62,337 nt of DNA, taken from positions 1 through 62,337 of IMG/VR virus record IMGVR_UViG_3300025128_000029, one strand, 5' to 3'. Origin of the DNA: a virus. Shown in pieces: positions 1 through 62,337 of this stretch. Under the pieces are notes generated by a model that ran no database searches, was not told the origin of the DNA, and saw only the letters and a list, made by a program, of their open reading frames with translations. A program made the translations under genes and the position numbers. The first letter of the stretch is position 1, and each line of letters starts with the position of its first letter.

Positions 1-44
1 GCAATAGTATTTCCATCTTTATCTACTATGTTTGTTGTTGCCAT
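1..44 (-). CDS. 5' end of a tail-region protein, cut by window edge
   Basis: Only the first 14 codons are present (MATTNIVDKDGNTI), read leftward and running off the window. The start ATG lies directly after the stop of the 162-residue gene upstream, which fits the tight packing of this block. Its position among fibre genes suggests a virion or tail-accessory protein. Nothing more can be said from so short a piece. Confidence 0.55.
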   Translation of the reverse strand, partial: MATTNIVDKDGNTI

Positions 45-533
45 TTAAGCCACCTTTTCTTTCTGTATGGTTAGTTCTTCGTTAATCTTCCAAGCATTTC
101 GCCATACTCTAGTGCTTGGCAGTTGTGACCTAGTACAAATAACCATTCTAGGTTTATTTGCTTTGTCGTAATCTTTCCACACATGTTGTGGAAGATCTTT
201 CATAATTAAATACTCTATAGCTCGTTCTTCTGTCATTGCCTCAATAGGCTTTGTATTGTGAAGCAAATACCCTCTTGTATGTTTAACAAAATCTGGTTTT
301 GCCTCATCCTTCTTTAACTCCCAGTATGCCTCAACTGGAGGTAAAATGCCACCCTGTAATGCACAAGCCATCCAATTAGGATCTGGGTGCGTTACTTTTG
401 CAGGTGCATCAGGTTCTTCAGGATCTTCCCATACGACACAATACTCTGTTCTATAAGGCTCTAGCTTTTCTTTCGCCCAACACAATCTTTCCCAAAGATG
501 TGTGCCTTGAAATTCTGGTGTTTCTATTGTCAT
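45..533 (-). CDS. conserved-looking tail-region protein, unknown function
   Basis: A 162-residue soluble protein rich in Trp, Glu and Lys, without signal peptide or membrane segment. It does not resemble the low-complexity Ser/Thr/Gly fibre proteins around it and may be an accessory or assembly factor for the fibres. I do not recognise the family. Its ATG overlaps the stop of the preceding gene (ATGA), and the last codons of that gene supply its ribosome site. Confidence 0.7.
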   Translation of the reverse strand: MTIETPEFQGTHLWERLCWAKEKLEPYRTEYCVVWEDPEEPDAPAKVTHPDPNWMACALQGGILPPVEAYWELKKDEAKPDFVKHTRGYLLHNTKPIEAMTEERAIEYLIMKDLPQHVWKDYDKANKPRMVICTRSQLPSTRVWRNAWKINEELTIQKEKVA

Positions 534-913
534 GCTAAATCTCCAAATACTGCACCTGATGGTTGAGTATCACCTGCACTACCATCAGTAGAACCAATAC
601 CTTTTTGTCTAACTCTAGTAGTAAGCACACCAGTAGTTAATATTATATCATTTCCTGTTGTATTAAGTGTGGCACAAGGATAGGCATAGTCATCATTTGC
701 CATATTATTAGTAAAGTTAAAATCATACGTTGAACCTGCCACATCAGTTAAAGTAGATATATTAAAATCATCTTTTAAAGTAACATCATTAGAACTCCAC
801 CATACTTTAGCAACACCATTAAAAACATAACTTGTATCAACAGACTTAACTGTACCAGACTTAACTGAATCAGATGTTGATAATGTATCAAATGCTATTG
901 TTCCGTTTGCCAT
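530..913 (-). CDS. small tail-fibre-type protein, GDLA family
   Basis: A 127-residue, Ser/Thr/Asp-rich protein predicted to be all beta. It shares a core with the products of 913-1386 and 61701-62069: a Lys-x-Trp segment, then D(S/D)FN(I/F)S, a Gly/Asp turn, and (S/N)NMA. It ends in the tetrapeptide GDLA, as those proteins do. These are most likely virion surface or fibre-associated modules made in several versions. The start overlaps the stop of the preceding gene (TAATG). Confidence 0.72.
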   Translation of the reverse strand: MANGTIAFDTLSTSDSVKSGTVKSVDTSYVFNGVAKVWWSSNDVTLKDDFNISTLTDVAGSTYDFNFTNNMANDDYAYPCATLNTTGNDIILTTGVLTTRVRQKGIGSTDGSAGDTQPSGAVFGDLA

Positions 914-1386
914 TATGCTAGGTCTCCATGTATATTATTTGATACATAATTAAGGTCTTGAGAACCTGAAGCACTTGCTCCTGCATGGTTTGCAGTTATT
1001 CTTAAAGTACTTGTTGTAACAGAGCCATCTTGTAATGGTTGAGGACTATAAACAAAAGCTGTTGTATCACCTGCTGGAGCAGCTTTACCACTTACAGTAT
1101 ATCCTTCTGCTGTAGCCATGTTACTTGTAATAGCATAAGTTGTATCTCCTGCTGCATTATCTGATTGCACAGAAAAATTAAAAGAATCAGCAACTACTGG
1201 ACTTGTTGAATCTAGTGCATAAGCAATCCATCCTTTACATAATCCTTGTTGAATACTTGTCTGTGCTGAACCCTCACCTCTAATAGTCATAGAGTTTGCA
1301 CTTGCACTTACTACAGGTGTTGAGCCAATGGTTATGGTTGTTGCAGTGGACTTGCCTGTGATTGTGTCTAGGATTACTGTACTCAT
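913..1386 (-). CDS. tail-fibre-type protein, GDLA family paralog
   Basis: This 157-residue protein begins MSTVILDTITGKS, a fibre-like N-terminus also seen in variant form in the 1673-2152 product. It carries the KGW...DSFNFS...TYAITSNMA core shared with 530-913 and 61701-62069 and ends in GDLA. The codons for GDLA include GGAGAC, a good ribosome site for the next gene, whose ATG overlaps the stop. Probably a virion fibre component; the exact location in the particle is not known. Confidence 0.72.
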   Translation of the reverse strand: MSTVILDTITGKSTATTITIGSTPVVSASANSMTIRGEGSAQTSIQQGLCKGWIAYALDSTSPVVADSFNFSVQSDNAAGDTTYAITSNMATAEGYTVSGKAAPAGDTTAFVYSPQPLQDGSVTTSTLRITANHAGASASGSQDLNYVSNNIHGDLA

Positions 1387-1388
1387 CT

Positions 1389-1673
1389 CTAACCTTTCGG
1401 ATACTTGTCTTTAACAGCTTTGATTGCAGCTTGAAATGTATCTCCACCCACACCTGCATGATACATCATGTCTAATTGTTCTGCTATTGCAGGATATTCT
1501 TCTTGTCTTTTTTCTACATATGCTATTGATGACATTTTAGTTTTTATATCTGTTTTAGATATTTCTGATGTTCCCCCTAACCATTCAATTTTACAATTAT
1601 CTATATCGTCTCCTCTAACAACAACTTCAGCTTTAGGATTAATAGCTTTTATTGCATCAATTACTTTTTTCAT
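1389..1673 (-). CDS. small tail-fibre-associated protein
   Basis: A 94-residue charged, mostly helical protein. Its C-terminal half has the pattern YPAIAEQLDMMYHAGV followed by AIKAVKDKYPK. I recognise this pattern from small proteins encoded beside phage tail fibres, where they are thought to help fibre assembly or attachment. The start overlaps the previous stop as TAATG. Role assigned by context and pattern only. Confidence 0.68.
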   Translation of the reverse strand: MKKVIDAIKAINPKAEVVVRGDDIDNCKIEWLGGTSEISKTDIKTKMSSIAYVEKRQEEYPAIAEQLDMMYHAGVGGDTFQAAIKAVKDKYPKG

Positions 1674-2152
1674 TATGCTCTTATCTCCGTAAGTTTAATT
1701 GTATAACGCTGACCATCTGTACCTGTGCTTGTTGTACCTCCAGACGCAGTTGATAAACGAAGTTTATACGTTTGTGAACTGGTTGAAGAGGGGCTATCCG
1801 TGCCGAATACAGACATAGGAGAAGAATTAGCAATCGCAGAACCAAGAACAGCTGTTGTAATAGCACTGTCTGAGGAGTCTGTTATATACAAACTAGCAAA
1901 AGCATTACTACCACCAACTACTACTTGCATCCTACTAACATATCCTTCAATATGTATTACACTATCAGTAAATTGAGGAGTTATCGAAGCAGTAATTAAG
2001 TCAGAAGCACTAGTTGAAGAAGAAGAGACAGTTGATGTAGACGTATTAATTACACTTTGTATAACATGACCACTAACATTCAACCCTAAATCAGTTGGTT
2101 TTGGCACTGAACCATTTACTTTTTGTATTGTATCTACTTTAATTGTACTCAC
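1673..2152 (-). CDS. tail-fibre-type virion protein
   Basis: A 159-residue Ser/Thr-rich protein starting MSTIKVDTIQ, followed by GHVIQSV and a run of Thr/Ser with an ITPQFTDSVIHIEG strand. It looks like a beta-rich trimer-type fibre head of the kind frequent in marine phages. Translation starts at GTG, chosen because GTGA overlaps the stop of the upstream gene and an AAGG ribosome site lies nearby. Confidence 0.7.
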   Translation of the reverse strand: MSTIKVDTIQKVNGSVPKPTDLGLNVSGHVIQSVINTSTSTVSSSSTSASDLITASITPQFTDSVIHIEGYVSRMQVVVGGSNAFASLYITDSSDSAITTAVLGSAIANSSPMSVFGTDSPSSTSSQTYKLRLSTASGGTTSTGTDGQRYTIKLTEIRA

Positions 2153-2604
2153 GATATCACCAACCTTCCACCACTATTGACAGTCAATGTAACGCTATCT
2201 GCTATTGTAAATGTTCCAGTAACTTGTGCGTTTTCTGTAGCAAGTATTGTTGTATCAATAGTTAAACTTTGTGCGTTAAGTCTAAACATACCACCATTCT
2301 TAAAGTTACCTTTGTTCTCTTCTGCAGGGGTTACATTTCCTGCAGCTAATCCAAGAAAATATACAAAAACATTACCTGTTCCACTTGAGGGTGCATCACC
2401 TGAACCAAAAGTAAGAGTAGACCCATCAGGAACAGTGTAACTAGAACTGTCTTGCACAACACCATCTACTGATACTATTATTGATTGCACATTAGATATT
2501 GATCTACCTAAAGCAAAGGTTAATGTTGAACCATTACCATTAAATCTGACTACTGAAGGTAGAGATTGAAAATTAGCAGGTACATTATTTCCTATATATG
2601 CCAT
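2149..2604 (-). CDS. tail-fibre-type virion protein (YIGN start)
   Basis: A 151-residue protein opening MAYIGNNVPANFQ, an N-terminal pattern I associate with phage fibre or virion attachment domains. A beta-rich body follows (FNGNGSTLTF, VVQDSSSYTV, GNVFVYFLG). The C-terminal third (about residues 105-151) looks like a short parallel-beta segment ending NSGGRLVIS. It starts in a TAATG overlap with the gene before it. Confidence 0.7.
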   Translation of the reverse strand: MAYIGNNVPANFQSLPSVVRFNGNGSTLTFALGRSISNVQSIIVSVDGVVQDSSSYTVPDGSTLTFGSGDAPSSGTGNVFVYFLGLAAGNVTPAEENKGNFKNGGMFRLNAQSLTIDTTILATENAQVTGTFTIADSVTLTVNSGGRLVIS

Positions 2605-2939
2605 TAGGGTGTTATCTCCATAATACTTAATACTGTATCTAAACTATTAGCAATATCACAAGAAACAGTTAAAGTATGTCCAGCTTTCATAATAATTTTA
2701 TTTCCTGCCATGAATTCAAAACTACTACCTACAGGGATAGGAATTGCTTTAGCAAGAAACACTGTTTGTCCTGCACTTAGTTTAATATTTGCTGAAATTT
2801 GACTAGTACCTGTATTACATAAAGTTAGTCCTATAACAACTGTTGATGTTACAGTTGAACCTGCTGTATAGATATTCATTCCTGTACTAGCAGAAGTGTT
2901 ACTTCCATCAAAGACAGCATTTAAAAAGGTATTAGCCAT
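2604..2939 (-). CDS. small virion protein, beta-rich
   Basis: A 111-residue beta-rich protein of alternating hydrophobic and Thr/Ser/Gly residues, with no membrane segment. It resembles small capsid- or tail-decorating proteins that phages encode near fibre genes. I do not recognise a named family. It is bounded by fibre-type genes on both sides. Confidence 0.65.
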   Translation of the reverse strand: MANTFLNAVFDGSNTSASTGMNIYTAGSTVTSTVVIGLTLCNTGTSQISANIKLSAGQTVFLAKAIPIPVGSSFEFMAGNKIIMKAGHTLTVSCDIANSLDTVLSIMEITP

Positions 2940-2948
2940 TAATTACTC

Positions 2949-3416
2949 CTATGCTACATCATCTATGAGAGCTGCCACTATTAGATTAACTACTGCGTCA
3001 CCTGTATCACCTATATCTGACGATATGGCATGTAAATTTCCAACTGTTGTATTAGGTAATCTTCCAAACCATGTTTGAGAAGGTCCGATAAACACACCAT
3101 CTGCAACATCATTAGCAGCAGTGCCTCCATCAAATACAAGATATACACCATCTCCTGTGCTAGTGTTTTTAACCAAAAGAAACTTTACTTTATCATTTGC
3201 ATGAACTGCTGTGGGTGCTGTGTCATCATCAACAGCAGTATAATCTAAAAAATACCCTGCAATTAAATCTGTGTTTGTTGCTGTACAAGAAGTTAGTTTG
3301 TAATACCATTTATCATTTGCATCATCTGGTGTAACAGTCATGCTCCCTGATATTGTTTTAGCAATTTCATCAGGTAGTATAGTTGCCTGAATTGTTACTG
3401 TAGCGTCATCTGCCAT
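2949..3416 (-). CDS. virion-associated protein, unknown family
   Basis: A 155-residue protein with an Asp/Thr-rich composition. It has an N-terminal strand (DATVTIQATILPDEIAKTI) and a middle section with many aromatic and hydrophobic strands. A clear AGGAG ribosome site precedes the ATG. It lies between two fibre genes and is likely part of the particle, perhaps a tail or decoration protein. Function unknown. Confidence 0.62.
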   Translation of the reverse strand: MADDATVTIQATILPDEIAKTISGSMTVTPDDANDKWYYKLTSCTATNTDLIAGYFLDYTAVDDDTAPTAVHANDKVKFLLVKNTSTGDGVYLVFDGGTAANDVADGVFIGPSQTWFGRLPNTTVGNLHAISSDIGDTGDAVVNLIVAALIDDVA

Positions 3417-3433
3417 TTATTTTCTCCTTTATA

Positions 3434-5374
3434 TTATCCCAAAGCTATAGCTAATGCTGTGGGGTCTTCACTACTAAACCCTTGAGCATTCATTAATGTT
3501 ATTAATCTTGATAGAGCAGCTTTTCTGTTTGTTCCTGCTCCTGCATCATCAACAATAATCAGATCAGAAGTTGTTAAATCAGCACCTATATCTGTGCCAC
3601 CATCTATTTCTAATGCAGTTAGTGCTACTTTCCCTGCTGTTGTCAATTGTGCTAATTTAGTATCAGCTATTGCTGCTCCCGAAGCTACACTTGCATTGAC
3701 AACTGCATTCGCTGCTAACTTATCTGCCGTGACGGCATCATCTGCTAAATGAGCTTCATCAATAGATCCATCAGTATAATGCTCTGAATCTAGAGCGTCA
3801 TCTGCAATTTTTGCACCTGTTACAGCATCGGCTGCAATCATAGCAGTTTCTACAGAAGTATTTGCTATCGTAACTACTCCAGCATTTGTCATAGTAACGT
3901 CACCACTCAATGCAGCAGCAGTGAATCCAGTTCCATCACCTATTAGTATTTGTGTATCTGTAACTGCTTTTGCAGAAACAACACCAGAACTGTTAGCGTC
4001 TCTCACCAATACAGTATTCGCAGCTTGGTTAGCTATTTTCGCTAATGTAACTTGAGCATCAGCAATATGAGCAGTATCTATTGATCCGTCTGTGTAATGT
4101 TCAGAATTTATAGCATCATCGGCTATCTTAGCACCAGTGATTGCATCGGCTGCTATTTTAGCAGTTGTAACTTGTAAATCACCTAGATGAGCAGTGTCTA
4201 TTGAGCCATCTGTATAATGTTCGGAATCTATAGCATCGTCTGCTATCTTAGCCCCTGTTACAGCATCGGCTGCTAGATGTGCAGTGTCTATTGATCCGTC
4301 TGTATAATGTTCGGAATCTATAGCGTCATCGGCTATCTTAGCCCCTGTTACAGCATCGGCTGCAAGTTCAGCAGTTACAACCCCACCGTCTTTAATCGTG
4401 ACAGCACCACTAGATACAGCAAAATTATCAGAACTAAATGAAGCTACACCTTTATTGCTAGTTGTAGCATCTTCTCCTGCTATCGTAACTGTTGTTCCAG
4501 TTGCTGATGTATCAATACCTTCGCCACCAGCTATAGTTAAGGTTTCACTGTCTAAATCTATATCTATTGTACCACTATCTGATGTAACATCTAAATCTTG
4601 TGCTGTTACTTGTGAATCTACATATGCTTTAATTGATTGTTGCGAAGCAATAGAAGAAGCACTGTCTGAGGACATGTTATCTTCATCTTTAAATGTTAAA
4701 GCCACACTCCCCAAAGTAAGCTGACCATCTGGAACAACTAATCCAGCAGCTCCGTTTAAAATTAAATCATCTGCTGATGTATCCCAAGTCATGTTTGCTG
4801 ATGCAGTATCACCATAAAGAATTACATCGTAACCCTGATCGTTAGCACCGACAGTTATAGTATTGTCAATTTGTACAGCACCGTCTATGTCAACTGCATC
4901 TAGGTTTGTTGTACCATCTACATCAAGATCACCATTAAAATCTGCATTACCAGCTAGAGTTAAAGTGGTAGCCATATCGACTGCACCATCTATATCAACT
5001 ACATCTAAATTAGTTGTGCCATCTACATCAAGATCACCAGCAATATCTAAATTACCACCTGCATTAAGCGAAACAGCTTTTTCGGCTGGTTGAGTACAGA
5101 AAATACTTCGTGTTCCACTTGTCCAAACAACAGCAGAATTACTATTACTAGATTCTAAAATAGCTGTTCTAGCTAAAGTATTGCCAGAACTTGCATATGT
5201 GCCAACACCTACCTCAAAATCAACACCATCAGTACAACAATAATAGGTTGTGTTTGTATTACCTATGACAGTAGAAAATGTTCTAAACCCTGTTTCAGCA
5301 CCACCTAAAGTATAATCGCCTGACCCTGTGGTTGTAGAAGTTTCCTTAACTCTATCTCCTAAAATTAAAGCCAT
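3434..5374 (-). CDS. long tail fibre with internal 30-residue repeats
   Basis: This 646-residue fibre has an N-terminal domain (about 1-100) likely to bind the tail. Next come duplicated GDLDVDGTTNLD segments (about 115-170), a middle part typical of phage fibres (YVDSQV; GVASFSSDNF), and then a repeat region (about 335-570). The repeat region has four or more copies of a 30-residue unit centred on GAKIADDAIDSEHYTDGSID. The repeats probably form a trimeric shaft. The end, with ALTALEIDGGTDIGADL, may be the tip or a chaperone-like end. The stop is followed by genes for smaller fibre proteins. Confidence 0.82.
   Translation of the reverse strand: MALILGDRVKETSTTTGSGDYTLGGAETGFRTFSTVIGNTNTTYYCCTDGVDFEVGVGTYASSGNTLARTAILESSNSNSAVVWTSGTRSIFCTQPAEKAVSLNAGGNLDIAGDLDVDGTTNLDVVDIDGAVDMATTLTLAGNADFNGDLDVDGTTNLDAVDIDGAVQIDNTITVGANDQGYDVILYGDTASANMTWDTSADDLILNGAAGLVVPDGQLTLGSVALTFKDEDNMSSDSASSIASQQSIKAYVDSQVTAQDLDVTSDSGTIDIDLDSETLTIAGGEGIDTSATGTTVTIAGEDATTSNKGVASFSSDNFAVSSGAVTIKDGGVVTAELAADAVTGAKIADDAIDSEHYTDGSIDTAHLAADAVTGAKIADDAIDSEHYTDGSIDTAHLGDLQVTTAKIAADAITGAKIADDAINSEHYTDGSIDTAHIADAQVTLAKIANQAANTVLVRDANSSGVVSAKAVTDTQILIGDGTGFTAAALSGDVTMTNAGVVTIANTSVETAMIAADAVTGAKIADDALDSEHYTDGSIDEAHLADDAVTADKLAANAVVNASVASGAAIADTKLAQLTTAGKVALTALEIDGGTDIGADLTTSDLIIVDDAGAGTNRKAALSRLITLMNAQGFSSEDPTALAIALG
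3720..4375 (-). repeat. tandem and dispersed ~90-bp coding repeats in tail fibre
   Basis: Copies of a roughly 90-bp unit encode (A)ADAVTGAKIADDAIDSEHY followed by TDGSIDTAHL. Two copies are in direct tandem, a third differs at a few codons, and a fourth lies nearer the C-terminus. DNA identity between the tandem copies is high, so slippage or recombination could change fibre length. Confidence 0.75.
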
Positions 5375-6226
5375 TTATGTTCTCCGAGACTGAGGTAACC
5401 CTCTTCTATACGCATCAGCATTTTCTCGTGCTTCTGCTAAATCTTTTAATCTTGCCACACTTTCTAAAAACCTACCATTATATAAATCTAATATATCTTT
5501 TTCACCTTTTAAGTAAGTATAAGCTTCAAATAACGATCCGTAAAGTAAAGCATTTTTTGCATTTTCACTTAACCATGTGACTGTAGTATCAGATCCTATT
5601 GCCGAAATAGTAGTCGTTGCACCACTACTTGAACCTGTAATCGTTTCTCCAACTGTAAAAGTTCCTGTGGGAACAACAACTATCGCTGAAGTAGTAGTCG
5701 GTTTGCTATTTAATGTAGTTGTTTGACCACTACTTGCACCTGTAATCGTTTCTCCATCTGTGAAGCTACTACTTAACGCAAGAGTTAAAGTTATTGTACT
5801 TTTAGTTAAACTCGTTGGTCTATAATAATAATGTAATTCTAACGCATACCCAGAATTAGGGGTAGGGGCTACTATAAAATGGTCTACATCAAAGCGTGCA
5901 TAATATTTAGGAAGACCTGTAGTAGAAGCACTCGGAGTATAGTCTCTTAAAAAGTTTACGTCTTTTTCAAGCAAAAAAGTTTCTGAACCAGAAGTCGTTA
6001 TCTGTAAAGAAAAAGGGGCAAGCAAATCACTAGGTACAGTTAAGTATTGGTCTGAAGAAGTAAAAGCCCCTGTTACATTTTTTCTAAAATATTCTAAATC
6101 GACTGATTTAAATAATCTTTCTTCAGCAGAAAATATGAAGTCAGGTAAATGAGTAATAAAACTACTTTCTTCTGTCTCAGTATAATCTTTTATTGCTGTT
6201 TTTAATTGTGTGTATGTATAACTCAT
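5375..6226 (-). CDS. virion connector or adaptor-like protein
   Basis: A 283-residue protein. The N-terminal 150 residues include SFITHLPDFIFSAEERLFK and a PTPNSGYALELHYYYRP strand, a layout I know from marine podovirus-like genomes beside the gp4-like adaptor. Between about residues 155 and 215 there is a duplicated GETITG(A/S)SSG(Q/A)TTT element, and the C-terminus is helical (LYGSLFEAYTYLKGEKDI). It probably belongs to the head-tail connector or tail. Stop and start overlap neighbours; its final codons CGGAGA act as ribosome site for the fibre gene. Confidence 0.68.
   Translation of the reverse strand: MSYTYTQLKTAIKDYTETEESSFITHLPDFIFSAEERLFKSVDLEYFRKNVTGAFTSSDQYLTVPSDLLAPFSLQITTSGSETFLLEKDVNFLRDYTPSASTTGLPKYYARFDVDHFIVAPTPNSGYALELHYYYRPTSLTKSTITLTLALSSSFTDGETITGASSGQTTTLNSKPTTTSAIVVVPTGTFTVGETITGSSSGATTTISAIGSDTTVTWLSENAKNALLYGSLFEAYTYLKGEKDILDLYNGRFLESVARLKDLAEARENADAYRRGLPQSRRT
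5609..5765. repeat. duplicated coding segment (~48 bp, two copies)
   Basis: Two near-identical stretches around 5609-5660 and 5714-5765 share the run ctgtaatcgtttctcca. They encode the two GETITG(A/S)SSG segments of the connector-like protein. This looks like an internal duplication of a small beta unit. Confidence 0.6.
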
Positions 6227-6726
6227 TATCCCACCACCGTTACTGGACCTGCTGTTGCGATAGTTCCTCCACCTTTTGTGTTTGCTAAAGTTGCTGTTTC
6301 ACCATTAGCAGAAAAAGTATAAGAATCATCATTTACTTTGGTTATACTATATCCTGTCGCTTGTTGTAAAACAGATATTGTAAATCCAGCAAAAGGTTTT
6401 ACATTTCTAAAGCGAACCACATCATCAGTATCTCTACCATGATTTTTCTCAGTAACTGTAATAGTTGCTGTACCTATAGAACTTGAAGTAAAAGGGTTAG
6501 GTACTAACAATCTTTCTATAGCTACCTCCGTTCGATCTACTCTAGCATTATACAAAGCTTGAGGTTCAAAAGGAGGTTTTCTAGGGGTTAATTGGGGGTG
6601 TTTTTCTTCGTATTCAGATCTATGGACAATAAAACCATTCCACTCTTTTACTTTTTCTCTAAAAGGAAAGGCAAATCCACTACGGTCGGAAATAAATTTA
6701 GCTTTTTTACCAAGTGCAAATTTCAT
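6226..6726 (-). CDS. virion protein with HG-x-GD-type beta domain
   Basis: A 166-residue protein. Residues 1-75 include GFAFPFREKVKEWNGF and PPFEPQ, a pattern seen next to the P22 gp4-like adaptor in related phages. Residues about 84-140 form a beta domain with TITVTEKNHGRDTDDVVRF and an SYTF strand. A similar domain is inserted in the gp10-like hub at 55774-57882. Likely located at the portal or tail interface. Stop and start overlap both neighbours (ATGA and TAATG). Confidence 0.68.
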   Translation of the reverse strand: MKFALGKKAKFISDRSGFAFPFREKVKEWNGFIVHRSEYEEKHPQLTPRKPPFEPQALYNARVDRTEVAIERLLVPNPFTSSSIGTATITVTEKNHGRDTDDVVRFRNVKPFAGFTISVLQQATGYSITKVNDDSYTFSANGETATLANTKGGGTIATAGPVTVVG

Positions 6727-7391
6727 ATCAATCCATAATAAGTTGTACTAGGGGTTAAACTTAAACTTGCTCTATCCCTATCTTCAGCAGCAGCTCTTTC
6801 AAACTCTTCTTCATAAACTGCTTTTAATATTTTAATTCTATCTGGAGCTCTTTTCATAGCTAAATAATAAGCTAATCCTGCTGTTAAACAAGGATAAAAC
6901 CTAAAAGGCACATCAACAGTATTCACAGAAGCATCAGCATCTTGTATTCTAGTTAAAGCATCATAATATAAAACATCTGTACTGTTTTCTGGAGCTGACC
7001 ATATTTTTAAGTTAGGAGTTATCTGCCTATCTAAAAAGAACTGACTTGGTCTACCTGTAGTCGTTTTAGAAGGTAAATTAATATAATCATCCCTACTTAT
7101 TCTTGTCATAGAATAATCTATATTACTTCTTCTAACAACCATACTAAGGATATCTATCACATCAGCTCCTAATGTATAATCTACATCATTAGCTGTAAGA
7201 GCCTGTGTTCTTTGTGTAATAGTCCATTGATTTAAACCTCTGTTAGCCCAGTCTGCAAATAATAAATTCATAGAACGTCTGGCTGACCTTAAATCATACC
7301 CTGTGCGAATCTCAATTCCACATCTTTCAAATGCTTCTTCAATGTATTCAGCTACATCTATTTCAAAATCTACAGAACTTGAAGTTGCCAT
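6723..7391 (-). CDS. head-tail adaptor, P22 gp4-like
   Basis: A 222-residue, largely helical protein. The N-terminal part reads EEAFERCGIEIRTGYDL, then SARRSMNLLFADWANRGLN, the signature of gp4-type tail accessory factors that plug onto the portal ring in short-tailed phages. The length is typical for this family. The C-terminus (APDRIKILKAVYEEEFERA) is a helix rich in charge. Its place just after the capsid and small basic genes fits a head-completion role. Confidence 0.78.
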   Translation of the reverse strand: MATSSSVDFEIDVAEYIEEAFERCGIEIRTGYDLRSARRSMNLLFADWANRGLNQWTITQRTQALTANDVDYTLGADVIDILSMVVRRSNIDYSMTRISRDDYINLPSKTTTGRPSQFFLDRQITPNLKIWSAPENSTDVLYYDALTRIQDADASVNTVDVPFRFYPCLTAGLAYYLAMKRAPDRIKILKAVYEEEFERAAAEDRDRASLSLTPSTTYYGLI

Positions 7392-7394
7392 TTG

Positions 7395-7517
7395 TTAAGC
7401 CTTTTTCATTACTTTTTTCTTTTTACCCAACTTTTTAAAATCTGCTCCTGTTATTTTATTTCTGGGAGAAGCCATACTAGCTAACTTTTTTTGTTTAGGA
7501 GATAATTTCTTAACCAT
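7395..7517 (-). CDS. tiny Lys-rich protein (40 aa)
   Basis: MVKKLSPKQKKLASMASPRN begins this 40-residue protein, which ends in a run of Lys. About a third of the residues are Lys or Arg. Its ATG follows immediately after the TAA of the 38-residue gene upstream. Similar very short basic genes sit at this place in many marine phage genomes; they may be virion-internal or DNA-binding. Function unknown. Confidence 0.65.
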   Translation of the reverse strand: MVKKLSPKQKKLASMASPRNKITGADFKKLGKKKKVMKKA

Positions 7518-7634
7518 TTACTTTTCCTTTCTGGGTCTTCCTCGACCTCTTTTCATAGGGGTCTCATTTATTTTACTACATTGGCATATCTTTGGAAAAA
7601 AAGATAAAACCCATTTATAAAATTTTGTTACCAT
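7518..7634 (-). CDS. tiny protein with AT-hook-like end (38 aa)
   Basis: A 38-residue product: a hydrophobic/aromatic N-terminal half (FYKWVLSFFPKICQC), then a basic tail reading MKRGRGRPRKEK. The RGRP core flanked by basic residues matches the AT-hook minor-groove-binding motif. The gene touches both neighbours without a gap. Role unknown; DNA binding inside the capsid or in the infected cell is an inference. Confidence 0.6.
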   Translation of the reverse strand: MVTKFYKWVLSFFPKICQCSKINETPMKRGRGRPRKEK

Positions 7635-7636
7635 AT

Positions 7637-7828
7637 CTAAGCCTTTTTAGTTACTTTTTTCTTCTTTTTCTTTTTAGGAAACCCTGCTTTCATATTGGCA
7701 TAAGCTTCTTTAGAAATAGTACTATTCTTTTTTGATCTAGAAATACCTTTTTTCTTTCTTTTATTAATGTTCGCATATAGTCCTGGTTTACTCACTTGCT
7801 TCTCCATGTTTCCTCGTGTCATAGCCAT
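7637..7828 (-). CDS. small basic phage protein (63 aa)
   Basis: I place the start at the ATG within TAATG (MAMTRGNMEKQ), not at an upstream in-frame GTG, because this overlaps the stop of the preceding gene. The protein contains GLYANINKRKKKGISR and a C-terminal run of Lys. This pattern is recurrent in marine phages near structural genes. It is likely a DNA- or RNA-binding or capsid-internal protein, but this is not established. Confidence 0.7.
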   Translation of the reverse strand: MAMTRGNMEKQVSKPGLYANINKRKKKGISRSKKNSTISKEAYANMKAGFPKKKKKKKVTKKA

Positions 7829-8106
7829 TAACACTTCCACCTTTTTCTAGATTGACGTAAACGACTATTTGGGTTTTTCGCAGCTTTAGGGAACTTTTTC
7901 ATTTGACCTGCCGATCTAGCACAATAAGACTTACGTCTTTTTGCAGCTTTACTTCCAGGCTTGACCTTCCCTGTAACAGCAGTTTTTAATTTACTTCCAG
8001 GATTTGCTCTCCTATAAGCAGCAACTCCTTTCTTAGTCAAGCCAGCTCCACTTTTAGTGGGTCTTTTATGTCCAGACTTAATAGACATTTTAGGTTCTTT
8101 AGCCAT
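7828..8106 (-). CDS. small basic protein, DUF6321-like
   Basis: A 92-residue Lys/Arg/Ser/Gly-rich protein. The end reads SYCARSAGQMKKFPKAAKNP, then SRLRQSRKRWKC, which resembles a family of small phage proteins that I remember as DUF6321. It keeps two Cys residues (in SYC and the terminal WKC). It lies between the structural gene 8116-8739 and other basic genes and is probably a head-associated protein. Confidence 0.66.
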   Translation of the reverse strand: MAKEPKMSIKSGHKRPTKSGAGLTKKGVAAYRRANPGSKLKTAVTGKVKPGSKAAKRRKSYCARSAGQMKKFPKAAKNPNSRLRQSRKRWKC

Positions 8107-8115
8107 TTTCTACTC

Positions 8116-8739
8116 CTATGCGAAGAAAAATGTCATCATATCTATAGTTGCTATTGTATAAACAATATATAAACCATCTGTAAAAACAATACCTTCATCT
8201 GGTATGGTATTATCTATAGTTGTATTATCTGTGCCAATAGTCCTTGCTTTAAATAAAGCAGAGCCACCATCATTAGGATCACCATTAAAAAATTCTATTA
8301 CTCCTGCTGTTCCTCCAGAAACTATAGAATAACCTTTTAATCTTACTCTTCCTGCGTGAACAACATCTGCTGCTGCTGTCGCAGTTCCTGCTGTCATTGT
8401 TCCTGCTGGATTCCCCACAGCAGTAATGCTAGTAATTGTCTTAAAGTATTTTGTGCTTGTTGCTGTGTCAGAATCAACACCACTTACAGTTTCTGTTAGG
8501 GCAGTACCATTAATATCTGTGCCTACTACTGTAAAAGAAATACCACTATCATCGCCAGCCGAAACAAGAACTACTTTTCTAGCCGAGCCACCTAATGTAA
8601 CTGTGCCTCCCGAATGTAAAGCACCTCCAATAACGAAAGCTGCATTATTACCAACTGAAGCTGAAGCTGATATTCCATCTGGGTCGGCTGCTATCTCATC
8701 ACTAATAAATTTAGCTTGAACATCACTTTGTACACCCAT
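8116..8739 (-). CDS. virion structural protein, beta-rich
   Basis: A 207-residue Gly/Ala/Thr-rich, beta-type protein, preceded by an AAGGAG ribosome site. It has no Cys and no membrane segment. It is likely a head decoration or tail protein: the composition and position between the capsid region and adaptors match such proteins. The family name is not known to me. Confidence 0.65.
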   Translation of the reverse strand: MGVQSDVQAKFISDEIAADPDGISASASVGNNAAFVIGGALHSGGTVTLGGSARKVVLVSAGDDSGISFTVVGTDINGTALTETVSGVDSDTATSTKYFKTITSITAVGNPAGTMTAGTATAAADVVHAGRVRLKGYSIVSGGTAGVIEFFNGDPNDGGSALFKARTIGTDNTTIDNTIPDEGIVFTDGLYIVYTIATIDMMTFFFA

Positions 8740-8753
8740 TTAAATCTCCTTAT

Positions 8754-8781
8754 AAAAGTGTGGGGGTATGAGAACCCCCAC
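8754..8781 (-). terminator. hairpin terminator after 8788-9801 gene
   Basis: On the minus strand a 7-bp stem GTGGGGG/CCCCCAC with an 8-nt loop is followed by AC and TTTT. It sits directly after the stop of the gene ending at 8788 and just before the ribosome site of the next gene. It may end or thin out transcription there. Confidence 0.65.
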
Positions 8782-8787
8782 TAATGT

Positions 8788-9801
8788 TTACTCGTACATG
8801 TATCTATTAATCGCTTCGTAGCCAACATGTAATGTTTTAGCTTCTGCAGCGAGTGCTTGGATACCAATATAAGGAATAAAGTCTTTATCATCAGTTAAAG
8901 CTGATCCGAGTGTTGTTCCAGCAGCAGTATCAACTCCACCACCTGTTGCAGTAGAAGTTAATGAATACTGTGTTCCATTTATAAAAGCTGCTGGCTTTCT
9001 ATCACTATCAATGATTATTTTTAAATGATAAATAGTGTTAGCAGCGACAGCTAAATTCAAATCACTTAAATAATCTGTACCACCTACACTATAAGCAAAA
9101 TGCCAATTAGCTTGAGTTGTGATTGTACCTAAATCATCGTCAGTAGCATATATAAAGTATGCTTGATCAGCATCAGTAGCTATGGTTGGAGTGTTTGTTA
9201 ACTTTAGTCCAGCCCAAATACAAGTGTTTGTAATAGCTGCTCCTGTTGTAATAAGACATTCCCACTCAGTTTGATTCTCAGAACCCCACTTAGTTCCTGT
9301 CCAAGCTGTTTGATTAGTATCTAAATGTGGAAGAATAATAATTTGATCATTATCTGCTCCATCAAGAGTAAGTTCGACACCACCTCGAGTAGCTGAAAAA
9401 GTAACATCATCAGTAGATGCGTTAGTTCCTAATATCTCAAAATTTTTATTTGCAGCTTGAGTTGCAGCAAGAGCAGAGGCATTATCAGCATCTGGATCTA
9501 TAATATTAACTGCATTAAGAGCTGGTCTTTGTAGAAAAAATTCTTCTAAATAAACTCTATCAATAGCCCTTGCTGTTCTATTAATACCCTTTGCTCCAGA
9601 AATAGTAACTGTATTATTAGCTGTTGTTGCTCCTGTAAGAGTTGTTGCTCCTGTTACAGCAAGTGTGCCACCTATAGAGGTATTACCTGTTGTAGAGGAA
9701 ATTGAAGTATGAGTTGTTTCTACACCTGTTGCATCGGCTGTAGAAATAACGGATAAACCACCCTCAGCTCGGACGGTTCCTTTAAAAGTTGTATTAGCCA
9801 T
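8788..9801 (-). CDS. virion structural protein with lectin-like C-terminal domain
   Basis: This 337-residue protein has a repetitive fibre-like N-terminus (TTFKGTVRAEGG; TSIGGTLAVTGATTLTGA) and a larger C-terminal domain from about residue 85. The C-terminal domain has the look of a beta-sandwich, concanavalin-like fold (IYHLKIIIDSDRKPAAFING is a typical strand pattern). It may be a head fibre or decoration protein exposed on the capsid. It lies directly after the capsid gene, set apart by hairpins on both sides, which suggests separate control of its amount. Confidence 0.68.
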   Translation of the reverse strand: MANTTFKGTVRAEGGLSVISTADATGVETTHTSISSTTGNTSIGGTLAVTGATTLTGATTANNTVTISGAKGINRTARAIDRVYLEEFFLQRPALNAVNIIDPDADNASALAATQAANKNFEILGTNASTDDVTFSATRGGVELTLDGADNDQIIILPHLDTNQTAWTGTKWGSENQTEWECLITTGAAITNTCIWAGLKLTNTPTIATDADQAYFIYATDDDLGTITTQANWHFAYSVGGTDYLSDLNLAVAANTIYHLKIIIDSDRKPAAFINGTQYSLTSTATGGGVDTAAGTTLGSALTDDKDFIPYIGIQALAAEAKTLHVGYEAINRYMYE

Positions 9802-9869
9802 ATATATCTCCTATCGTGGCTTAGTCAATCACACCATTATGATTGTTAGGAATAAAATCAGTATTACAT

Positions 9870-9896
9870 AAAAAAAGGCGACACGCAAGTGTCGCC
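9870..9896 (-). terminator. rho-independent terminator after major capsid gene
   Basis: Minus strand: GGCGACAC, loop TTGC, GTGTCGCC, then a run of T (plus-strand a-run at 9870-9876). This is a perfect 8-bp GC-rich stem with a U-tract, about 25 bases beyond the capsid stop codon. It would separate the highly expressed capsid gene from the downstream structural gene. Confidence 0.8.
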
Positions 9897-9919
9897 TTTG
9901 ATTTTAAATTTATTTTGGT

Positions 9920-10828
9920 TTATACTCCAGGAGATCCAAACACACATCTTGGGTCTGAAACACCGAAGCTATATCTCTCACGAGCCTTATATCTTACGTT
10001 TCCTGTATCGAAGTCACCTTCCATACTTGTTGCGATTCCTGCTCTTTCAAAATGCTTAAATCCGTTTGGAGCATCAGTTTTAATGAAAAACGCATCTGTA
10101 TCTGTTAAGAAGTGATTGATAACGTACCCTTGTGGTAACATTCCCATGTTCTTAACTGCGTTTACATCATTATCTGCTGTTCCAGGACGTAAGTTAGAAG
10201 CCATTAATCTTTCAGCAACAAATTGTAATGCTGGTGGAATAATTAACTTCTGTCCTTTAAGAGCAATCTTTAGTCCTCTTTCATCAATAAAAGCTGCAAT
10301 ATCTATTAATGCTTGTTCTAAAGAAGTTTCATTTAAGTCAGCTGAACTGCTCAATTCATTTCTGAATGTGCCTCCTGCTGCTGTTGGATGGTCTGTAGCA
10401 CAAAGCTCTTTTCCATCACCAAATGTAAAACCACTGTCAAACGCATTGTTTAATACAGAAGCTGCCTTGACTTGCTTGGTATTAGACATAGAACGAGCTA
10501 ACGCACGAGTATAACGAGAACTAAGTTTGTCATAAAGGTTATCCTCTACGGCTTCCTCAGTAATCGAGAACGCTAGTGCGATCGTTTCATGTGTGTACCT
10601 TGCTGTGAAGGACTCATTAGCAGTGTCAAACGATACAGCAGCACCTTCTGCTTTTTCAGGTGCTGTTCCAAAGCCTGACAACATTACCTCTTCTTCAAAC
10701 GCTCTGTCTGAAGATTCAGTGTCGTAAATTTCAGTATGCTCGTTGTCATACCTATCATACTCCAAACCAAATAGAGCGTTTAATCCAGGCTCTAATTCTT
10801 TAAGGAGTTGGGATCTTGCAATAGCCAT
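9920..10828 (-). CDS. major capsid protein (HK97-fold type)
   Basis: A 302-residue protein starting MAIARSQLLKELEPGLNALFG, the beginning typical of Mu gpT-like major head subunits found in marine phages. A loop with TESSDRAFEEEVMLSGFG follows, then a helical spine, and it ends ERYSFGVSDPRCVFGSPGV, the usual capsid end of this group. No cleavage site is obvious and the scaffold is separate. A strong AAGGAG precedes the ATG, and a terminator follows the stop, as expected for the most expressed gene. Confidence 0.87.
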   Translation of the reverse strand: MAIARSQLLKELEPGLNALFGLEYDRYDNEHTEIYDTESSDRAFEEEVMLSGFGTAPEKAEGAAVSFDTANESFTARYTHETIALAFSITEEAVEDNLYDKLSSRYTRALARSMSNTKQVKAASVLNNAFDSGFTFGDGKELCATDHPTAAGGTFRNELSSSADLNETSLEQALIDIAAFIDERGLKIALKGQKLIIPPALQFVAERLMASNLRPGTADNDVNAVKNMGMLPQGYVINHFLTDTDAFFIKTDAPNGFKHFERAGIATSMEGDFDTGNVRYKARERYSFGVSDPRCVFGSPGV

Positions 10829-10840
10829 ATCAATATCTCC

Positions 10841-11461
10841 TTATAGACCAGTGGTTGCAGTGTGGAACGGAAGATTTAACTTCACCAAGAAGCGAACTCC
10901 TGCTGATGCTACATCAATGTCGTTGAAACTGTCTTTTATTCCAACAATTCTGAAGTTATCAGTTGCCGTAGTTGCTCCTGCTGTGGTTACGGATATTTCT
11001 CCAGTAGAAATATTACTATTTCCAGTGGTAGAACCAAATCCAGTTCCCTCAGCATTGGAATGAACAAGTGACTGAGCAGTTGCTACATTAGTTAAAGACG
11101 CATCCCCTTGTATTTCATAAACCTGATTAGGGTTATCATAAACAAACACAGTTGCTTCTGAGCTTGCTTTTAAAAGGGATGTTCCAGGATAGTAGTTGTT
11201 GAATACAGTTTTACCTGTAAGATCAACGTATTCACATCCAGCCATAACTCCTAAGATTGCTACACTTCCACCATCACTAGCACTAACATCTACAAGTCCA
11301 TTAGCCAACGGGATAACCATGTCACCTTGATAGATGGCAGAGGATGATCCAGCAGTTGCACTAACTTGAACCTTGTATGCAGTTAACCCATTTGAGTTTG
11401 GTGCAGAACCTAAGAGATTATATGGACGTAAACCAAAAGGGGCATCTATATTGCTTGCCAT
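10841..11461 (-). CDS. capsid decoration-like structural protein
   Basis: A 206-residue protein opening MASNIDAPFGLRPYNLLG, a start I know from a common marine phage virion protein encoded directly upstream of the capsid gene. The body is beta-rich (AIYQGDMVIPLANGLV). The likely role is capsid cementing or head stabilisation. Gap to the capsid gene is 12 bases. Confidence 0.72.
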   Translation of the reverse strand: MASNIDAPFGLRPYNLLGSAPNSNGLTAYKVQVSATAGSSSAIYQGDMVIPLANGLVDVSASDGGSVAILGVMAGCEYVDLTGKTVFNNYYPGTSLLKASSEATVFVYDNPNQVYEIQGDASLTNVATAQSLVHSNAEGTGFGSTTGNSNISTGEISVTTAGATTATDNFRIVGIKDSFNDIDVASAGVRFLVKLNLPFHTATTGL

Positions 11462-11485
11462 TTTTTAGTTTCCTTCTCTAAAAGT

Positions 11486-11947
11486 TTACTCGGTAGTACC
11501 TTTGTTACCACCGAAAGTTACACGACTTTGCCTTTCTGGTTTCAGAATAGGCATACTAGGGTGTTGTTCCCTCATCATATCGTTATCTACAGCTTTCATT
11601 TGATCTCTAGTCATATTTTTAAAATATTCCTGTCGTTCAGCTTTAGATTCTAATGGGAACCTTGCGAGTATTAAGCCACCCACCCCTATAACACCAGAAT
11701 GTTTTCCATCCTGTATCGTAGGAGCTTCAAAATCGGGGTACTCGTCTGCACGAACTAATTCAAAGCCTTCGCGAAGCCTTGCAGAAAGGTTTTTCTTATC
11801 GTCGTATCCCATGATTGATTCACGGATCCAACGATGAGTATAGCCTTCTGGAGCTGGGGGAGCATCTAAAGTAGATGGGGGTGTCCACGGTTTCCTGCGT
11901 GTTTGTTTTTCACGAGTAGCTGTGGTGCGTGAAGTGCGATCTGTCAT
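11486..11947 (-). CDS. head-region protein of unknown function
   Basis: A 153-residue charged protein: Arg/Thr-rich beginning (RTSRTTATREKQTRRKP), a WTPPSTLDAPPAPEGY segment, and a helical, Met- and Glu-rich end. It lies between scaffold and decoration genes. I have seen similar proteins at this spot in related phages, but no function is known. It may be a minor head or assembly protein. Confidence 0.66.
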   Translation of the reverse strand: MTDRTSRTTATREKQTRRKPWTPPSTLDAPPAPEGYTHRWIRESIMGYDDKKNLSARLREGFELVRADEYPDFEAPTIQDGKHSGVIGVGGLILARFPLESKAERQEYFKNMTRDQMKAVDNDMMREQHPSMPILKPERQSRVTFGGNKGTTE

Positions 11948-11953
11948 AATGAT

Positions 11954-12871
11954 CTATCCTTTACGAGTTTCTAGCAAAGCAAGTTGCTCTGCATATTTGT
12001 CTAATGGTACACCAAGTTTCTTGGCGATTGCAACCTCTGATTTATTTAATTTGACAGATTTCTTTGTAACTCTGCCAGAACCACGATTAGTAGAAGCCAC
12101 TACAGGACCTCTAGGTTGGTTGACTACTCGTGATTGTTCTTCCCCTTTAAACTTATGAGGAAAATCTCTTTTCATTCTAGAATCTAATTCTTCATAATAA
12201 TCATCGGAAGTTGGATCAAATCCTTCAGATTCAACTAATGTTTTATGATGACTAAATGCTGTTAATGTCATAGGTTCATCTGCACCAAACCATGCGTTTT
12301 TCGCAGCCCATGCTGATGCTTTTGGATCGGGTGCTGGTTTAGCAGGAGGGACGGCTGCTGATGGAGGAGTTTCTGCAGCCGTATCAGTTTTCGCTTCCGT
12401 TTCTTGAGCTTTTTTGATGTAACTTAGCTTAACATTCTCACTAGCTAAATTAGCAAGTTCAGTTTGAGCTTGCACTTGAGCTTCAGTGTCTCCACGATCT
12501 ATTGCATCTCTCAATTTACTTTGTAAAGTATCTTGTGTTGCTTTTATTCTACTTTCAAATTCAGAAACATATTGAGTATCGGCTGTAGTTGCCTTTTTTG
12601 CTTGTTCTTCAACTTGAGCTTTTAGAGCTTCAGCATATTTTATCGCTGCTTGCTCTCTTCTTTCAGTTTCACGCATTTTAGCTGTTAAATTATCTATTCT
12701 GCGTTGAACTTTTTTACTATAACCCTCTAATTCTTCATCAGAAGATTCTTTTTCGGGTTCTTGTGGTGTCTCCGTCTGTTTCTCTACCTGTTCTGCTTTT
12801 TGTTTATCTTCAGGTAACTGAACTTCTACTTCTTCTAAATCTAAATCTAATTCTTGTTGTGCTTCTGCCAT
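11954..12871 (-). CDS. capsid scaffolding protein
   Basis: A 305-residue, very acidic N-terminus (LDLDLEEVEVQLPED), a long coiled-coil section (about residues 45-160, rich in Glu, Gln, Lys, Ala), a Pro/Ala linker (TPPSAAVPPAKPAPDPKA), and a compact C-terminus. This composition and the position between portal and capsid genes are those of phage scaffolds, which shape the procapsid and then leave. Assignment rests on composition and order rather than a specific motif. Confidence 0.76.
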   Translation of the reverse strand: MAEAQQELDLDLEEVEVQLPEDKQKAEQVEKQTETPQEPEKESSDEELEGYSKKVQRRIDNLTAKMRETERREQAAIKYAEALKAQVEEQAKKATTADTQYVSEFESRIKATQDTLQSKLRDAIDRGDTEAQVQAQTELANLASENVKLSYIKKAQETEAKTDTAAETPPSAAVPPAKPAPDPKASAWAAKNAWFGADEPMTLTAFSHHKTLVESEGFDPTSDDYYEELDSRMKRDFPHKFKGEEQSRVVNQPRGPVVASTNRGSGRVTKKSVKLNKSEVAIAKKLGVPLDKYAEQLALLETRKG

Positions 12872-12880
12872 TGTTTTCCC

Positions 12881-13297
12881 CTATAAATGTAAAATGTCTG
12901 CAGGATCATTAATCGTAGCTAAGATTTCGTCATCATTTAACAATCTGACTTCACCTCCGTCTATTCTAAAACGACTTCCTGCGTATCTTCCAAAAATAAC
13001 CCAGTCTTCTTCCTTACACCACGCTCCACTATCACCAAATTTATCTGGATCTTTGTATGCGAGAGGACCAACTTTTAAAACTAAGGCACAAACAGTAGCT
13101 AAAGCTTCTCTTTCTACTGCTGCATCAGGGATAAAAACACCACCTTCAGTTTTTCCTTTGCCCTTATAAGGAAGAACAAGTATTCTCCACCCTGTAGGCT
13201 CTGGTAATTTTTCTAATGTTGGTGTTTCTTGAGATTTTTCTTTTTTAGGCTGCGATTTATTAGCAAATCGTTTAGGTAATATTAAAGTTTTACTCAT
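12881..13297 (-). CDS. GroES-like cochaperonin
   Basis: A 138-residue protein whose residues about 33-135 follow the GroES layout. There is a first strand WRILVLPYKG, then KTEGGVFIPD (the place of the GroES mobile loop that docks on GroEL), then AVVCA-type strand ALATVCALVLKVGP, WVIFGRYAG, and a final RLLNDDEILATI. An extra 32-residue Lys/Pro-rich lead is present. It would cap the host GroEL ring to fold capsid proteins, as T4 gp31 does. It sits directly upstream of the scaffold gene. Confidence 0.8.
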   Translation of the reverse strand: MSKTLILPKRFANKSQPKKEKSQETPTLEKLPEPTGWRILVLPYKGKGKTEGGVFIPDAAVEREALATVCALVLKVGPLAYKDPDKFGDSGAWCKEEDWVIFGRYAGSRFRIDGGEVRLLNDDEILATINDPADILHL

Positions 13298-13487
13298 TTT
13301 GTTTTTCTACTCTTTCTAGCAGGGTCGTTAATTCCTGTCGAACGTAATTTAGCTCATGTAATTTAGCTCTAAGCTTTTCAAACTCTTGAAAATCCTTCAC
13401 AGCACCATAACATAAGGTTTCGTGCAAGTTTTCCTTGCGTTCATCCATCACTTTAAGCAATTTTTGGGAAATGTAAAGGTCATCCAT
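13290..13487 (-). CDS. small coiled-coil protein
   Basis: A 65-residue all-helical protein with heptad-like Leu spacing (KLRAKLHELNYVRQEL). It overlaps the GroES-like gene by a few bases and its ATG follows the TAG of the 35-residue gene upstream. Similar small coiled-coil genes are common in marine podovirus-type genomes beside the head genes. Function unknown. Confidence 0.68.
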   Translation of the reverse strand: MDDLYISQKLLKVMDERKENLHETLCYGAVKDFQEFEKLRAKLHELNYVRQELTTLLERVEKQNE

Positions 13488-13595
13488 CTACTTTTCTCCT
13501 CTTTTTTGTCTTTTTTTCACACATTGTACATGTTTATAGTAAAAATAGTTGCCAATTTTATCAAAAAACTTAAATATTCTCAAATATGTCCACAT
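13488..13595 (-). CDS. 35-aa conserved-looking protein (MWTYLRIF...)
   Basis: MWTYLRIFKFFDKIGNYFYY starts this 35-residue aromatic and basic protein. The start codon overlaps the stop of the holin-like gene (TGATG), and its TAG is followed directly by the next ATG, so it is embedded in a coupled series. I recognise this short protein type from other marine phages. It may be membrane-associated through its aromatic face. Function unknown. Confidence 0.66.
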   Translation of the reverse strand: MWTYLRIFKFFDKIGNYFYYKHVQCVKKRQKRGEK

Positions 13596-13990
13596 CATTT
13601 GGTTAAACCTTTTTGTTTCTCATATGTTCTTAACCCACCAAGTCCTAACATTCCCATCAAAACAGTCATTAAACTACCCATATCAAAAGTAGGAAGTTCT
13701 GGTATCTGAACAGATAGATAGGCACATACAAATATAGTCACAGGGGCTAGGACAAAATGCCAACATAGAGCAATTCCACAAGTCCACCCAATAAAAGGTC
13801 TCCATCCAGCTACAAAAATAGATTTGTGCTGTGCTTCTGCTTTGTTTATTTCTATTTGTCCTTTAGCTAACTCCTGTGCGTGTTTCTCAGCCATAGTCGC
13901 AAGATCGTGTGCTAATTTATTTTTTACATCTTTGTCCTCAATAAACTTACCAACAAGTTTACTTACTGGACCGATTAGTGCTGTTAACAT
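13595..13990 (-). CDS. holin-like membrane protein
   Basis: Start taken at MLTALIGPV, where TAATG-type spacing fits, rather than 15 codons upstream. The 131-residue protein has a helical, charged N-terminal half (KNKLAHDLATMAEKHAQEL). It then has two or three membrane helices: GWRPFIGWTCGIALCWHFV, LAPVTIFVCAYL, and SLMTVLMGMLGLGG. This matches the three-helix holin family found in gene-transfer agents and phages (GTA holin type). It would form the hole that lets the endolysin (30187-30645) reach the wall. Confidence 0.78.
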   Translation of the reverse strand: MLTALIGPVSKLVGKFIEDKDVKNKLAHDLATMAEKHAQELAKGQIEINKAEAQHKSIFVAGWRPFIGWTCGIALCWHFVLAPVTIFVCAYLSVQIPELPTFDMGSLMTVLMGMLGLGGLRTYEKQKGLTK

Positions 13991-14195
13991 TATTTTCTCC
14001 CTTATGTTCGTGACCCATCCATATACCAAATACACCAGTCATTACACCCATAACTACAGATACAAATGCAGACTGACTAGCAGTTGGTGCATCTAAATCC
14101 ATAAACCATTCGGCACATCTCCAGGACATTATTGTACTAGCAAGCATCATAAATCTTGGTAGTATCTTCCATTTTAGAAAAGTTTCTACATTCAT
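13959..14195 (-). CDS. small membrane protein, lysis cluster
   Basis: A 78-residue protein with two membrane helices (FMMLASTIMSWRCAEWFM; SAFVSVVMGVMTGVFGIWM) and a hydrophilic tail. It overlaps the holin-like gene by 32 bases in another frame. I know related proteins from marine phages (pattern LKWK-LPR-MML). It may be a second holin or antiholin; this is inferred from position. Confidence 0.72.
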   Translation of the reverse strand: MNVETFLKWKILPRFMMLASTIMSWRCAEWFMDLDAPTASQSAFVSVVMGVMTGVFGIWMGHEHKGENNVNSTNRSSK

Positions 14196-14407
14196 TTCAT
14201 TAATGCCTCATTTAGTCCAAACACTTCTAAAATCATAAACGTAAAAAATAATAATAGTATGCCACCAGCTATTAGCTTACCAGAAAAATTAGTTGAACCA
14301 ATTTTAATTGCGATAAACTCATTTCCTAATATTCTCAATATTAGTTCAAAACTATTACTTCCTACTTTTAAATCAACTGCTTTTTTCTTTCCACTTGTAT
14401 CTTCCAT
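14192..14407 (-). CDS. single-span membrane protein, lysis cluster
   Basis: A 71-residue protein with a hydrophilic N-terminus (about residues 1-40) and one C-terminal membrane helix (LIAGGILLLFFTFMILEVFG). It joins the next gene by an ATGA overlap and begins inside the end of 14373-14621. Likely part of the lysis or host-membrane module. Function unknown. Confidence 0.67.
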   Translation of the reverse strand: MEDTSGKKKAVDLKVGSNSFELILRILGNEFIAIKIGSTNFSGKLIAGGILLLFFTFMILEVFGLNEALMK

Positions 14408-14621
14408 TGTAATTTTCCCCTTTTAATCTTCCTACAGAAAGTTTTTTACATTTATATTGAGTGGGTTTCCATAATGGGTAGTATTTGTGTACTTGTCTAC
14501 TAATAGCAAGAGCTCTTTGTATGCAATCATATTCTGTTTTATAAGGACCATATTGATCTACTAAAACTTGACAGGTGTTAGGTATTCCTATTACACAAAT
14601 TGTTACAAGAGTTTTAAACAT
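14373..14621 (-). CDS. small exported-looking protein
   Basis: An 82-residue protein with a short hydrophobic N-terminus (MFKTLVTICVIGI) that could act as a signal sequence. A Cys/Tyr/Lys-rich body follows with three Cys residues after the lead (CQVL, YDCIQ, YKCKK). It may lie in the periplasm, for example as a spanin-like or lysis factor, but no lipobox is visible. Confidence 0.6.
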   Translation of the reverse strand: MFKTLVTICVIGIPNTCQVLVDQYGPYKTEYDCIQRALAISRQVHKYYPLWKPTQYKCKKLSVGRLKGENYNGRYKWKEKSS

Positions 14622-14751
14622 CTTCCTTTTTATTAGGTTTCTTTTTTGCTGCTCTTGCTTTCTTTATTTTTGCTTCATATTCACGCATTTCTTGTAACTC
14701 TTTACGAGCCACTTCGTTCGCTGAATTTTCAACTTTTTTTGCTTTTTTCAT
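14614..14751 (-). CDS. small charged helical protein (45 aa)
   Basis: A 45-residue Lys/Glu/Ala-rich helix (ARKELQEMREYEAKIKKARA) ending KKKPNKKEDV. An AGGAG ribosome site stands before the ATG. It overlaps the start of the next gene by 8 bases. Could be an accessory to the adjoining membrane proteins. Confidence 0.6.
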   Translation of the reverse strand: MKKAKKVENSANEVARKELQEMREYEAKIKKARAAKKKPNKKEDV

Positions 14752-14761
14752 TTTAATCTCC

Positions 14762-14929
14762 TTATCTTACTAATAATCCTATAAGCATTACTATTGCAGT
14801 ACCTGAAGTAGCAATCATAAGATGCTCCATACGTTTGATTCGTAAAATCGATTCTTTCCATCGTTCATCAGAAACAGCAATATGTTTTTCTAGTGTGACA
14901 TGTATCTCTTGTAGAGTTGGTTTAGGCAT
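14762..14929 (-). CDS. small coiled-coil plus membrane helix protein (55 aa)
   Basis: A 55-residue product: an N-terminal amphipathic helix (QEIHVTLEKHIAVSDERWKE) and a C-terminal membrane helix (HLMIATSGTAIVMLIGLLVR). This form is reminiscent of haemolysin-XhlA-type lysis helpers. It begins immediately after the gene at 14930-15217. Assignment from topology only. Confidence 0.6.
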   Translation of the reverse strand: MPKPTLQEIHVTLEKHIAVSDERWKESILRIKRMEHLMIATSGTAIVMLIGLLVR

Positions 14930-15217
14930 CTACTTCACACCTCTAAATTTTAACCCTTGCATAGACTTACGACCACCACGAGAAACTTCTCCACCTTTAT
15001 TCATTTTCATAGGTTTATCATAAACCATACCACCACCCATAAATTTACGAGTAGCCATTTTACGAGTAGGTGTTACAAGTCCACCCATTCTGTAACCATT
15101 TTGAGTTTGAAACTTTTCAGCTTCTATTAAATCTTTTATTTCCTGATAGTCAGGATTACTAGGATCCATGTCTTTTAACATTTGTTCTAGTTCCTGCATT
15201 CTTTGATCGTCTGACAT
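14930..15217 (-). CDS. small Gly/Met/Lys-rich phage protein
   Basis: A 95-residue protein with a helical beginning (QRMQELEQMLKDMDPSNPDY) and a Gly/Met/Lys-rich end containing MNKGGEVSRGGRKSMQG. The KGGEVSRGGR-type end is frequent in short genes near the portal of marine phages. Function unknown; possibly a virion or assembly factor. An AGGAG site precedes the ATG. Confidence 0.66.
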   Translation of the reverse strand: MSDDQRMQELEQMLKDMDPSNPDYQEIKDLIEAEKFQTQNGYRMGGLVTPTRKMATRKFMGGGMVYDKPMKMNKGGEVSRGGRKSMQGLKFRGVK

Positions 15218-15226
15218 TTTAATCTC

Positions 15227-15799
15227 CTATTCGTAAAAGTTATCGCTATATAATTGAGGTAATTTTTGCATAGAAATTGATGGAATCGCACCAGCTTGAT
15301 AAGTGTTCATTATTCCCATGTTTGTTGGAGGACCAGGAGGCTGTGTACCCAAATCATACACAGGGGTCGCATCTATCTGTTCTTGAGTTTTTGCAGGAAA
15401 AGGATTGGGTAACTCAGCTATCCCTCTATTTGCTAAACTCAAACCAAATTGTGCAGCTTTATCTAAACCTAAAGCTGGACCAGCAAGAAAAGTTAAACCC
15501 CCTAAAGGAGTGTTTTGTCCAGGAACTAACATATTATATAGATTAGTACTCAAAGCTAGATTGGGTTTATATCCTATCATTTTTTGGAAAACACTCATTA
15601 TCCCACTAGGACGTTTAGTTGTTACAGGACTGCGACCATCAGCACCCTTTTTATCACGACTATCTTTTCTTTCATCGTCCATAAAATCTTTTGCTGTATA
15701 AGTTTTGTTTTCTCCTGCAGAAGCAGACAAAATGTTAGCAAAGTTTGCTGCTGACTCTTCAGGAGTATTTCTTCCAAAATCACTAGCATCATATGCCAT
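15227..15799 (-). CDS. unknown protein next to portal
   Basis: A 190-residue protein with a polar N-terminus (ESAANFANILSASAGENKTY), a mildly hydrophobic middle (NTPLGGLTFLAGPALGLDKA) and a Pro-rich end. It starts in a TAATG overlap with the portal gene and is thus translated with it. No family recognised. It could be a minor virion protein. Confidence 0.6.
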   Translation of the reverse strand: MAYDASDFGRNTPEESAANFANILSASAGENKTYTAKDFMDDERKDSRDKKGADGRSPVTTKRPSGIMSVFQKMIGYKPNLALSTNLYNMLVPGQNTPLGGLTFLAGPALGLDKAAQFGLSLANRGIAELPNPFPAKTQEQIDATPVYDLGTQPPGPPTNMGIMNTYQAGAIPSISMQKLPQLYSDNFYE

Positions 15800-18225
15800 T
15801 ATTGTCCTGCCTTCCCATTTGCATTCTGGGCTTGCCTTTGTAATGCAATATTCGCTCTCATTTGTGCAATATCCTCTGTGCTATCTATTCGCTCTCTTTG
15901 TATCGCATTAGACTCTTGCATTTTTTGTTTATCCAACTGTAACTTAGCTTGGTCTTGCATAGCATCTTGTTGTTGTTCTTGGGCTTTTAAATCTAACTCT
16001 TGTTGTTTAATCTCTACTAACGGATCATCACTTTCTTTTGGTGGGTTCGCTTGTAAATATTCTGCCATTAATTCTGCTTGTACTTCTGAGACTCTATTCT
16101 CCATAGCTACTGGATCTGGTTGTTCCTGTTGTGCCATAGCTGGATCCATCGCTCCATCCATAGGTGGTTGTGCCATTTCCTGCTCGACCATTACTTTTGC
16201 TTTCAAAGCTAAATGTTCATATATATGTTTTTCTAATGTCATCAATACTGCTGGTTGTAATTTAGCTGTTTGACTCTGCATATATATCTGGTGTACTGCA
16301 ATATGTGCATCATGATTCTGTTCAGGAAACGCAGTTAATTTACTTTGTCCTATAGCAGCATCACTTGCTTCTTGGTTTTCTGTTCCAGGATCTTTTGGTT
16401 GTGGTTGTGGCTTAGGAGTTAATATCTGGTCAATATTACCTACACCTAAAGCTTCATACATACGTTTATAACTCTCATACATATTGTGCATTTCTGGTGC
16501 AGCTTGAGCCAATTTTAATTGTTCTTGAGCTAAAATTACTCTTTGCGACATACTAAAAATATTAGGGTCGCTTACTGGAAGCACATCAATACGTTGGTCA
16601 AAATCTTGTGCTTTTATCTGTTGGTCAACACCTGTTTCATAAGGATAAGGCACAGGGTCTTGTGCAAACTGTCTCGCAAGCATTTTTAATTCTATTTTCA
16701 TAGAAGCATGCAATCTCTTATGCACAGCATTAATTACTCTAGCACCACGCTCAAGTAAAGCGATTGTAGTTCCAACTGGCATCTCTTGTTTACCATCACC
16801 TACACCAATATCACTTGTGCCTACAAATTTTTGTGCAGCCGATACAACAAATCCCATCAATTCAAACAATGTTCTACTTGGCTCTTTATAGGGTAAAGGC
16901 ATTAATACTGAACGTAAATCTCCTCCTGGAACATCTACATCTCTAAATTCTCCAGGACTCAAAGGTTCACTATCATTTGCAATTCGCATTCCTCTTGCTT
17001 TAAATCCTGCTGGCATATTACTCAATGTACCTGCATCTATCAACTGTCTGAGGTTCGCTGTCGCTGTTCTACTTAAATTACCTATCATATGAATTAATCC
17101 AAAACCATAAAACCCTAATCCTGGAGTAAACTTATATTGCACAAAATGTTGAATCTTTTGCTTCTGTATATCGTCTGGCATAAAGTTACGGCGAACACTC
17201 AACACATCGCTTGTATCGCTACAAACTGTTACGATATATGGTAACTTTATGCCAGTCTCTTCACCCTGTTCATCTTTATCTGTATATTCTTCTATGTCTA
17301 AATAACAATGGCACTCGTACAATGTAAATTCTTCATCATAAGAATTACTGTTTGTACCCGAAATTTCATTATACTTATCTGTAATCTGGTCAGCATCTTC
17401 AGCAGAGCCACCTTTCATATCCACATTACTGTAAATTCCATTCCGTTGTTGTTTTTTGAGTTCATTCTCACTTATCTTTATAGTATGCGTTACTCTCTCA
17501 GCACTGCGTAAATCAGTTGCTGTGTAAGGTACTACTAATTCCTCAGCAGGAATAAACTTACTTACAGGTCTACCCAATACTTCATCGCGATAAACCTTTT
17601 TAAACGCACTACCAGCAAGACCTAGAAAATATAACATCTGATCAAACTCGGGCTCGTATTCTTCCATCTGGTACATAACCATATAATTCATGTACTCAGT
17701 TACTCGTTTTGCTTGTTTTTCAACTTCTGGGTTAGAAGTTCCTACTATATGAGCTCTCACTGGACCACCACTCGGCATCATCTCTTTATATGCCCCAGCC
17801 TGAAACTGAGTAACAGCTTCATTCAACATGGGGTGGATTACTCCAGTTGCACCCTCAAAAGGTTCACTACGTTGCTCATAACGTAAACCAAGTAAATCTA
17901 ATCCTTTTGTATAACCCTCTTCCCATTCGGAACGGCTATTTTTATCTTCTTCTACAGAATCTAATACATAACTAGAAACCTCACTCAAACTATCATCTGA
18001 TAAATTATCTACTAAATTATCAAAAAAGTTTTCTGGCTCACCACCCATAGGGGCTTCTTCATCGCCAAATTGTATTTCAACCCCACCCTCTTCATCTTCC
18101 TCAATCTCAAAATCTACCTGCTGAGCTTCCTGTGCCAGTAAATCATCTTCCTCTAAACTAAGGGTATCATTGGGGGCTTGTATAAGCGATCGGTCTACAT
18201 TACTTGGACGTGGTGAAATAGCCAT
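15799..18225 (-). CDS. portal protein, P22-type
   Basis: An 808-residue protein, of the length expected for P22-like portals. After a very acidic lead (about residues 20-75) comes PFEGATGVIHPMLNEAV and QAGAYKEMMPSGGPVRA, the conserved start of the portal core. Then come the wing and stem regions and a long Gln/Met/Ala-rich helical end (about 660-808), which would be the barrel. It forms the 12-subunit ring for DNA entry and exit. It overlaps the terminase large-subunit gene by one base. Confidence 0.85.
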   Translation of the reverse strand: MAISPRPSNVDRSLIQAPNDTLSLEEDDLLAQEAQQVDFEIEEDEEGGVEIQFGDEEAPMGGEPENFFDNLVDNLSDDSLSEVSSYVLDSVEEDKNSRSEWEEGYTKGLDLLGLRYEQRSEPFEGATGVIHPMLNEAVTQFQAGAYKEMMPSGGPVRAHIVGTSNPEVEKQAKRVTEYMNYMVMYQMEEYEPEFDQMLYFLGLAGSAFKKVYRDEVLGRPVSKFIPAEELVVPYTATDLRSAERVTHTIKISENELKKQQRNGIYSNVDMKGGSAEDADQITDKYNEISGTNSNSYDEEFTLYECHCYLDIEEYTDKDEQGEETGIKLPYIVTVCSDTSDVLSVRRNFMPDDIQKQKIQHFVQYKFTPGLGFYGFGLIHMIGNLSRTATANLRQLIDAGTLSNMPAGFKARGMRIANDSEPLSPGEFRDVDVPGGDLRSVLMPLPYKEPSRTLFELMGFVVSAAQKFVGTSDIGVGDGKQEMPVGTTIALLERGARVINAVHKRLHASMKIELKMLARQFAQDPVPYPYETGVDQQIKAQDFDQRIDVLPVSDPNIFSMSQRVILAQEQLKLAQAAPEMHNMYESYKRMYEALGVGNIDQILTPKPQPQPKDPGTENQEASDAAIGQSKLTAFPEQNHDAHIAVHQIYMQSQTAKLQPAVLMTLEKHIYEHLALKAKVMVEQEMAQPPMDGAMDPAMAQQEQPDPVAMENRVSEVQAELMAEYLQANPPKESDDPLVEIKQQELDLKAQEQQQDAMQDQAKLQLDKQKMQESNAIQRERIDSTEDIAQMRANIALQRQAQNANGKAGQ

Positions 18226-19691
18226 TAGTAATAAATCCTTTCTTTAGGTATTGGATCTTCATCTTGATAATCCTCTGGGTGGGTTATAAACCCTCCCTCT
18301 CTAAATCTTCTCAAAGCTTGTGACACTGTATCAACATAATCGTCGTGTTCTCCTGCAGGAAATGCTGCACACTCTTCAACAACATCTTCAGCCCATGATG
18401 TATCTGGACACCATACTAACCCACTTTCGAACAAAGGTGCAATAGAATTTACTCGACTTATCTTATCATTTCCTCTACTAGGAGAATAATTAGTGACGGG
18501 GATCCCCATCTGCCTTAGTTCTTGGGTCAATGGCATACCCGAAGCTTTTGCCTCAATTAAAACCATTTCTGGCTCCCAATACTTATATTCTTCCAAAGCT
18601 TTCCTTCTTAACTCTGGAAAATCCCATCTACCCTTTCTCGCATCAACAAGAATAATGTTCGGAGGTTCACCCTCCTTTGGGTAAAAAACACCCCATGTTG
18701 TTATCGCACTATAATCTGCTGATTCCTGTTTACTAAATGCTGTATCATAACTCTGCATTACATATTCCAAAGCAGGTAACTCTTTCTTCTCCCACTTCTT
18801 CCACCAATCACGCTTAATTATCGCACTGACATCACTCGTCGGATTCTGCTGCCACTGAGCTTCCCACTTACCAACTGACAAACTTCCCTTTACGGCAAGT
18901 AAATCTTCCTTCTTCCAAAACTCACCCCATAAAGGTTCATCATTCGGCATCAACGCAGGAAACTCTATTATCTCCCATTTATCAGCCAGTATATCTCTCG
19001 CTTGCTGTCTTATCAATTTACCAGTTAAATCATTCTCAGCCCATCGCGTCATCACAATTACTATCGTTCCTCCTGGCTGCAATCTCTGTCTCGGACCAGA
19101 AGTGTACCATTCATAAGCATGCTCTAAAGCCGTCGGACTTAAAGCATCTTGCTCAGAATGGGGGTCATCAATAATTAATAAATCTGCACCTCGACCAGTA
19201 ACAGCTCCTCCTACTCCAGCAGCAAAATACTCTCCACCCTTATCCGTCTCCCAACGACCTGCTGCTTGGGAATCAACTCGTAAAGCAACCTTTGGAAAAA
19301 TTTTTAAATATTCTTGGCTATTCATCAAGTTACGAGTCTTACGTCCAAAACGAAAAGCAAGCTCAGCAGTATGCGTTGTCTGCATAATCTTCAACATAGG
19401 GTTCCTACCCATTAACCATGCTGGAAGCATAAAACTCGCAAATTCACTTTTAGTATGTCTAGGGGGCATGTTTATTATAACACGCTTTAAATCTCCCGTC
19501 GCCACTCGATTAAACTTTTCTGCCATAAGCTTATGGTGGCGTCCATGGATAAATCCATCCCAAGTCTGCTCCACAAAAGTTAAAAAATCCTTTTGGGCTA
19601 ACTCGGAATCTTCCATCTCCTTCGCTCTCTGCATTAAGTTCGCAAAATGCTTTAAACGATCCTCTGGTATTAACTCAATATCCATAGCCAT
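18225..19691 (-). CDS. terL: terminase large subunit
   Basis: Start at MAMDIEL is preferred, giving 488 residues, but there is no good ribosome site. The ATPase domain has a phosphate-binding loop NMPPRHTKSE (about 74-83, a non-classical Walker A), Walker B LLIIDD (171-176) and coupling motif IVIVMTRW (210-217). The nuclease domain begins with SYDTAFSK (Asp about 316) and ADYSAI (Asp about 326). It pumps DNA into the prohead and cuts the concatemer. The small subunit lies about 3.3 kb upstream, separated by four other genes. Confidence 0.9.
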   Translation of the reverse strand: MAMDIELIPEDRLKHFANLMQRAKEMEDSELAQKDFLTFVEQTWDGFIHGRHHKLMAEKFNRVATGDLKRVIINMPPRHTKSEFASFMLPAWLMGRNPMLKIMQTTHTAELAFRFGRKTRNLMNSQEYLKIFPKVALRVDSQAAGRWETDKGGEYFAAGVGGAVTGRGADLLIIDDPHSEQDALSPTALEHAYEWYTSGPRQRLQPGGTIVIVMTRWAENDLTGKLIRQQARDILADKWEIIEFPALMPNDEPLWGEFWKKEDLLAVKGSLSVGKWEAQWQQNPTSDVSAIIKRDWWKKWEKKELPALEYVMQSYDTAFSKQESADYSAITTWGVFYPKEGEPPNIILVDARKGRWDFPELRRKALEEYKYWEPEMVLIEAKASGMPLTQELRQMGIPVTNYSPSRGNDKISRVNSIAPLFESGLVWCPDTSWAEDVVEECAAFPAGEHDDYVDTVSQALRRFREGGFITHPEDYQDEDPIPKERIYY

Positions 19692-19902
19692 TATTTTTTT
19701 ATATATCAAAAATTTTTATAGGGCAATGAACCTATGACCTTTTTCTGGATAAGGGGGGTACTGACTTAATAATTTTTTGACGTCACAAATTTTGCGAGGA
19801 ACATGGCAAGCCCCCTTGATAGGGCTTGCCTAAAAGTCTCTAGGGGGGGCGTCAAAAAACCCTGTTAACCTATAGGCTAACAGGGCTAGGGGGTAACCTA
19901 AG
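19692..19902. other. non-coding gap before terL with hairpins
   Basis: About 210 bases without a convincing gene. It holds the terminator described at 19852-19885, a G-run (plus 19841-19849), a second strong hairpin at 19805-19830 (GGCAAGCCC / GGGCTTGCC, 9 bp), and the motif ttttttgacgtc near 19772. The AT-rich part just before terL could hold its promoter, but no clear -35/-10 pair was found. Confidence 0.5.
19852..19885 (-). terminator. terminator after 19903-20358 gene
   Basis: Minus strand: CCCTGTTA, an inner CCTATAGG palindrome, TAACAGGG, then TTTTTTGAC. The stem is 8 bp plus an inner 4-bp stem, with a clear U-tract. It stands 18 bases after the stop of the gene, so it ends that transcription unit before terL. 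Confidence 0.75.
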
Positions 19903-20358
19903 TTACTTAGTTGTTGTTGGCATAGTGCTAACAAGTTTAATAAAAGGTGTACCCCAACTGCTACTACTAGGGCTATAACCACCATTTAACAGGGCTAATA
20001 AACAATTAGGTTTTTTACTGCTATGCCCTAAAGGTTTGCCAACTGCTAGGCTAGTACTAACAAGGTTACAAACCTTACCTGTTGTTTTGTTTTTAACACC
20101 ATGCAACATTGCATTTTGTATTATTGCCCTAACCCCATTAGGTTTACCACCATACCCAAAAGGTACAGGGTTAGCCTGTTGTAGTTTGCAATTAGGTAAT
20201 GGTACTATTTGTGCGTTAGCCATACTACCACCACAATTATTATTAATAAAAGCCCATAAACTAGCATAGGTTACCTCGTTGCCTGTATGTGTTAAAGTTG
20301 CGTAAGTTGTTGTTGGTGCTGTATTAGGTGCTACCTTACCTTTTGTTGTATTTTGCAT
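19903..20358 (-). CDS. unknown protein, paralog of 20616-21059 product
   Basis: A 151-residue protein of no family I know. The core reads VPLPNC, PVPFGYGGKPNGVR, PLGHSSKKPNCL and GGYSPSSSSWGTPFIKLV. All of these recur in the 147-residue product of 20616-21059, so the two are paralogs. Conserved Cys, His, Arg and Gly suggest an enzyme or a folded nucleic-acid-binding domain. The Ser/Thr-rich ends differ. It has its own ribosome site and terminator. The DNA of the two copies no longer looks alike. Confidence 0.68.
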   Translation of the reverse strand: MQNTTKGKVAPNTAPTTTYATLTHTGNEVTYASLWAFINNNCGGSMANAQIVPLPNCKLQQANPVPFGYGGKPNGVRAIIQNAMLHGVKNKTTGKVCNLVSTSLAVGKPLGHSSKKPNCLLALLNGGYSPSSSSWGTPFIKLVSTMPTTTK

Positions 20359-20460
20359 TTTATACCCCTTTTTGGTTAATGCGTTAAAGTTGCTATTATA
20401 TAAACATTTATTTGTAATTTTTGCAAAACCAAAATAGTAGTTCTCTATATATAACCCCTA

Positions 20461-20573
20461 TATTAATGCTTATGATTAGACCTCTCTCCATCCATCCTCT
20501 CATCGGGGAAATCATCGGGAATCCTCATCCTCTGGTCGGGGAAAATCCTCACGAATCATCGGAAGGCAATGTC
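20461..20573. repeat. short imperfect repeats, (T)CATCGGGGAA type
   Basis: Between the paralogous pair lies a stretch with repeated catcgggg / catcgg / ggtcggggaaaatcctca units, at least four copies of a TCGG(G)(G)AA core. Coding is unlikely. It may be a protein-binding or packaging site. No function can be shown. Confidence 0.4.
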
Positions 20574-20604
20574 AAAAAAAGAGGGGACAGTCGCCTGTCG
20601 CCCT
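20574..20604 (-). terminator. terminator after 20616-21059 gene
   Basis: Minus strand: AGGG, bulged C, GACAG, loop GCGA, CTGTC, CCCT, then C and TTTTTTT. A GC-rich stem of about nine pairs with one bulge and a long U-tract, 12 bases after the stop of the upstream gene. Confidence 0.78.
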
Positions 20605-20615
20605 CGTGTTAGATG

Positions 20616-21059
20616 TTAAGCTTTGACTACGAGCTTGATGTATGGAGTCATCCAGTATTTGCTGGACGGTGAGTATCCTCCGTGCATGAGAGCATGTAGA
20701 CAAGTAGGCTTTTTGCGACTGTGTCCAAGAGGAGCAGCTTTATTGAGTATGGTTTTAAGGGACATGTCCTTGTCCTTGCCGACACCGAATAATAACCAAT
20801 CCTGAATCATTTGTCGGACCCCTCCAGGCTGACCTCCGTAACCGAATGGGACAGGCTTGTCACTTTTTAAGTCACAGTTATCAAGTGGAACAACCACTAC
20901 GTTAGATTCTTGACCTCCTGCATGCTCCTGGACAAACTTCCAGATATCATTGTAGGATAGCTCCTTGTCAGTCACTTTTAACTCAACTGATTTTACAGTT
21001 TTAATTGGAGCGTCTAAGGTTAATGATGCCTTAGTCATCTTTTTAGTAGTTTTAGTCAT
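20616..21059 (-). CDS. unknown protein, paralog of 19903-20358 product
   Basis: A 147-residue protein. Shared segments with its downstream paralog are VPLDNC, PVPFGYGGQPGGVRQMIQ, PLGHSRKKPTCL and GGYSPSSKYWMTPYIKLV. The N-terminal 25 residues are Lys/Thr-rich and poorly conserved. The gene has its own leader with the CGTAGAAAGG ribosome box and its own terminator, so it is probably controlled as a single unit. It lies between the terminase subunits, so a role in packaging is possible. Function unknown. Confidence 0.68.
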   Translation of the reverse strand: MTKTTKKMTKASLTLDAPIKTVKSVELKVTDKELSYNDIWKFVQEHAGGQESNVVVVPLDNCDLKSDKPVPFGYGGQPGGVRQMIQDWLLFGVGKDKDMSLKTILNKAAPLGHSRKKPTCLHALMHGGYSPSSKYWMTPYIKLVVKA

Positions 21060-21067
21060 TGTAATCC

Positions 21068-21125
21068 CCTTTCTACGAGATTGTTAAGTTAATAGCTGTT
21101 TGCTATGATTAAAGAATAGCAATTA
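21068..21125 (-). promoter_or_regulatory. leader with CGTAGAAAGG box, gene 20616-21059
   Basis: Minus strand: TAGACA, ten bases, TATTCT, an AT-rich stretch, then TCGTAGAAAGG ahead of the ATG. The 11-base box (plus cctttctacga) is exactly repeated before four other genes. The AT-rich part may hold an extended -10 promoter (TTGCTATTCT). Confidence 0.45.
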
Positions 21126-21174
21126 ATTTGTCTAGTTACAAGTCTATTATTGTCCTATTTATTCGTTTTTTATC

Positions 21175-21300
21175 CTCAAATTAGACAATCAATCTGGCGT
21201 CATCATCTTTCTTCTTCGGCGTCGTCAATCATCCTCTTTCCTCGGTGAAAAGAAACGATGACGCGAGGATGAAAGACGATAGAGGAAGATTGATGAGAAA
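21175..21300. other. strand-asymmetric CATC/GATG-rich gap
   Basis: The first half is rich in catc, gtcgtc and tcttc. The second half is rich in gatga, gagga and aaga, so single strands could fold on themselves imperfectly. No gene fits. The place beside the terminase genes makes it a candidate packaging-initiation or structural site, but this is only a suggestion. Confidence 0.35.
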
Positions 21301-21732
21301 CTAATCGTTGTCAGGACGACCCGATGATGATAGAATATGATTGATAATGCCCGTCCAGTCGTACGGGATTCTCGTCTCAAAATCAGGGATCAAGTCATCC
21401 TCCCTCCTCGGTGATTCTGTCCACTGTCTAGCTCGCCAACCCCCAAATAATTTGAGCGACGAGGAAGAGAGATGATGAACCAAGTTCCAGACATGTCCTG
21501 ATTGCGAAGAATATTGAGTTTGCCAGAGAATTTGGTGAGGAGACAAATTGATGGACTTTAATGACTTTAACCTGTGGACTTTCAATTCTAACCAAAAGGC
21601 ATGACCATCAACTATACCATGCAGATCTGGAACTCCAGGAATAGCCCACGACTCAAGACGTGTCCAAAACACCCCTTGAGCCTTTGTGTTGTCGCGTAGA
21701 TTATGCCACAGTTTGGACTCAGGCTTTTTCAT
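21301..21732 (-). CDS. VRR-NUC-like nuclease (PD-(D/E)xK)
   Basis: A 143-residue protein whose first 55 residues follow the VRR-NUC/Holliday-resolvase-like nuclease layout. There is a basic start, TRLESWAIPGVPDL, then HAFWLELKV: the PD, then E-L-K catalytic triad. The C-terminal half (ESPRREDDLIPDFETRIPY) is unlike standard VRR-NUC domains. It might trim DNA branches during packaging or recombination. It starts in a TAATG overlap with the gene upstream. Confidence 0.7.
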   Translation of the reverse strand: MKKPESKLWHNLRDNTKAQGVFWTRLESWAIPGVPDLHGIVDGHAFWLELKVHRLKSLKSINLSPHQILWQTQYSSQSGHVWNLVHHLSSSSLKLFGGWRARQWTESPRREDDLIPDFETRIPYDWTGIINHILSSSGRPDND

Positions 21733-21977
21733 TAATCACACTCTACCTGCTCTACGTCATGTCGCCATTTTAGTAGATACTCACATACTCGTTTCCAAGT
21801 ATTTTGCACACTAGGGTCAACGTCTTCTACATGACCACTATTATACTCGTCATCACACTCTACAAAAAAGTTACTATCCTCTTCTATAGTACCATAGCAA
21901 TAGATTGTCCCTCCGTTTGGTTTGTTGTGGACGTAATCAATATGGTGACCTCGCTCGGTCGTTACATTATATGGCAT
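21732..21977 (-). CDS. small acidic unknown protein
   Basis: An 81-residue, Asp/Glu/Tyr-rich protein with a His/Cys content that could bind metal (RGHHIDYVH; YCYG; VECDDE). No family recognised. It has its own promoter-like leader with the CGTAGAAAGG box, and its stop overlaps the nuclease start, so the two are co-translated. Confidence 0.62.
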   Translation of the reverse strand: MPYNVTTERGHHIDYVHNKPNGGTIYCYGTIEEDSNFFVECDDEYNSGHVEDVDPSVQNTWKRVCEYLLKWRHDVEQVECD

Positions 21978-21985
21978 CAGTTAAT

Positions 21986-22045
21986 CCTTTCTACGATTAA
22001 TTAAGTTATATTTAATAATAGCATAAAATACGTCTAGGTGTTTAA
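21986..22045 (-). promoter_or_regulatory. promoter-like leader of 21732-21977
   Basis: Minus strand: GACGTATTTTATGCTATTATT, AT-rich spacer, AATTAATCGTAGAAAGG, then the start. TGCTATTAT resembles an extended -10 (TGnTATAAT). The whole block is nearly the same before 22053-22379. Confidence 0.5.
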
Positions 22046-22052
22046 TTTATTA

Positions 22053-22379
22053 TCAAGAGTTCTCCGTGTCACGGAAGTAGTCTACTTGTACTTTAATGGC
22101 GATGCCGTCTTGTTCGGCTCCATTCCTCATTTCTTTTATAACACTAATAGCCTCGTCTAAGCTTTTCTGGTCAACAACTTTTGTAAACCAACTGATAAAG
22201 TCGCCTCCCTCTTCAATGTTATACAAAAAAGCATAGACTTCCTGAGGGGAAGACATTGTTATTACTAACCGACCATCTTCTCCCCACTGCTCAGTATAAG
22301 TACTAATATTATCAATAACAACAGGGTTGATATAGTAGGTGCTATGACCTGATTCTTTGATTAAAGTGTTAAACAACAT
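22053..22379 (-). CDS. unknown protein in terminase region
   Basis: A 108-residue soluble protein with mixed alpha/beta look (VVIDNISTYTEQWGEDGRLV; VYAFLYNIEEGGDFISWF). No known family recognised. It has its own leader with the recurring ribosome box. Confidence 0.6.
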   Translation of the reverse strand: MLFNTLIKESGHSTYYINPVVIDNISTYTEQWGEDGRLVITMSSPQEVYAFLYNIEEGGDFISWFTKVVDQKSLDEAISVIKEMRNGAEQDGIAIKVQVDYFRDTENS

Positions 22380-22386
22380 GATAAAT

Positions 22387-22446
22387 CCTTTCTACGATTA
22401 ATTTGTTTATACTTATATAATAGCATAAAATACGTCAAGTGGTGTC
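22387..22446 (-). promoter_or_regulatory. promoter-like leader of 22053-22379
   Basis: Minus strand: TTGACGTATTTTATGCTATTAT, AT-rich spacer, AATTAATCGTAGAAAGG. It overlaps the 3' end of the terminase small-subunit gene. Shares more than 35 bases with the leader at 21986-22045, which supports a repeated control element. Confidence 0.5.
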
Positions 22447-22983
22447 TTTTATTACCTTACTTTCTCCCTCTATGACAAGGTTATCTTCAGTAAAAGATTT
22501 GAGTGCAGGAAACTCTTCCTGGATTCTCTTAATTTCTTTCATGACCTCGTCGCGATTCATCGAGTCAATCTTTCCATGCAGAATCTCTTTGCGATCAATA
22601 TAAAGTCCGGCAGCTTGACCTCGGGACTTCTCTGCCGCGACTGCTGCTGCGAAATTCCCTCCTGTCATAGCTTGATCTCTGATCTCGGCTAATTTTTTGA
22701 CGTGTCCTTCAAATGAGACTTCATATTTTTTAGACAGCTCAGCTTTAAGCTCTTTGATTCGGGCGACTACTGCTGGATATCGGGTTCCGTTGAGGAGTTG
22801 CGATGCTATTGCATGAGCTGATGCGACAGAGTATCCTGCTCTTATCGCTGCTTCAGTCTGGCTTATGTCTTCAGTTACATAAATCTTAGCGAACTCTTCT
22901 TGTTTGGGAGTGATCCCCTTCTCCGATCGGGGATTGCCTACAATATCTAATGTGGGCTTATGTGTCTTTTTTGCTAATGCCAT
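22435..22983 (-). CDS. terS: terminase small subunit
   Basis: Start at MALAKKTHK, with AGGAG 6 bases before the ATG, giving 182 residues. The N-terminal helix-turn-helix part (about residues 25-70) has ITPKQEEFAKIYV, then SQTEAAIRAGYS and ASQLLNGTRYPAVVARI, the pattern of the terminase_2 family. A helical oligomerisation section follows, and the end is acidic and basic by turns. It binds the packaging site and loads TerL. It is the first recognised gene of the late unit, preceded by the element at 23036-23153. Confidence 0.87.
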   Translation of the reverse strand: MALAKKTHKPTLDIVGNPRSEKGITPKQEEFAKIYVTEDISQTEAAIRAGYSVASAHAIASQLLNGTRYPAVVARIKELKAELSKKYEVSFEGHVKKLAEIRDQAMTGGNFAAAVAAEKSRGQAAGLYIDRKEILHGKIDSMNRDEVMKEIKRIQEEFPALKSFTEDNLVIEGESKVIKDTT

Positions 22984-23035
22984 AATTATCTCCTGTACTT
23001 TACATAATAGGAGCAGACTAAGAATTTGCAAAGAA

Positions 23036-23153
23036 TTTTTTTATCTCCGATAACAGTGTGTGACCAGATGAAGTAAGATATTAGATATTGTATATCGGAA
23101 TATTTCTAAAAAATAATTCATTAACTTTTTCATTTCACTCCTATATAAGCAAA
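23036..23153 (-). repeat. leader element, copy A (late unit)
   Basis: Minus strand: TTTGCTTATATAGGAG, then AATGAAAAAGTT, TTCCGATATACAATAT, AATATC, TGGTCACA and AGATAAAAA, in that order. The same blocks occur in the same order and strand at 44737-44830. TATATA after TTGC could be a promoter -10. It stands between a hairpin terminator and terS, thus at the head of the late unit. Confidence 0.72.
23041..23133 (-). CDS. leader peptide A (30 aa)
   Basis: A 30-codon frame starting MKKLMNYFLEIFRYTISNIL, preceded by AGGAGTGAA at correct spacing. The pattern MKK, then FRYTI-x-NI is shared with the 38-codon frame at 44695-44811. Either a real small peptide, for example a leader or membrane peptide, or a by-product of a conserved DNA element. 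Confidence 0.5.
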   Translation of the reverse strand: MKKLMNYFLEIFRYTISNILLHLVTHCYRR

Positions 23154-23184
23154 CTCCGTGGACCATTGTTATCGGTCCACGGAG
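23154..23184 (-). terminator. hairpin ending the early unit
   Basis: Perfect 11-bp stem CTCCGTGGACC / GGTCCACGGAG with a 9-nt loop, followed on the minus strand by TTTGCTTATATAGG. The U-tract is short (three T). It divides the leftward unit above from the late unit, and abuts leader element A. Confidence 0.6.
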
Positions 23185-23216
23185 TCTTAGGGGTATAAGG
23201 GTAAACGTAGAGAGAT

Positions 23217-23456
23217 TTACCCTTTGAGAATTCTATTCCAAGCAGTTTCTAAAAGCAAGTAGTGATCGGTATCCATACTTTTTTTATTTAGTTTAAGATA
23301 CGTGGAGATAATGGACACAGCAGATTGCCATGACATATCTTTTAGTTTTTCATCCCAATAGGCTTTACTGTCTTGTTCAGCCCAATATTTATCATCACGA
23401 TCGTATGGGTGACGTGGTAGTTTAGTGCTTGTCGTCATACCTTCTTTATTTTCCAT
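23217..23456 (-). CDS. small unknown protein, last of early unit
   Basis: A 79-residue protein with His/Tyr/Asp/Lys-rich start (LPRHPYDRDDKYWAEQDS) and a helical end. The stop codon lies in a 9-bp inverted repeat (AAGGGTAAA / TTTACCCTT, 23197-23224). A clear GGAGG precedes the ATG. No family recognised. Confidence 0.6.
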   Translation of the reverse strand: MENKEGMTTSTKLPRHPYDRDDKYWAEQDSKAYWDEKLKDMSWQSAVSIISTYLKLNKKSMDTDHYLLLETAWNRILKG

Positions 23457-23466
23457 AGTTTTCCTC

Positions 23467-23658
23467 CTATATTTCTATGGTTGCGTAGTCAATGAGTTCT
23501 ACTTTAATTTTTTCTGGGTGATGAACTTTGTTTAATCGTTCAACTTCTGCCATTTGTGATACTCTATCATTTGTGACATTATATTCTACTTCGCCATCTG
23601 GGTAAGTAGTTTTCCATAAATATTTTTTGCCTGTCGGCGACATAACATCAAGAGCCAT
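23467..23658 (-). CDS. small unknown protein
   Basis: The start is placed at MALDVMSPTGK, whose ATG lies inside the end of the preceding gene (overlap of 11 bases); a much longer upstream extension reads through that gene and is not credible. The 63-residue protein has strand-rich sequence (KYLWKTTYPDGEVEYNV) and a charged end. Unknown function. Confidence 0.6.
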   Translation of the reverse strand: MALDVMSPTGKKYLWKTTYPDGEVEYNVTNDRVSQMAEVERLNKVHHPEKIKVELIDYATIEI

Positions 23659-23854
23659 TCGGTTTCTCCCTGAAAGTATTAGCGAATTGTTTAGCATTAT
23701 GATAAGTACCTGTAAAATAATCAACAACCTCATACATCGGCGAACCCCAACACTCATCATAGTCGGGGTAAAGGGTAATATCGCCCTTTTTATTACCAGT
23801 CGCAAAATTATCTTTAGCCCATCTTAGGACAACCCACTCTTTAACATCTTGCAT
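23648..23854 (-). CDS. small unknown protein
   Basis: A 68-residue protein with Trp, Tyr and Asp (EWVVLRWAKDNFATG; YPDYDECWGSPMYEV). A strong GAGGAG stands before the ATG and a good promoter lies 40 bases upstream. No family recognised. Confidence 0.6.
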   Translation of the reverse strand: MQDVKEWVVLRWAKDNFATGNKKGDITLYPDYDECWGSPMYEVVDYFTGTYHNAKQFANTFREKPNGS

Positions 23855-23891
23855 TAACTTCTCCTCTTAAGTTATTGTTTACGTTAAATAA

Positions 23892-23920
23892 ATAATAGCA
23901 ACGGATAACCCGATAAGCAA
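23892..23920 (-). promoter_or_regulatory. sigma70-type promoter candidate
   Basis: Minus strand: TTGCTT, a 17-base spacer ending TTGC, then TATTAT. Spacing is ideal, and the start of the 68-residue gene lies about 38 bases downstream. It directly follows the cupin stop. Confidence 0.5.
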
Positions 23921-23927
23921 TTCTTGT

Positions 23928-24254
23928 TTAATCATTTAGCCTCACAATATCATCTTCCCCAAAATATGTACCGAGTTGTGTTTCAATAATGGTTAGAGGT
24001 CCATCAGTCTCGTTTGCTATATAATGAATACTTGTTTGTGGGATATCTATACTTTCCCCTTTTACGAGAGAGTAGAATACACCATCAAGGTAAACAGTTG
24101 CTTCCCCTTTTGTAATGAGCCAATGTTCACTCCTGTGCATATGATATTGTTTAGAGATTTGTTTATATGGATTAATCGTCAGTTTTTTTACTTTACAATC
24201 GTGATCGAGTTGTAGAACTTCAAACTTGCCCCATATTCTATTGACTATGTCCAT
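23928..24254 (-). CDS. cupin, mannose-6-phosphate isomerase-like
   Basis: Start at MDIVNRIWGKFEV, with AGGAG before it; longer readings run through the structured leader. The 108-residue protein has the cupin core of type II phosphomannose isomerases: HDCKVKKLTINPYKQ, HMHRSEHWLITKGEA, GESIDIPQTSIHYIANE, IIETQLGTYFGEDDIVR. The two His and Glu of HMHRSEH would bind the metal. The nucleotidyltransferase half found in bacterial ManC is missing. It may act on a sugar for DNA or cell-surface glycosylation, by inference only. Confidence 0.78.
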   Translation of the reverse strand: MDIVNRIWGKFEVLQLDHDCKVKKLTINPYKQISKQYHMHRSEHWLITKGEATVYLDGVFYSLVKGESIDIPQTSIHYIANETDGPLTIIETQLGTYFGEDDIVRLND

Positions 24255-24262
24255 CGTTTTCT

Positions 24263-24430
24263 CCTGAAAAAAAAATTTTGTGCTTACATAATCAATCAAA
24301 GTTTCCCAATAAACTTCTGCGTCGCCACGCAAATTAAGACTGATTATGTAAGCTAGAGCAGGAAGGAGGTACAGAAAGGAGATGCCCCCCTTCAATCAAG
24401 AGACAATAACTAAACTCTTGATCATAACCA
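24263..24430 (-). promoter_or_regulatory. structured leader RNA before cupin gene
   Basis: Minus strand, 5' to 3': an 8-bp hairpin (24395-24422), then pyrimidine runs ATCTCCTT and ACCTCCTTCC that mirror the 16S anti-Shine-Dalgarno. A 13-bp stem follows (24282-24294 with 24341-24353) that encloses two smaller hairpins (TGCGT/ACGCA and AAGTTT/AAACTT), and then a run of nine T just before the ribosome site. This could be a cis-regulatory RNA with a terminator-like end. The pairing is visible; the role is inferred. Confidence 0.5.
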
Positions 24431-24435
24431 CTACT

Positions 24436-24795
24436 CTATTCTGTCTTTATAAATACTCCATCTAAATTATAACCTTTTCTATCTTGGATCTCAACTAATG
24501 CCTTGCGTAAACAATCTTTTACACTAATCTCATTCCTAATCATGATATTTATCATTACAACCAACATATCACCAAGTGAATCGGTTAGGTCATTATAAAT
24601 ATCGGAACAAATATCATCAGATAATTCACCTAATTCCTGCATCAACTTTAAACATTGGTCTTTGTCGGAACTACCCTCTATTAATCCTCTATTTTCATGC
24701 CACTTTTTTACTTCGTCAATGAGTTCGTCGTACTCCATTGAATCGAACTTAGAGCTAGTCCATCTTCTGGCATTTGGCTTACTAAAATCACTCAT
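24436..24795 (-). CDS. mazG: MazG-like nucleotide pyrophosphohydrolase
   Basis: A 119-residue protein with the MazG-fold pattern: an early helix (WHENRGLI), then KLMQELGELSDDI (E-x-x-E metal ligands) and DSLGDMLVVMINIM (second ligand set). It is the single-domain length. It hydrolyses NTPs or dNTPs to monophosphates and may adjust the pool or ppGpp during infection. It might also remove the normal nucleotide if the phage DNA is modified. Confidence 0.8.
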   Translation of the reverse strand: MSDFSKPNARRWTSSKFDSMEYDELIDEVKKWHENRGLIEGSSDKDQCLKLMQELGELSDDICSDIYNDLTDSLGDMLVVMINIMIRNEISVKDCLRKALVEIQDRKGYNLDGVFIKTE

Positions 24796-25029
24796 TTACC
24801 ACCTCACTATGTAAGATCTGTTTGTTTTGATATTCAATACAGTAGCATAATCTTTATGGATCATCATATCTACTAACTCATAACCATAGGCTATAAGAAT
24901 CTTTTTTAAGTTATCTAATGTATTATCAAGTTCGTTCTTTCCATTTATCTGTTCCATAGTCAACTTAAAGTTATCGCTATGAAAGTCAGCAAGTACATTG
25001 GATAATTTTATATACTCTGGTATATTCAT
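24796..25029 (-). CDS. small unknown protein
   Basis: Start at MNIPEYIKL, six bases after GGGAG. A 77-residue mostly helical protein (NKELDNTLDNLKKILIAYGY-like) ending in strands. It ends one base before the mazG start, so the two are likely co-translated. Function unknown. Confidence 0.6.
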   Translation of the reverse strand: MNIPEYIKLSNVLADFHSDNFKLTMEQINGKNELDNTLDNLKKILIAYGYELVDMMIHKDYATVLNIKTNRSYIVRW

Positions 25030-25056
25030 TTGGTTCTCCCTTAAAGTTAAGTCCAA

Positions 25057-25186
25057 AGGTAAGGAATCTTAGAAGGCAACTCCCGTCGAAGTTGAAGTGC
25101 TCGTATATTACAGTAGCTTCACTGTCTAGTCCCAGCTACTTCCCTCACCTCTGGTAGTTCACGCGAACTATGCTATTATAATTACA
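25057..25186. other. structured non-coding gap
   Basis: About 130 bases with stable short hairpins: TAGTTC-ACGC-GAACTA (25155-25170), AACT-CCCGTCGA-AGTT and AGTAGCT/AGCTACT. GC content is higher than around it. No tRNA cloverleaf could be fitted. It may be a small RNA or a leader; nothing firmer. Confidence 0.35.
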
Positions 25187-25363
25187 TTAATTAGCCCGAT
25201 TTAAAACTCTAATGTGTTCTTTTAACCTCGTCAAATCAGAGTTAACAGTTTGCCAAAATTTAATAGCCCAACTATTATCATCAGGTAATAACTCTAGCAA
25301 TACTTCTACATTATTAATTTTTTGCAATATATCTTCTTCTGTAAGATGATCTCTATTGTACAT
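25187..25363 (-). CDS. small helical unknown protein
   Basis: Start at MYNRDHLTEEDI, overlapping the end of the AT-hook-like gene; an earlier ATG would overlap it by far more. The 58-residue helical protein has LLPDDNSWAIKFWQTVNSD. Unknown function. Confidence 0.58.
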   Translation of the reverse strand: MYNRDHLTEEDILQKINNVEVLLELLPDDNSWAIKFWQTVNSDLTRLKEHIRVLNRAN

Positions 25364-25724
25364 TTTTAGGTTTCTCCTTTTTAGGTCTTCCAGGTTTGCC
25401 ATATTTAGGCTTCTGGTCTTGTTTACGTCCATACTTTTTTATCTTTTCGTTTTGAACAACTCTACTTCTATTTGTTAAATTAAATAAATTAGAGTCATGT
25501 TTACTTGTTTGAGAGGGAGGTAAATAACCTGTCGGCATAAATTGTTCGTTTTCGTTTTCTTCTGCCATAATTTCCTCAGCATAACAAAGATGAAAAGGCA
25601 TACTTTTATTTGTCATACATTTTACATATTCAATAGTTTCTATCATTTCATCACTTATAATATCTAGGTACAACCTACCTTGTGAAGTGATAGTAAAATT
25701 AGTAAATGGATAAAACGGTTTCAT
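25353..25724 (-). CDS. unknown protein with AT-hook-like tail
   Basis: A 123-residue protein: aromatic N-terminus, a Cys pair (YVKCMTN; FHLCYAEE), a Glu-rich middle, then a basic end with KKYGRKQDQKPKYGKPGRPK. The GRPKK core is AT-hook-like. It starts in an ATGA overlap with a 20-residue membrane peptide. Possibly DNA-binding; function unknown. Confidence 0.6.
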   Translation of the reverse strand: MKPFYPFTNFTITSQGRLYLDIISDEMIETIEYVKCMTNKSMPFHLCYAEEIMAEENENEQFMPTGYLPPSQTSKHDSNLFNLTNRSRVVQNEKIKKYGRKQDQKPKYGKPGRPKKEKPKNVQ

Positions 25725-25783
25725 TTACGTTCCCCAAACAAAAAGATTAACAATACCATCAATGCTAATATTATATAAAGCAT
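25721..25783 (-). CDS. 20-aa membrane peptide
   Basis: MLYIILALMVLLIFLFGERK: one membrane span with a basic end. The stop overlaps the next ATG (ATGA), and its start lies two bases beyond the stop of the gene before it. This is the same coupling as the proven genes, so it is probably made. Topology suggests an inner-membrane peptide. Confidence 0.5.
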   Translation of the reverse strand: MLYIILALMVLLIFLFGERK

Positions 25784-25784
25784 A

Positions 25785-25976
25785 TCAAGTTGGAAACCTT
25801 AAAACATTGTCAGAGACTGCGATTGCATGGTCTCGTGTATATGTATCAATAAAGGTTTCAATATCATTTTCGTTCATGCCCCATGCTTTAAGTTGGGAGA
25901 TAGCTGTCTTAGCTGATATACACCCCTCAATAAATAAAGCTTGCACTTCTTCTATACTACTAGGAGTCATATTCAT
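25785..25976 (-). CDS. small unknown protein
   Basis: A 63-residue helical protein (SSIEEVQALFIEGCISAKTA; GMNENDIETFIDTYTR) with a GGAGAG ribosome site. It overlaps the end of the 23-residue frame upstream. A short helical domain of UBA-like look is possible; not a firm call. Confidence 0.58.
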   Translation of the reverse strand: MNMTPSSIEEVQALFIEGCISAKTAISQLKAWGMNENDIETFIDTYTRDHAIAVSDNVLRFPT

Positions 25977-26031
25977 TATTTTCTCTCCACCAATTCCACC
26001 ATGCTTGTTCTTCTAATGTATCAAATATCAT
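25960..26031 (-). CDS. 23-aa Trp-rich peptide
   Basis: MIFDTLEEQAWWNWWRENNE then YDS: four Trp in a short span. An AAGGAA ribosome site stands before the ATG, and the stop overlaps the following gene by 17 bases. It could be a short leader gene; evidence is only spacing and ribosome site. Confidence 0.4.
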   Translation of the reverse strand: MIFDTLEEQAWWNWWRENNEYDS

Positions 26032-26267
26032 AACAATTCCTTTCTATGTTTATTGCTATATTTAAATTTAGCCCACCATAAAGGGAGGAGCAAGTCCTTT
26101 TGTATCTCCAACTAATTACGTCATCTTTCTTCATCGAACCGTACAATAGTCAAAAAATAGTGGGTTAGTTACCTACCACCCACTATTAAACTGATTGTCA
26201 GAAGGGGCTTAAAACCCTCCTTTTTTACGTCAATATTGTAAAATTTACCAATATATGAGCAAAAAGG
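26032..26267. other. non-coding gap with terminator and new unit start
   Basis: About 235 bases. It holds the terminator at 26150-26187 and, nearer the next gene, an AT-rich stretch with TATAGCAATAAAC and a CATAGAAAGG ribosome box. A piece with gtcatctttcttcatcg resembles the gap at 21175-21300. No gene seen. Confidence 0.4.
26150..26187 (-). terminator. terminator after 26268-26504 gene
   Basis: Minus strand: AATAGTGGG, 14-nt loop, CCCACTATT, followed by TTTTGAC. A 9-bp stem with a U-tract of six including stem T residues. Confidence 0.7.
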
Positions 26268-26504
26268 TCAATTGCTAGGGCTACTAGGTAATCCATCTTT
26301 TGCCTCCCTTTCTTGTATATCAATTACTTCGTCAATCATATCGGTCAACACCTCATGAAAAGCCTCGTTTAATGTAGGGTTTGCATCTGGGTGATGTACT
26401 ATATTATGAGCATACATTTCAGTCACTCTTGAAACGAACTCATCAAAAGGAGGTAGCTCGTATGTGTCTACCTCAATAGTAACCTTTTCAGTCATTTTTG
26501 GCAT
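26268..26504 (-). CDS. small acidic unknown protein
   Basis: A 78-residue protein rich in Glu, Asp and His (YAHNIVHHPDANPTLNEAFH), followed by an acidic helix. The start overlaps the end of the 59-residue gene by 17 bases, with AAGGAGGAG as ribosome site. A terminator follows the stop. Function unknown. Confidence 0.6.
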   Translation of the reverse strand: MPKMTEKVTIEVDTYELPPFDEFVSRVTEMYAHNIVHHPDANPTLNEAFHEVLTDMIDEVIDIQEREAKDGLPSSPSN

Positions 26505-26667
26505 TTTTCTCCTCCTTCATGCTAATACGCACAGACAGGTCTGTTTCATTTTGACGTATATACAATAACATTTCACCGACCCATTGTTGAGTTGCCTTTA
26601 TAGTTTTGAACTCAACACTATCACGAAGAGAACCATCAGGATAATGATGTTCTACTAAATAAACCAT
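26488..26667 (-). CDS. 59-aa unknown protein
   Basis: Begins MVYLVEHHYPDGSLRDSVEF, continuing with TIKATQQWVGEMLLYIRQNE. This could be a small alpha/beta domain. It starts two bases after the stop of 26670-26861, and its tail contains the ribosome site of the next gene. Unknown function. Confidence 0.58.
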   Translation of the reverse strand: MVYLVEHHYPDGSLRDSVEFKTIKATQQWVGEMLLYIRQNETDLSVRISMKEEKNAKND

Positions 26668-26669
26668 TA

Positions 26670-26861
26670 TTATCTCTCCCTCAAGTATTCATGGATTAAG
26701 TGGTTAACGACCTGTTGTAAACTGATACTGACACCAGTATTACTGTACAGTATGTCTTGGATACTTTTAAGATCTTTGATGGTTTCTTCTTGATTAATCA
26801 TAACGAAATTACGATCGGCTTGTTTTTGATTATAATTAAGTTTGCTTTTAGTTTTGACCAT
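26670..26861 (-). CDS. possible ribbon-helix-helix DNA-binding protein
   Basis: A 63-residue basic protein: a Lys/Asn start, then ADRNFVMINQEETIKDLKSI (possible strand-helix), a GVSISLQQVVNHLIHEYL end (helix). This order resembles ribbon-helix-helix regulators in which a strand pair binds DNA. It may be a small transcription factor of the early unit. Low-similarity call. Confidence 0.5.
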   Translation of the reverse strand: MVKTKSKLNYNQKQADRNFVMINQEETIKDLKSIQDILYSNTGVSISLQQVVNHLIHEYLRER

Positions 26862-26933
26862 AAGGTCCTCCTTTGTTAATGGTTACTTTATTAATAATAA
26901 AAAACATTATAAGGATAGACTATTTAAAAGTTA

Positions 26934-27173
26934 TCAGTCCTTTAAAGCCTCTCCATTTTCCTTAATAAAAGTTCTGAGCTTTTTGTCGCAATCAGGTTCG
27001 CCCCCTAACTCATCAACAATAAATTGTGTGAGGGCATCACCACTTATTTCGCTTTTCTCAAAAAGCATTAACATAAAGTAAACTAGATCTCTACCCTCTA
27101 AGGTATCAATCATATGACACACTTTTTGCTTATCGGTTAAAGGTGTATCTAAAGCATCTATTAAATCATCCAT
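26934..27173 (-). CDS. small acidic helical protein
   Basis: A 79-residue protein with helices (DKQKVCHMIDTLEGRDLVYF) and an acidic charge. The start overlaps the previous stop (TAATG). Function unknown; the size and charge recall phage-made inhibitors but nothing specific. Confidence 0.58.
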   Translation of the reverse strand: MDDLIDALDTPLTDKQKVCHMIDTLEGRDLVYFMLMLFEKSEISGDALTQFIVDELGGEPDCDKKLRTFIKENGEALKD

Positions 27174-27418
27174 TACTGTTCTCCTTTGGCTAATGGCATA
27201 TTGATAGGATCAACTCTACCCTGTGGTTGACAAACTGCGTATATCAATACTCGGGCAGTTGGTCGGTTAGCTTTTACATTGAACTCATAATCACGAGCTT
27301 CTTGCAATGATTCAAAAGCAACTTTCTCATATTTGCCACGACCAAGAAACTCAGTAACCATGTAACCTGTGACATGTTTGAACATTTCCTCTTCATAGCC
27401 TTGCCAAGTATCCATCAT
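27173..27418 (-). CDS. small unknown protein
   Basis: An 81-residue alpha/beta protein (WQGYEEEMFKHVTGYMVTEF; ARDYEFNVKANRPTARVLIY). Either of two adjacent ATG codons may start it; the second is better spaced from AAGGAG. Its upstream leader has the TTGTTACTATTAATTAATAAC promoter-like run. Unknown function. Confidence 0.6.
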   Translation of the reverse strand: MMDTWQGYEEEMFKHVTGYMVTEFLGRGKYEKVAFESLQEARDYEFNVKANRPTARVLIYAVCQPQGRVDPINMPLAKGEQ

Positions 27419-27474
27419 ACACTCCTTTGTAGTTATTAATTAATAGTAACAATGGATATTTAGAAAGACAAATC

Positions 27475-27738
27475 TTATTGTTTCGGTGCCTCTAACCTAT
27501 CACGGACTTTTAAACCAAAGTCAAACCCTCTTTTATAATAAGCTGATGAAGTACTATTCTCATTCATTTCTCCATTAAAGAGGGCATCAATAATGCCCTC
27601 TTCATATATGGTTAGATAGGTTGATCTTCTTTTAGCTAATACGTCCATAGCTTCTCTCTCCCTTTGAGTTCGTCTTATTCGTAGACGAGTTTTGCGTTTT
27701 AACCATGTGAGGTTGACGGTCAATGTGTATGTTCCCAT
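27475..27738 (-). CDS. small basic unknown protein
   Basis: An 87-residue protein with an Arg-rich first half (LKRKTRLRIRRTQREREAMD) and a helical second half. It overlaps the gene upstream by 19 bases. The Arg run suggests nucleic-acid contact. Unknown function. Confidence 0.58.
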   Translation of the reverse strand: MGTYTLTVNLTWLKRKTRLRIRRTQREREAMDVLAKRRSTYLTIYEEGIIDALFNGEMNENSTSSAYYKRGFDFGLKVRDRLEAPKQ

Positions 27739-28088
27739 ACTGCTTGGGATAATACTCTCAAGGCTGAACCTCTACCCATTTTTTGACCTGCTTCTCTCTG
27801 AGCATCTCGTAAACCAAAAAGATTTGTTAAAGCATTAGCTATCGTACTAGACATAACTCCTTGTAATGAATGAATAATTTCACCATTATCACCATAGATA
27901 GTGCTTTTTGGTGAACTCGTATCAGACTTATAAGTATGAGCATATTTTAGCACAAACTCTTCTGGTAAACCAAGATCGGTAAAAGCACTCGGCTTGAATA
28001 TAGTATGAGCATCACTCATAACTTCCCAGTACTTATCTTTTTCTACATTTTTTATAGCATCGTAGAACTGCTGTGTTTCACTCTTCAT
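27720..28088 (-). CDS. unknown protein
   Basis: Start placed at MKSETQQFYDAIKNV, which overlaps the end of the upstream gene by 11 bases. A 122-residue mixed protein with Gly-rich middle (STIYGDNGEIIHSLQGVMSS) and a basic end. No family recognised. Confidence 0.58.
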   Translation of the reverse strand: MKSETQQFYDAIKNVEKDKYWEVMSDAHTIFKPSAFTDLGLPEEFVLKYAHTYKSDTSSPKSTIYGDNGEIIHSLQGVMSSTIANALTNLFGLRDAQREAGQKMGRGSALRVLSQAVWEHTH

Positions 28089-28284
28089 AGTTTTCGTCCT
28101 CCTGTGGATCATTATAAAAAATTACGACATGTGCTATTCTATCACTGTTAGGACTGTCGCCGTTCCTTTTCGACATTATAGACTCAACTTTTGCATGGAG
28201 CTTTGAATCTGCAAATCCCCAATTTCTATGACCGAGTATTGCTTCGCAGCAATCATCAATGTCGTCAGTGAAATCTCTACTCAT
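28078..28284 (-). CDS. small acidic unknown protein
   Basis: A 68-residue protein with an N-terminal acidic helix (DFTDDIDDCCEAILGHRN) and an acidic end. It overlaps both neighbours by a few bases. Unknown function. Confidence 0.56.
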   Translation of the reverse strand: MSRDFTDDIDDCCEAILGHRNWGFADSKLHAKVESIMSKRNGDSPNSDRIAHVVIFYNDPQEDENYEE

Positions 28285-28567
28285 TTTGTATCCCCCTTTT
28301 TATAGTTTTAGCTTTTGGATGAAAATAATCAACATCGGAGCCTGTGCTTCCATAAGGCTCAACATATACTTTTTCCTCTTTCTCCCATTGTTTGATCATT
28401 TTTAGTAAGCCCTCAGCACACTCGTACCTACCCTCAAGCAAAGCAGATTCCCTTGTATCGTCATCCTCATACAAAGGGTTTTTTCTAACTTCGGATAGTT
28501 CGCCTCGTAACCATACTTTTATTTTATTGACTAGCTGATTAGCTAAGTCATCTGGGTTATTTCTCAT
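28277..28567 (-). CDS. unknown helical protein
   Basis: Start at MRNNPDDLANQLV, six bases after AAGGAGG, giving 96 residues. The first 65 residues are helical (NKIKVWLRGELSEVRKNPL; SALLEGRYECAEGLLKMI). The end is Lys-rich. Unknown function. Confidence 0.6.
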   Translation of the reverse strand: MRNNPDDLANQLVNKIKVWLRGELSEVRKNPLYEDDDTRESALLEGRYECAEGLLKMIKQWEKEEKVYVEPYGSTGSDVDYFHPKAKTIKRGIQNE

Positions 28568-28715
28568 TTGCAACCTCCTTGGACTTATTAAACATTTCCA
28601 TTAAATTTTCTTCTAAGTACTTAACCTTATCTTTGTCAGTCATATGTTGTTTTTTATTAGAATAATCAATAAGACTGTACTCAATATCAGCTAGTATTTG
28701 ATCAGTGCTATACAT
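28557..28715 (-). CDS. 52-aa unknown protein
   Basis: Begins MYSTDQILADIEYSLIDYSN, then DKVKYLEENLMEMFNKSKEV. The start overlaps the upstream stop (TAATG) with GGAGG before it. All-helical and acidic. Unknown function. Confidence 0.56.
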   Translation of the reverse strand: MYSTDQILADIEYSLIDYSNKKQHMTDKDKVKYLEENLMEMFNKSKEVANEK

Positions 28716-28987
28716 TAAGCTTCCTCCCTTTCAATAGGCATATAACCATTTTCAGGAATATCGGCTTCTATGTAAATGCCGTACTCTTCCTCTAAGGTTT
28801 CCTCAGATAAAAGAAAGATGCCGTTTTTGCTATGCTTACCTTCCTCAATATTCTCGGTCAGCCACCTACTAGCATCAAGTACAGTATCAAAAAGTTTTAC
28901 TTCTTGGTCTTCGTCACAAATAAATTCTTTGCCATTAAGGGAAATCCCATTAGGGTAGCGAAAGATTCTATACTTTACATCACTCAT
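28715..28987 (-). CDS. small acidic unknown protein
   Basis: A 90-residue protein of mostly strands (KYRIFRYPNGISLNGKEFIC) and an acidic end (ETLEEEYGIYIEADIPENGY). It has its own leader with the recurring CGTAGAAAGG box. Unknown function. Confidence 0.58.
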   Translation of the reverse strand: MSDVKYRIFRYPNGISLNGKEFICDEDQEVKLFDTVLDASRWLTENIEEGKHSKNGIFLLSEETLEEEYGIYIEADIPENGYMPIEREEA

Positions 28988-28994
28988 ATTACTT

Positions 28995-29036
28995 CCTTTC
29001 TACGAAGTTTGTTGGTAATTATTTAATAGTACAAAT
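28995..29036 (-). promoter_or_regulatory. leader with CGTAGAAAGG box, gene 28715-28987
   Basis: Minus strand: TTTGTACTATTAAATAATTACC, AACAAACTTCGTAGAAAGG, then the start. Exact 11-base copy of the ribosome box, with an AT-rich promoter-like stretch before it. Confidence 0.45.
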
Positions 29037-29037
29037 A

Positions 29038-29074
29038 GAAAAAGCGAAAGACAACTCAAATGTTGTCCTTCGCT
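29038..29074 (-). terminator. terminator after DUF2958 gene
   Basis: Minus strand: AGCGAA, one mismatch, GACAAC, 6-nt loop, GTTGTC, TTCGCT, followed by TTTTC. Twelve pairs with one mismatch and a T-rich end, nine bases after the stop at 29083. Confidence 0.72.
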
Positions 29075-29082
29075 CTAAGGTA

Positions 29083-29409
29083 TTAAGCGACTATGCGTTG
29101 ATTATCGCTGGCTATTTCTGCATACTCAAGAATAGTTTTATCAGCTTTAAAAAACTTATCCCTTTCAACAGGTAAACCAAATGGAGGGAAACGTAAGTTT
29201 TGCAACTCTGAATAACTTACCATACCTAACTCTGGAGTACCCATACCTAAGTCACATAAGCCAAACATATAATCATTGCCGTCCCACTCACTTATTAGCC
29301 AAGTGCAAGCACCACCACCGAAAAACTTAACGACAGGCTTTACGTTTTCTTCTTCGCTTTGAAAATTTTCTATCAGCTTTTGAGCTAATACATTAGTTAA
29401 TAGTTTCAT
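29083..29409 (-). CDS. DUF2958-like protein
   Basis: Start at MKLLTNVLAQKL (AAAGGGGAAA before the ATG). The 108-residue protein contains PVVKFFGGGACTWLISEWDG and YMFGLCDLGMGTPELGMVS, the signature I know for DUF2958. That family lies on plasmids and phages and has no established role. The gene has its own leader and terminator, so it is a single-gene unit. Confidence 0.75.
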   Translation of the reverse strand: MKLLTNVLAQKLIENFQSEEENVKPVVKFFGGGACTWLISEWDGNDYMFGLCDLGMGTPELGMVSYSELQNLRFPPFGLPVERDKFFKADKTILEYAEIASDNQRIVA

Positions 29410-29417
29410 ATTTTTCC

Positions 29418-29460
29418 CCTTTCTACGAGAATAAGTTAACATTAAATATAGTATTACAAA
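29418..29460 (-). promoter_or_regulatory. leader with CGTAGAAAGG box, DUF2958 gene
   Basis: Minus strand: TAATACTATATTTAATGTTAAC, then TTATTCTCGTAGAAAGG before the ATG. The box is exact; TACTAT could be the -10. Confidence 0.45.
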
Positions 29461-29482
29461 AGATTTATTGAAAAGCAAATCT

Positions 29483-29716
29483 TTAGTTTTCAGGTCGCCA
29501 TTGGCTTCCAGTGAGAGTTCCACAATCAAAACAAGCAATCTGATGACTTTCATCAGACAACATCAAAAACGATTGTGAGCCACATAATCCACAGACAACA
29601 ACCTCAACCTCGTTAGTTACTACTTGTAATCCTGGGAGGGGTTTTGGTTTAGTCGGGAATGGTATGATGTTAGATCCTCCATGAATGGGGGAATTTTTCT
29701 TTTTTTCCATGTACAT
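29483..29716 (-). CDS. zinc-ribbon protein
   Basis: A 77-residue protein with two CxxC pairs: VCGLCGSQ and ACFDCGTL, about 15-20 residues apart, giving a zinc ribbon in the C-terminal half. The N-terminal half is Pro/Lys-rich. It overlaps the gene upstream by almost 100 bases in another frame. It may bind nucleic acid or a host protein. Confidence 0.62.
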   Translation of the reverse strand: MYMEKKKNSPIHGGSNIIPFPTKPKPLPGLQVVTNEVEVVVCGLCGSQSFLMLSDESHQIACFDCGTLTGSQWRPEN

Positions 29717-30144
29717 ATATCCCTTGCTAATTGTTTATCATAATAATAATAATCTTGATACGCAAGCACTGGATCTGAAGTTTTATATTCTTCAGGCATC
29801 GCTTGAGCAAATTTAGTAAACCCCCTTGCTGTCAGTCCTGTGGGTGGGGATTTAATTAGGCAAAGCACTTGCTCACAAGCATGAATACGTTCATATCTGT
29901 AAGTATATTCTTTACATAAAGCGATGCCTAACTTCCATAACCACCGATAATTTTCTAATGTCTGTCCAGCCCACAAAGTACAAGGGTGTTTTTGATGAAC
30001 AATTTTGTATGGTCCTTCTTCATTATACCTATAGAATACTGTACTGAGCATTTGTGTTGTTTCTAAAGGCATTTTGACAATATGCTTATCACAGTGGTAT
30101 TCAGCACATTTCTTATGGTTGTAGTCCAGTACGAAAATGTTCAT
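29620..30144 (-). CDS. conserved-looking phage protein, unknown function
   Basis: A 174-residue protein beginning MNIFVLDYNHKKCAEYHCDK, then IVKMPLETTQML, HPCTLWAGQTLENYRWLW, CKEYTYRYERIHA, and PPTGLTARGFTKF. I recall this His/Trp/Tyr-rich pattern in T4-like and marine phages. The His/Cys/Glu content would suit a metal- or DNA-binding enzyme, but no function is known to me. Confidence 0.66.
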   Translation of the reverse strand: MNIFVLDYNHKKCAEYHCDKHIVKMPLETTQMLSTVFYRYNEEGPYKIVHQKHPCTLWAGQTLENYRWLWKLGIALCKEYTYRYERIHACEQVLCLIKSPPTGLTARGFTKFAQAMPEEYKTSDPVLAYQDYYYYDKQLARDICTWKKRKIPPFMEDLTSYHSRLNQNPSQDYK

Positions 30145-30186
30145 AACATAACCTACCCTATAAAAATAAGAAAGACCGTTCCTTTG

Positions 30187-30645
30187 TTATCCGTGAGGAA
30201 AAGTTTGCATCTTTTCCATTCTGTCTACGAGACGTTTTGCTCTGTTTGGAACTTGATTAAACCAACGAGAATCTTCCATTTGAATAGAAGCCTCAATCCA
30301 ATCGCCATCAGCTATAGCTTGATTCATTTTTTTAAATTTACTCAATCGTGGTCTACCCATATTGAACATCATATTACACAAAATCAACTGGACTTCATCG
30401 GGAAGTTCGTCAAAATTAGTATAGAGTTTTTTGCACTCGTTTATCGTAGTATGAATATCTGCTTGGAAACAAGAGGAGACCCTGTCCCCAGAGACAACAG
30501 TTCCTTCGGGTTTCCCATATTCTTCATCCCATTCTGTAATCAAATGTCCAATTCCAAAAGTAAGTAAGCCAAGATGATCTAAATAGATCTCGTACTTACA
30601 CCCCTCATCTTCCTCTATCTCTTTTCTTAATTGATTTTTATCCAT
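30187..30645 (-). CDS. endolysin, GH24 lysozyme
   Basis: A 152-residue T4-lysozyme-type muramidase. The catalytic Glu is E14 in EEDEGC, with Asp23 and Thr29 in YLDHLGLLTFGIGH, the E-8-D-5-T pattern of the family. It has a helical C-terminal domain and no signal peptide, so it needs a holin (13595-13990 is a candidate, far away in the late unit). It cleaves peptidoglycan at the end of infection. Confidence 0.85.
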   Translation of the reverse strand: MDKNQLRKEIEEDEGCKYEIYLDHLGLLTFGIGHLITEWDEEYGKPEGTVVSGDRVSSCFQADIHTTINECKKLYTNFDELPDEVQLILCNMMFNMGRPRLSKFKKMNQAIADGDWIEASIQMEDSRWFNQVPNRAKRLVDRMEKMQTFPHG

Positions 30646-30646
30646 A

Positions 30647-30931
30647 TTAATCTCCTAATGTTGAATGCTCACTCGCTAATTGAACTGTGGGTTGTCTAAC
30701 TACTCTACCGTATTCTATTTCTTTTACTGCTCTAGGGTCATCTTCAAATCGTTCTTCATCTGCTGAGGGTGGGGGAGGGTTCTTTTTAAGCTCTATAAAT
30801 ATTTTTCTAATTTCGCTATTTCCTCCGATTCTTGCTCCTCTGCATGAGGAACACATCTTAAGACTATTTCTCTCTGCTCCAACTCTTTTCAAAGGCTCGT
30901 TACATTTATAACATCTATTAAATTTATTCAT
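30647..30931 (-). CDS. zinc-finger protein (two CxxC)
   Basis: A 94-residue protein whose first 33 residues hold CYKCNEPL and MCSSCRGARIG, a four-Cys zinc site of the type in small DNA-binding regulators. The remainder is a charged linker. Good AAGGAGG before the ATG. May act on transcription; function unknown. Confidence 0.65.
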   Translation of the reverse strand: MNKFNRCYKCNEPLKRVGAERNSLKMCSSCRGARIGGNSEIRKIFIELKKNPPPPSADEERFEDDPRAVKEIEYGRVVRQPTVQLASEHSTLGD

Positions 30932-30941
30932 ATTGTCCTCC

Positions 30942-31490
30942 TTATTTTAATTCTAGTAGAATACTATGTACTACTGCAAAGTCGGGATTGCTAGAAAATT
31001 TTCTATACAAATATTCTCTGCCACGAGTATAAATAGGCTCAGCTAAAGTATTTCCCATTTGCGTTTGTCTTTTACAATGCAGAACTAACTCAAGCATATC
31101 AGCCATTTTTACTAACCCTCTATCTCTGTCTGTTAAATCTTGTAACATAACAGGAAGTTCTAGATCTTTTTCGTATTTAAACTCTGCTTTTGAAAATTCT
31201 TGTGCTAAATCTGTGTACTTCCACTTTGTAGTAGCTGGAAGATCGCCTAACTCAGCTTCTGCCACATCGTGGAATAATAACCAGAGTATAGCCTCTTTAC
31301 TTACATCTTCCCATAATGTAGTCAGTACAATCAATGCCCTCCATGTATGACTGGCAACATTCTGTCCTTCACCTACTTCGGGTCTTGTATGGAATCTAAC
31401 AACATGACCCCCTTGTAATCTTCTATGTACTTTTCTTAGTAATAAGTAATCCCCTTTTTGTGAAGATCCCCATTTTATATTATCTGACAT
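30942..31490 (-). CDS. HD-domain phosphohydrolase, YfbR-like
   Basis: A 182-residue protein: RFHTRPEVGEGQNVASHTWR (His48), then LLFHDVAEAELGDLP (His74 and Asp75), and MADMLEL (Asp131). This is the four-ligand HD metal site of 5'-nucleotidases of the YfbR type, which remove phosphate from deoxynucleoside monophosphates. Next to DNA polymerase and the modification genes it may shape the nucleotide pool. Confidence 0.82.
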   Translation of the reverse strand: MSDNIKWGSSQKGDYLLLRKVHRRLQGGHVVRFHTRPEVGEGQNVASHTWRALIVLTTLWEDVSKEAILWLLFHDVAEAELGDLPATTKWKYTDLAQEFSKAEFKYEKDLELPVMLQDLTDRDRGLVKMADMLELVLHCKRQTQMGNTLAEPIYTRGREYLYRKFSSNPDFAVVHSILLELK

Positions 31491-31499
31491 TACTTTCTC

Positions 31500-33416
31500 C
31501 TATGTCTGCATGGTTGAATGATTATCTCGTAAACCTCTTGTCCAAGGTTTATCGCTCAAAGTTTGTTTTGCCTCACCCCAATTTGGACCGAGCTCAGCGT
31601 CTACAATACTTGGTACTTCAAGAGACACACAGGTCTCCATTATTTCTGTTATCCTTTTTACTTGTGCTTCATTTTCTACACTTACATCAAGTTCATCATG
31701 TACTTGTATCATAGGCATAATACCCTCTTCAGCTAATGCCACCATCGCAGCTTTTGTCTGGTCAGCAGCACTCCCTTGAATTAGTTTGTTTAAAGCTTTA
31801 TAAGTGAATGCTCTTTTAATAGCTGGACCATGTTCAGCATACGCATCTTTTTGAGTCATAGGTTTCCAGCTACCATATTGAGTTGGTTCCCATTTATCAA
31901 ACCTACATCTCCTGCCTAGTAAAGTACGGATAACTCCTTTTTGTGTGGCTCTGTTAATAGCATACTCAGATAACTCTTTTACAAAAGGCACTTTTTTGTG
32001 ATAAGTAGCAAATAAGTCCTGTGCTTCTTCAAATTCTAAACCTAAACTTGCTGCGAGCTTCTTACTTCCCATACCATAAAACAGACCTAGATTAATATCT
32101 TTAGCTTGTTTGCGTGGTACTCCTACAATATCAGCAGCCATCTGATGAAAATCTGTTCGAGCATCTATGTTATATTGGTCGGCAAACTCTTCTGCCCCTC
32201 TAAAGCCCATGAGTTTTGCATAATGCACCACCAATCGAGGTTCTTGGCTTGAGTAGTCGAACGCACCCCATAACGCATCCTGTTCTGGTATAAACAAGCT
32301 ACGAATAAGTGGACCAATTTCACCATGCCTAGCAGGGATTTGTTGTAGATTAGGGTTACTATAACTGAATCTTCCTGTTACTGTACCACCTTGATCATTG
32401 CGTAAAGGGTGGAGTTCAGCATGGATCCTACCATTTTTTTGGTGTTTCAGTATTGTATCTACAAAAGTTGTCCGTGCTTTATTAAATTCTCTTGCCTGTA
32501 CAATCATTTTAGGAACTTCATGTGGGTGTGTCGTTAAAAACCCTTTAGTAAAGCTAGGAGCTCCTGTCTTTTCTGTTTTACTGTAGCCTAACCCAACAGC
32601 ATCAAAAGCTTTAGCAACACTCTCAGAAGCCCATATTTCAACTTCTATACCTGTGATCCTTTTTATTTCTTTCATTAGCCTTTGTTCTTTTGCTAATAAA
32701 TCTACTTTTATTAGTTCAGCTTTATGTAAATCAACCCGAACACCTCTTGCTCGCATAGGGATAATTGTTTTAAGAACCTTGAGTTCAAGGTCAACTATAT
32801 CTGAGATGTCTTCTTTAATTATTAATCCTTTAAAATACTGCCATAATCTTAATGTTAATCCAGCATCTTGCTCAGCATACTTACCCACATAATGAGCAGG
32901 AAGTTTATACATCTCACTTTTAGCATTTACTCCAAATGCCTCAGCAGCTTCTCTTAAGTCAGCTTCTGACTTGCGTTCTTGTAAGTAATCCCTACCTATC
33001 GCATTAAGGGCATAACTGAATCTATTTTCATCCAACAGGGGAGCAACAACCATTGTATCACATATTCTACCTTTAATATGCACTCCCTCTGCAAGTAGCC
33101 AACCTACATCGTAAGGAGCATTATGAAAAATATAATCTCTATCTATAGAAACAACTTCTTTTAACCAATGTAATGTCCTCATAGGGTCAAAGTTTGAACC
33201 TATCTCATGCCTAATGGGAAAGTACCATTGACTACCCTCAACAGCTACAGCTACTCCAATTATATGTCCATCTTTTCTAGCCCACCCTGACCCCATTGTT
33301 GTTAGGTTAGGGTCTTTTGTTTCTAAATCAATAGCTACTTCTTTATACTTATCTAAGTCTGGGTAACCATCTGGCATAACCCAATCAATCGGGGGTTGAA
33401 ATAAAGGTATCTGCAT
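31500..33416 (-). CDS. DNA polymerase family A with 3'-5' exonuclease
   Basis: A 638-residue polymerase. The exonuclease domain has VAIDLETKD (Asp30, Glu32) and NAPYDVGWLL. The polymerase domain has motif A DYSSQEPRLVVHYA (normally DYSQIELR), motif B region NLGLFYGMGSKKL and motif C MIQVHDELDV. No 5' nuclease domain is present. It would replicate the phage genome with the primase and helicase encoded upstream in the same unit. Confidence 0.9.
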   Translation of the reverse strand: MQIPLFQPPIDWVMPDGYPDLDKYKEVAIDLETKDPNLTTMGSGWARKDGHIIGVAVAVEGSQWYFPIRHEIGSNFDPMRTLHWLKEVVSIDRDYIFHNAPYDVGWLLAEGVHIKGRICDTMVVAPLLDENRFSYALNAIGRDYLQERKSEADLREAAEAFGVNAKSEMYKLPAHYVGKYAEQDAGLTLRLWQYFKGLIIKEDISDIVDLELKVLKTIIPMRARGVRVDLHKAELIKVDLLAKEQRLMKEIKRITGIEVEIWASESVAKAFDAVGLGYSKTEKTGAPSFTKGFLTTHPHEVPKMIVQAREFNKARTTFVDTILKHQKNGRIHAELHPLRNDQGGTVTGRFSYSNPNLQQIPARHGEIGPLIRSLFIPEQDALWGAFDYSSQEPRLVVHYAKLMGFRGAEEFADQYNIDARTDFHQMAADIVGVPRKQAKDINLGLFYGMGSKKLAASLGLEFEEAQDLFATYHKKVPFVKELSEYAINRATQKGVIRTLLGRRCRFDKWEPTQYGSWKPMTQKDAYAEHGPAIKRAFTYKALNKLIQGSAADQTKAAMVALAEEGIMPMIQVHDELDVSVENEAQVKRITEIMETCVSLEVPSIVDAELGPNWGEAKQTLSDKPWTRGLRDNHSTMQT

Positions 33417-33555
33417 TACTTTTTATCCTCATAGGTTTAGGGGGGCGACACTTTTTACACATCGCCCATTTATTTTTAAGAGTACGAAAGGTAAGGATTC
33501 TTTCATCTCCACATGTGTCACAAACTGCTTTTATCTTCTGGTCGAGTGATTCCAT
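33385..33555 (-). CDS. 56-aa zinc-ribbon protein overlapping polA
   Basis: Starts MESLDQKIKAVCDTCGDERI; the Cys pairs are CDTC and CKKC about 20 residues apart, a zinc ribbon. It starts within the previous gene and ends inside the first codons of the polymerase in another frame. The overlaps are typical of coupled phage genes. Function unknown. Confidence 0.58.
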   Translation of the reverse strand: MESLDQKIKAVCDTCGDERILTFRTLKNKWAMCKKCRPPKPMRIKSNADTFISTPD

Positions 33556-33844
33556 TTAATCTTACCTCTGCCTCCACTAATAACAAGTACCTCCTTAAAT
33601 CTTGTATATCATCTAATATACCCTCTGGGCGAGTATCTTCCTTTATTGCTTGGAAAACATCGTAATTAACTTTTGTTACTTGGTTCTCAAGCCTATCCCA
33701 TTTACGAGCAAGCATCATAAAAGCACCTACACCACCTCGCTTTTTCCAACTATCACCGTAAGATTGCTCAGCTTCATGTAACCCTTTTACATCTTCGTTT
33801 GCTAATGTATTTACTTTTTGTATTATCTTACTTCTAGTACTCAC
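33518..33844 (-). CDS. MazG/Nmad1-like helical protein
   Basis: Start at GTG, inside the TGA of the thymidylate-synthase-like gene (GTGA) and after AGGAGACTGAA; 108 residues. The central stretch HEAEQSYGDSWKKRGGVGAF, then ARKWDRLENQV, resembles all-helical NTP-pyrophosphohydrolase-like or nucleotide-modification-associated domains seen in phages. The end is LRRYLLLVEAEV. A role in the nucleotide pool or DNA modification is inferred from its location. Confidence 0.58.
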   Translation of the reverse strand: MSTRSKIIQKVNTLANEDVKGLHEAEQSYGDSWKKRGGVGAFMMLARKWDRLENQVTKVNYDVFQAIKEDTRPEGILDDIQDLRRYLLLVEAEVRLNGITRPEDKSSL

Positions 33845-34824
33845 TTCAGTCTCCTCTCTAACCATTCTATACAAGCCCTCCTCCATGCTCTATCATTTAT
33901 TCTTGATGCAAACTTTAATGCTGTAAGTAGTTCTTTCTTTTTCCAAGCTTTCCATGACTTCATCATGGGGGTAGCTGTGTCTGTGAGATAAGTATTAGTT
34001 AATCCTTCTATAGTATAATCATCAAACCATTTGTACAACTCAGAATCAAAATTATGAGCATTATCTATTAATGGTGGCGAATTATAACTTAACCCATCTT
34101 CAGCTAATAAAAGATAAGGTTCATAATCGGGCTGTAGGGAATATAAGTTTAATTTTTCTAATACATCTGTATAAACATGAAGATTATTACTTATTTGATA
34201 ATAAGTACCAATTTTATTATCTGTCATGAAAGCCATATATTCTAACAAAAAAGACATATGTACTGCATTTGCTCCATAAGCACCCCAGATCATATCATTA
34301 CTTCTGTTTACCACAGTCATATTAAGATAACCTTTTCTAGCCCAAAAAAAGACTTGTGTATTACAAGGATAATCTACTCCTGTGTTTGTTGAAGTTAGAT
34401 CAGCATAAGGATCCCACATACCTACTACAACTCTACGATCATTAGGGTAACTTAACAATCTGTTTTTAGCTATGTTTAATTGGTCTACACCAAAGTGCTT
34501 CCTCCAGCGATGTCCGTATGCACCATGAAAGGTAATACCGTCATCGCTATAATTATTCATTCTTCCGTTAAATTGGCTAATCCACTCTACATCATTACGA
34601 CCTGCTAACATCCATAAGCTTTCCATAAAATGGAAATATGGGTTAGCATCACGTTGAGGGTAAAACAATACTCTTTCCCAACTGTGTGTGTATTCTGTGC
34701 AAACAGGCATTGGAAACTCTAAAGCTTTACCATTTCTAGTATCTACCTCTACCCCTGTGTTTTGGATAACCTGTATGCCGTGATATAAAGCCTCACTAAC
34801 ACCTCTACTATATATATTGTACAA
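33841..34824 (-). CDS. thymidylate synthase / dNMP hydroxymethylase family
   Basis: Read from a TTG start because AGGAGG stands six bases before it and no earlier ATG fits. In the 327-residue protein the family motifs are NDRRVVVGMWDP (Arg130-Arg131), the catalytic cysteine in DYPCNTQVFF (Cys154), NRSNDMIWGAYGANAVHM with RS-x-D (174-177), and Asn186 at the place that selects dUMP. The divergence from ThyA, with PCNTQ rather than PPCH, and the neighbours suggest hydroxymethylation of dUMP as an alternative to plain dTMP synthesis. Confidence 0.78.
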   Translation of the reverse strand: MYNIYSRGVSEALYHGIQVIQNTGVEVDTRNGKALEFPMPVCTEYTHSWERVLFYPQRDANPYFHFMESLWMLAGRNDVEWISQFNGRMNNYSDDGITFHGAYGHRWRKHFGVDQLNIAKNRLLSYPNDRRVVVGMWDPYADLTSTNTGVDYPCNTQVFFWARKGYLNMTVVNRSNDMIWGAYGANAVHMSFLLEYMAFMTDNKIGTYYQISNNLHVYTDVLEKLNLYSLQPDYEPYLLLAEDGLSYNSPPLIDNAHNFDSELYKWFDDYTIEGLTNTYLTDTATPMMKSWKAWKKKELLTALKFASRINDRAWRRACIEWLERRLK

Positions 34825-34850
34825 TATGCCCTCCTATGGCGAATGAGTTA

Positions 34851-34876
34851 TTATAGGGTACAAATATACCCTATAA
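34851..34876 (-). other. 10-bp hairpin between glycosyltransferase and ThyA-like gene
   Basis: TTATAGGGTA / TACCCTATAA with a 6-nt loop, without a U-tract. Could be a processing or stability site; not a standard terminator. Confidence 0.5.
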
Positions 34877-34909
34877 GTTAATTGTGACAGTCAGAGCCTA
34901 ATCGAGTGG

Positions 34910-35905
34910 CTACTCAATGTTTAAGAACTGCTTGTATTGGCTACCTATTATTATAGGGTCGTGTAATTTAAGAGCATTATACCCATTTTCTCTAATTGAT
35001 GGTATAGAATCAGAGTAAGCCCCATTGAGTATAGTAGCCAACTCTTCTGCAGAGCCAACAGCAAAACAGTTATAATCAGGCTTCATATCATCAGGTTCGT
35101 CAAGTATCCACTTATTATGTATAATAGGAATACATCCTGCATTCCAAGATTCTAAAGCTGTGTATTGTGTTCCACCACCATCACCCACTATTTGCGTCAT
35201 ATCTACATTAAACACATAATCTTGCATTAACTTAAACGCAAAATCATTTTCTCTAGGGTAATGGGCTTTAGATTGTACCCACTCTGGATACTTTGGCACA
35301 ATTTTAAACCGAGTAAAAATTCTGTTTTCAAAACCTCTTATATTTATTTTCTTATCTTCAGTTAATAACCTATTAGCATCTAATAATATTTCAGTGTGCT
35401 TATCAAAATCAATACGCGAAGTACTTACAGCACCCTTTCTATCAAGGTTAGTATGTTTAGGAAAAGGTGTATAAGGGTGACGGATAAAGGTTGCCCCCTC
35501 AAAAGTTCTTGCACCTATTTGTCTAATAACAACACACCTTTTAGGGTCTAAATCAACAGGTAAGTTTTTTAATTCAGTTGGGTCATGAACAACGATACTT
35601 GCACCTATATCGTACAATAGCTGTGTTTCTTCTTTAAACTGCTTTGCCCCAGCGACAACTAACTTAATCGTTTCTTTGTACTCGTTGTTTACAATAGTTT
35701 TACGATTCCTAGCCTCAGCCATAGAAATATTTCTATAATGTTTACCATAACCAAACTCACGGCTTTTGCGTTCACTCTTTGGTCTTATCTTAAACAGGGT
35801 ACACTTAACTCCTACTGCTTCAAGGGCTTCCATCAAATGATTAGTATAAGTAACCCAACCTCCATACGGATTAGGGCTTAAATAAAATAAATCTACATGT
35901 GTCAT
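34910..35905 (-). CDS. glycosyltransferase (GT-B-like)
   Basis: Start at MTHVDLFYLSPNPYGG, overlapping the HMUDK-type gene by four bases (ATGA). The 331-residue protein has a two-domain GT-B look: SPNPYGGWVTYTNHLMEAL at the start, a middle with CVVIRQIGARTFEGA, and a C-terminal donor-binding segment DGGGTQYTALESWNAGCIPI. The last segment is like the E-x-x-x-x-G-x-P region of GT4-type enzymes. It may glycosylate modified bases or another phage molecule. Confidence 0.72.
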   Translation of the reverse strand: MTHVDLFYLSPNPYGGWVTYTNHLMEALEAVGVKCTLFKIRPKSERKSREFGYGKHYRNISMAEARNRKTIVNNEYKETIKLVVAGAKQFKEETQLLYDIGASIVVHDPTELKNLPVDLDPKRCVVIRQIGARTFEGATFIRHPYTPFPKHTNLDRKGAVSTSRIDFDKHTEILLDANRLLTEDKKINIRGFENRIFTRFKIVPKYPEWVQSKAHYPRENDFAFKLMQDYVFNVDMTQIVGDGGGTQYTALESWNAGCIPIIHNKWILDEPDDMKPDYNCFAVGSAEELATILNGAYSDSIPSIRENGYNALKLHDPIIIGSQYKQFLNIE

Positions 35906-36816
35906 GCTACAGGTCCTTCCAATGTTTTCCATTTGTTGTAATTTAAAAGTGAACTAAGATGGGCATCGTACTTACTACGAGGTGTACCTTGCCCTAATCT
36001 AACTCTTTCATACTTATCCCACTCACACAGGCTATGCTCTATAGTTCGCATATCTACGTTTTCAATGGAGACTACATTTCTAGTACCCTGTGCAATATCT
36101 AATACTTTTTTCATTTCTATATTAGACTGAACAGCAGTTAGTCCTTTAGTAAGGGGTCTATCGTATAACCTGTTTAAACCTCGTTTTGCTCCTGGACCTG
36201 CGTTCGCCCAAGTAAAACGGTCTGTCGCCTCGTCCAGTATGCGTGTGTAGTTGAGATCGGTAACCACTTCGTAAGACATAAAGCCCCCTCCACCCCACCC
36301 ACGATAGGCAGACATCGCATGGTGTAAGGCTTGTAACGACTGAGTGTTGGTCGCAATCTCGGCAAGTTTTTCTTTGCTTTCCCAAATAGGGGTGAGGAAA
36401 TGGTCAACTACAACTTCTCCTTTAGGTAACTTTAACCCTTGATTAGTTATAATATATGCTCCTGTAAAAGTTCGCAACTTCTTAGCCAATCGTTCGGCGA
36501 TTAATTGCTTAGTATATTCAGGATCCCACTTTGAAGCCCAACCATGAGCCTCAGCAAACTCAGTTGTACCAACCATTCTAAACAAACAACAGTTAAATAT
36601 TATTTCGCCATCGGGTTTATTATGGTTTGGGTTTGTCCAGTTCTGACGCATCCATATAGTAACCTTATCGTTTTCACGGAAAGGGTTTGTAAATTTATAC
36701 TCTTGGAGTATTTTATCTTTTGTAAAGGGAGGTGGATCACCAATTACTTTTTTTCGGTAAATAGCATGTCGCTCATTTATCCAATAAAAGAACCTTTCTA
36801 AGTTCTCTATGTTCAC
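35902..36816 (-). CDS. HMUDK-helical / aGPT-PPlase-like DNA hypermodification protein
   Basis: Starts with GTG after GGAGAGTAATT; 304 residues. The opening FFYWINERHAIYRKKVIGDP, then ILQEYKFTNPFRENDKVT, the central LQALHHAMSAYRGWGGGGFM, and the end LCEWDKYERVRLGQGTPRSK follow the helical domain of 5-hydroxymethyl-dU DNA kinases and related alpha-glutamyl/putrescinyl-thymine pyrophosphorylases. No kinase P-loop is present in it. It would act on hydroxymethylated pyrimidines in DNA. Context with glycosyltransferase and ThyA-like genes supports this. Confidence 0.75.
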   Translation of the reverse strand: MNIENLERFFYWINERHAIYRKKVIGDPPPFTKDKILQEYKFTNPFRENDKVTIWMRQNWTNPNHNKPDGEIIFNCCLFRMVGTTEFAEAHGWASKWDPEYTKQLIAERLAKKLRTFTGAYIITNQGLKLPKGEVVVDHFLTPIWESKEKLAEIATNTQSLQALHHAMSAYRGWGGGGFMSYEVVTDLNYTRILDEATDRFTWANAGPGAKRGLNRLYDRPLTKGLTAVQSNIEMKKVLDIAQGTRNVVSIENVDMRTIEHSLCEWDKYERVRLGQGTPRSKYDAHLSSLLNYNKWKTLEGPVA

Positions 36817-36818
36817 AA

Positions 36819-37430
36819 TTACTCTCCCATACCTAGCTGGATTACTTTGTTTTGAATAGCAATAGTAATATCTCTGGCACTTCCTGGAGAAGGCTCTAGC
36901 TTACGCAAAGATTGTAATGCTTCACCTAAAGTATCAGAGTTTAAAATAACCATCATATTTCTATAACGATTTGTACCCTCACGCATAGGGGGTGAATCCA
37001 TAAGCTTTTTTATTTTTACATGAGGTTCTAACTTATGAATAGGCATAGATGTCAATGTTCCATCAGCAACTATGTTTAAGACTTCTTTGGTAGCTTCTGG
37101 TGTTAATTCAGTCATTTTCTTTCCTTCTGTTTTTTCTATAGGTTTATATTTTTTGGAGTGTGTTTCCACATATTCAAAAAAGTTAGTATAATGTTGGTCT
37201 TCGTTATACTTGTGAAAATGATATTGGTTACAGGCTACAAGAATCCACTTTAAATCTTCAGCAGAATAATCCCTTTGTAACTGTTGTATATCAGAGAAGA
37301 CAATACTATACTCATTAACTTCTTTACACTCTTTACTTGCACTTAATGTAGGAAAATGAAAAAAGCTATAAGCTGTATTCTTCCCACTATTATTATCGTT
37401 TTCTAAAACGATGTACACTTGTCTTGCCAT
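36819..37430 (-). CDS. unknown protein in modification region
   Basis: Start at MARQVYIVLENDNNSGK, after AGAAAGGAAAGATAC; the upstream extension reads through a hairpin. The 203-residue protein has an N-terminal alpha/beta part and a C-terminal helical part (HKLEPHVKIKKLMDSPPM). Not a kinase by motif. Function unknown; the stop lies two bases before the HMUDK-type start. Confidence 0.6.
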   Translation of the reverse strand: MARQVYIVLENDNNSGKNTAYSFFHFPTLSASKECKEVNEYSIVFSDIQQLQRDYSAEDLKWILVACNQYHFHKYNEDQHYTNFFEYVETHSKKYKPIEKTEGKKMTELTPEATKEVLNIVADGTLTSMPIHKLEPHVKIKKLMDSPPMREGTNRYRNMMVILNSDTLGEALQSLRKLEPSPGSARDITIAIQNKVIQLGMGE

Positions 37431-37447
37431 GTATCTTTCCTTTCTAT

Positions 37448-37491
37448 GAAAAAATGCCAATGTTCATATTCTGCAATATGCACATTGGCAT
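37448..37491 (-). terminator. terminator/attenuator after DUF932 gene
   Basis: Minus strand: ATGCCAATGT, C, CATATT, 4-nt loop, AATATG, one mismatch, ACATTGGCAT, then TTTTTT and the ribosome site of the next gene. About 16 base pairs, very stable. The U-tract is followed so closely by the next start that it may act as a regulated barrier. Confidence 0.75.
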
Positions 37492-37513
37492 GACAAGGTT
37501 TATTTTGTCGGTA

Positions 37514-38536
37514 TTAAGATGCGTACTCTAGCACTTTAGTTAATGCTTTTCTCTTAGTATTAGCACCTGTCCCAAACCATGCAGAGTGTAAAGAATTACC
37601 TATTACATTGGACTTTTTCTCATGGTCAACAACATAAGTCACTGCATTCAATGCTCCCCACCAAGTGCCTTTAGCAGACTTTAGCTGGGATCCTGGGGAA
37701 GTTTCTATAGCATCAAGAACATTTTCAGCAGTACGAGAAAACTCATCTCGTAGGGGTGGTAAACTTTCAAAACTGTCGGACTTACCTCGCTCTATAAGCA
37801 ATTTAGGTTGAAGTAACTCAGCAATAAAATTATCAAGGTCAGCAGATTTGTATTGCTTACTAGATAAAAACTCTGATTGCTCTTGGAAAGCTTTCATTTG
37901 TTGCCCTGAAAGACCTAATGCCTCCTCAGCAGCTTTTATAATTTCTTCGTCGAACATTTGTAAATGTAGAACTCTGAAACGTTCACCGTCAGCACCAAGT
38001 GCCATTGTCAAGGTGTTGTTACAAACAACTCGTATCGGTGTAAACATAATAGTCATAGCTTTACCAACTTGGTGACTATTATTTATTAATAGGTAACCTT
38101 TAACTTCGTCGTCACCTGAAAGCTTAAACTTGTCAGTTAGTTTTGCTAACCCCCAAATGTCCTTGCCCTCTTTTAAGCTTCCTGCAGTTTCCATTTGCAT
38201 TTGCCCTGCGTCAGTAAACTTTTTGAAAAAGTCCATAACTTCTGCATTTTGAAATGGTACATAACCATCACCACAAGAACTTAAAACCTTGTTGTCACTG
38301 TCACGCACTAAATGGTAACTGTCAGGGCAACGAATAAAGTTCGCTTCCCCTGAAGGGTCAAGTATATTCCAAACATCTGGTTTGTCTGGAACGTAGGAAG
38401 GTCGTTTGCTAACTGTCCAGTTTAACTTCGCAGCTTCTAACATTTGTTCAGGTGTCATGTCTGATGAAACCTGTTCGCCTAGACCATGCCATGGAACGTT
38501 TCCTGCATAAGCCATTGTTTCTATTTCGTGTGCCAT
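37514..38536 (-). CDS. DUF932-family phage/plasmid protein
   Basis: A 340-residue protein beginning MAHEIETMAYAGNVPWHGLG, with VVCNNTLTMALG and TWWGALNAVTYVVDH. These are the marks of DUF932 (LGT/TIGR03299-type) proteins that occur on phages and plasmids with no proven role. Its own hairpin follows the stop, and strong AGGAG precedes it, so it is likely well expressed early. Confidence 0.82.
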   Translation of the reverse strand: MAHEIETMAYAGNVPWHGLGEQVSSDMTPEQMLEAAKLNWTVSKRPSYVPDKPDVWNILDPSGEANFIRCPDSYHLVRDSDNKVLSSCGDGYVPFQNAEVMDFFKKFTDAGQMQMETAGSLKEGKDIWGLAKLTDKFKLSGDDEVKGYLLINNSHQVGKAMTIMFTPIRVVCNNTLTMALGADGERFRVLHLQMFDEEIIKAAEEALGLSGQQMKAFQEQSEFLSSKQYKSADLDNFIAELLQPKLLIERGKSDSFESLPPLRDEFSRTAENVLDAIETSPGSQLKSAKGTWWGALNAVTYVVDHEKKSNVIGNSLHSAWFGTGANTKRKALTKVLEYAS

Positions 38537-38552
38537 AATAATATACTCCTTT

Positions 38553-38849
38553 CTAATGAGTAGTTGGTTGATGTTGCACAGTTGGTAGTGAATCGAAAGT
38601 TTTAAAGGGTATATCTAAAAAACCCCTTTGCCCCTCTGCACCAAGTAAAACTTCTACACGCATTTCATGGTCATTGTGGGGCATACTAAAGGTAATAGGA
38701 AACTTAACATCTTCACCATAAGTAAATATCAATGTACTGAGGGCTTTTTTGTCAAGTGCTCTATTGCGTTTAGTTCTGTGGGCTACATTGTTTGCTCTAG
38801 TAAGACTTTGCTTAGTAAAGTATTTGTAGCTGTCTTGTTGTGTAAGCAT
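38553..38849 (-). CDS. unknown small protein
   Basis: Start at MLTQQDSYKYFTKQSL (AAGGAATATAATG). 98 residues; the first half is helical and basic, the second strand-like with FPITFSMPHNDHEMRVEVL. It precedes the DUF932 gene by 16 bases. Function unknown. Confidence 0.62.
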   Translation of the reverse strand: MLTQQDSYKYFTKQSLTRANNVAHRTKRNRALDKKALSTLIFTYGEDVKFPITFSMPHNDHEMRVEVLLGAEGQRGFLDIPFKTFDSLPTVQHQPTTH

Positions 38850-38923
38850 TATATTCCTTTCCATAATGTTTTGTTGCTATTAAGTATTAATAAAACATTT
38901 AGTTTAGATTGATAACTCTTTTG

Positions 38924-40441
38924 TTATCCAGTTGGTATTGAGTACCCACGACTAAACATTGGATGGATCAAGTGTAGGTTTTGCTTGGCTCTTGTTAAAC
39001 CAACATACCAAACCCTCGCTTCATCTTCATCAAAAGTACTAATCTTCCTCCACATAGAATAAGGTCTACGCATAGTATCAGTTAAAAGCATTACATTTGT
39101 AGCTTGAGCTCCTTTAGCTGAATGAATAGTAGATATCCGTATGCGTGGATCCTCTGTTAAAGACTCACCTTTTTTCAAACAAGCTTTTATGTAAGACCTG
39201 TCTTTTTGGGGAATTTTACCTAAACTTTCATCCCACGGACGAGTATGTAAAAGCCCATGCTCTTTTAATAGATCTTCTATACTATACATTACTCCTTGCT
39301 CGCCATTAGGCATCGCCTTATAGCCATAAGCGACTTCTGTGTTAAACAGCATCTGTTTAAACACTATTCGGACCTCATCAGCCGATTTTTTATCACCTTT
39401 ACGCAAAGACTCCCAGATGCGAACACTTTCTAATACTTTACTATCTATACTTTTAGAGCCATTATAGGTATAAAGGTGTCCACGTCTGCGAACTTCTTCC
39501 TCAATTTGTTGAGCTCCTTTAGTTGTTCTACTGAGAAGTAACCAGTCGCCTTGTGCTAAGTCAACTTCTTCGGAGTGCCTATGCCAATCCAAATAACCCA
39601 ACTCATCTTTTGGTTGAAAGGATTTTTCCCTGCGACCGACAACCCTCTTGATAACTTCATTACACAATGCGTGATGCTTGGAAGGAATTCTATAACTTTG
39701 TTTGAGAAAAGTGACATCACCAACCAAATTAACAAAGTGAGATACATCTGCTCCTGCATAACGGAAGATGGCTTGATCATCGTCTCCTGCAACGTAGCAG
39801 ATTTTGCTATTAGCCTGTAGTAGACTTACCATTTTCCATTGTAAGGGAGATAAATCTTGTGCTTCATCTATAAACACTACCTCTAGTTTAGGGGCAAGAT
39901 TTCTTTCTACAAAAGTTTCTAACATATCTGTGTAATCAAATAAACCAAATGAATTTTTCCAATGAGTTAATCCTCTGTGTACATAATCTACTCTAGCCCA
40001 ATCTGTTTTTAAGGGGACTATACTTTCATTATAAACTTTCCTCAAAGGTTGCTGCAAGATTCTAGATATGTTTATAATTTCTAAAAATTTATCGCCATAC
40101 CCAAAATCCTTGTATGGACCTTGATCAGTAGAATCGCTATAAAAGCCTCCTATCTTTAACCAATCAGCTATCTCTTGGTACTTTTCCCCTGTTATAATCT
40201 GACTGTGAGTTAGTCCAGCTTGCAAAAAAGCTAAACTGTGCAGAGTTCTAAAAAAAGGTAATTGTTTTTTATTGAAGTTGAATTTAAGGCAAGCCCGATC
40301 AATAGCTTCAGTTGCTGCTCTTCGGGTAAAAGCAAAATAGCCTATCCTATCAGGGGCTACACCTGAACTTAAATACTGTTCTACTAAATTCAATAGCTTA
40401 GTAGTCTTCCCTGTTCCAGGAGGACCGAGCACTATCTTCAT
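38924..40441 (-). CDS. UvrD/Rep-like superfamily 1 helicase
   Basis: A 505-residue protein. Motif I is GPPGTGKTT (residues 6-14), motif II VVFIDEAQDLSPLQ, motif III AGDDDQAIFRYAGADV, and motif V/VI is in RISTIHSAKGAQATNV and YVGLTRAKQNLHL. It unwinds DNA with 3'-5' polarity in the family. It is the likely replicative or repair helicase of the phage. Its ATG follows the stop of the gene upstream. Confidence 0.86.
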   Translation of the reverse strand: MKIVLGPPGTGKTTKLLNLVEQYLSSGVAPDRIGYFAFTRRAATEAIDRACLKFNFNKKQLPFFRTLHSLAFLQAGLTHSQIITGEKYQEIADWLKIGGFYSDSTDQGPYKDFGYGDKFLEIINISRILQQPLRKVYNESIVPLKTDWARVDYVHRGLTHWKNSFGLFDYTDMLETFVERNLAPKLEVVFIDEAQDLSPLQWKMVSLLQANSKICYVAGDDDQAIFRYAGADVSHFVNLVGDVTFLKQSYRIPSKHHALCNEVIKRVVGRREKSFQPKDELGYLDWHRHSEEVDLAQGDWLLLSRTTKGAQQIEEEVRRRGHLYTYNGSKSIDSKVLESVRIWESLRKGDKKSADEVRIVFKQMLFNTEVAYGYKAMPNGEQGVMYSIEDLLKEHGLLHTRPWDESLGKIPQKDRSYIKACLKKGESLTEDPRIRISTIHSAKGAQATNVMLLTDTMRRPYSMWRKISTFDEDEARVWYVGLTRAKQNLHLIHPMFSRGYSIPTG

Positions 40442-41086
40442 TTACTTTTCTTTCTTCGTTTTCCAAAAATACTCATCAGTATCACCTAATCTAGTATTAT
40501 TACCATTCTCTACCTGATAAAAAACTGTACTCACCTTAAAGTCGGGATTGATAGGTTTTTCAGGGGTCAAACTATTATCATATACTCGCATTCTATTATT
40601 AGGGTATAAGCAAAACTGTCCGTTTTCTAACTCTAGTAAGTTAAAAGATTTATGCTCCTCGGGATTCTCACTTGTACTATAATCAATCGAGTCGGGATCG
40701 GCATGATAGTTATCTATCGTACAAACATAATATCCTTTTTGTATGCCAAAATCTCTGGTTAATATTTCAAAATCCATACTACCGATAAATTGTTTGTGTA
40801 TAGCTGTAACATTGTAATCCATACAATTCCAAAACTGTAAGTTGTTAAGGGGCATGTCGGGTTTTGGTGGCTTTTTAGAAGCAACAAAAGCACTGATTGG
40901 TAACTTATCAAACAAAGCACCATAATCAGGTAAATAAGTTTCAAAGTAAAATGCTCTCCCAGGAATAGATTTGCATGAAGTCCATATTCCAGCAACATAC
41001 TCGCCATGTCCATCATTATGGTCTCTTAAATATTCTTTTCTAACCCAAACTTTTTGTGCTGGAAGATTACATATCAACTCTGCCAT
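40442..41086 (-). CDS. conserved-looking unknown protein
   Basis: A 214-residue protein. Features: CNLPAQKVWVRKEYLRDHND, GIWTSCKSIPGRAFYFETYL, and DKLPISAFVASKKP. The alpha/beta content and many aromatics suggest an enzyme or SSB partner. It starts with a TAATG overlap after GAGGAG. No family known to me. Confidence 0.62.
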   Translation of the reverse strand: MAELICNLPAQKVWVRKEYLRDHNDGHGEYVAGIWTSCKSIPGRAFYFETYLPDYGALFDKLPISAFVASKKPPKPDMPLNNLQFWNCMDYNVTAIHKQFIGSMDFEILTRDFGIQKGYYVCTIDNYHADPDSIDYSTSENPEEHKSFNLLELENGQFCLYPNNRMRVYDNSLTPEKPINPDFKVSTVFYQVENGNNTRLGDTDEYFWKTKKEK

Positions 41087-41328
41087 TAATCAACAAACTC
41101 CTCTAATGCTGTTTTTAATGAATGAAGATGAACAAATACAGGGGTGTCTTCGCCAACCCATGCACCAATAACATTATAAGACATCCATTCTTCTGCTTCG
41201 TCTTCACTCATCTTGTCTCGTTTCATTAAAATTTTTATACATTTAGAGTAATCATAAACAGCGACAACGATATTAAATCTGCAACCTGTACCAATAAAAG
41301 CTTTCTCAAATCCATCAGCTAACATCAT
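41086..41328 (-). CDS. small conserved-looking protein
   Basis: An 80-residue protein with MMLADGFEKAFIGTGC, VAVYDYSKCIKIL, and NVIGAWVGEDTPVFV. This short protein type recurs in phages beside the primase. Function unknown. Overlaps on both sides as TAATG. Confidence 0.66.
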   Translation of the reverse strand: MMLADGFEKAFIGTGCRFNIVVAVYDYSKCIKILMKRDKMSEDEAEEWMSYNVIGAWVGEDTPVFVHLHSLKTALEEFVD

Positions 41329-42851
41329 TATATCAAACCTGAACCTTTGGGTAGGTCGGGAATTTTTATTTCTACATCGTCAGTATCAAAATATTCTTGT
41401 GGTAAAGACCATACATGAATACCCTTGTTTTTAATTCTCCAAAACATTTTATCTGCCCCTAAATCTCTTAACCTTAATGTTATTTTATTAGAAGTATAAT
41501 GGTTGAAATCGTTTACAGACAAATGTTTTTTAACATCTTTTATTTGAAAATAAACTCTGCCCTCAACCCATACAGCAACTCCTTGAATAATTTCCTCTTT
41601 CTCTTCACCTTTGGCTCTTTCACAACAAAAAGCATGAAGTAAATCTTCAAACTCTCCTTTAAGTGTAGCATCAGGTGGAACTTCTACAATAGTTACTTTA
41701 TCTAACAAAGCTTGTATTCTTGTTTGCCAAGCCCTCTGGCTAATAGTAATCGGGAATTTATTTATTTGTGCAACACACTCCCTTTGAAACTGAGTCTGTG
41801 CTGTTAAACCACTTGTAGATAATTCAACCCTTTGATCATCTACGTTTAATATCCATATAGCAGGATCACCATCTATTTTAGTTAAGCTACTTAAATCGTT
41901 ACTAACTGTATTCGGACCTACACCATACTTCCGTGTCTTACAAACTTCTTTATCACAAAAAGGTTTTATTGGTTGGTCTTCACATTTATAAAAATATTCT
42001 TTTTTGTTAAGCTGTTTGATAACAGTGCCTACTTCACTATGACTCAAGGGTGGGGAAAAGTAATCTATATTATATTTTTGTATTAAAGTTTCCCAATTAT
42101 TTTCATCAAATCTTCTAGCATAAACACCCAAGTTAAACAGAGCATTATTGCGTGAACCCTCAGCAAATCCCTTACTACATAAATGTTGTAAGCATGGTGG
42201 ACCTTCCTCAAGAACACCCTCTTTTACTCCAAAGCTAAATTGTAACTTCATAAATTCTTTAGGGGTAATCCTGTTTCTCTTTGCATACTCTATAAAAGCT
42301 GTTGTTAACATTGTTGTGCCTTTTTCATCAAAAGCATAACGAGTAGTTTTATCCCCTGCATGATAAGGCATATTTAAAAAGTTACCTGTATCTCCTCGCT
42401 CTACTAATATAGTAGATTGCTTAGGAAATATCTCACAACCAGAATGACCTAGAGCTGCTGATAATTCTGTCATCTTGCGTTGCATATCAATAGCTTCAAT
42501 AGACTCTGTTAAAAATACCCATACATGAGCTCCACCACTTTTAGTCCTGCCTACAACAGCAGGGATATTATTGTTATGTAAAATATCGCATAATTCTTTA
42601 TGGTCAATATCATACTTATCAATATCTATTGCACCCCATTGACATTGGTTATCGCTTCGTATTGGGATAATACCTATACCTGTTCCTCCTGTTAGATGTT
42701 CTTTCCACATATCAACAGTAGTAGGCTCTTTTATAACCTTTGCAGTACCTTGTTTTTTACCACCTCCAGGACGGCTTGTGTTTACTATAAATGTTCCATG
42801 AGCAATATCACTGCCCTTAAACAAGTCAAAAAATTCTTGTGCTAAATCCAT
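41328..42851 (-). CDS. archaeo-eukaryotic-type primase
   Basis: Start at MDLAQEFFDLFKG with GGAGAAACTA before it; 507 residues. The core holds QWGAIDIDKYDI (D-x-D metal site, Asp76 and Asp78) and RTKSGGAHVWVFLTE (the S-x-H-x-W-like motif), the pattern of AEP primases (PriS-like). The middle has a CxxxxC region (KPFCDKEVCKTRKYG) that may bind zinc. The C-terminal part (about 320-500) may be a helicase-interaction domain. It would make primers for the family A polymerase. Confidence 0.8.
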   Translation of the reverse strand: MDLAQEFFDLFKGSDIAHGTFIVNTSRPGGGKKQGTAKVIKEPTTVDMWKEHLTGGTGIGIIPIRSDNQCQWGAIDIDKYDIDHKELCDILHNNNIPAVVGRTKSGGAHVWVFLTESIEAIDMQRKMTELSAALGHSGCEIFPKQSTILVERGDTGNFLNMPYHAGDKTTRYAFDEKGTTMLTTAFIEYAKRNRITPKEFMKLQFSFGVKEGVLEEGPPCLQHLCSKGFAEGSRNNALFNLGVYARRFDENNWETLIQKYNIDYFSPPLSHSEVGTVIKQLNKKEYFYKCEDQPIKPFCDKEVCKTRKYGVGPNTVSNDLSSLTKIDGDPAIWILNVDDQRVELSTSGLTAQTQFQRECVAQINKFPITISQRAWQTRIQALLDKVTIVEVPPDATLKGEFEDLLHAFCCERAKGEEKEEIIQGVAVWVEGRVYFQIKDVKKHLSVNDFNHYTSNKITLRLRDLGADKMFWRIKNKGIHVWSLPQEYFDTDDVEIKIPDLPKGSGLI

Positions 42852-42865
42852 TAGTTTCTCCAAAA

Positions 42866-42895
42866 AGGGTGAGGGCTACATAACTTGTAGCCCTC
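42866..42895 (-). terminator. terminator-like hairpin before primase gene
   Basis: Minus strand: GAGGGCTACA, 5-nt loop, TGTAGCCCTC, then ACCC and TTTTT. A 10-bp perfect stem; the T-run starts four bases after it and is followed by GGAG of the primase gene. It can lower primase expression relative to the SSB-like gene upstream. Confidence 0.65.
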
Positions 42896-42928
42896 GCAGT
42901 TGTAAGGTGATCAGTCCTTCCAACCGAA

Positions 42929-43723
42929 CTAAAATGGTATATCGTCTTTTACTTCTTGTGAGGCTGGCTCAGCAGAGGGTTCTTTTACTTCTACTTCTCC
43001 AGCTTGCACAGATTTAGCAAAAGCTATCGCAGCATCAAACATGTGCTTCTCATGGTTATTGGCTAAGTCTATTTGTTTTTCTTTATTAATAACCCAACCA
43101 AACCAAGAACCCATATCGTTCTGCTCGGGAACTGTAGTAAGCTTATATAAATGGGACATCATAGGTAAAGTGTACGGACCATTCTTACCCATCGCTGTTA
43201 AAGCATTCATTTGTGTAATCCAACGTCTGGACTTCTTTAACTGTGTACTAGACATAGTTATTAAAGCACGACTGAAACTACCATCAGCAGTTGCTAATAA
43301 TACAAAGTGTTGAGCAGTATTAGAAAGTAAATTACCATTTGGTAATACATCTGCATTTTTATCGTTTTTTGTAGTTGTCTTTACTATTGGGTCATCAGGT
43401 AAATAGCTACCCATGTATCCACCACCAGACTCACGAGGTTTCCACTCAATAAACCTACGATTAAAATAACAAGGCATCACAGAAACACCTACTTCACCAT
43501 CGTAAACTTCATTAGCTACTGTATTATATATCATTCCTGGCTCAGCACCATCAACATATGCACCATCTCTTTTGTTTACCTGTGGTGAACCTTTATCAAG
43601 AATACGCAAAAATGGTATAGACATATCCTCTGCACTTACTTCAGCAAACCCTGTTACTGAAACATCTTCAAACGCACTCATTGCAAGCTGAGTGCTTTGC
43701 TTTTCAACTATTTCTTTAGCCAT
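42929..43723 (-). CDS. ssDNA-binding-like protein
   Basis: A 264-residue protein ending SQEVKDDIPF, the acidic end with terminal Phe typical of single-stranded DNA-binding proteins. Body has SIPFLRILDKGSPQV, GVSVMPCYFNRRFIEWKP and FSRALITMSSTQLKKSRRW. This is the beta-rich SSB type of marine phages. It lies between recombination-type and primase genes; binding to replicating DNA is inferred. Confidence 0.72.
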   Translation of the reverse strand: MAKEIVEKQSTQLAMSAFEDVSVTGFAEVSAEDMSIPFLRILDKGSPQVNKRDGAYVDGAEPGMIYNTVANEVYDGEVGVSVMPCYFNRRFIEWKPRESGGGYMGSYLPDDPIVKTTTKNDKNADVLPNGNLLSNTAQHFVLLATADGSFSRALITMSSTQLKKSRRWITQMNALTAMGKNGPYTLPMMSHLYKLTTVPEQNDMGSWFGWVINKEKQIDLANNHEKHMFDAAIAFAKSVQAGEVEVKEPSAEPASQEVKDDIPF

Positions 43724-44265
43724 TATCTTTCCTTCCGTTTAATTTTAGTTTTATAACCCACATAAACACCAAAGGTGTCCATCGGGATTGTGCTTATTTG
43801 TTCTTTTGCAAAAGCTTTCAATGTCATTGGTTCAACCCACTTTCTTGTATTTACAGGTAAACCTCTGCTATTTAGTTCGTCAGCAAAATCTTCGGCTATT
43901 TGTTCTTGTCCACGCACAAAGTTTGTAGAAACAACATTCTTTATAAGGTCGCCGTGACCATTATTATTAAGCCAAGCAAAAGCTTCATCCTGCTTGTCTT
44001 TTGGTATACTCGCTGAAACATACTCAGATACAGTGATTTCTGCACCATCATGTAGTTCCAACTTTTTGAGGTTATGCTCCATCATCGCTGCTGGTAGCTG
44101 ATCCTCTGTTACCTCTCGGTAAGCCTTTTCTTTTTCTTTAAGTTCGGCTTTTAACCTTACGATATCATCTTCCATAGCAGAAGCCATTGTAGCAAGTTTG
44201 CTAATCTGGCTCATACCTGTTTCAGTAATACCTTTAAGGTTGTCGGCTGCTGATTCAAAGTCCAT
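43723..44265 (-). CDS. unknown phage protein with coiled coil
   Basis: A 180-residue protein with a coiled coil (about residues 20-60, MASAMEDDIVRLKAELKEKE), then an alpha/beta part with SIPKDKQDEAFAWLNNNGHG and LPVNTRKWVEPM. I recognise the pattern from phage early genes. Perfect AAAGGAGG before the start, and the start overlaps the preceding gene. Function unknown; a partner of the SSB is possible. Confidence 0.68.
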   Translation of the reverse strand: MDFESAADNLKGITETGMSQISKLATMASAMEDDIVRLKAELKEKEKAYREVTEDQLPAAMMEHNLKKLELHDGAEITVSEYVSASIPKDKQDEAFAWLNNNGHGDLIKNVVSTNFVRGQEQIAEDFADELNSRGLPVNTRKWVEPMTLKAFAKEQISTIPMDTFGVYVGYKTKIKRKER

Positions 44266-44590
44266 TAATACCTCCTTTCGGTTTATAATTACAATCGGCA
44301 GTAAGAGGGAAATACTTATTTTCTTGCCTATCCCACTTCAGCATTTTAAACCTTCCATTATTAGCACGACTCGCTAGTACAGCAGATAAAGCTATCGCTG
44401 CTGGATCTCCTGCTAATAACAAATAGTCATCGTCTGTGAACTTGTTAAGTCTCTGTTGTAGCCTACGGATCGTAGGTTGTGTTGAAAAACTTGTTTGTTC
44501 ACCATCAGGTAATAGTATCTCTAAATCCCCAAAGTTTTGAGCATCTGTAAGATCCCTACCTCGCATTTCTTGTACAATGTAAACGGTCAT
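44255..44590 (-). CDS. first regular gene of the early unit, unknown
   Basis: Start at MTVYIVQEMRGRDLT (GGAGAAAGAC before it); 111 residues. Segments FGDLEILLPDGEQTSFST, LQQRLNKFTDDDYLLLAGDP and GRFKMLKWDRQENKY are similar to a short early phage protein I have seen beside primase or SSB genes. No function known. It is downstream of the leader element at 44695-44830. Confidence 0.66.
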   Translation of the reverse strand: MTVYIVQEMRGRDLTDAQNFGDLEILLPDGEQTSFSTQPTIRRLQQRLNKFTDDDYLLLAGDPAAIALSAVLASRANNGRFKMLKWDRQENKYFPLTADCNYKPKGGINGL

Positions 44591-44694
44591 GTCTTTCTCC
44601 ACATGTTTTAACATAAGTAAACCTAGCATATTAAAATGCGATTTACGTTTCTTGTTTTATCTAAACTACTTTTTTCTATAAATAGTTTTACTTA

Positions 44695-44811
44695 TTAGTA
44701 CCAAAATAAAAAAGTTGTGCTACTTTTTTTAAATCCGTTTTTATCTTGTGACCAGATATTGTATATTGTATATCGGAAAAGTTGTGAATACAAGTTATTA
44801 AACTTTTTCAT
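44695..44811 (-). CDS. leader peptide B (38 aa)
   Basis: Starts MKKFNNLYSQLFRYTIYNIW and is preceded by AGGGGGTAA. The pattern MKK, then FRYTI-x-NI is the same as in 23041-23133; the ends differ. It could be translated as a leader of the early unit. Confidence 0.48.
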   Translation of the reverse strand: MKKFNNLYSQLFRYTIYNIWSQDKNGFKKSSTTFLFWY

Positions 44812-44830
44812 TTACCCCCTATATAGCAAA
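44737..44830 (-). repeat. leader element, copy B (early unit)
   Basis: Minus strand: TTTGCTATATAGG, AAATGAAAAAGTT, TTCCGATATACAATAT, AATATC, TGGTCACA and AGATAAAAA. It is the second copy of the element at 23036-23153, at the head of the early leftward unit. Confidence 0.72.
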
Positions 44831-44906
44831 GTGAGTAAATAGTTATAGCAACTCTTATACATTTATATATAATAAAGTAATTACATATTCCGAAGAAAGG
44901 GAACTA

Positions 44907-46346
44907 ATGCGTTATAAATTTAAGTTTGAACCATATAAACATCAGTTAGATGCTTTAACTAAGGCATGGAACAAAGAGTTTTTTGCTTTCTTTATGGATA
45001 TGGGTACAGGTAAATCAAAAGTATTAATAGATAATATTGGCATACTTTATGACAAAGGCGAAATAGACTCTGCTTTGATCATAGCACCCAAAGGTGTTTA
45101 CCATAACTGGACAAGAAAAGAACTACCTACACATTTACCTGAACATATCCATGCTGATATTGTTACATGGTCTCCTGAGAAAACACAAAAGAAAGCAAAA
45201 GAGCTTGCTGTGTTAAACCAAGTTACAGACAACCTTGTTATATTCGTTATGAATGTAGAGGCTTTATCTACTAAAAGGGGAGTAGCTGTAGCTGATAAGT
45301 TTTTGTTAACTCACAGGGCTATGCTTGCTGTAGATGAAAGTACTACCATAAAATCTAGAACAGCTTCAAGAACAAAAAATCTTATGAAACTAGGTAAACT
45401 AGCCAGTTATCGCAGAATATTAACTGGCTCCCCTGTAACTCATTCTCCCTTAGATCTTTATACCCAATGCACTTTTTTAAAAGAAGAAAGTTTAGGGCAG
45501 TCTTCATTTTGGACTTTCCAAAACAGATATGCTAAAATGGTTAGGAGAACACTTGGTTCACATAGCTTTAATCAAATAACAGGTTACCAAAACCTTGAAG
45601 AACTAAATGGTATTATAGAACCCTATAGCTTTAGAGTTCGCAAAGAAGACTGTTTAGACTTGCCAGATAAAGTGTATATAAAAAGGTCAGTGGAACTAAC
45701 TGATGAGCAAAAACTTTTATATGTTCAGTTAAAAAGTTCTGCTATGGCTTTTGTAAAAGAACAAGGGCAAATCACAGCACAAACAGTACTCACACAAATA
45801 ATTAGATTACAACAAGTATGTTCAGGCTTTGGCAAACTTGATGATGGGCGAATGGTTGAAGTTTCATCAAACAAACTTAATGAACTAATGTCTGTATTAG
45901 AAGAAACAACAGGTAAAGTTATTATATGGGCGAACTTTACACATGATCTACAAATAATTTATCAAGCAATAACAAAGGCTTACGGAGCAGATTCAGCTTC
46001 CCTTTTCTATGGGGAAACCCCTACTGATGACAGACAAGATATAGTAGAGCAGTTTCAAAACCCTAATAGCCCACTGAAATATTTTATAGGACAACCACGC
46101 ACAGGTGGATATGGGTTAACTCTTACTGAGGCTAAAACAGTTATATATTATAGTAATGGATATGATTTAGAAGTTAGGTTACAAAGTGAAGATAGAGCTC
46201 ACCGTATTGGTCAAACTAATAAAGTCACTTATGTAGATATAGTTACTGAAAAAACTATAGATGAAAAAATATTAAAAGCATTAAGGGCTAAAATAGATAT
46301 TGCAAGTCAAGTATTAGATGAAGGTGTGATGAACTGGATTATTTAG
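44907..46346 (+). CDS. SNF2-type DEAD-like helicase/translocase
   Basis: A 479-residue protein, the only plus-strand gene. Motif I MDMGTGKSK (about 30-38), motif II DEST (143-146), motif III LTGSP (172-176), GYGLTLTEAKTVIYY, and motif VI SEDRAHRIGQ near the end. This is the core of SNF2 family proteins found in many phages. A ribosome site GAAAGGGAACT precedes the ATG. It probably remodels protein-DNA complexes or forked DNA. Its 3' end overlaps the oppositely directed gene by 8 bases. Confidence 0.88.
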   Translation: MRYKFKFEPYKHQLDALTKAWNKEFFAFFMDMGTGKSKVLIDNIGILYDKGEIDSALIIAPKGVYHNWTRKELPTHLPEHIHADIVTWSPEKTQKKAKELAVLNQVTDNLVIFVMNVEALSTKRGVAVADKFLLTHRAMLAVDESTTIKSRTASRTKNLMKLGKLASYRRILTGSPVTHSPLDLYTQCTFLKEESLGQSSFWTFQNRYAKMVRRTLGSHSFNQITGYQNLEELNGIIEPYSFRVRKEDCLDLPDKVYIKRSVELTDEQKLLYVQLKSSAMAFVKEQGQITAQTVLTQIIRLQQVCSGFGKLDDGRMVEVSSNKLNELMSVLEETTGKVIIWANFTHDLQIIYQAITKAYGADSASLFYGETPTDDRQDIVEQFQNPNSPLKYFIGQPRTGGYGLTLTEAKTVIYYSNGYDLEVRLQSEDRAHRIGQTNKVTYVDIVTEKTIDEKILKALRAKIDIASQVLDEGVMNWII

Positions 46347-47091
46347 CTATACTTCTTAAACTTTCCATAACTTGATCAATATTCGGTTCTTTACCATTTG
46401 GATTTAACTTACATTTGTACTGACGAGGGCAACCAATATGTATGTCTGTAAACTCTAATTCATATGTTCTTTGAGCTCCTACATAGACGCATGCCATTTT
46501 ATCTTTAAAAACTTTTTGTAACTTTAATCGGCATGTAGTCATCTTTGGTTCAATAATTTCTCCTCGTTGTATTTTTTGTTGCCTCGTATAGTCTTTAGGA
46601 GCGTTATATATTTTCCCTTTTGCATATGCTTTAAAGGTGAGAATGACTCCAATAACAAGTACAGCAACCACACAAAAAACAATCCCCATTGTCTGAATAA
46701 CATCAATTATTTCTTTTTGTTGTTGTCTTTTTTCAATCTTTTGTAACCTAACAGCTTCTTTTGCCTGACTAATCCTATTTGCTCTTTCAGCTATAATTTG
46801 ATCCCAAGCAGTAGGTCCAAACCTTAAGTTAATCATATTCTTTAATTCTTGACGTTTTTCTTCTAATAGCTTTCTATCTATAAAATCTGTGGCAGCAGAT
46901 TCAACTCCAAACTGTTCTTTTATACCAAGACCTTTGCCTTTGCCTTTGTTCATTTGAGCTTCGCCCTCAAAGAATCCATCTATCTGTTTAGCTATTCCTG
47001 ATATATCTTGAACTGTGTTTATATTAGATTTTATGAACTCAACGGATTTTTGAACTAGGGCTATTCCTGTGAGTATTTCTGCAACAACCAT
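46339..47091 (-). CDS. virion/ejection protein with membrane helix
   Basis: A 250-residue protein: a helical N-terminal 120 residues (coiled-coil, Gln/Lys/Glu-rich), a membrane helix (about 135-153, GIVFCVVAVLVIGVILTF), and a Cys/Lys-rich C-terminal domain. It is the last gene of the late block and lies after the ejection protein genes. A role in DNA delivery through the host membrane is inferred from order and topology. Confidence 0.62.
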   Translation of the reverse strand: MVVAEILTGIALVQKSVEFIKSNINTVQDISGIAKQIDGFFEGEAQMNKGKGKGLGIKEQFGVESAATDFIDRKLLEEKRQELKNMINLRFGPTAWDQIIAERANRISQAKEAVRLQKIEKRQQQKEIIDVIQTMGIVFCVVAVLVIGVILTFKAYAKGKIYNAPKDYTRQQKIQRGEIIEPKMTTCRLKLQKVFKDKMACVYVGAQRTYELEFTDIHIGCPRQYKCKLNPNGKEPNIDQVMESLRSIAK

Positions 47092-47099
47092 TCTTCATC

Positions 47100-50000
47100 C
47101 TATGCTAACCCCATGATGCCTGATTGTTTTCTTTTTTCAATTGCAGCACTTGTAGCATCAAAAGGAAATAAATCAGTAACAGAGGTTTTATTTTTTACAT
47201 TAGTCGGGCTTGGTGCAGGAAGATTATTCGCTGTTGTTATATTGGGTTTGATATCTGCCTCTGCTGTTTGTACAACAGGGGGAGTAACTTCATTTGAGCT
47301 TAGTGGTTCTATTTCTATTTGTACAGGTGGAGCAGAAGGTGGACTCATATCTGCACCAAAAGGAATACCTAAATTAAATAAAAATTGATTTAGTCTTCTA
47401 TTTATTTCAGGTATAATAACAGAAGCAGAATCTTTTGGAGATTCTTGTACTAATAGTTTTGCTATTTGAGGATTAAATATAGCTTCTTGCATTAAGGCAT
47501 CAGCTCTTATATTAGATTGTTGAGAGATTGCTCTACTTAAAAAATAACCAATCGCAGCCCTCGGACCAAGACGTTTCTCTCCTACAGCAACTAACCTGTT
47601 AGATACGTTTAATGGTGTACTACCAATAAGATTTGCTAATTTGTCGCCCATACCTTTATTTGTTACTCCCTCTCCTAAGTTTCGTGGGAGTAAATTCACT
47701 CTTTCAACAGCATCAGCTATTAGATAAAGGTTTTCAAAATGTTCTTTACCTAAAGCAATATCTAATACTTTTTCATTTGTCGCTAAGTATTGTTTAAATG
47801 CAGTAGGGTTAGAAGCTAAGTCGGGACTCTTAGCAAATATTCTTTGGAATATCGCAGCATTAAATGCTTCAGTTGCTTTAAAATCATCTATCTTACCAAC
47901 TTCTCTTTTTAACACAGACATTAATTTACCATTCCGTAACGCATCGTCAAACATTTTGTCGGGATTTAAATTATCTGTTGCTAATAATAAACCTTTGACC
48001 ATTTTATTATTAGAAATTATTTTTGCTCTATTTGTTAAATCTAATCTTCTAGTAGCCATGTTTTGTAATAATTTAGCAGTATCACCAAACTCATCCATCA
48101 TACCAATAGTGGTTAATTTTTCTCTATTCTTATTTATAAAAACATTTAATTTATCAGCATTTAGACCATTTTTAGTTATCGCTGCATCATAAGCTTTATC
48201 ATAAATTGTGCTTTTCATTGCATTTATCATGTTTTTATTTTGTTTAAAAGTACCAATGAATTGACCTAAAGTTTCATCGCTTGCAAAAAAAGCATCAGCT
48301 ACATTTTCATCAGAAGTTTGGTAAACAGGATTCTCTTTACTTGACCCTGCCCCTTTTTGCATGACTTGTAAAACAGCACTCTTTTCATAAGGTTGTATTA
48401 CATTGTTATAATAACTTTTTCTGTATGTTTCAAAACTTTCATTTATTTTACCAAAATTTTTACCCATAATATCAAGCTCTTCTAATAGTATAGCTAACTG
48501 TTTTACTTGAGGTTTATTACCTAATGCTGATTGTTTACCTAATTCTGCTCCTGCCATTTCACGGAAGTTCTTCCAATCAAAAAAAGTAATACCATCTTGA
48601 CCTTGCTCGGGAAAAAACGTAACAAACTTTTTTATTAAACTGTTTACCCCTGAACCAGAAAGAGATTTCTCATTTATCTCTTTAATCGTTGCAGTACCTT
48701 TTAATTGTGGGATTAAATTTCTAACTTTAGCTTGGCTCTTTTTTAAAGAATCTATTGTAGATAAGGTTGTATTATTATTTATACCTAAATCTTTAGCTTC
48801 TTTTTCAGCTATCGTTTTTGCATTGTTATAGTTCTTTTCTATCGTTGTCCTTATATTTTTTCCAACAATAGATCTATTTGTTATTTTAGGTAATAATCCA
48901 CTTTCAGCATTACTTGCTTCATCAATTCTATTTACAAGAGTTCCGTCTTGATCTTTGAGTTTACCTAACATACTCGTGTATTTTTTAGTAACTAAATCTA
49001 CAACATAAAAGGGTGAATCTATTAATGGATCGCCACTAAAAGTGCTTGTTTTAAAATTTTCAATAGCATCTAAATTATCTTGTTTTCTTTGATTATTTTT
49101 TCTAGTAAAGTCGGGAGAACCTTTGCCCTCTACCTCTCTTTGTGCTTTTATTAAAGCAGGATCCATTGTTTGTTCGGCTGGGCTAAGTTTTAATCCTGGA
49201 ACACCACCAATGTTCTCTTCAATTTGTATTGCTCTATCTAAGTTAGCTGCTCCTTCTTCAGTTTCTACTGCTGCTTTGAGTTGTTTACCAAACTCGCTCT
49301 GTGCAGCTTTGCCTCCAGGAGTTGTATCCTCAAGAACATTTTGTTGTCCTTCTAATATCTTGTTTTGAGTTTTTATATCGGCAACAGCATCTTTACCTTT
49401 ACCAAATGTCCACTTAACTAATCTCGCTGCTGGACTATTTGTAAATAAATACTTACCTCCTGTATATATAGCTGGACCAGCTAAAGGAGCAGCCAGAGCA
49501 CCTATCCCTGTTTCTGTACCAAATAATTCTTTTTCTGCAGTCGCTCCACCACCTGATAATGCACCAAAACCTGTTTCTATCCCAGCTGTCAATGCTGGGG
49601 CTGAAGTATATCCTTTTGTAACAGCCTCTTGTAATATGGGAGCTACTTTGTCTGATCCTGCTACTGTTCCTGTTGTCCCTGTGCGAACAGCTCCTGAGCC
49701 TAGTTGTGCTGTTCTACCTGATAGCCCTACGAAAGGAAGAGCCAAGCCCCCTCCTTGTCCCGAGCCTCTTGCTAGTTTAGCTCCAGTGCCAGTCGGACCT
49801 ACAAACTCTCCAACACCATAACTCAATACATAGGGAATGATAACATTCATATCTTCATAATCAGTTGAGTTAAAAACTCGACTTAAAAAGTTACGGTCAA
49901 CAGTTCCTGGCTCTACAATTCCTGCTGATTCCATAGCTGAAGCAATAGCATTAATTCCAGCATCTGGTAAGGCTAATACAATATCATTAAAACCACCGAA

Positions 50001-50210
50001 AAGGTTTTGAGCTAAATTAACGAAATAATTTTGATCTCGTTCCCCAACAGATTGTTTTTCTGCTGTACCAACTAAAGATTCTGTACCAAAAGTCTTACTT
50101 TTCTTTTCTTCTGTTGATCGGGAATCAAAAGGTAAAAGACCTTTATATCCACTTTCAGCTTCATAAGCATTTACATCATCTTGACTAGGAGCAGTTATTT
50201 TAAAATCCAT
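47100..50210 (-). CDS. long internal virion / DNA-ejection-type protein
   Basis: A 1036-residue protein with an acidic, polar N-terminus, a Gly/Ala-rich hydrophobic stretch (about 150-260: GQGGGLALPFVGLSGRTAQL, LSGGGATAEKELFG), a long helical body, and a Pro/Val-rich end. This is like internal virion proteins of short-tailed phages that extend the tail and cross the cell envelope. No lytic transglycosylase motif seen. The assignment rests on size, composition and position. Confidence 0.68.
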   Translation of the reverse strand: MDFKITAPSQDDVNAYEAESGYKGLLPFDSRSTEEKKSKTFGTESLVGTAEKQSVGERDQNYFVNLAQNLFGGFNDIVLALPDAGINAIASAMESAGIVEPGTVDRNFLSRVFNSTDYEDMNVIIPYVLSYGVGEFVGPTGTGAKLARGSGQGGGLALPFVGLSGRTAQLGSGAVRTGTTGTVAGSDKVAPILQEAVTKGYTSAPALTAGIETGFGALSGGGATAEKELFGTETGIGALAAPLAGPAIYTGGKYLFTNSPAARLVKWTFGKGKDAVADIKTQNKILEGQQNVLEDTTPGGKAAQSEFGKQLKAAVETEEGAANLDRAIQIEENIGGVPGLKLSPAEQTMDPALIKAQREVEGKGSPDFTRKNNQRKQDNLDAIENFKTSTFSGDPLIDSPFYVVDLVTKKYTSMLGKLKDQDGTLVNRIDEASNAESGLLPKITNRSIVGKNIRTTIEKNYNNAKTIAEKEAKDLGINNNTTLSTIDSLKKSQAKVRNLIPQLKGTATIKEINEKSLSGSGVNSLIKKFVTFFPEQGQDGITFFDWKNFREMAGAELGKQSALGNKPQVKQLAILLEELDIMGKNFGKINESFETYRKSYYNNVIQPYEKSAVLQVMQKGAGSSKENPVYQTSDENVADAFFASDETLGQFIGTFKQNKNMINAMKSTIYDKAYDAAITKNGLNADKLNVFINKNREKLTTIGMMDEFGDTAKLLQNMATRRLDLTNRAKIISNNKMVKGLLLATDNLNPDKMFDDALRNGKLMSVLKREVGKIDDFKATEAFNAAIFQRIFAKSPDLASNPTAFKQYLATNEKVLDIALGKEHFENLYLIADAVERVNLLPRNLGEGVTNKGMGDKLANLIGSTPLNVSNRLVAVGEKRLGPRAAIGYFLSRAISQQSNIRADALMQEAIFNPQIAKLLVQESPKDSASVIIPEINRRLNQFLFNLGIPFGADMSPPSAPPVQIEIEPLSSNEVTPPVVQTAEADIKPNITTANNLPAPSPTNVKNKTSVTDLFPFDATSAAIEKRKQSGIMGLA

Positions 50211-50223
50211 TAAATTCTCCTTA

Positions 50224-52728
50224 TCATTGTATCATCATTTGGTTACTTATTTTAATGGTTAATGAACCATCATCATTTGTTTTTAAAGACTTCGCTGCTG
50301 GATTTGCTTGTATGAATTTAGCTAAGAAAGAAGCTGGGATATTTAAAAACTTACCATTTAGAGCTTTTTTACTTGGGTCATTTTTAGCAATATTTTGTAG
50401 ATAAGGTATAACTCCCTGATTTCCATAATTAAATGGATCGTTTTCTGTTCCTGTAGCAACAGCTTGTAATTCTAAAATAGCAGGATCCTTAGGATCAATC
50501 GTATTTCTTCTTAAAGCAAGGTCATTAACTAATACCCTACTCAAGTTTTGCATCTTAACTGCCATACTTCCTGGGTCTCTAAAGAATGTTCCATCTTCTA
50601 TTTGACCTGCTAAACTCCTTAATATTTGTTGTTCGTACACATTATATCTATCACTTAACGCAATCGCTTGTACAAGTTTTCTACCAAAGGTTTCTATTTG
50701 GTTTCTTCCTCTATCAGTAGCATAGTATTTAGCCCATGCGTTACTACCCTCAGGTAATAAAGCAGCGACGTTATTTGTTAAAAAGGCTTTAATAGTATTA
50801 GTCGGACCATATACATCGCCCAATGCTTCTTTAGTAAGTGTTTCAATTTCACTAATCGCAGAGATTAAATAAGGGATTCTGCTTTGTGCATGTTTGATAA
50901 TATCTTGATTAGTAGAAGCATAAGTAACCCCTGACTTACCAATGTTCTTAACTAATGGATTACCTGATTCTATTACACCCTTTTCATTATACACAGGGGC
51001 TTCTAATGCGTAACCTAATCCACCTGTCATTGGAACAACTTCACCTGTTTCTGAACTTACAATACCCGATAAGAAACTCTTACCTTTATGCTTGCCACCT
51101 TTTATAGTAACAAAAACTCTTCCAACACTATCAGGTTCAGCTACTTGTAGTATATCTTTTTCGTTACCCTCTAAAAATCCTACAGGAGCTTTTACTGGAT
51201 CTGCACCAGCTCCTTTAAAGTAAAAATATCCTGCTCCAGGGATATACTCTCCAGCAACTTGTTTATAACCACTAATAGATTGACCATCGGGAATTAATAA
51301 ATTTTTAGCTTTAGCTTTAGTTCTATCTATTGTTCCATTTTTAAGACCTTTAGCTATAGCAGAATCCCCTACTTTTATATAACCCTCAGGTAAAGCTATA
51401 AGTTGACCATTTTTTATCATAGCTAACCCATTAGGTGCTGGAGAACCATCAGTTAAAGTTTGTGTTCTACGCACCATGACTGGAGAGCCTTCTATTTTAC
51501 CATTCACTACTTTAGCATAAGTCTCTGCTGGCATTCCATGGAACTGTAGATCTCTAGCAAAATTTTCAGTTATGATAGTATTATAATTTTTATTATTAAT
51601 CTGTGCCTTACTTAGTCCTTTCTCTAAAGATTTCTCAGCAGTACTGAACGTATACTTTTTGAAATCACCTTGTTCTTTACTTTCTGTACCTATTGCATCT
51701 AAAGCAATTTTTAAATTTTGTTCTTCAAGTTGATCTGATTCTTTTTTAGCTTCTGCTCTCGCTGCTAACTTAATATCTCGTTGGGCTTTCGCATCAGCAG
51801 CTAATATCTGACTTGTCTCGGGAACTCTATCTACAGCAGCATCAATAATTGCTGTAAGAGGTTTCTCCCCAGATTGAAATATATCTCTTCCTGCTTTTGC
51901 AAGTTGTAAATATAATTGCATATCCCTTGCATCAGCATCACCTTTACCCAAACTTTCAACAAGTTCTTGTTCTATCTCAGCTGCTGATCTAGGTTGTTTT
52001 AAAAAAGGTGCTAATGTTTTTTGATTCGCTGCAAGTATTTCTTCAGTAGTTCGTGGTTTAAATTTTTCTAAAAAAGGTTTATACATTTCCATAAACTGTT
52101 GAGTATTACCTGTTATATTACCAAAGTCAAGAGTTTTATAATTAGGAACACCTTGTGTAAAAATATTAGTATTGGCTATGTTTTGACTCATAGGTGATGG
52201 AAAAACATATTTCATACCTTGTTGTTGACCTAAGTTGGGAAACTTTGGGATAATTTCTCCTGACTGACCTGACCCTACTTTTCTATTTACAGGAACTTCA
52301 CCCATAGCTATTCGTGCAGAAGCTTCCTCTGTTCCTGGGGCTTGCATAGGCATAGCTTCATTAATCCCACCTTCTGGCACTTGCTCAGAAGCTTCCAACA
52401 TCAACATTGTTGGTTGTAATAAAGTTAAAACAGATTCAGGTGTTTTAGTTGCATCAGCTTTACCTACTAAATCAGCAAGTTCTTTTCTTAAACTTTCTAA
52501 TGTAACATCACCTCCACGGAGGGCTTGCATAATCGCTTCTGGGCTATCAGCTGAATCTATTTCATTAAACAAATTTTGCATACCCTCTGCTGTATTTGCT
52601 AATGCCTCAGCAGAAACTTGTTTTTCGTTTTCTACTAATCCATCTGTAATACCAACTCCTTCACTATTAACAGGAGGCACTTGCCCTTTAAACATGTTTC
52701 GTTGTAATGTAGGATCCATCATAACCAT
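50224..52728 (-). CDS. large internal virion / ejection-type protein
   Basis: An 834-residue protein with a helical, acidic beginning, a helix-rich middle (LAARAEAKKESDQLEEQNLK), a beta-rich region (PDGQSISGYKQVAGEYIPGA; GKSFLSGIVSSETGEVVPM) and a helical end. The gene order is that of the P22 gp7-gp20-gp16 or T7 core protein set. It is likely ejected with DNA. No specific family recognised. Confidence 0.66.
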   Translation of the reverse strand: MVMMDPTLQRNMFKGQVPPVNSEGVGITDGLVENEKQVSAEALANTAEGMQNLFNEIDSADSPEAIMQALRGGDVTLESLRKELADLVGKADATKTPESVLTLLQPTMLMLEASEQVPEGGINEAMPMQAPGTEEASARIAMGEVPVNRKVGSGQSGEIIPKFPNLGQQQGMKYVFPSPMSQNIANTNIFTQGVPNYKTLDFGNITGNTQQFMEMYKPFLEKFKPRTTEEILAANQKTLAPFLKQPRSAAEIEQELVESLGKGDADARDMQLYLQLAKAGRDIFQSGEKPLTAIIDAAVDRVPETSQILAADAKAQRDIKLAARAEAKKESDQLEEQNLKIALDAIGTESKEQGDFKKYTFSTAEKSLEKGLSKAQINNKNYNTIITENFARDLQFHGMPAETYAKVVNGKIEGSPVMVRRTQTLTDGSPAPNGLAMIKNGQLIALPEGYIKVGDSAIAKGLKNGTIDRTKAKAKNLLIPDGQSISGYKQVAGEYIPGAGYFYFKGAGADPVKAPVGFLEGNEKDILQVAEPDSVGRVFVTIKGGKHKGKSFLSGIVSSETGEVVPMTGGLGYALEAPVYNEKGVIESGNPLVKNIGKSGVTYASTNQDIIKHAQSRIPYLISAISEIETLTKEALGDVYGPTNTIKAFLTNNVAALLPEGSNAWAKYYATDRGRNQIETFGRKLVQAIALSDRYNVYEQQILRSLAGQIEDGTFFRDPGSMAVKMQNLSRVLVNDLALRRNTIDPKDPAILELQAVATGTENDPFNYGNQGVIPYLQNIAKNDPSKKALNGKFLNIPASFLAKFIQANPAAKSLKTNDDGSLTIKISNQMMIQ

Positions 52729-53907
52729 TTATACAATCCCTGCTTTGTTTGCTGCTCCATATAAACCTAATCCTGTTATACCACCACCAAGTATTTGATT
52801 AAATAAACTAGGGTTTGTTGAAGATTGCAAGCTTGTTGTTTGTTGAGTACTTGGAGCTCCCCTTAATATATCACTATAATAACTTAACCTTTGATAAGGT
52901 TCATAGATGTTTTGCAGATCTGTTTGACGTTGTGCATCTAATTCTCTTTGTGCTTGTTGCTGTCTAGTTGCACCTAATGTTTCTAATAAGTTAATATCGG
53001 TAATTCCAGCTTTCTGTGCAAACTCTCCTAGAGCTGCTTGCTGTGTACCTATTTGACCTAACTGCGTACCTAGTTGACCTTTTTGAGCTCCTAATGCTCC
53101 TGCTGTTGTTGCAGCTTGATTTCCAATATTGCTATATGTTTGACCTAAGTTTCCTGCTATTGTTCCTAGATTACCTAATCCTTGTCCTGCTGCCATTTGT
53201 GCTTGAGCAGAAGCTAATTCTCTTGCTTTTTGGTTTTGGAAATCTTGCATAGAAGCTGTTCTAGCTTGTCCATAATTTCTTGAAAGGTCTTCAAATATTC
53301 TTCTACTTGTAACATCGGCTAGTTCACCCTGAGCAACCCCTTCCATAACTCCTGCTCTTGATCCACCAAATGCTCCAGATCCAATAGCTCCTGCTCCTCT
53401 TTGAGCTTGTTGTACCCCATATTGTTTATTTAATTGATCAATAGCACCTTGCGTAACCATTTGTTGATAAGGATCCATAAAAGCACTGATTCCTGCAGCA
53501 GGGTCATAAGCACTCGCCGAACCCATAGCTTGAGTTGCACCTGTATCATAATATCCTTTAGCTGGGTCTAAATAACCTTGTCCTTGCGTAACCATAGCTT
53601 GACCTGTTGCTGGATCAATATAACTCATACCTGTATCTATATCAGCAATCCCACCCTCTGTTGTTGTCGCTGCTGTGCCTAAAGTACTTTCGGCATCATC
53701 TAGAAAAGGTTGATACGCACCAATCCCTCCAACTGCTTGATCGTAAGCATCTATTTGTGCTTGGTCTAATCCAGCTACTTCATAATCAGGAAGACCTCCT
53801 ACAGGAGGAGCTGAAGTTAAATCTTTAGCTTGTTCTAATAGCCCAAGTTTATAAGCCTCTATTTCAGGGGCTTCTCTTTGAATGACGGTTTGGGTTTCTT
53901 CAGCCAT
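52729..53907 (-). CDS. internal virion protein, Gly/Ala/Gln-rich
   Basis: A 392-residue protein. The centre has DPYQQMVTQGAIDQLNKQYG, then QRGAGAIGSGAFGGSRAGVM, a motif of internal virion proteins I know from marine phages. Long Gln/Ala helices follow. It overlaps the next gene's start as TAATG. Probably an ejection or tail-channel protein. Confidence 0.68.
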   Translation of the reverse strand: MAEETQTVIQREAPEIEAYKLGLLEQAKDLTSAPPVGGLPDYEVAGLDQAQIDAYDQAVGGIGAYQPFLDDAESTLGTAATTTEGGIADIDTGMSYIDPATGQAMVTQGQGYLDPAKGYYDTGATQAMGSASAYDPAAGISAFMDPYQQMVTQGAIDQLNKQYGVQQAQRGAGAIGSGAFGGSRAGVMEGVAQGELADVTSRRIFEDLSRNYGQARTASMQDFQNQKARELASAQAQMAAGQGLGNLGTIAGNLGQTYSNIGNQAATTAGALGAQKGQLGTQLGQIGTQQAALGEFAQKAGITDINLLETLGATRQQQAQRELDAQRQTDLQNIYEPYQRLSYYSDILRGAPSTQQTTSLQSSTNPSLFNQILGGGITGLGLYGAANKAGIV

Positions 53908-55340
53908 TATGCAGCTCCCTTTTCAAAATTACGCATCATTGCATACATTTTCTTTGCTCCTGCTTTCCTATCTCCATTTCCAGCACCACGCACAGCTTTT
54001 GCATTCATTACAAATTCTCCATCACTTAGCATAGCTGGAATAGAATCAGAGGTTGGAGTTCCAGGACCCATTATTTCTCCCCCTCCAGCAGCATAATATG
54101 GGTTAGTCCCATAAAACCTTGATGGATCAAAAGCATACTTATATGCACCACTTGCTATATCTTCATCAAACATAATCTTACCAGTGATAGGGTCTATGTA
54201 TGGCTCACCTTTAGGCTCTTCAAATGCTCCTAATCCATAAGCTAATGCTGTTCCTGCTGTAGCTAATGGAGCATACTTTCTTAGTGTTCCAGGAGTATTT
54301 TCTTTTATAAGAGCTTCGTATATTTTTGATCTATTTGCACCTGTATTTATATTAGCAGGAAGTTTAGAAATTTTTTCATTATACTGTTTTAGTACTTCAG
54401 TCATATCAGGAGACATGCTTGGTCGACTTGGACTTAAATATTTTTGGTAAGGCTCAACTACATACTGGTTAGCTAACTCTTTAGCTTGTGAAAATAAATT
54501 TTTATCAGCTACTTGTTCTATACCTACTTCTTTTGGAAATAAAGAAGTCTTAGATGGACCATCTACTCCTAATACTGTTTTAGGGGCTGAAGATGGAGGC
54601 ACATAAAAATCTTGACCTGAAGCTAAGTTAGCTGTTTTAGTCCCTAACTTTCCTGGACTAGAAACTGGTAATTTTTTTACACCACCCTCTGTTAAAAAAG
54701 GATTGTTTGCACTACTAGAAGCTAATGTAGGTGATCCTGTTCCTGAAGGTGTACCAAATATATTGTAATCTGTTGTTAAACCAGATTCAGCACCTGTCGC
54801 ACCAAACCCTTTACCAAAAGCTGCTGAACCTATCCCAGCTAATCCTCCTGCTATTACAGCACCTTTTAAAGCATCCATCGGGTCTTGTCCTGCAGCTAAT
54901 CCTCCTGCAAAACTACCAATACCAGCACTCAAGAATAAAGGCATTGTAGGCAATAAGTAAGGAGCAACAATAGGAAGCACTATTGGAGCAACTTTCTTAA
55001 CTATCTTTTTTAAACCTTTGAATAGTTTTTTAAGAAAAAACTCAGGTTTACCTGTAATAGGATTTATAGAATTTAATTCATTACCAACAACATAACGCTC
55101 TGGTTCTAACCCCATATCTTCCATTTGTTTAAAAATCATGTTTTTCATACGAGGATTAGCTTGTAATACTTCCATAGGTATTACTGTTTCGCCCTCAGCA
55201 GCATGAACAATATAAGTATCGCCTTCACGACCGAAGCTTGCCAACATATCGGCTGCTTTTTTATATTCGCTTAAACCTCCTGCTGGAACAAAAGGTTGCG
55301 ACTGTACCTCAAAAGGTAATGTTGCTATTCCTGCTGTCAT
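53907..55340 (-). CDS. internal virion protein with glycine-zipper segment
   Basis: A 477-residue protein. The N-terminal part has DTYIVHAAEGETVIPMEVL and MIFKQMEDMGLEPERYVVG. A hydrophobic Gly/Ala stretch follows (about 125-180, PIVAPYLLPTMPLFLSAGIG, FAGGLAAGQDPM) that may enter membranes, and then a low-complexity linker. The end holds EIMGPGTPTSDSIPAMLSDG, which recurs in marine phage ejection proteins. Role in DNA delivery inferred. Confidence 0.7.
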   Translation of the reverse strand: MTAGIATLPFEVQSQPFVPAGGLSEYKKAADMLASFGREGDTYIVHAAEGETVIPMEVLQANPRMKNMIFKQMEDMGLEPERYVVGNELNSINPITGKPEFFLKKLFKGLKKIVKKVAPIVLPIVAPYLLPTMPLFLSAGIGSFAGGLAAGQDPMDALKGAVIAGGLAGIGSAAFGKGFGATGAESGLTTDYNIFGTPSGTGSPTLASSSANNPFLTEGGVKKLPVSSPGKLGTKTANLASGQDFYVPPSSAPKTVLGVDGPSKTSLFPKEVGIEQVADKNLFSQAKELANQYVVEPYQKYLSPSRPSMSPDMTEVLKQYNEKISKLPANINTGANRSKIYEALIKENTPGTLRKYAPLATAGTALAYGLGAFEEPKGEPYIDPITGKIMFDEDIASGAYKYAFDPSRFYGTNPYYAAGGGEIMGPGTPTSDSIPAMLSDGEFVMNAKAVRGAGNGDRKAGAKKMYAMMRNFEKGAA

Positions 55341-55378
55341 GTTAGTACCTTAACAGTTTCATAATAATTATACAATCC

Positions 55379-55774
55379 TTAAACTCTTCGTTGTTGAGAG
55401 AACTCTTGTACACTTGCTACAACATGTAATCTTTCTCCTGTCGCAGCAGTTGCTTTTAATACTTCTCCACTTTGCAATACTAAATCTCTCGTTAATAGTT
55501 CTACTGATGTATTTGCAGCGATAGCCTTAACTTGGAACAAACTGAAAACATGAGAAGTAAGACTTCCAGTTGAACTTACACCATTTCCAGTAATGGTTAC
55601 AGTTATTGTATCACCACTACCTGAATCATTAGATACTATTATAGAACTAATAACGGAAACATTAAAATCGCCATCACTCGGTGCTGTGTAAACAGTTGTT
55701 ATCGCAGTTGTTGTTAGATCAGCTTTAGCATTTGTCATGCCCTGAATAAATTGTGGAACAGTTGTTATAAACAT
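55379..55774 (-). CDS. small virion protein near gp10-like hub
   Basis: A 131-residue beta-rich protein (VYTAPSDGDFNVSVISSIIV; GDTITVTITGNGVSS). It starts in a TAATG overlap with the hub gene. The pattern TTAITTVYTAPSDG is common in small tail or capsid proteins encoded there. Location in the particle unknown. Confidence 0.66.
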   Translation of the reverse strand: MFITTVPQFIQGMTNAKADLTTTAITTVYTAPSDGDFNVSVISSIIVSNDSGSGDTITVTITGNGVSSTGSLTSHVFSLFQVKAIAANTSVELLTRDLVLQSGEVLKATAATGERLHVVASVQEFSQQRRV

Positions 55775-57882
55775 TATCTTCTTCCATCTGGTCTAATTTC
55801 AACTCGAGGAGACCCTAACTTCCATTTAGTTCCAAGCCCTGTTGATTGTACTTTTAATGAAAAAGACCTACCTCTTAATCTTACATCTAATTTTTCTGTC
55901 CATTGTTCAACGGGAGTTGTTGCTGATCTTGTTGCTGTGCCTGTATTAGTTTGATTATAATTTGCTCCAGGATGACGTCTAGTTTGTAGTGTAAAATCAA
56001 CAGAGGGTACTGGAGTGGTAGATCCATCAAACTTTACATCGGGAATTAATTTCGTTAACATAAGAAACCGATCACCATCGCCTGTATCTAATTGACTAGA
56101 TTCAACAAACGAAGTCATAGCAACACCATCATTATCATTACCTAACTCATGATTATAGATATACCCTCCCTGTGCAGCGATTGGATAAGTTTTAATCCCT
56201 CTGTCTAACCACGCTGTTCGGCTGAGTGTCCCATAGTACCAAACTTTTTGTATGTAGTTATAAATCACATATTTATCGTTTTCTTGGCTAGTAGAAGAAG
56301 GATAAAACCACCAAACTTCACCCCACTCTGAGTTTACTCCCGAAATAACTTTATCTCGTTGCTCAAAATTAAAATCTAAAAACACTTTATCTTTTACAGT
56401 ACAAGGTAATTGTTGGATTTGGTTTTGTGCGTATAAATAAAAAGTATCTAAACCCATCCAATAAACTATTTCTTCTGTGCCTATCGCTGCATTAGAACTC
56501 ATAAGAGTAATACTAGAAGATATTTGGTTTATACCAAACGTAAACGGAGGACCGATAAACTGCATAGAATGAAGAGAACTATCTGTCCATATAAGGATTT
56601 CTCGTTTAGTTTCAACAGCTTGTACAAAACCCGAACCAGAACCTAACCTTAAATCTCCTGCTGTATTTGTTGCTTTCGCTTCCCATTCAGCAGGAGATTC
56701 TTGGTTGGAGAAACGAATTAAAAGAGGGTCTTGAATAGTTGACCCTTGTGGGTTACAACCAAAAGCTATGACATGCCTGTCTTTATCTGATACTAAAACT
56801 TGTTTAGCAATAGTTGGAACTTCATTAGCCCCTGCTAAAGTAGAAATATTCACAGCTCTTGTCGATAAATTATTTGACCTATCCCAATAAAAAATTGCAC
56901 CATCTCTTGGATTAATTAATAAGTCTTCACCAAAGTTATCATGAGACCATAAACGTATTTGAGTTTTTGTGGTTAAAGCAGAAGATTGACCCCAACCAAC
57001 ATAATCATCATCACTACTTTCATTACCTTTAGCTACTATAACTATCGCATTATCAGCATGAGTAGTTGCTGTAGTACCACTATGTCCTCTTGTTACGTTC
57101 AATGTATTATCATCTGTATCACCAGCAACAAGCATTAATTCTGCCCCTACTAAAATAATATCTCCTGCTGTTGTGATTCCAGTTTCATCATCTACATTAA
57201 TTCCAGTTTCACTATTATCAAGGGCTTCAGCTAATTGAGTTGTTAAAGGGTTACTTGTTACACCACCAAATAATCCAGCTCCCCAACCTGTGCCTCCTAC
57301 TTGACTATCTAATCCTGCGTTTAATTGATATGTGCCTACAGTACTACTTCCTCCACTATTACCAGCATCAGTGGCGTTAGCAGTTACACTCACTGCAATA
57401 GTGTAAGAGTTACCATTTACAATACTTACAATTTCATGTTCAGCATTTAATATAGAAGCAATAACTGTTCCACCTAAACTATCAGCCCCACTAAAAGTAA
57501 CAAAATCTCCTGCTGCTGCTCCATGAGCAGTATCAGTAACAGTCAAAGTACTAGACCCATTTACAGCAGTAAAAGTTACATCTCCTGCACTTGTTGCAAC
57601 TCTCAAAGGTGTAATATCATTAAAATCTCCTCCCTCTTCTATATAATATTTAGAGTTAGTACCAATTCCTAAATATTCAGAACCATCTAAAGCAACCCAA
57701 GTGTGAAGTTCTCTTGCTGTGCCTTGATAAGTATTAGCAGAGTATTTTGACCAACCCCCTATTTTTTCTGGAAAGTTTAAATGAAACCTAATTAATTCAC
57801 CATCAAAATAACCACCCTCATTACTGTAAGAAGTTATATCTCTATTGATTCCTGGTTTAAAATTTAATTTAGTTAAGGTCAT
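55774..57882 (-). CDS. gp10-like tail hub / DNA stabilisation protein
   Basis: A 702-residue protein that begins with KLNFKPGINRDITSYSNEGG, then SYFDGELIRFH-type and IGGWSKYSA pieces. This is the start of P22 gp10-type packaged-DNA stabilisation proteins, which form the tail hub below gp4. The centre has beta-propeller-type repeats, and WFYPSSTSQENDKYVIYNY lies in the second half. Residues about 101-165 hold an extra domain with TLTVTDTAHGAAAGDFVTF, similar to the one in 6226-6726. The final part is Arg-rich. Confidence 0.82.
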   Translation of the reverse strand: MTLTKLNFKPGINRDITSYSNEGGYFDGELIRFHLNFPEKIGGWSKYSANTYQGTARELHTWVALDGSEYLGIGTNSKYYIEEGGDFNDITPLRVATSAGDVTFTAVNGSSTLTVTDTAHGAAAGDFVTFSGADSLGGTVIASILNAEHEIVSIVNGNSYTIAVSVTANATDAGNSGGSSTVGTYQLNAGLDSQVGGTGWGAGLFGGVTSNPLTTQLAEALDNSETGINVDDETGITTAGDIILVGAELMLVAGDTDDNTLNVTRGHSGTTATTHADNAIVIVAKGNESSDDDYVGWGQSSALTTKTQIRLWSHDNFGEDLLINPRDGAIFYWDRSNNLSTRAVNISTLAGANEVPTIAKQVLVSDKDRHVIAFGCNPQGSTIQDPLLIRFSNQESPAEWEAKATNTAGDLRLGSGSGFVQAVETKREILIWTDSSLHSMQFIGPPFTFGINQISSSITLMSSNAAIGTEEIVYWMGLDTFYLYAQNQIQQLPCTVKDKVFLDFNFEQRDKVISGVNSEWGEVWWFYPSSTSQENDKYVIYNYIQKVWYYGTLSRTAWLDRGIKTYPIAAQGGYIYNHELGNDNDGVAMTSFVESSQLDTGDGDRFLMLTKLIPDVKFDGSTTPVPSVDFTLQTRRHPGANYNQTNTGTATRSATTPVEQWTEKLDVRLRGRSFSLKVQSTGLGTKWKLGSPRVEIRPDGRR

Positions 57883-59027
57883 AAGGCACTCGTTGATCTT
57901 GTTCCTGTATAATTATCTACGTTAATTCCTCCACTGCCAGTACTTACATCAGAGAAAGCAAAAGGTCTACCAGCATCATTATTTCCAGAAACGCTTGTTA
58001 TTATAGAAAAAGAACCATCGGTAGAATCTCTATCTATACTTCCTGTTGACCCAGCACTAACAGAGGTGCTACTAAAAGGATTCCCTCCTGTAAGAACAGC
58101 AGTTGTTTGTAAATTATTTGTAAATATAAATCTTCTTCCTGCTGTTGGACCAAACACATCTACATTTTTGATTTGATTAAATGCTCCCCTTCCAGCTAAA
58201 AGAGCAATAATGGCATTACCTGAGTTTTGATCGATAAATATTCTAACACCAAAAGAGCCAGAATTTCCCTTATTCACTCCTTGTACAGCATTGTTCCACT
58301 GCATATATCTATACCCATTTCCAGTGGAATTAGTATTTGCATCAGGTTGATCAGCACTAACACCATCAAAGGTACTAGGACCTCCAGGACCAACTATTGC
58401 TCCACTTATTGGCGTACCATCTTCTAAAAAAGCATGGGTAAAAGACATAGCAAAATCAGATCTGTCTAGGTTTGTTAAATCAGTTCCTCCAAACAATGTA
58501 GCATAACTAAGATAACTTTCATGTACCATTAAGTTAGTGTTACTATTAGATGAAGGATCAAAAACTTGAGAAGTACCATCACCCCATCCTGGTCCACCAC
58601 CAGCACCTCTGTCGTCGTTAACAAGTTGAGCATCAAAAGTATGTGAAGTTACGTCTACATTAATAGTGGAATTATCTAACTCTTCAACAATAGTGATTCC
58701 TGAATTAGTAGTAGAAGTTACAGTAGTCGTTATACTTGTTTGTGTCGATTTTATATCTCCACTGCCTTTTAAATCTAAAGTAGTACTAGAGTTATTCGTA
58801 AGAGGAGCTCCACTAGAATTAGTTAAGTCAAACCCATTAGTGTCTAATATGACTTTTTTATGGGTATCATTATTATCTAAAGTTAAATTACCAGAAACAT
58901 TACCTGTTAATTTAAAATATTGAATAGGCATATCATCTGCTGATGAGGCTTTCTCAGCAGCTTTTTGATTCAAGTTTCCTGAAGAAGATACTTCTGTAAA
59001 ATTTAAAGGAGAAATAATTGGAATCAT
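57879..59027 (-). CDS. tail-fibre-like virion protein
   Basis: A 382-residue Asn/Ser/Thr/Gly-rich protein of a fibre type. Low-complexity beta repeats in the first 130 residues are followed by a C-terminal beta domain (YRYMQWNNAVQGVNKGNSGS; SFGVRIFIDQNSGNAIIALL) that may fold as a sandwich. It overlaps both neighbours by ATGA. Probably part of the tail spike/fibre. Confidence 0.68.
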   Translation of the reverse strand: MIPIISPLNFTEVSSSGNLNQKAAEKASSADDMPIQYFKLTGNVSGNLTLDNNDTHKKVILDTNGFDLTNSSGAPLTNNSSTTLDLKGSGDIKSTQTSITTTVTSTTNSGITIVEELDNSTINVDVTSHTFDAQLVNDDRGAGGGPGWGDGTSQVFDPSSNSNTNLMVHESYLSYATLFGGTDLTNLDRSDFAMSFTHAFLEDGTPISGAIVGPGGPSTFDGVSADQPDANTNSTGNGYRYMQWNNAVQGVNKGNSGSFGVRIFIDQNSGNAIIALLAGRGAFNQIKNVDVFGPTAGRRFIFTNNLQTTAVLTGGNPFSSTSVSAGSTGSIDRDSTDGSFSIITSVSGNNDAGRPFAFSDVSTGSGGINVDNYTGTRSTSAL

Positions 59028-60211
59028 GATTTAATTGTTTCTGTAAAGGAAAAGTGAGTGCCATTGTAAAACGCAACGGCTAATTGACAAGAAGTTCCTA
59101 ATGAGATACCTTGTGAATTAGCAGGATAAGCAACTGTGAGAGTATTACTGCTTGTGTCTATTTTATCAATAACAACATAATCACCAACAGCTAATCCAGA
59201 ACCTACAGTAATCGTTACTGTAACATTTCCACTAGAACAGTTTACCACTTGGTAGTTTGATTGTGTTGCATTCAAAGTGCCATCAGCAGTGAGTGTAGTC
59301 GGAACTAAAAAACCTCTTGCTTTTGCATCTAATTGCGTTTGTATTGCTGAAGTCACACCATCAACATAGTTAAGTTCAGTAGTGGTTACTGTTGCTCCAT
59401 CTAATATTTCTAATTCAGCTTCAGTTACTTCAGCAGAACCTATTGTTACCCCTGTAGAAGCTGTCATTGTTCCTGTAACTGTTACACCAGAGGCAGAAGT
59501 AGCTATCTTTGCAGTATTATCATGGTAAAGGGTTACTGCTCCATCATCTGTAAAAGTAGCCATTGTTTCACCACTGTCAGCACCACCAAGTATATCTACT
59601 TGACTACCAGAGATTTTTAAATTACCTGTACCACTATCTACTATGTAACTATGGTTTGAATCATGATATATTTTTAAATCTTGAGATGCACCGAACTGTA
59701 ACGTATCATCACTTCCTGCTGTTGCAGCATCACCAAAGTTTATATTCTTACCATTTGTATCTAAGTTACCACCCAACTGTGGAGAAGAATCAGATAACAC
59801 ATCAGTACCAATATTATCAACTTTTGCTGAACCTCCACCTCCATCAGCATAAATCACAGCAGAAGCTCCATTAGCTATGGTAGCATTACCACCAGAGCCT
59901 TGAGTAATTGTTGCTGTTTGTCCTGTACTGTTTTTTACAAAGAAAAACTTTTGTTGAGTACTAGGAGTTATTGTTAAAGTAAATCCTGCTCCAGGAGTTC
60001 CTGCTAATAAAAGAACTTTATAATGTCCTGGGGATAATGTACCCTCAGTGGTTGTTATATTGGCATCACCTGAAATAGTAAGAGTAACTACTCCATTTAA
60101 CACTCTATCAATAATGCTAAGATTAGTGTTTGTTGTAGTCCCCCAAGTTCCAGCTTGTTCTCCTACCCCTATTAATTCTAATCCACCATTATCTGTATAT
60201 GTACTCGCCAT
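59024..60211 (-). CDS. tail fibre
   Basis: A 395-residue protein starting MASTYTDNGGLELIGVGEQA, then GTWGTTTNTNLSIIDR, the N-terminal domain common to many marine phage fibres. In the middle SQDLKIYHDSNHSYIVDSGT is a repeat unit known in such fibres, and EAELEILDGATVTTTELNY lies nearer the end. The last 90 residues are a beta domain. It likely attaches to the tail and bears a receptor site. Confidence 0.8.
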   Translation of the reverse strand: MASTYTDNGGLELIGVGEQAGTWGTTTNTNLSIIDRVLNGVVTLTISGDANITTTEGTLSPGHYKVLLLAGTPGAGFTLTITPSTQQKFFFVKNSTGQTATITQGSGGNATIANGASAVIYADGGGGSAKVDNIGTDVLSDSSPQLGGNLDTNGKNINFGDAATAGSDDTLQFGASQDLKIYHDSNHSYIVDSGTGNLKISGSQVDILGGADSGETMATFTDDGAVTLYHDNTAKIATSASGVTVTGTMTASTGVTIGSAEVTEAELEILDGATVTTTELNYVDGVTSAIQTQLDAKARGFLVPTTLTADGTLNATQSNYQVVNCSSGNVTVTITVGSGLAVGDYVVIDKIDTSSNTLTVAYPANSQGISLGTSCQLAVAFYNGTHFSFTETIKS

Positions 60212-60220
60212 TTAATCACC

Positions 60221-60415
60221 TCATATAATTCTTGTTTTTATATCTGTCCAAGTTTCTGCACCTGAAGGAGTTATATTTGTCCATGACTCAGATCCCGAAG
60301 GTGTTAAGTTACTCCAAGTTTCATTCTCTGTAGGTATTATATGTCTCCAATGCTCTCTTGACAATATAGCAATATCATTAAAAGCTAATTCACCGAAAGT
60401 AAAACTAGAAAACAT
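60221..60415 (-). CDS. small tail-region protein with W-TPSG-E repeats
   Basis: Start at MFSSFTFGELAF, overlapping the stop of the 58-residue gene. The 64-residue protein has three copies of a pattern (E-x-W-x-N-(L/I)-T-P-S-G; ENETWSNLTPSGSESW and TNITPSGAETWTD). Similar Trp repeats occur in marine phage tail proteins. Probably a structural linker or fibre part. Confidence 0.62.
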   Translation of the reverse strand: MFSSFTFGELAFNDIAILSREHWRHIIPTENETWSNLTPSGSESWTNITPSGAETWTDIKTRII

Positions 60416-60591
60416 CAATCAGCATCCTCTATCTTGTTGCCATCAGCTACCCATTCTTGGATTGCTATGTAGTGTCTGTTAGCTGTGTCCATTGGAACAG
60501 ACATCTCTTGTCCATCTATTTTACACATAATAGCTATTTTTGTTTTACCATCTATGGGATTTATAAACCATTTTGCATTTTCTATAACCAT
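60415..60591 (-). CDS. 58-aa tail-region protein
   Basis: Begins MVIENAKWFINPIDGKTKIA, with MCKIDGQEMSVPMDTANRHY then IAIQEWVADG. The end Q-EW-ADGN-I-DAD is like the ends of small phage tail proteins. AGGAG stands before the ATG. It may be a fibre-assembly chaperone by position. Confidence 0.62.
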   Translation of the reverse strand: MVIENAKWFINPIDGKTKIAIMCKIDGQEMSVPMDTANRHYIAIQEWVADGNKIEDAD

Positions 60592-60600
60592 TGTTTTCTC

Positions 60601-61704
60601 CTATAGCTCTGCATCTAATGTTCCATCTGAACCATATAAGGCAGTTACATTATGATTATCAGTTCTACCACTTAGATTTCCATTAAATACAATAGATAAA
60701 TACCCTGTTGTGCCATCAACTTCATACGAGCCACTATTTGCAAATACTGCATGAGCTGCATTACTAAAACTATTATCGTCATCATCATAAACAGTTAAAG
60801 TAATATTTCCTATTGCTGGAGAAGCTCTAAAAGGTCTTGTAATTGGAATACCTGCTCGTAAGCTATTAGAACCAACTTCTACAGCACCTATAAAAAAAGT
60901 ATATTTAGGTACAACTTGATAATACCTCTGACACAAAGCTAGTTCTTCCCCATATGACCTATGCTCAAATGGTGTGGCTTGTGAGCCTACTTCTAGTTGT
61001 ATACCTGTTATTTGCCATGTTGCATTATCTGTTGTAGCAACTGCATTTGCATTATGTCCTACTGCGTGTTTAGCAGTAGCAAAAGTTTCCCAACCACTAT
61101 TTGAACCTGATGTATAGTCAGTTCCAGCCATTAAAAACCAATTTAATTGCATACCTATACCAGTATCATCATTAATAACATCTGAAGTATTACCTATAAA
61201 TGTTAAAGTTTTACGTTCCCAAGTGTTTGCAGAATTAATTGTGTATGCTTGTCCATTTACTTTGTTGGCATCATTTTGGTATAAATTAAATCCATAAGTT
61301 GCAGCGACAGAACTTCTTACATAAAAAGAAACAGTTATTCTTTCGGCTGCAGATGTTCCAAACTTTAATTGTTGTAAATCTTGTGCTTCTACTTTGTAAA
61401 TAACTCTAAATTCTTCATCTGCTGCAACAGCACTTTCTGCTGTAGTCGCTTGAACTTTTAAAGAATTAGCAAAGCCATCAGGACCTTCACTTGCTTGCGT
61501 TAATGTTGTTCTTAATTCATCTTCATTTACAAAATTAAAATTAAATCTATCTAGTGTAAGATAACCACTTGTATGTTGTCCTGTTTCTGAGGTGCTTCTT
61601 TGGCTACATTGCATTGCACCATTAATTACAATGTTGCGTCTGCCACCAATCTGACTATTGGTTAGGACTTCACCCATCTTTGCTAATTCTGCTGCTTTGG
61701 TCAT
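60601..61704 (-). CDS. tail fibre / receptor-binding-like protein
   Basis: A 367-residue protein with IGGRRNIVINGAMQCSQRST, typical of phage tail-fibre C-terminal domains, a beta-sandwich middle (VSFYVRSSVAATYGFNLYQN; WERKTLTFIGNTSDVINDD) and WQITGIQLEVGSQATPFEHR, then SYGEELALCQRYYQVV. These ends are common to receptor-binding proteins with a carbohydrate-binding fold. The start overlaps the GDLA gene (ATGA). Confidence 0.78.
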   Translation of the reverse strand: MTKAAELAKMGEVLTNSQIGGRRNIVINGAMQCSQRSTSETGQHTSGYLTLDRFNFNFVNEDELRTTLTQASEGPDGFANSLKVQATTAESAVAADEEFRVIYKVEAQDLQQLKFGTSAAERITVSFYVRSSVAATYGFNLYQNDANKVNGQAYTINSANTWERKTLTFIGNTSDVINDDTGIGMQLNWFLMAGTDYTSGSNSGWETFATAKHAVGHNANAVATTDNATWQITGIQLEVGSQATPFEHRSYGEELALCQRYYQVVPKYTFFIGAVEVGSNSLRAGIPITRPFRASPAIGNITLTVYDDDDNSFSNAAHAVFANSGSYEVDGTTGYLSIVFNGNLSGRTDNHNVTALYGSDGTLDAEL

Positions 61705-62069
61705 GCTAGGTCTCCTTGTAACGCAACGAAGTTTCTTTGGTCAGCAGCGGCAAAGCTATCTGCCCTACTAAAAACTGAAACAGATATTGCTGAAGTTAAC
61801 AATGTTGCGTTTTTAACTTGTGCTATTTCAGCAGATATAGCATTACAAGTTTGTGACCATTGATTATTTGCCATATTATTGCTAAGAGCATAGGTGTAAT
61901 CACCTGTTCCATTATCTGTTCCGCCACTTATATTGAAAGAATCAGATAAAGCTGCTGCATCTGTTGCTTGAACCCAAGCCTTTGCAGTACCCTGATTGAT
62001 TGTACTCATAGCAGTAGAATTATTACTACTTGCATCTGTTAATGTGTTTACTCTTAATATACTAGCCAT
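61701..62069 (-). CDS. tail-fibre-type protein, GDLA family
   Basis: Start at MASILRVNTLTD, overlapping the preceding stop (TAATG); an upstream in-frame TTG is less likely. 122 residues. AKAWVQATDAAALSDSFNIS, then YTYALSNNMANNQW aligns with the cores of 530-913 and 913-1386, and it ends in ALQGDLA. Probably one of several interchangeable virion surface modules. Confidence 0.72.
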   Translation of the reverse strand: MASILRVNTLTDASSNNSTAMSTINQGTAKAWVQATDAAALSDSFNISGGTDNGTGDYTYALSNNMANNQWSQTCNAISAEIAQVKNATLLTSAISVSVFSRADSFAAADQRNFVALQGDLA

Positions 62070-62337
62070 TATGCGAGGTCTCCTTGCCAAGCTGCAGAAT
62101 TTAAATCAACATCATTTGCAGAAGTACCTCCGCCACTGGGAAAAGCAAAACTAAAAAAAGTTGTAGTTGTAGTTGTTGGTTCATTACTACTACTACTATA
62201 GATGCCTATACCTCTATTACCACCTCCAGTTAATTCTCCTATTCCTGTTATAATAATAAAGGTTATATTATTAAAAGGATTTGTTAAAGTCTGCTTACAT
62301 ACACCAGTGCCTAAATCACTAATGCTAGAAACGCCTA
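62069..62337 (-). CDS. 3' part of a GDLA-type protein, cut by window edge
   Basis: The last 89 codons are visible, with a Thr/Ser/Gly-rich beta look (NNITFIIITGIGELTGGG; EPTTTTTTFFSFAFPSGGG) and ending AAWQGDLA. The N-terminal part lies outside the window. The GDLA end and the TAATG junction match its neighbours. Confidence 0.65.
   Translation of the reverse strand, partial: GVSSISDLGTGVCKQTLTNPFNNITFIIITGIGELTGGGNRGIGIYSSSSNEPTTTTTTFFSFAFPSGGGTSANDVDLNSAAWQGDLA

Follow-up and report, generated by a model that had tools for sequence, protein, structure and literature searches.

A previously unreported twin-ended element heads the replication genes and the packaging and virion genes of a marine phage and its uncultured relatives

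The two main leftward gene units of a marine phage are each headed by a copy of the same noncoding element, which is previously unreported and which precedes the replication genes in one place and the packaging and virion genes in the other. The genome is the viral record IMGVR_UViG_3300025128_000029, and the whole stretch that we analyzed, 62,337 nucleotides, is referred to here as the window. The element is carried by this phage and by uncultured phages related to it. Within a genome, both copies have changed in concert, which suggests, as far as sequences can, that one phage-specific factor acts at both. We give about an even chance to the reading that the element is a duplicated divergent promoter-operator block served by a single co-evolving, putative phage factor.

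RESULTS

Two copies of one element head the main leftward units

The original prediction held that five short blocks recur, in the same order and on the same strand, ahead of the terminase small subunit gene (terS) and the late unit and ahead of the early unit. All five blocks are indeed present at both sites with order and strand kept, and the element does head the two main leftward units, one of terS and virion genes and one of replication genes. Given the possibility that such similarity is no better than chance for AT-rich DNA, we aligned the two intervals as first proposed and obtained a score of 43.5, compared to a mean of 11.5 (SD, 2.1; maximum, 22; z = 15.5) for 2,000 dinucleotide-preserving shuffles. 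Local alignment of the whole element scored 54.5 (z = 18.6), and none of the 2,000 shuffles reached either score. Compared without gaps, the sites are 78% identical across 72 nt (repeat family D6). When one copy was searched by BLAST against the record, the sole match was the other copy (E = 3.5e-12).

The element exceeds the span originally proposed, running from 22995 to 23157 before terS (minus strand; model R1 match at 22995-23154, E = 3.9e-22, plus alignments) and from 44683 to 44836 in the gap beside a helicase gene, where we call it the early copy (minus strand; R1 match at 44687-44835, E = 2.7e-18, plus alignments). The missed portion is a second end, the inverted counterpart of the first, located at 23011-22997 in the terS copy and at 44699-44684 in the early copy. 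We recognized this larger element, of which most but not all had been seen, because relatives were aligned.

Across phages, the element is about 150-230 bp of noncoding DNA in which the same site of about 30 bp, with the consensus TTTTACCCCTATWATAGCAAAGT, faces outward at both ends and encloses a GATATAC-rich core and a block of about 20 bp. On the minus strand, the order is L end (ACTTTGCTATATAGGGGTAAAA), core (TTTTCCGATATACGATATACAATATC), block, T-rich stretch, and R end (TTTTACCCCTATTATAGCAAAGT). In the terS copy of this phage, the L end, GTTTGCTTATATAGG (23140-23154, minus strand), is a somewhat degenerate inverted counterpart of the R end; the core, TTCCGATATACAATATCTAATATC (23077-23100, minus strand), holds the invariant ATAT columns of alignment A1; and the R end, CCTATTATGTAAAGT (22997-23011, minus strand), is a candidate -10 region that stops 13 nt ahead of the terS ATG, a distance of 11-32 nt in relatives. 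In the early copy, the L end, ACTTTGCTATATAGG (44818-44832, minus strand), faces the helicase gene, whose start is 74 nt away; the core, TTCCGATATACAATATACAATATC (44755-44778, minus strand), was placed by alignment; and the R end, ACTAATAAGTAAAACT (44684-44699, minus strand), is followed, after about 93 nt, by the likely start (44590) of the first gene in the replication unit. Both copies carry the same genome-specific block, CTGGTCACA (23059-23067 and 44747-44755, minus strand), at whose place many genomes have ACTTTCTCTGTCCGCGCGA and most relatives have CTGTCCGCGCG or a variant of it.

The first gene past the terS copy is terS itself (22435-22983, minus strand; phrog_51, E = 1.1e-18). The first gene of the replication unit (44255-44629, minus strand) encodes a Pam3_gp32-like protein (PF23992, E = 1.6e-27) that is present in 20 of the 20 modules compared, and divergent from this unit lies the gene for a superfamily II helicase (44907-46346, plus strand; phrog_62, E = 2.2e-121). 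We also observed another duplication, of about 83 nt (21983-22065 and 22384-22467, 401-402 nt apart, with parts 88% and 76% identical; families D12 and D18), whose copies flank a small gene at 22053-22379 right after terS.

When read outward, the L and R ends are one site, sharing conserved T positions, CTATWATA, and AAAGT at equal spacing; the layout is a T-rich stretch, CCCC, a TATWAT-like hexamer, and AAAGT, and conservation breaks off right outside AAAGT at both ends. The L and R ends nevertheless mostly stay distinct, with CTATATA in the former and CTATTAT in the latter. An end-site profile applied to the window placed three of the four ends above shuffle level (24.9, 18.3, and 17.8), and the L end of the terS copy, which is degenerate in this phage, scored 14.2, near the shuffle maximum of 14.7. 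One further match of doubtful rank (16.1), at 14153-14182, falls within an ORF. Almost nothing but the element ends stood out when six other replication modules were scanned, and no solitary end-site copies were found elsewhere.

Relatives carry the element at the same two gene boundaries

Using a sequence-only model built from 35 copies, we searched 25 related viral records, this one included, and found two elements in 24 of them; the lone remaining record is shorter and has one. Measured along the shorter arc, the two elements are separated by 18-23 kb, circular maps being assumed where the start of a record falls between them. Wherever we checked, one copy precedes terS and the other sits between the divergent helicase gene and the replication unit, such that a search of relatives, which had been put forward as a check on the element, recovered it at both boundaries. 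The terS copy has the same orientation in all records, and the helicase-gap copy is inverted whole in one clade (G007, G008, G009, G018, G019, G021, G022, and G023), where its R end lies about 20-30 nt before the helicase ATG. Orientation is fixed per clade, and close relatives did not differ in it at either site.

An additional pattern scan of viral contigs yielded new loci, of which 35 of the 39 tested match the model strongly, several loci being near-copies. The model found no match in four named isolates of the wider group (HTVC027P, HTVC023P, 023Pt_psg01, and DSL-LC04), blastn of three stretches against phage records gave nothing or chance-level matches only, and a scan of 84,980 bacterial and archaeal genomes with one strict pattern gave no match. 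Upstream of terS, HTVC023P has several CTAGGAAAA-like direct repeats, iteron-like in appearance, within a gap of 547 nt (L200, 2770-2890).

A hairpin had also been predicted before the terS copy, and it is found there: ACTCCGTGGACC and GGTCCACGGAGT form 12-13 pairs at 23185-23153 on the minus strand, with a minimum free energy (MFE) of -23 kcal/mol (z = -5.6). Judged by its sequence, it looks like a terminator, possibly that of the upstream unit; its 3' arm overlaps the first (L) end of the abutting terS copy, and its T run is weak in this phage. Terminator-like hairpins occur just upstream of the terS copy at 14 of 36 loci, some of the 14 being near-copies of one another, compared to 1 of 22 loci at the helicase gap. 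The stems that relatives have in this place are unrelated in sequence, and many are followed by clear T runs, as in CCCATGCATG-6-CATGCATGGG-TTTTTT of L334. Hairpins at the terS site fit an arrangement in which the upstream unit ends there and a new unit begins inside the element. The L end is kept at this site even though it points into the tail of a unit running in the same direction.

Paired copies of a genome have evolved in concert

Because the element is found at the same two places, its duplication seems to predate these genomes, and after so old a duplication, independent drift should leave a genome's own copies no more alike than foreign ones. We found that block identity across 17 representative genomes was 0.73 within genomes and 0.49 between them (permutation P = 0.00005). 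Corresponding values were 0.55 and 0.41 for the inner part of the L end and 0.72 and 0.61 for the core (permutation P ≤ 0.0003), and 0.76 and 0.71 for the R end (P = 0.005). The within-genome excess is thus seen in every part of the element and is greatest in the block; the likeness expected of shared operators, with own-genome sites more alike than foreign ones, extends to all parts (P ≤ 0.005). Blocks common to both copies include CTTTCTCGGTACGCGCGA in G005, ACTTTCGGGGCTTTCTGGGAAA in G014, and ACTTTTCCCGCCACGCGAG in G023. The exceptions are G018, G019, G021, and G022, which have unlike blocks in their two copies and all of which carry an inverted copy. Gene conversion between the copies is a possible cause of their likeness, but given that the pairs of one genome are just 43-66% identical overall, a common binding factor is the simpler explanation.

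Promoter-operator block or another kind of site

The original prediction proposed a shared promoter or regulator site serving as a leader of both units. Its regulator-site part is strengthened by the co-evolution of the copies within genomes, while its one-way leader part is contradicted by the outward-facing twin ends and by the inverted copy of one clade. If the element is instead a divergent promoter-operator block, a reading favored by the two copies that 24 of 25 records have at one and the same pair of gene boundaries, the TATWAT portion would be a -10 region, and the R end would start terS transcription a few nucleotides before the ATG. At the helicase gap, the two ends would serve both divergent units in either orientation of the element. 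A putative phage-specific DNA-binding factor would recognize the block, and probably the ends as well, in both copies and would switch both units, together or in turn. We propose that the copies drift in step because the specificity of this factor changes.

Several observations argue against this reading. Some R ends make poor -10 hexamers (TAATAA and TACTTA), an outward promoter at the L end of the terS site would yield antisense RNA only, and the lack of solitary end sites elsewhere is unlike a general phage promoter. The unlike blocks in G018, G019, G021, and G022 count against it as well, and so does the missing -35 consensus. Sigma-70-like sites, with -10 and -35 hexamers 16-18 nt apart, are not enriched over shuffled sequence; the terS copy has a 9-of-12 match and the early R end has none, and a consensus sigma-70 promoter was rejected. 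A promoter for a single-subunit phage RNA polymerase would call for a phage-encoded enzyme; no RNA polymerase was found among the proteins scanned, which include two large proteins without a convincing family. No regulator was recognized among the 10 replication-module families present in 20 of 20 genomes. To find a trans-acting factor, we clustered module-wide and examined the helix-turn-helix proteins beside L334 as well as an 80-amino-acid ORF at 41086-41328, and no candidate common to all emerged. In L334, a protein encoded a little upstream of the terS copy (1061-1570, plus strand) has a weak helix-turn-helix match (HTH_Tnp_1, HTH_23, GcrA-like); it is a candidate regulator and was not found in the other modules.

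The alternative that we take most seriously, while thinking it probably wrong, is a replication origin present in duplicate, possibly also active as a promoter, in which inverted initiator sites flank an AT-rich GATATAC-repeat core and a copy lies on either side of the replication module. The inverted end sites, the AT-rich repeated core, the independence of orientation, the location at both module edges, and the co-evolution with one factor would all suit an origin, which would also account for the outward L end being kept at the terS site; in addition, isolate HTVC023P carries its repeated CTAGGAAAA units upstream of terS in place of the element. However, neither copy shows a skew reversal, as GC skew is negative window-wide and tracks gene direction, a test that is weak because nearly all genes share one direction. 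No initiator gene was recognized, a spacing of 18-23 kb between two origins would be unusual, and the R end lies at -10 distance from the terS and helicase starts. It is unlikely, too, that the two-copy, twin-ended element brackets the replication module and couples the start of replication with early and late transcription through one fast-evolving putative factor of an undescribed kind, its genome-specific "barcodes" being equal in both copies. We consider it improbable that the element serves some other DNA transaction, for example inversion of the segment, recombination at the module edges, or packaging. Packaging sites often lie near terS, which one copy adjoins, and inverted ends around a segment of 150-230 bp, together with the opposite helicase-gap orientation in one clade, would fit such a role; yet orientation is constant per clade, the terS copy is never reversed, the two ends usually differ (CTATATA versus CTATTAT), and no invertase or integrase was recognized among the proteins scanned.

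Readings in which the element acts through its transcript fare worse. Genome-matched copies at the heads of main units do have the look of nut sites, but a structured RNA leader, or an antitermination site like nutL/nutR acting in each unit's transcript, is very improbable, and we rejected a structured RNA after finding no conserved or covarying fold. RNAalifold returned zero conserved pairs for 35 sequences; by direct count, L and R pair almost perfectly only where the columns barely change, pairing at variable columns being close to chance, with seven G-G mismatches at one column; Rfam has no match to the element; and in the inverted clade, the element would be on the wrong strand relative to the replication unit. 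Small leader ORFs are hardly credible. Each copy does contain a short frame starting at ATGAAAAAGTT, one of 30 codons and the other of about 38, and the AGGAG or AGGGGG ahead of this start resembles a Shine-Dalgarno sequence. A conserved coding function for these frames is refuted by their breakage in close relatives, where L084 and L085 have TAA after 7 codons and L005 has lost the start, and other clades have no such frame. Neither a conserved RNA nor a peptide was thus found to explain the element as a leader.

Other observations in these genomes

At 35902-36816 (minus strand), the phage encodes a protein with a 5-hmdU DNA kinase helical domain (PF18723, E = 2e-46); the best match to it among phages bears the annotation thymine pyrophosphorylase. 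A thymidylate-synthase-family protein is encoded at 33841-34824 (minus strand). Based on these two predicted proteins, thymine in the DNA of this phage may be hypermodified. All 20 element-bearing modules compared contain both, and neither has a match in the stretches of HTVC027P and DSL-LC04 that we examined. At 9799-9851 (minus strand) there is an Rfam match to Mu-gpT-DE that is barely above the gathering score (50 versus 49 bits).

DISCUSSION

Phages of the HTVC023P type, which are relatives of this group, are described as the most abundant known pelagiphages (PMC12753301), and we found nothing on transcription control in HTVC023P-type phages in the literature that we examined. A pair of elements at module boundaries that drift in step provides a defined target: start sites are predicted for both units, as is one factor that could be retrieved by pull-down using a genome's own block. 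A temporal transcriptome has been published for HTVC027P (PMC12753301), a phage that gives no match to the element. The word "promoter" is absent from that paper, and both "promoter" and "intergenic" are absent from the HTVC023P-type genome papers that we consulted. Our search of the literature, chiefly of openly available papers, brought up no comparable element, the nearest being repeats and divergent promoters in unrelated systems.

In halovirus HF2, which has an archaeal host, intergenic repeats carry promoters, and there are many repeats, of 58 bp and 29 bp (PMC8707807). Our element is similar in being a repeated intergenic viral sequence with AT-rich motifs that serves several units, but it differs in having two long, twin-ended copies per genome. 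In the divergent promoter region of plasmid pLS20, control sites lie between divergent units (PMC4207663). Our element resembles that region in its helicase-gap copy and differs in recurring at a second, nondivergent place. Phage DSL-LC04 has an inverted-repeat block upstream of terS (L198, 2145-2365), with 36-nt arms, 83% complementary, around 131 nt and with a CGCGCGCG motif. This likeness does not establish a relation to the element, given that the block is single copy and has no model match.

The nutL and nutR sites of phage lambda are genome-matched copies that head its two main units and act as RNA with a boxB hairpin. The pair described here is likewise genome matched and placed at the heads of main units, but no RNA structure is conserved in it, and one clade has one of the copies inverted. 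Lambda also has two operator regions, OL and OR, in each of which the sites for a single regulator are repeated or inverted. Our two regions are 18-23 kb apart, no repressor was found, and each copy combines two end sites with a core and a block, in all of which they differ from OL and OR; they resemble them in forming two regions that are matched inside a genome and differ between relatives.
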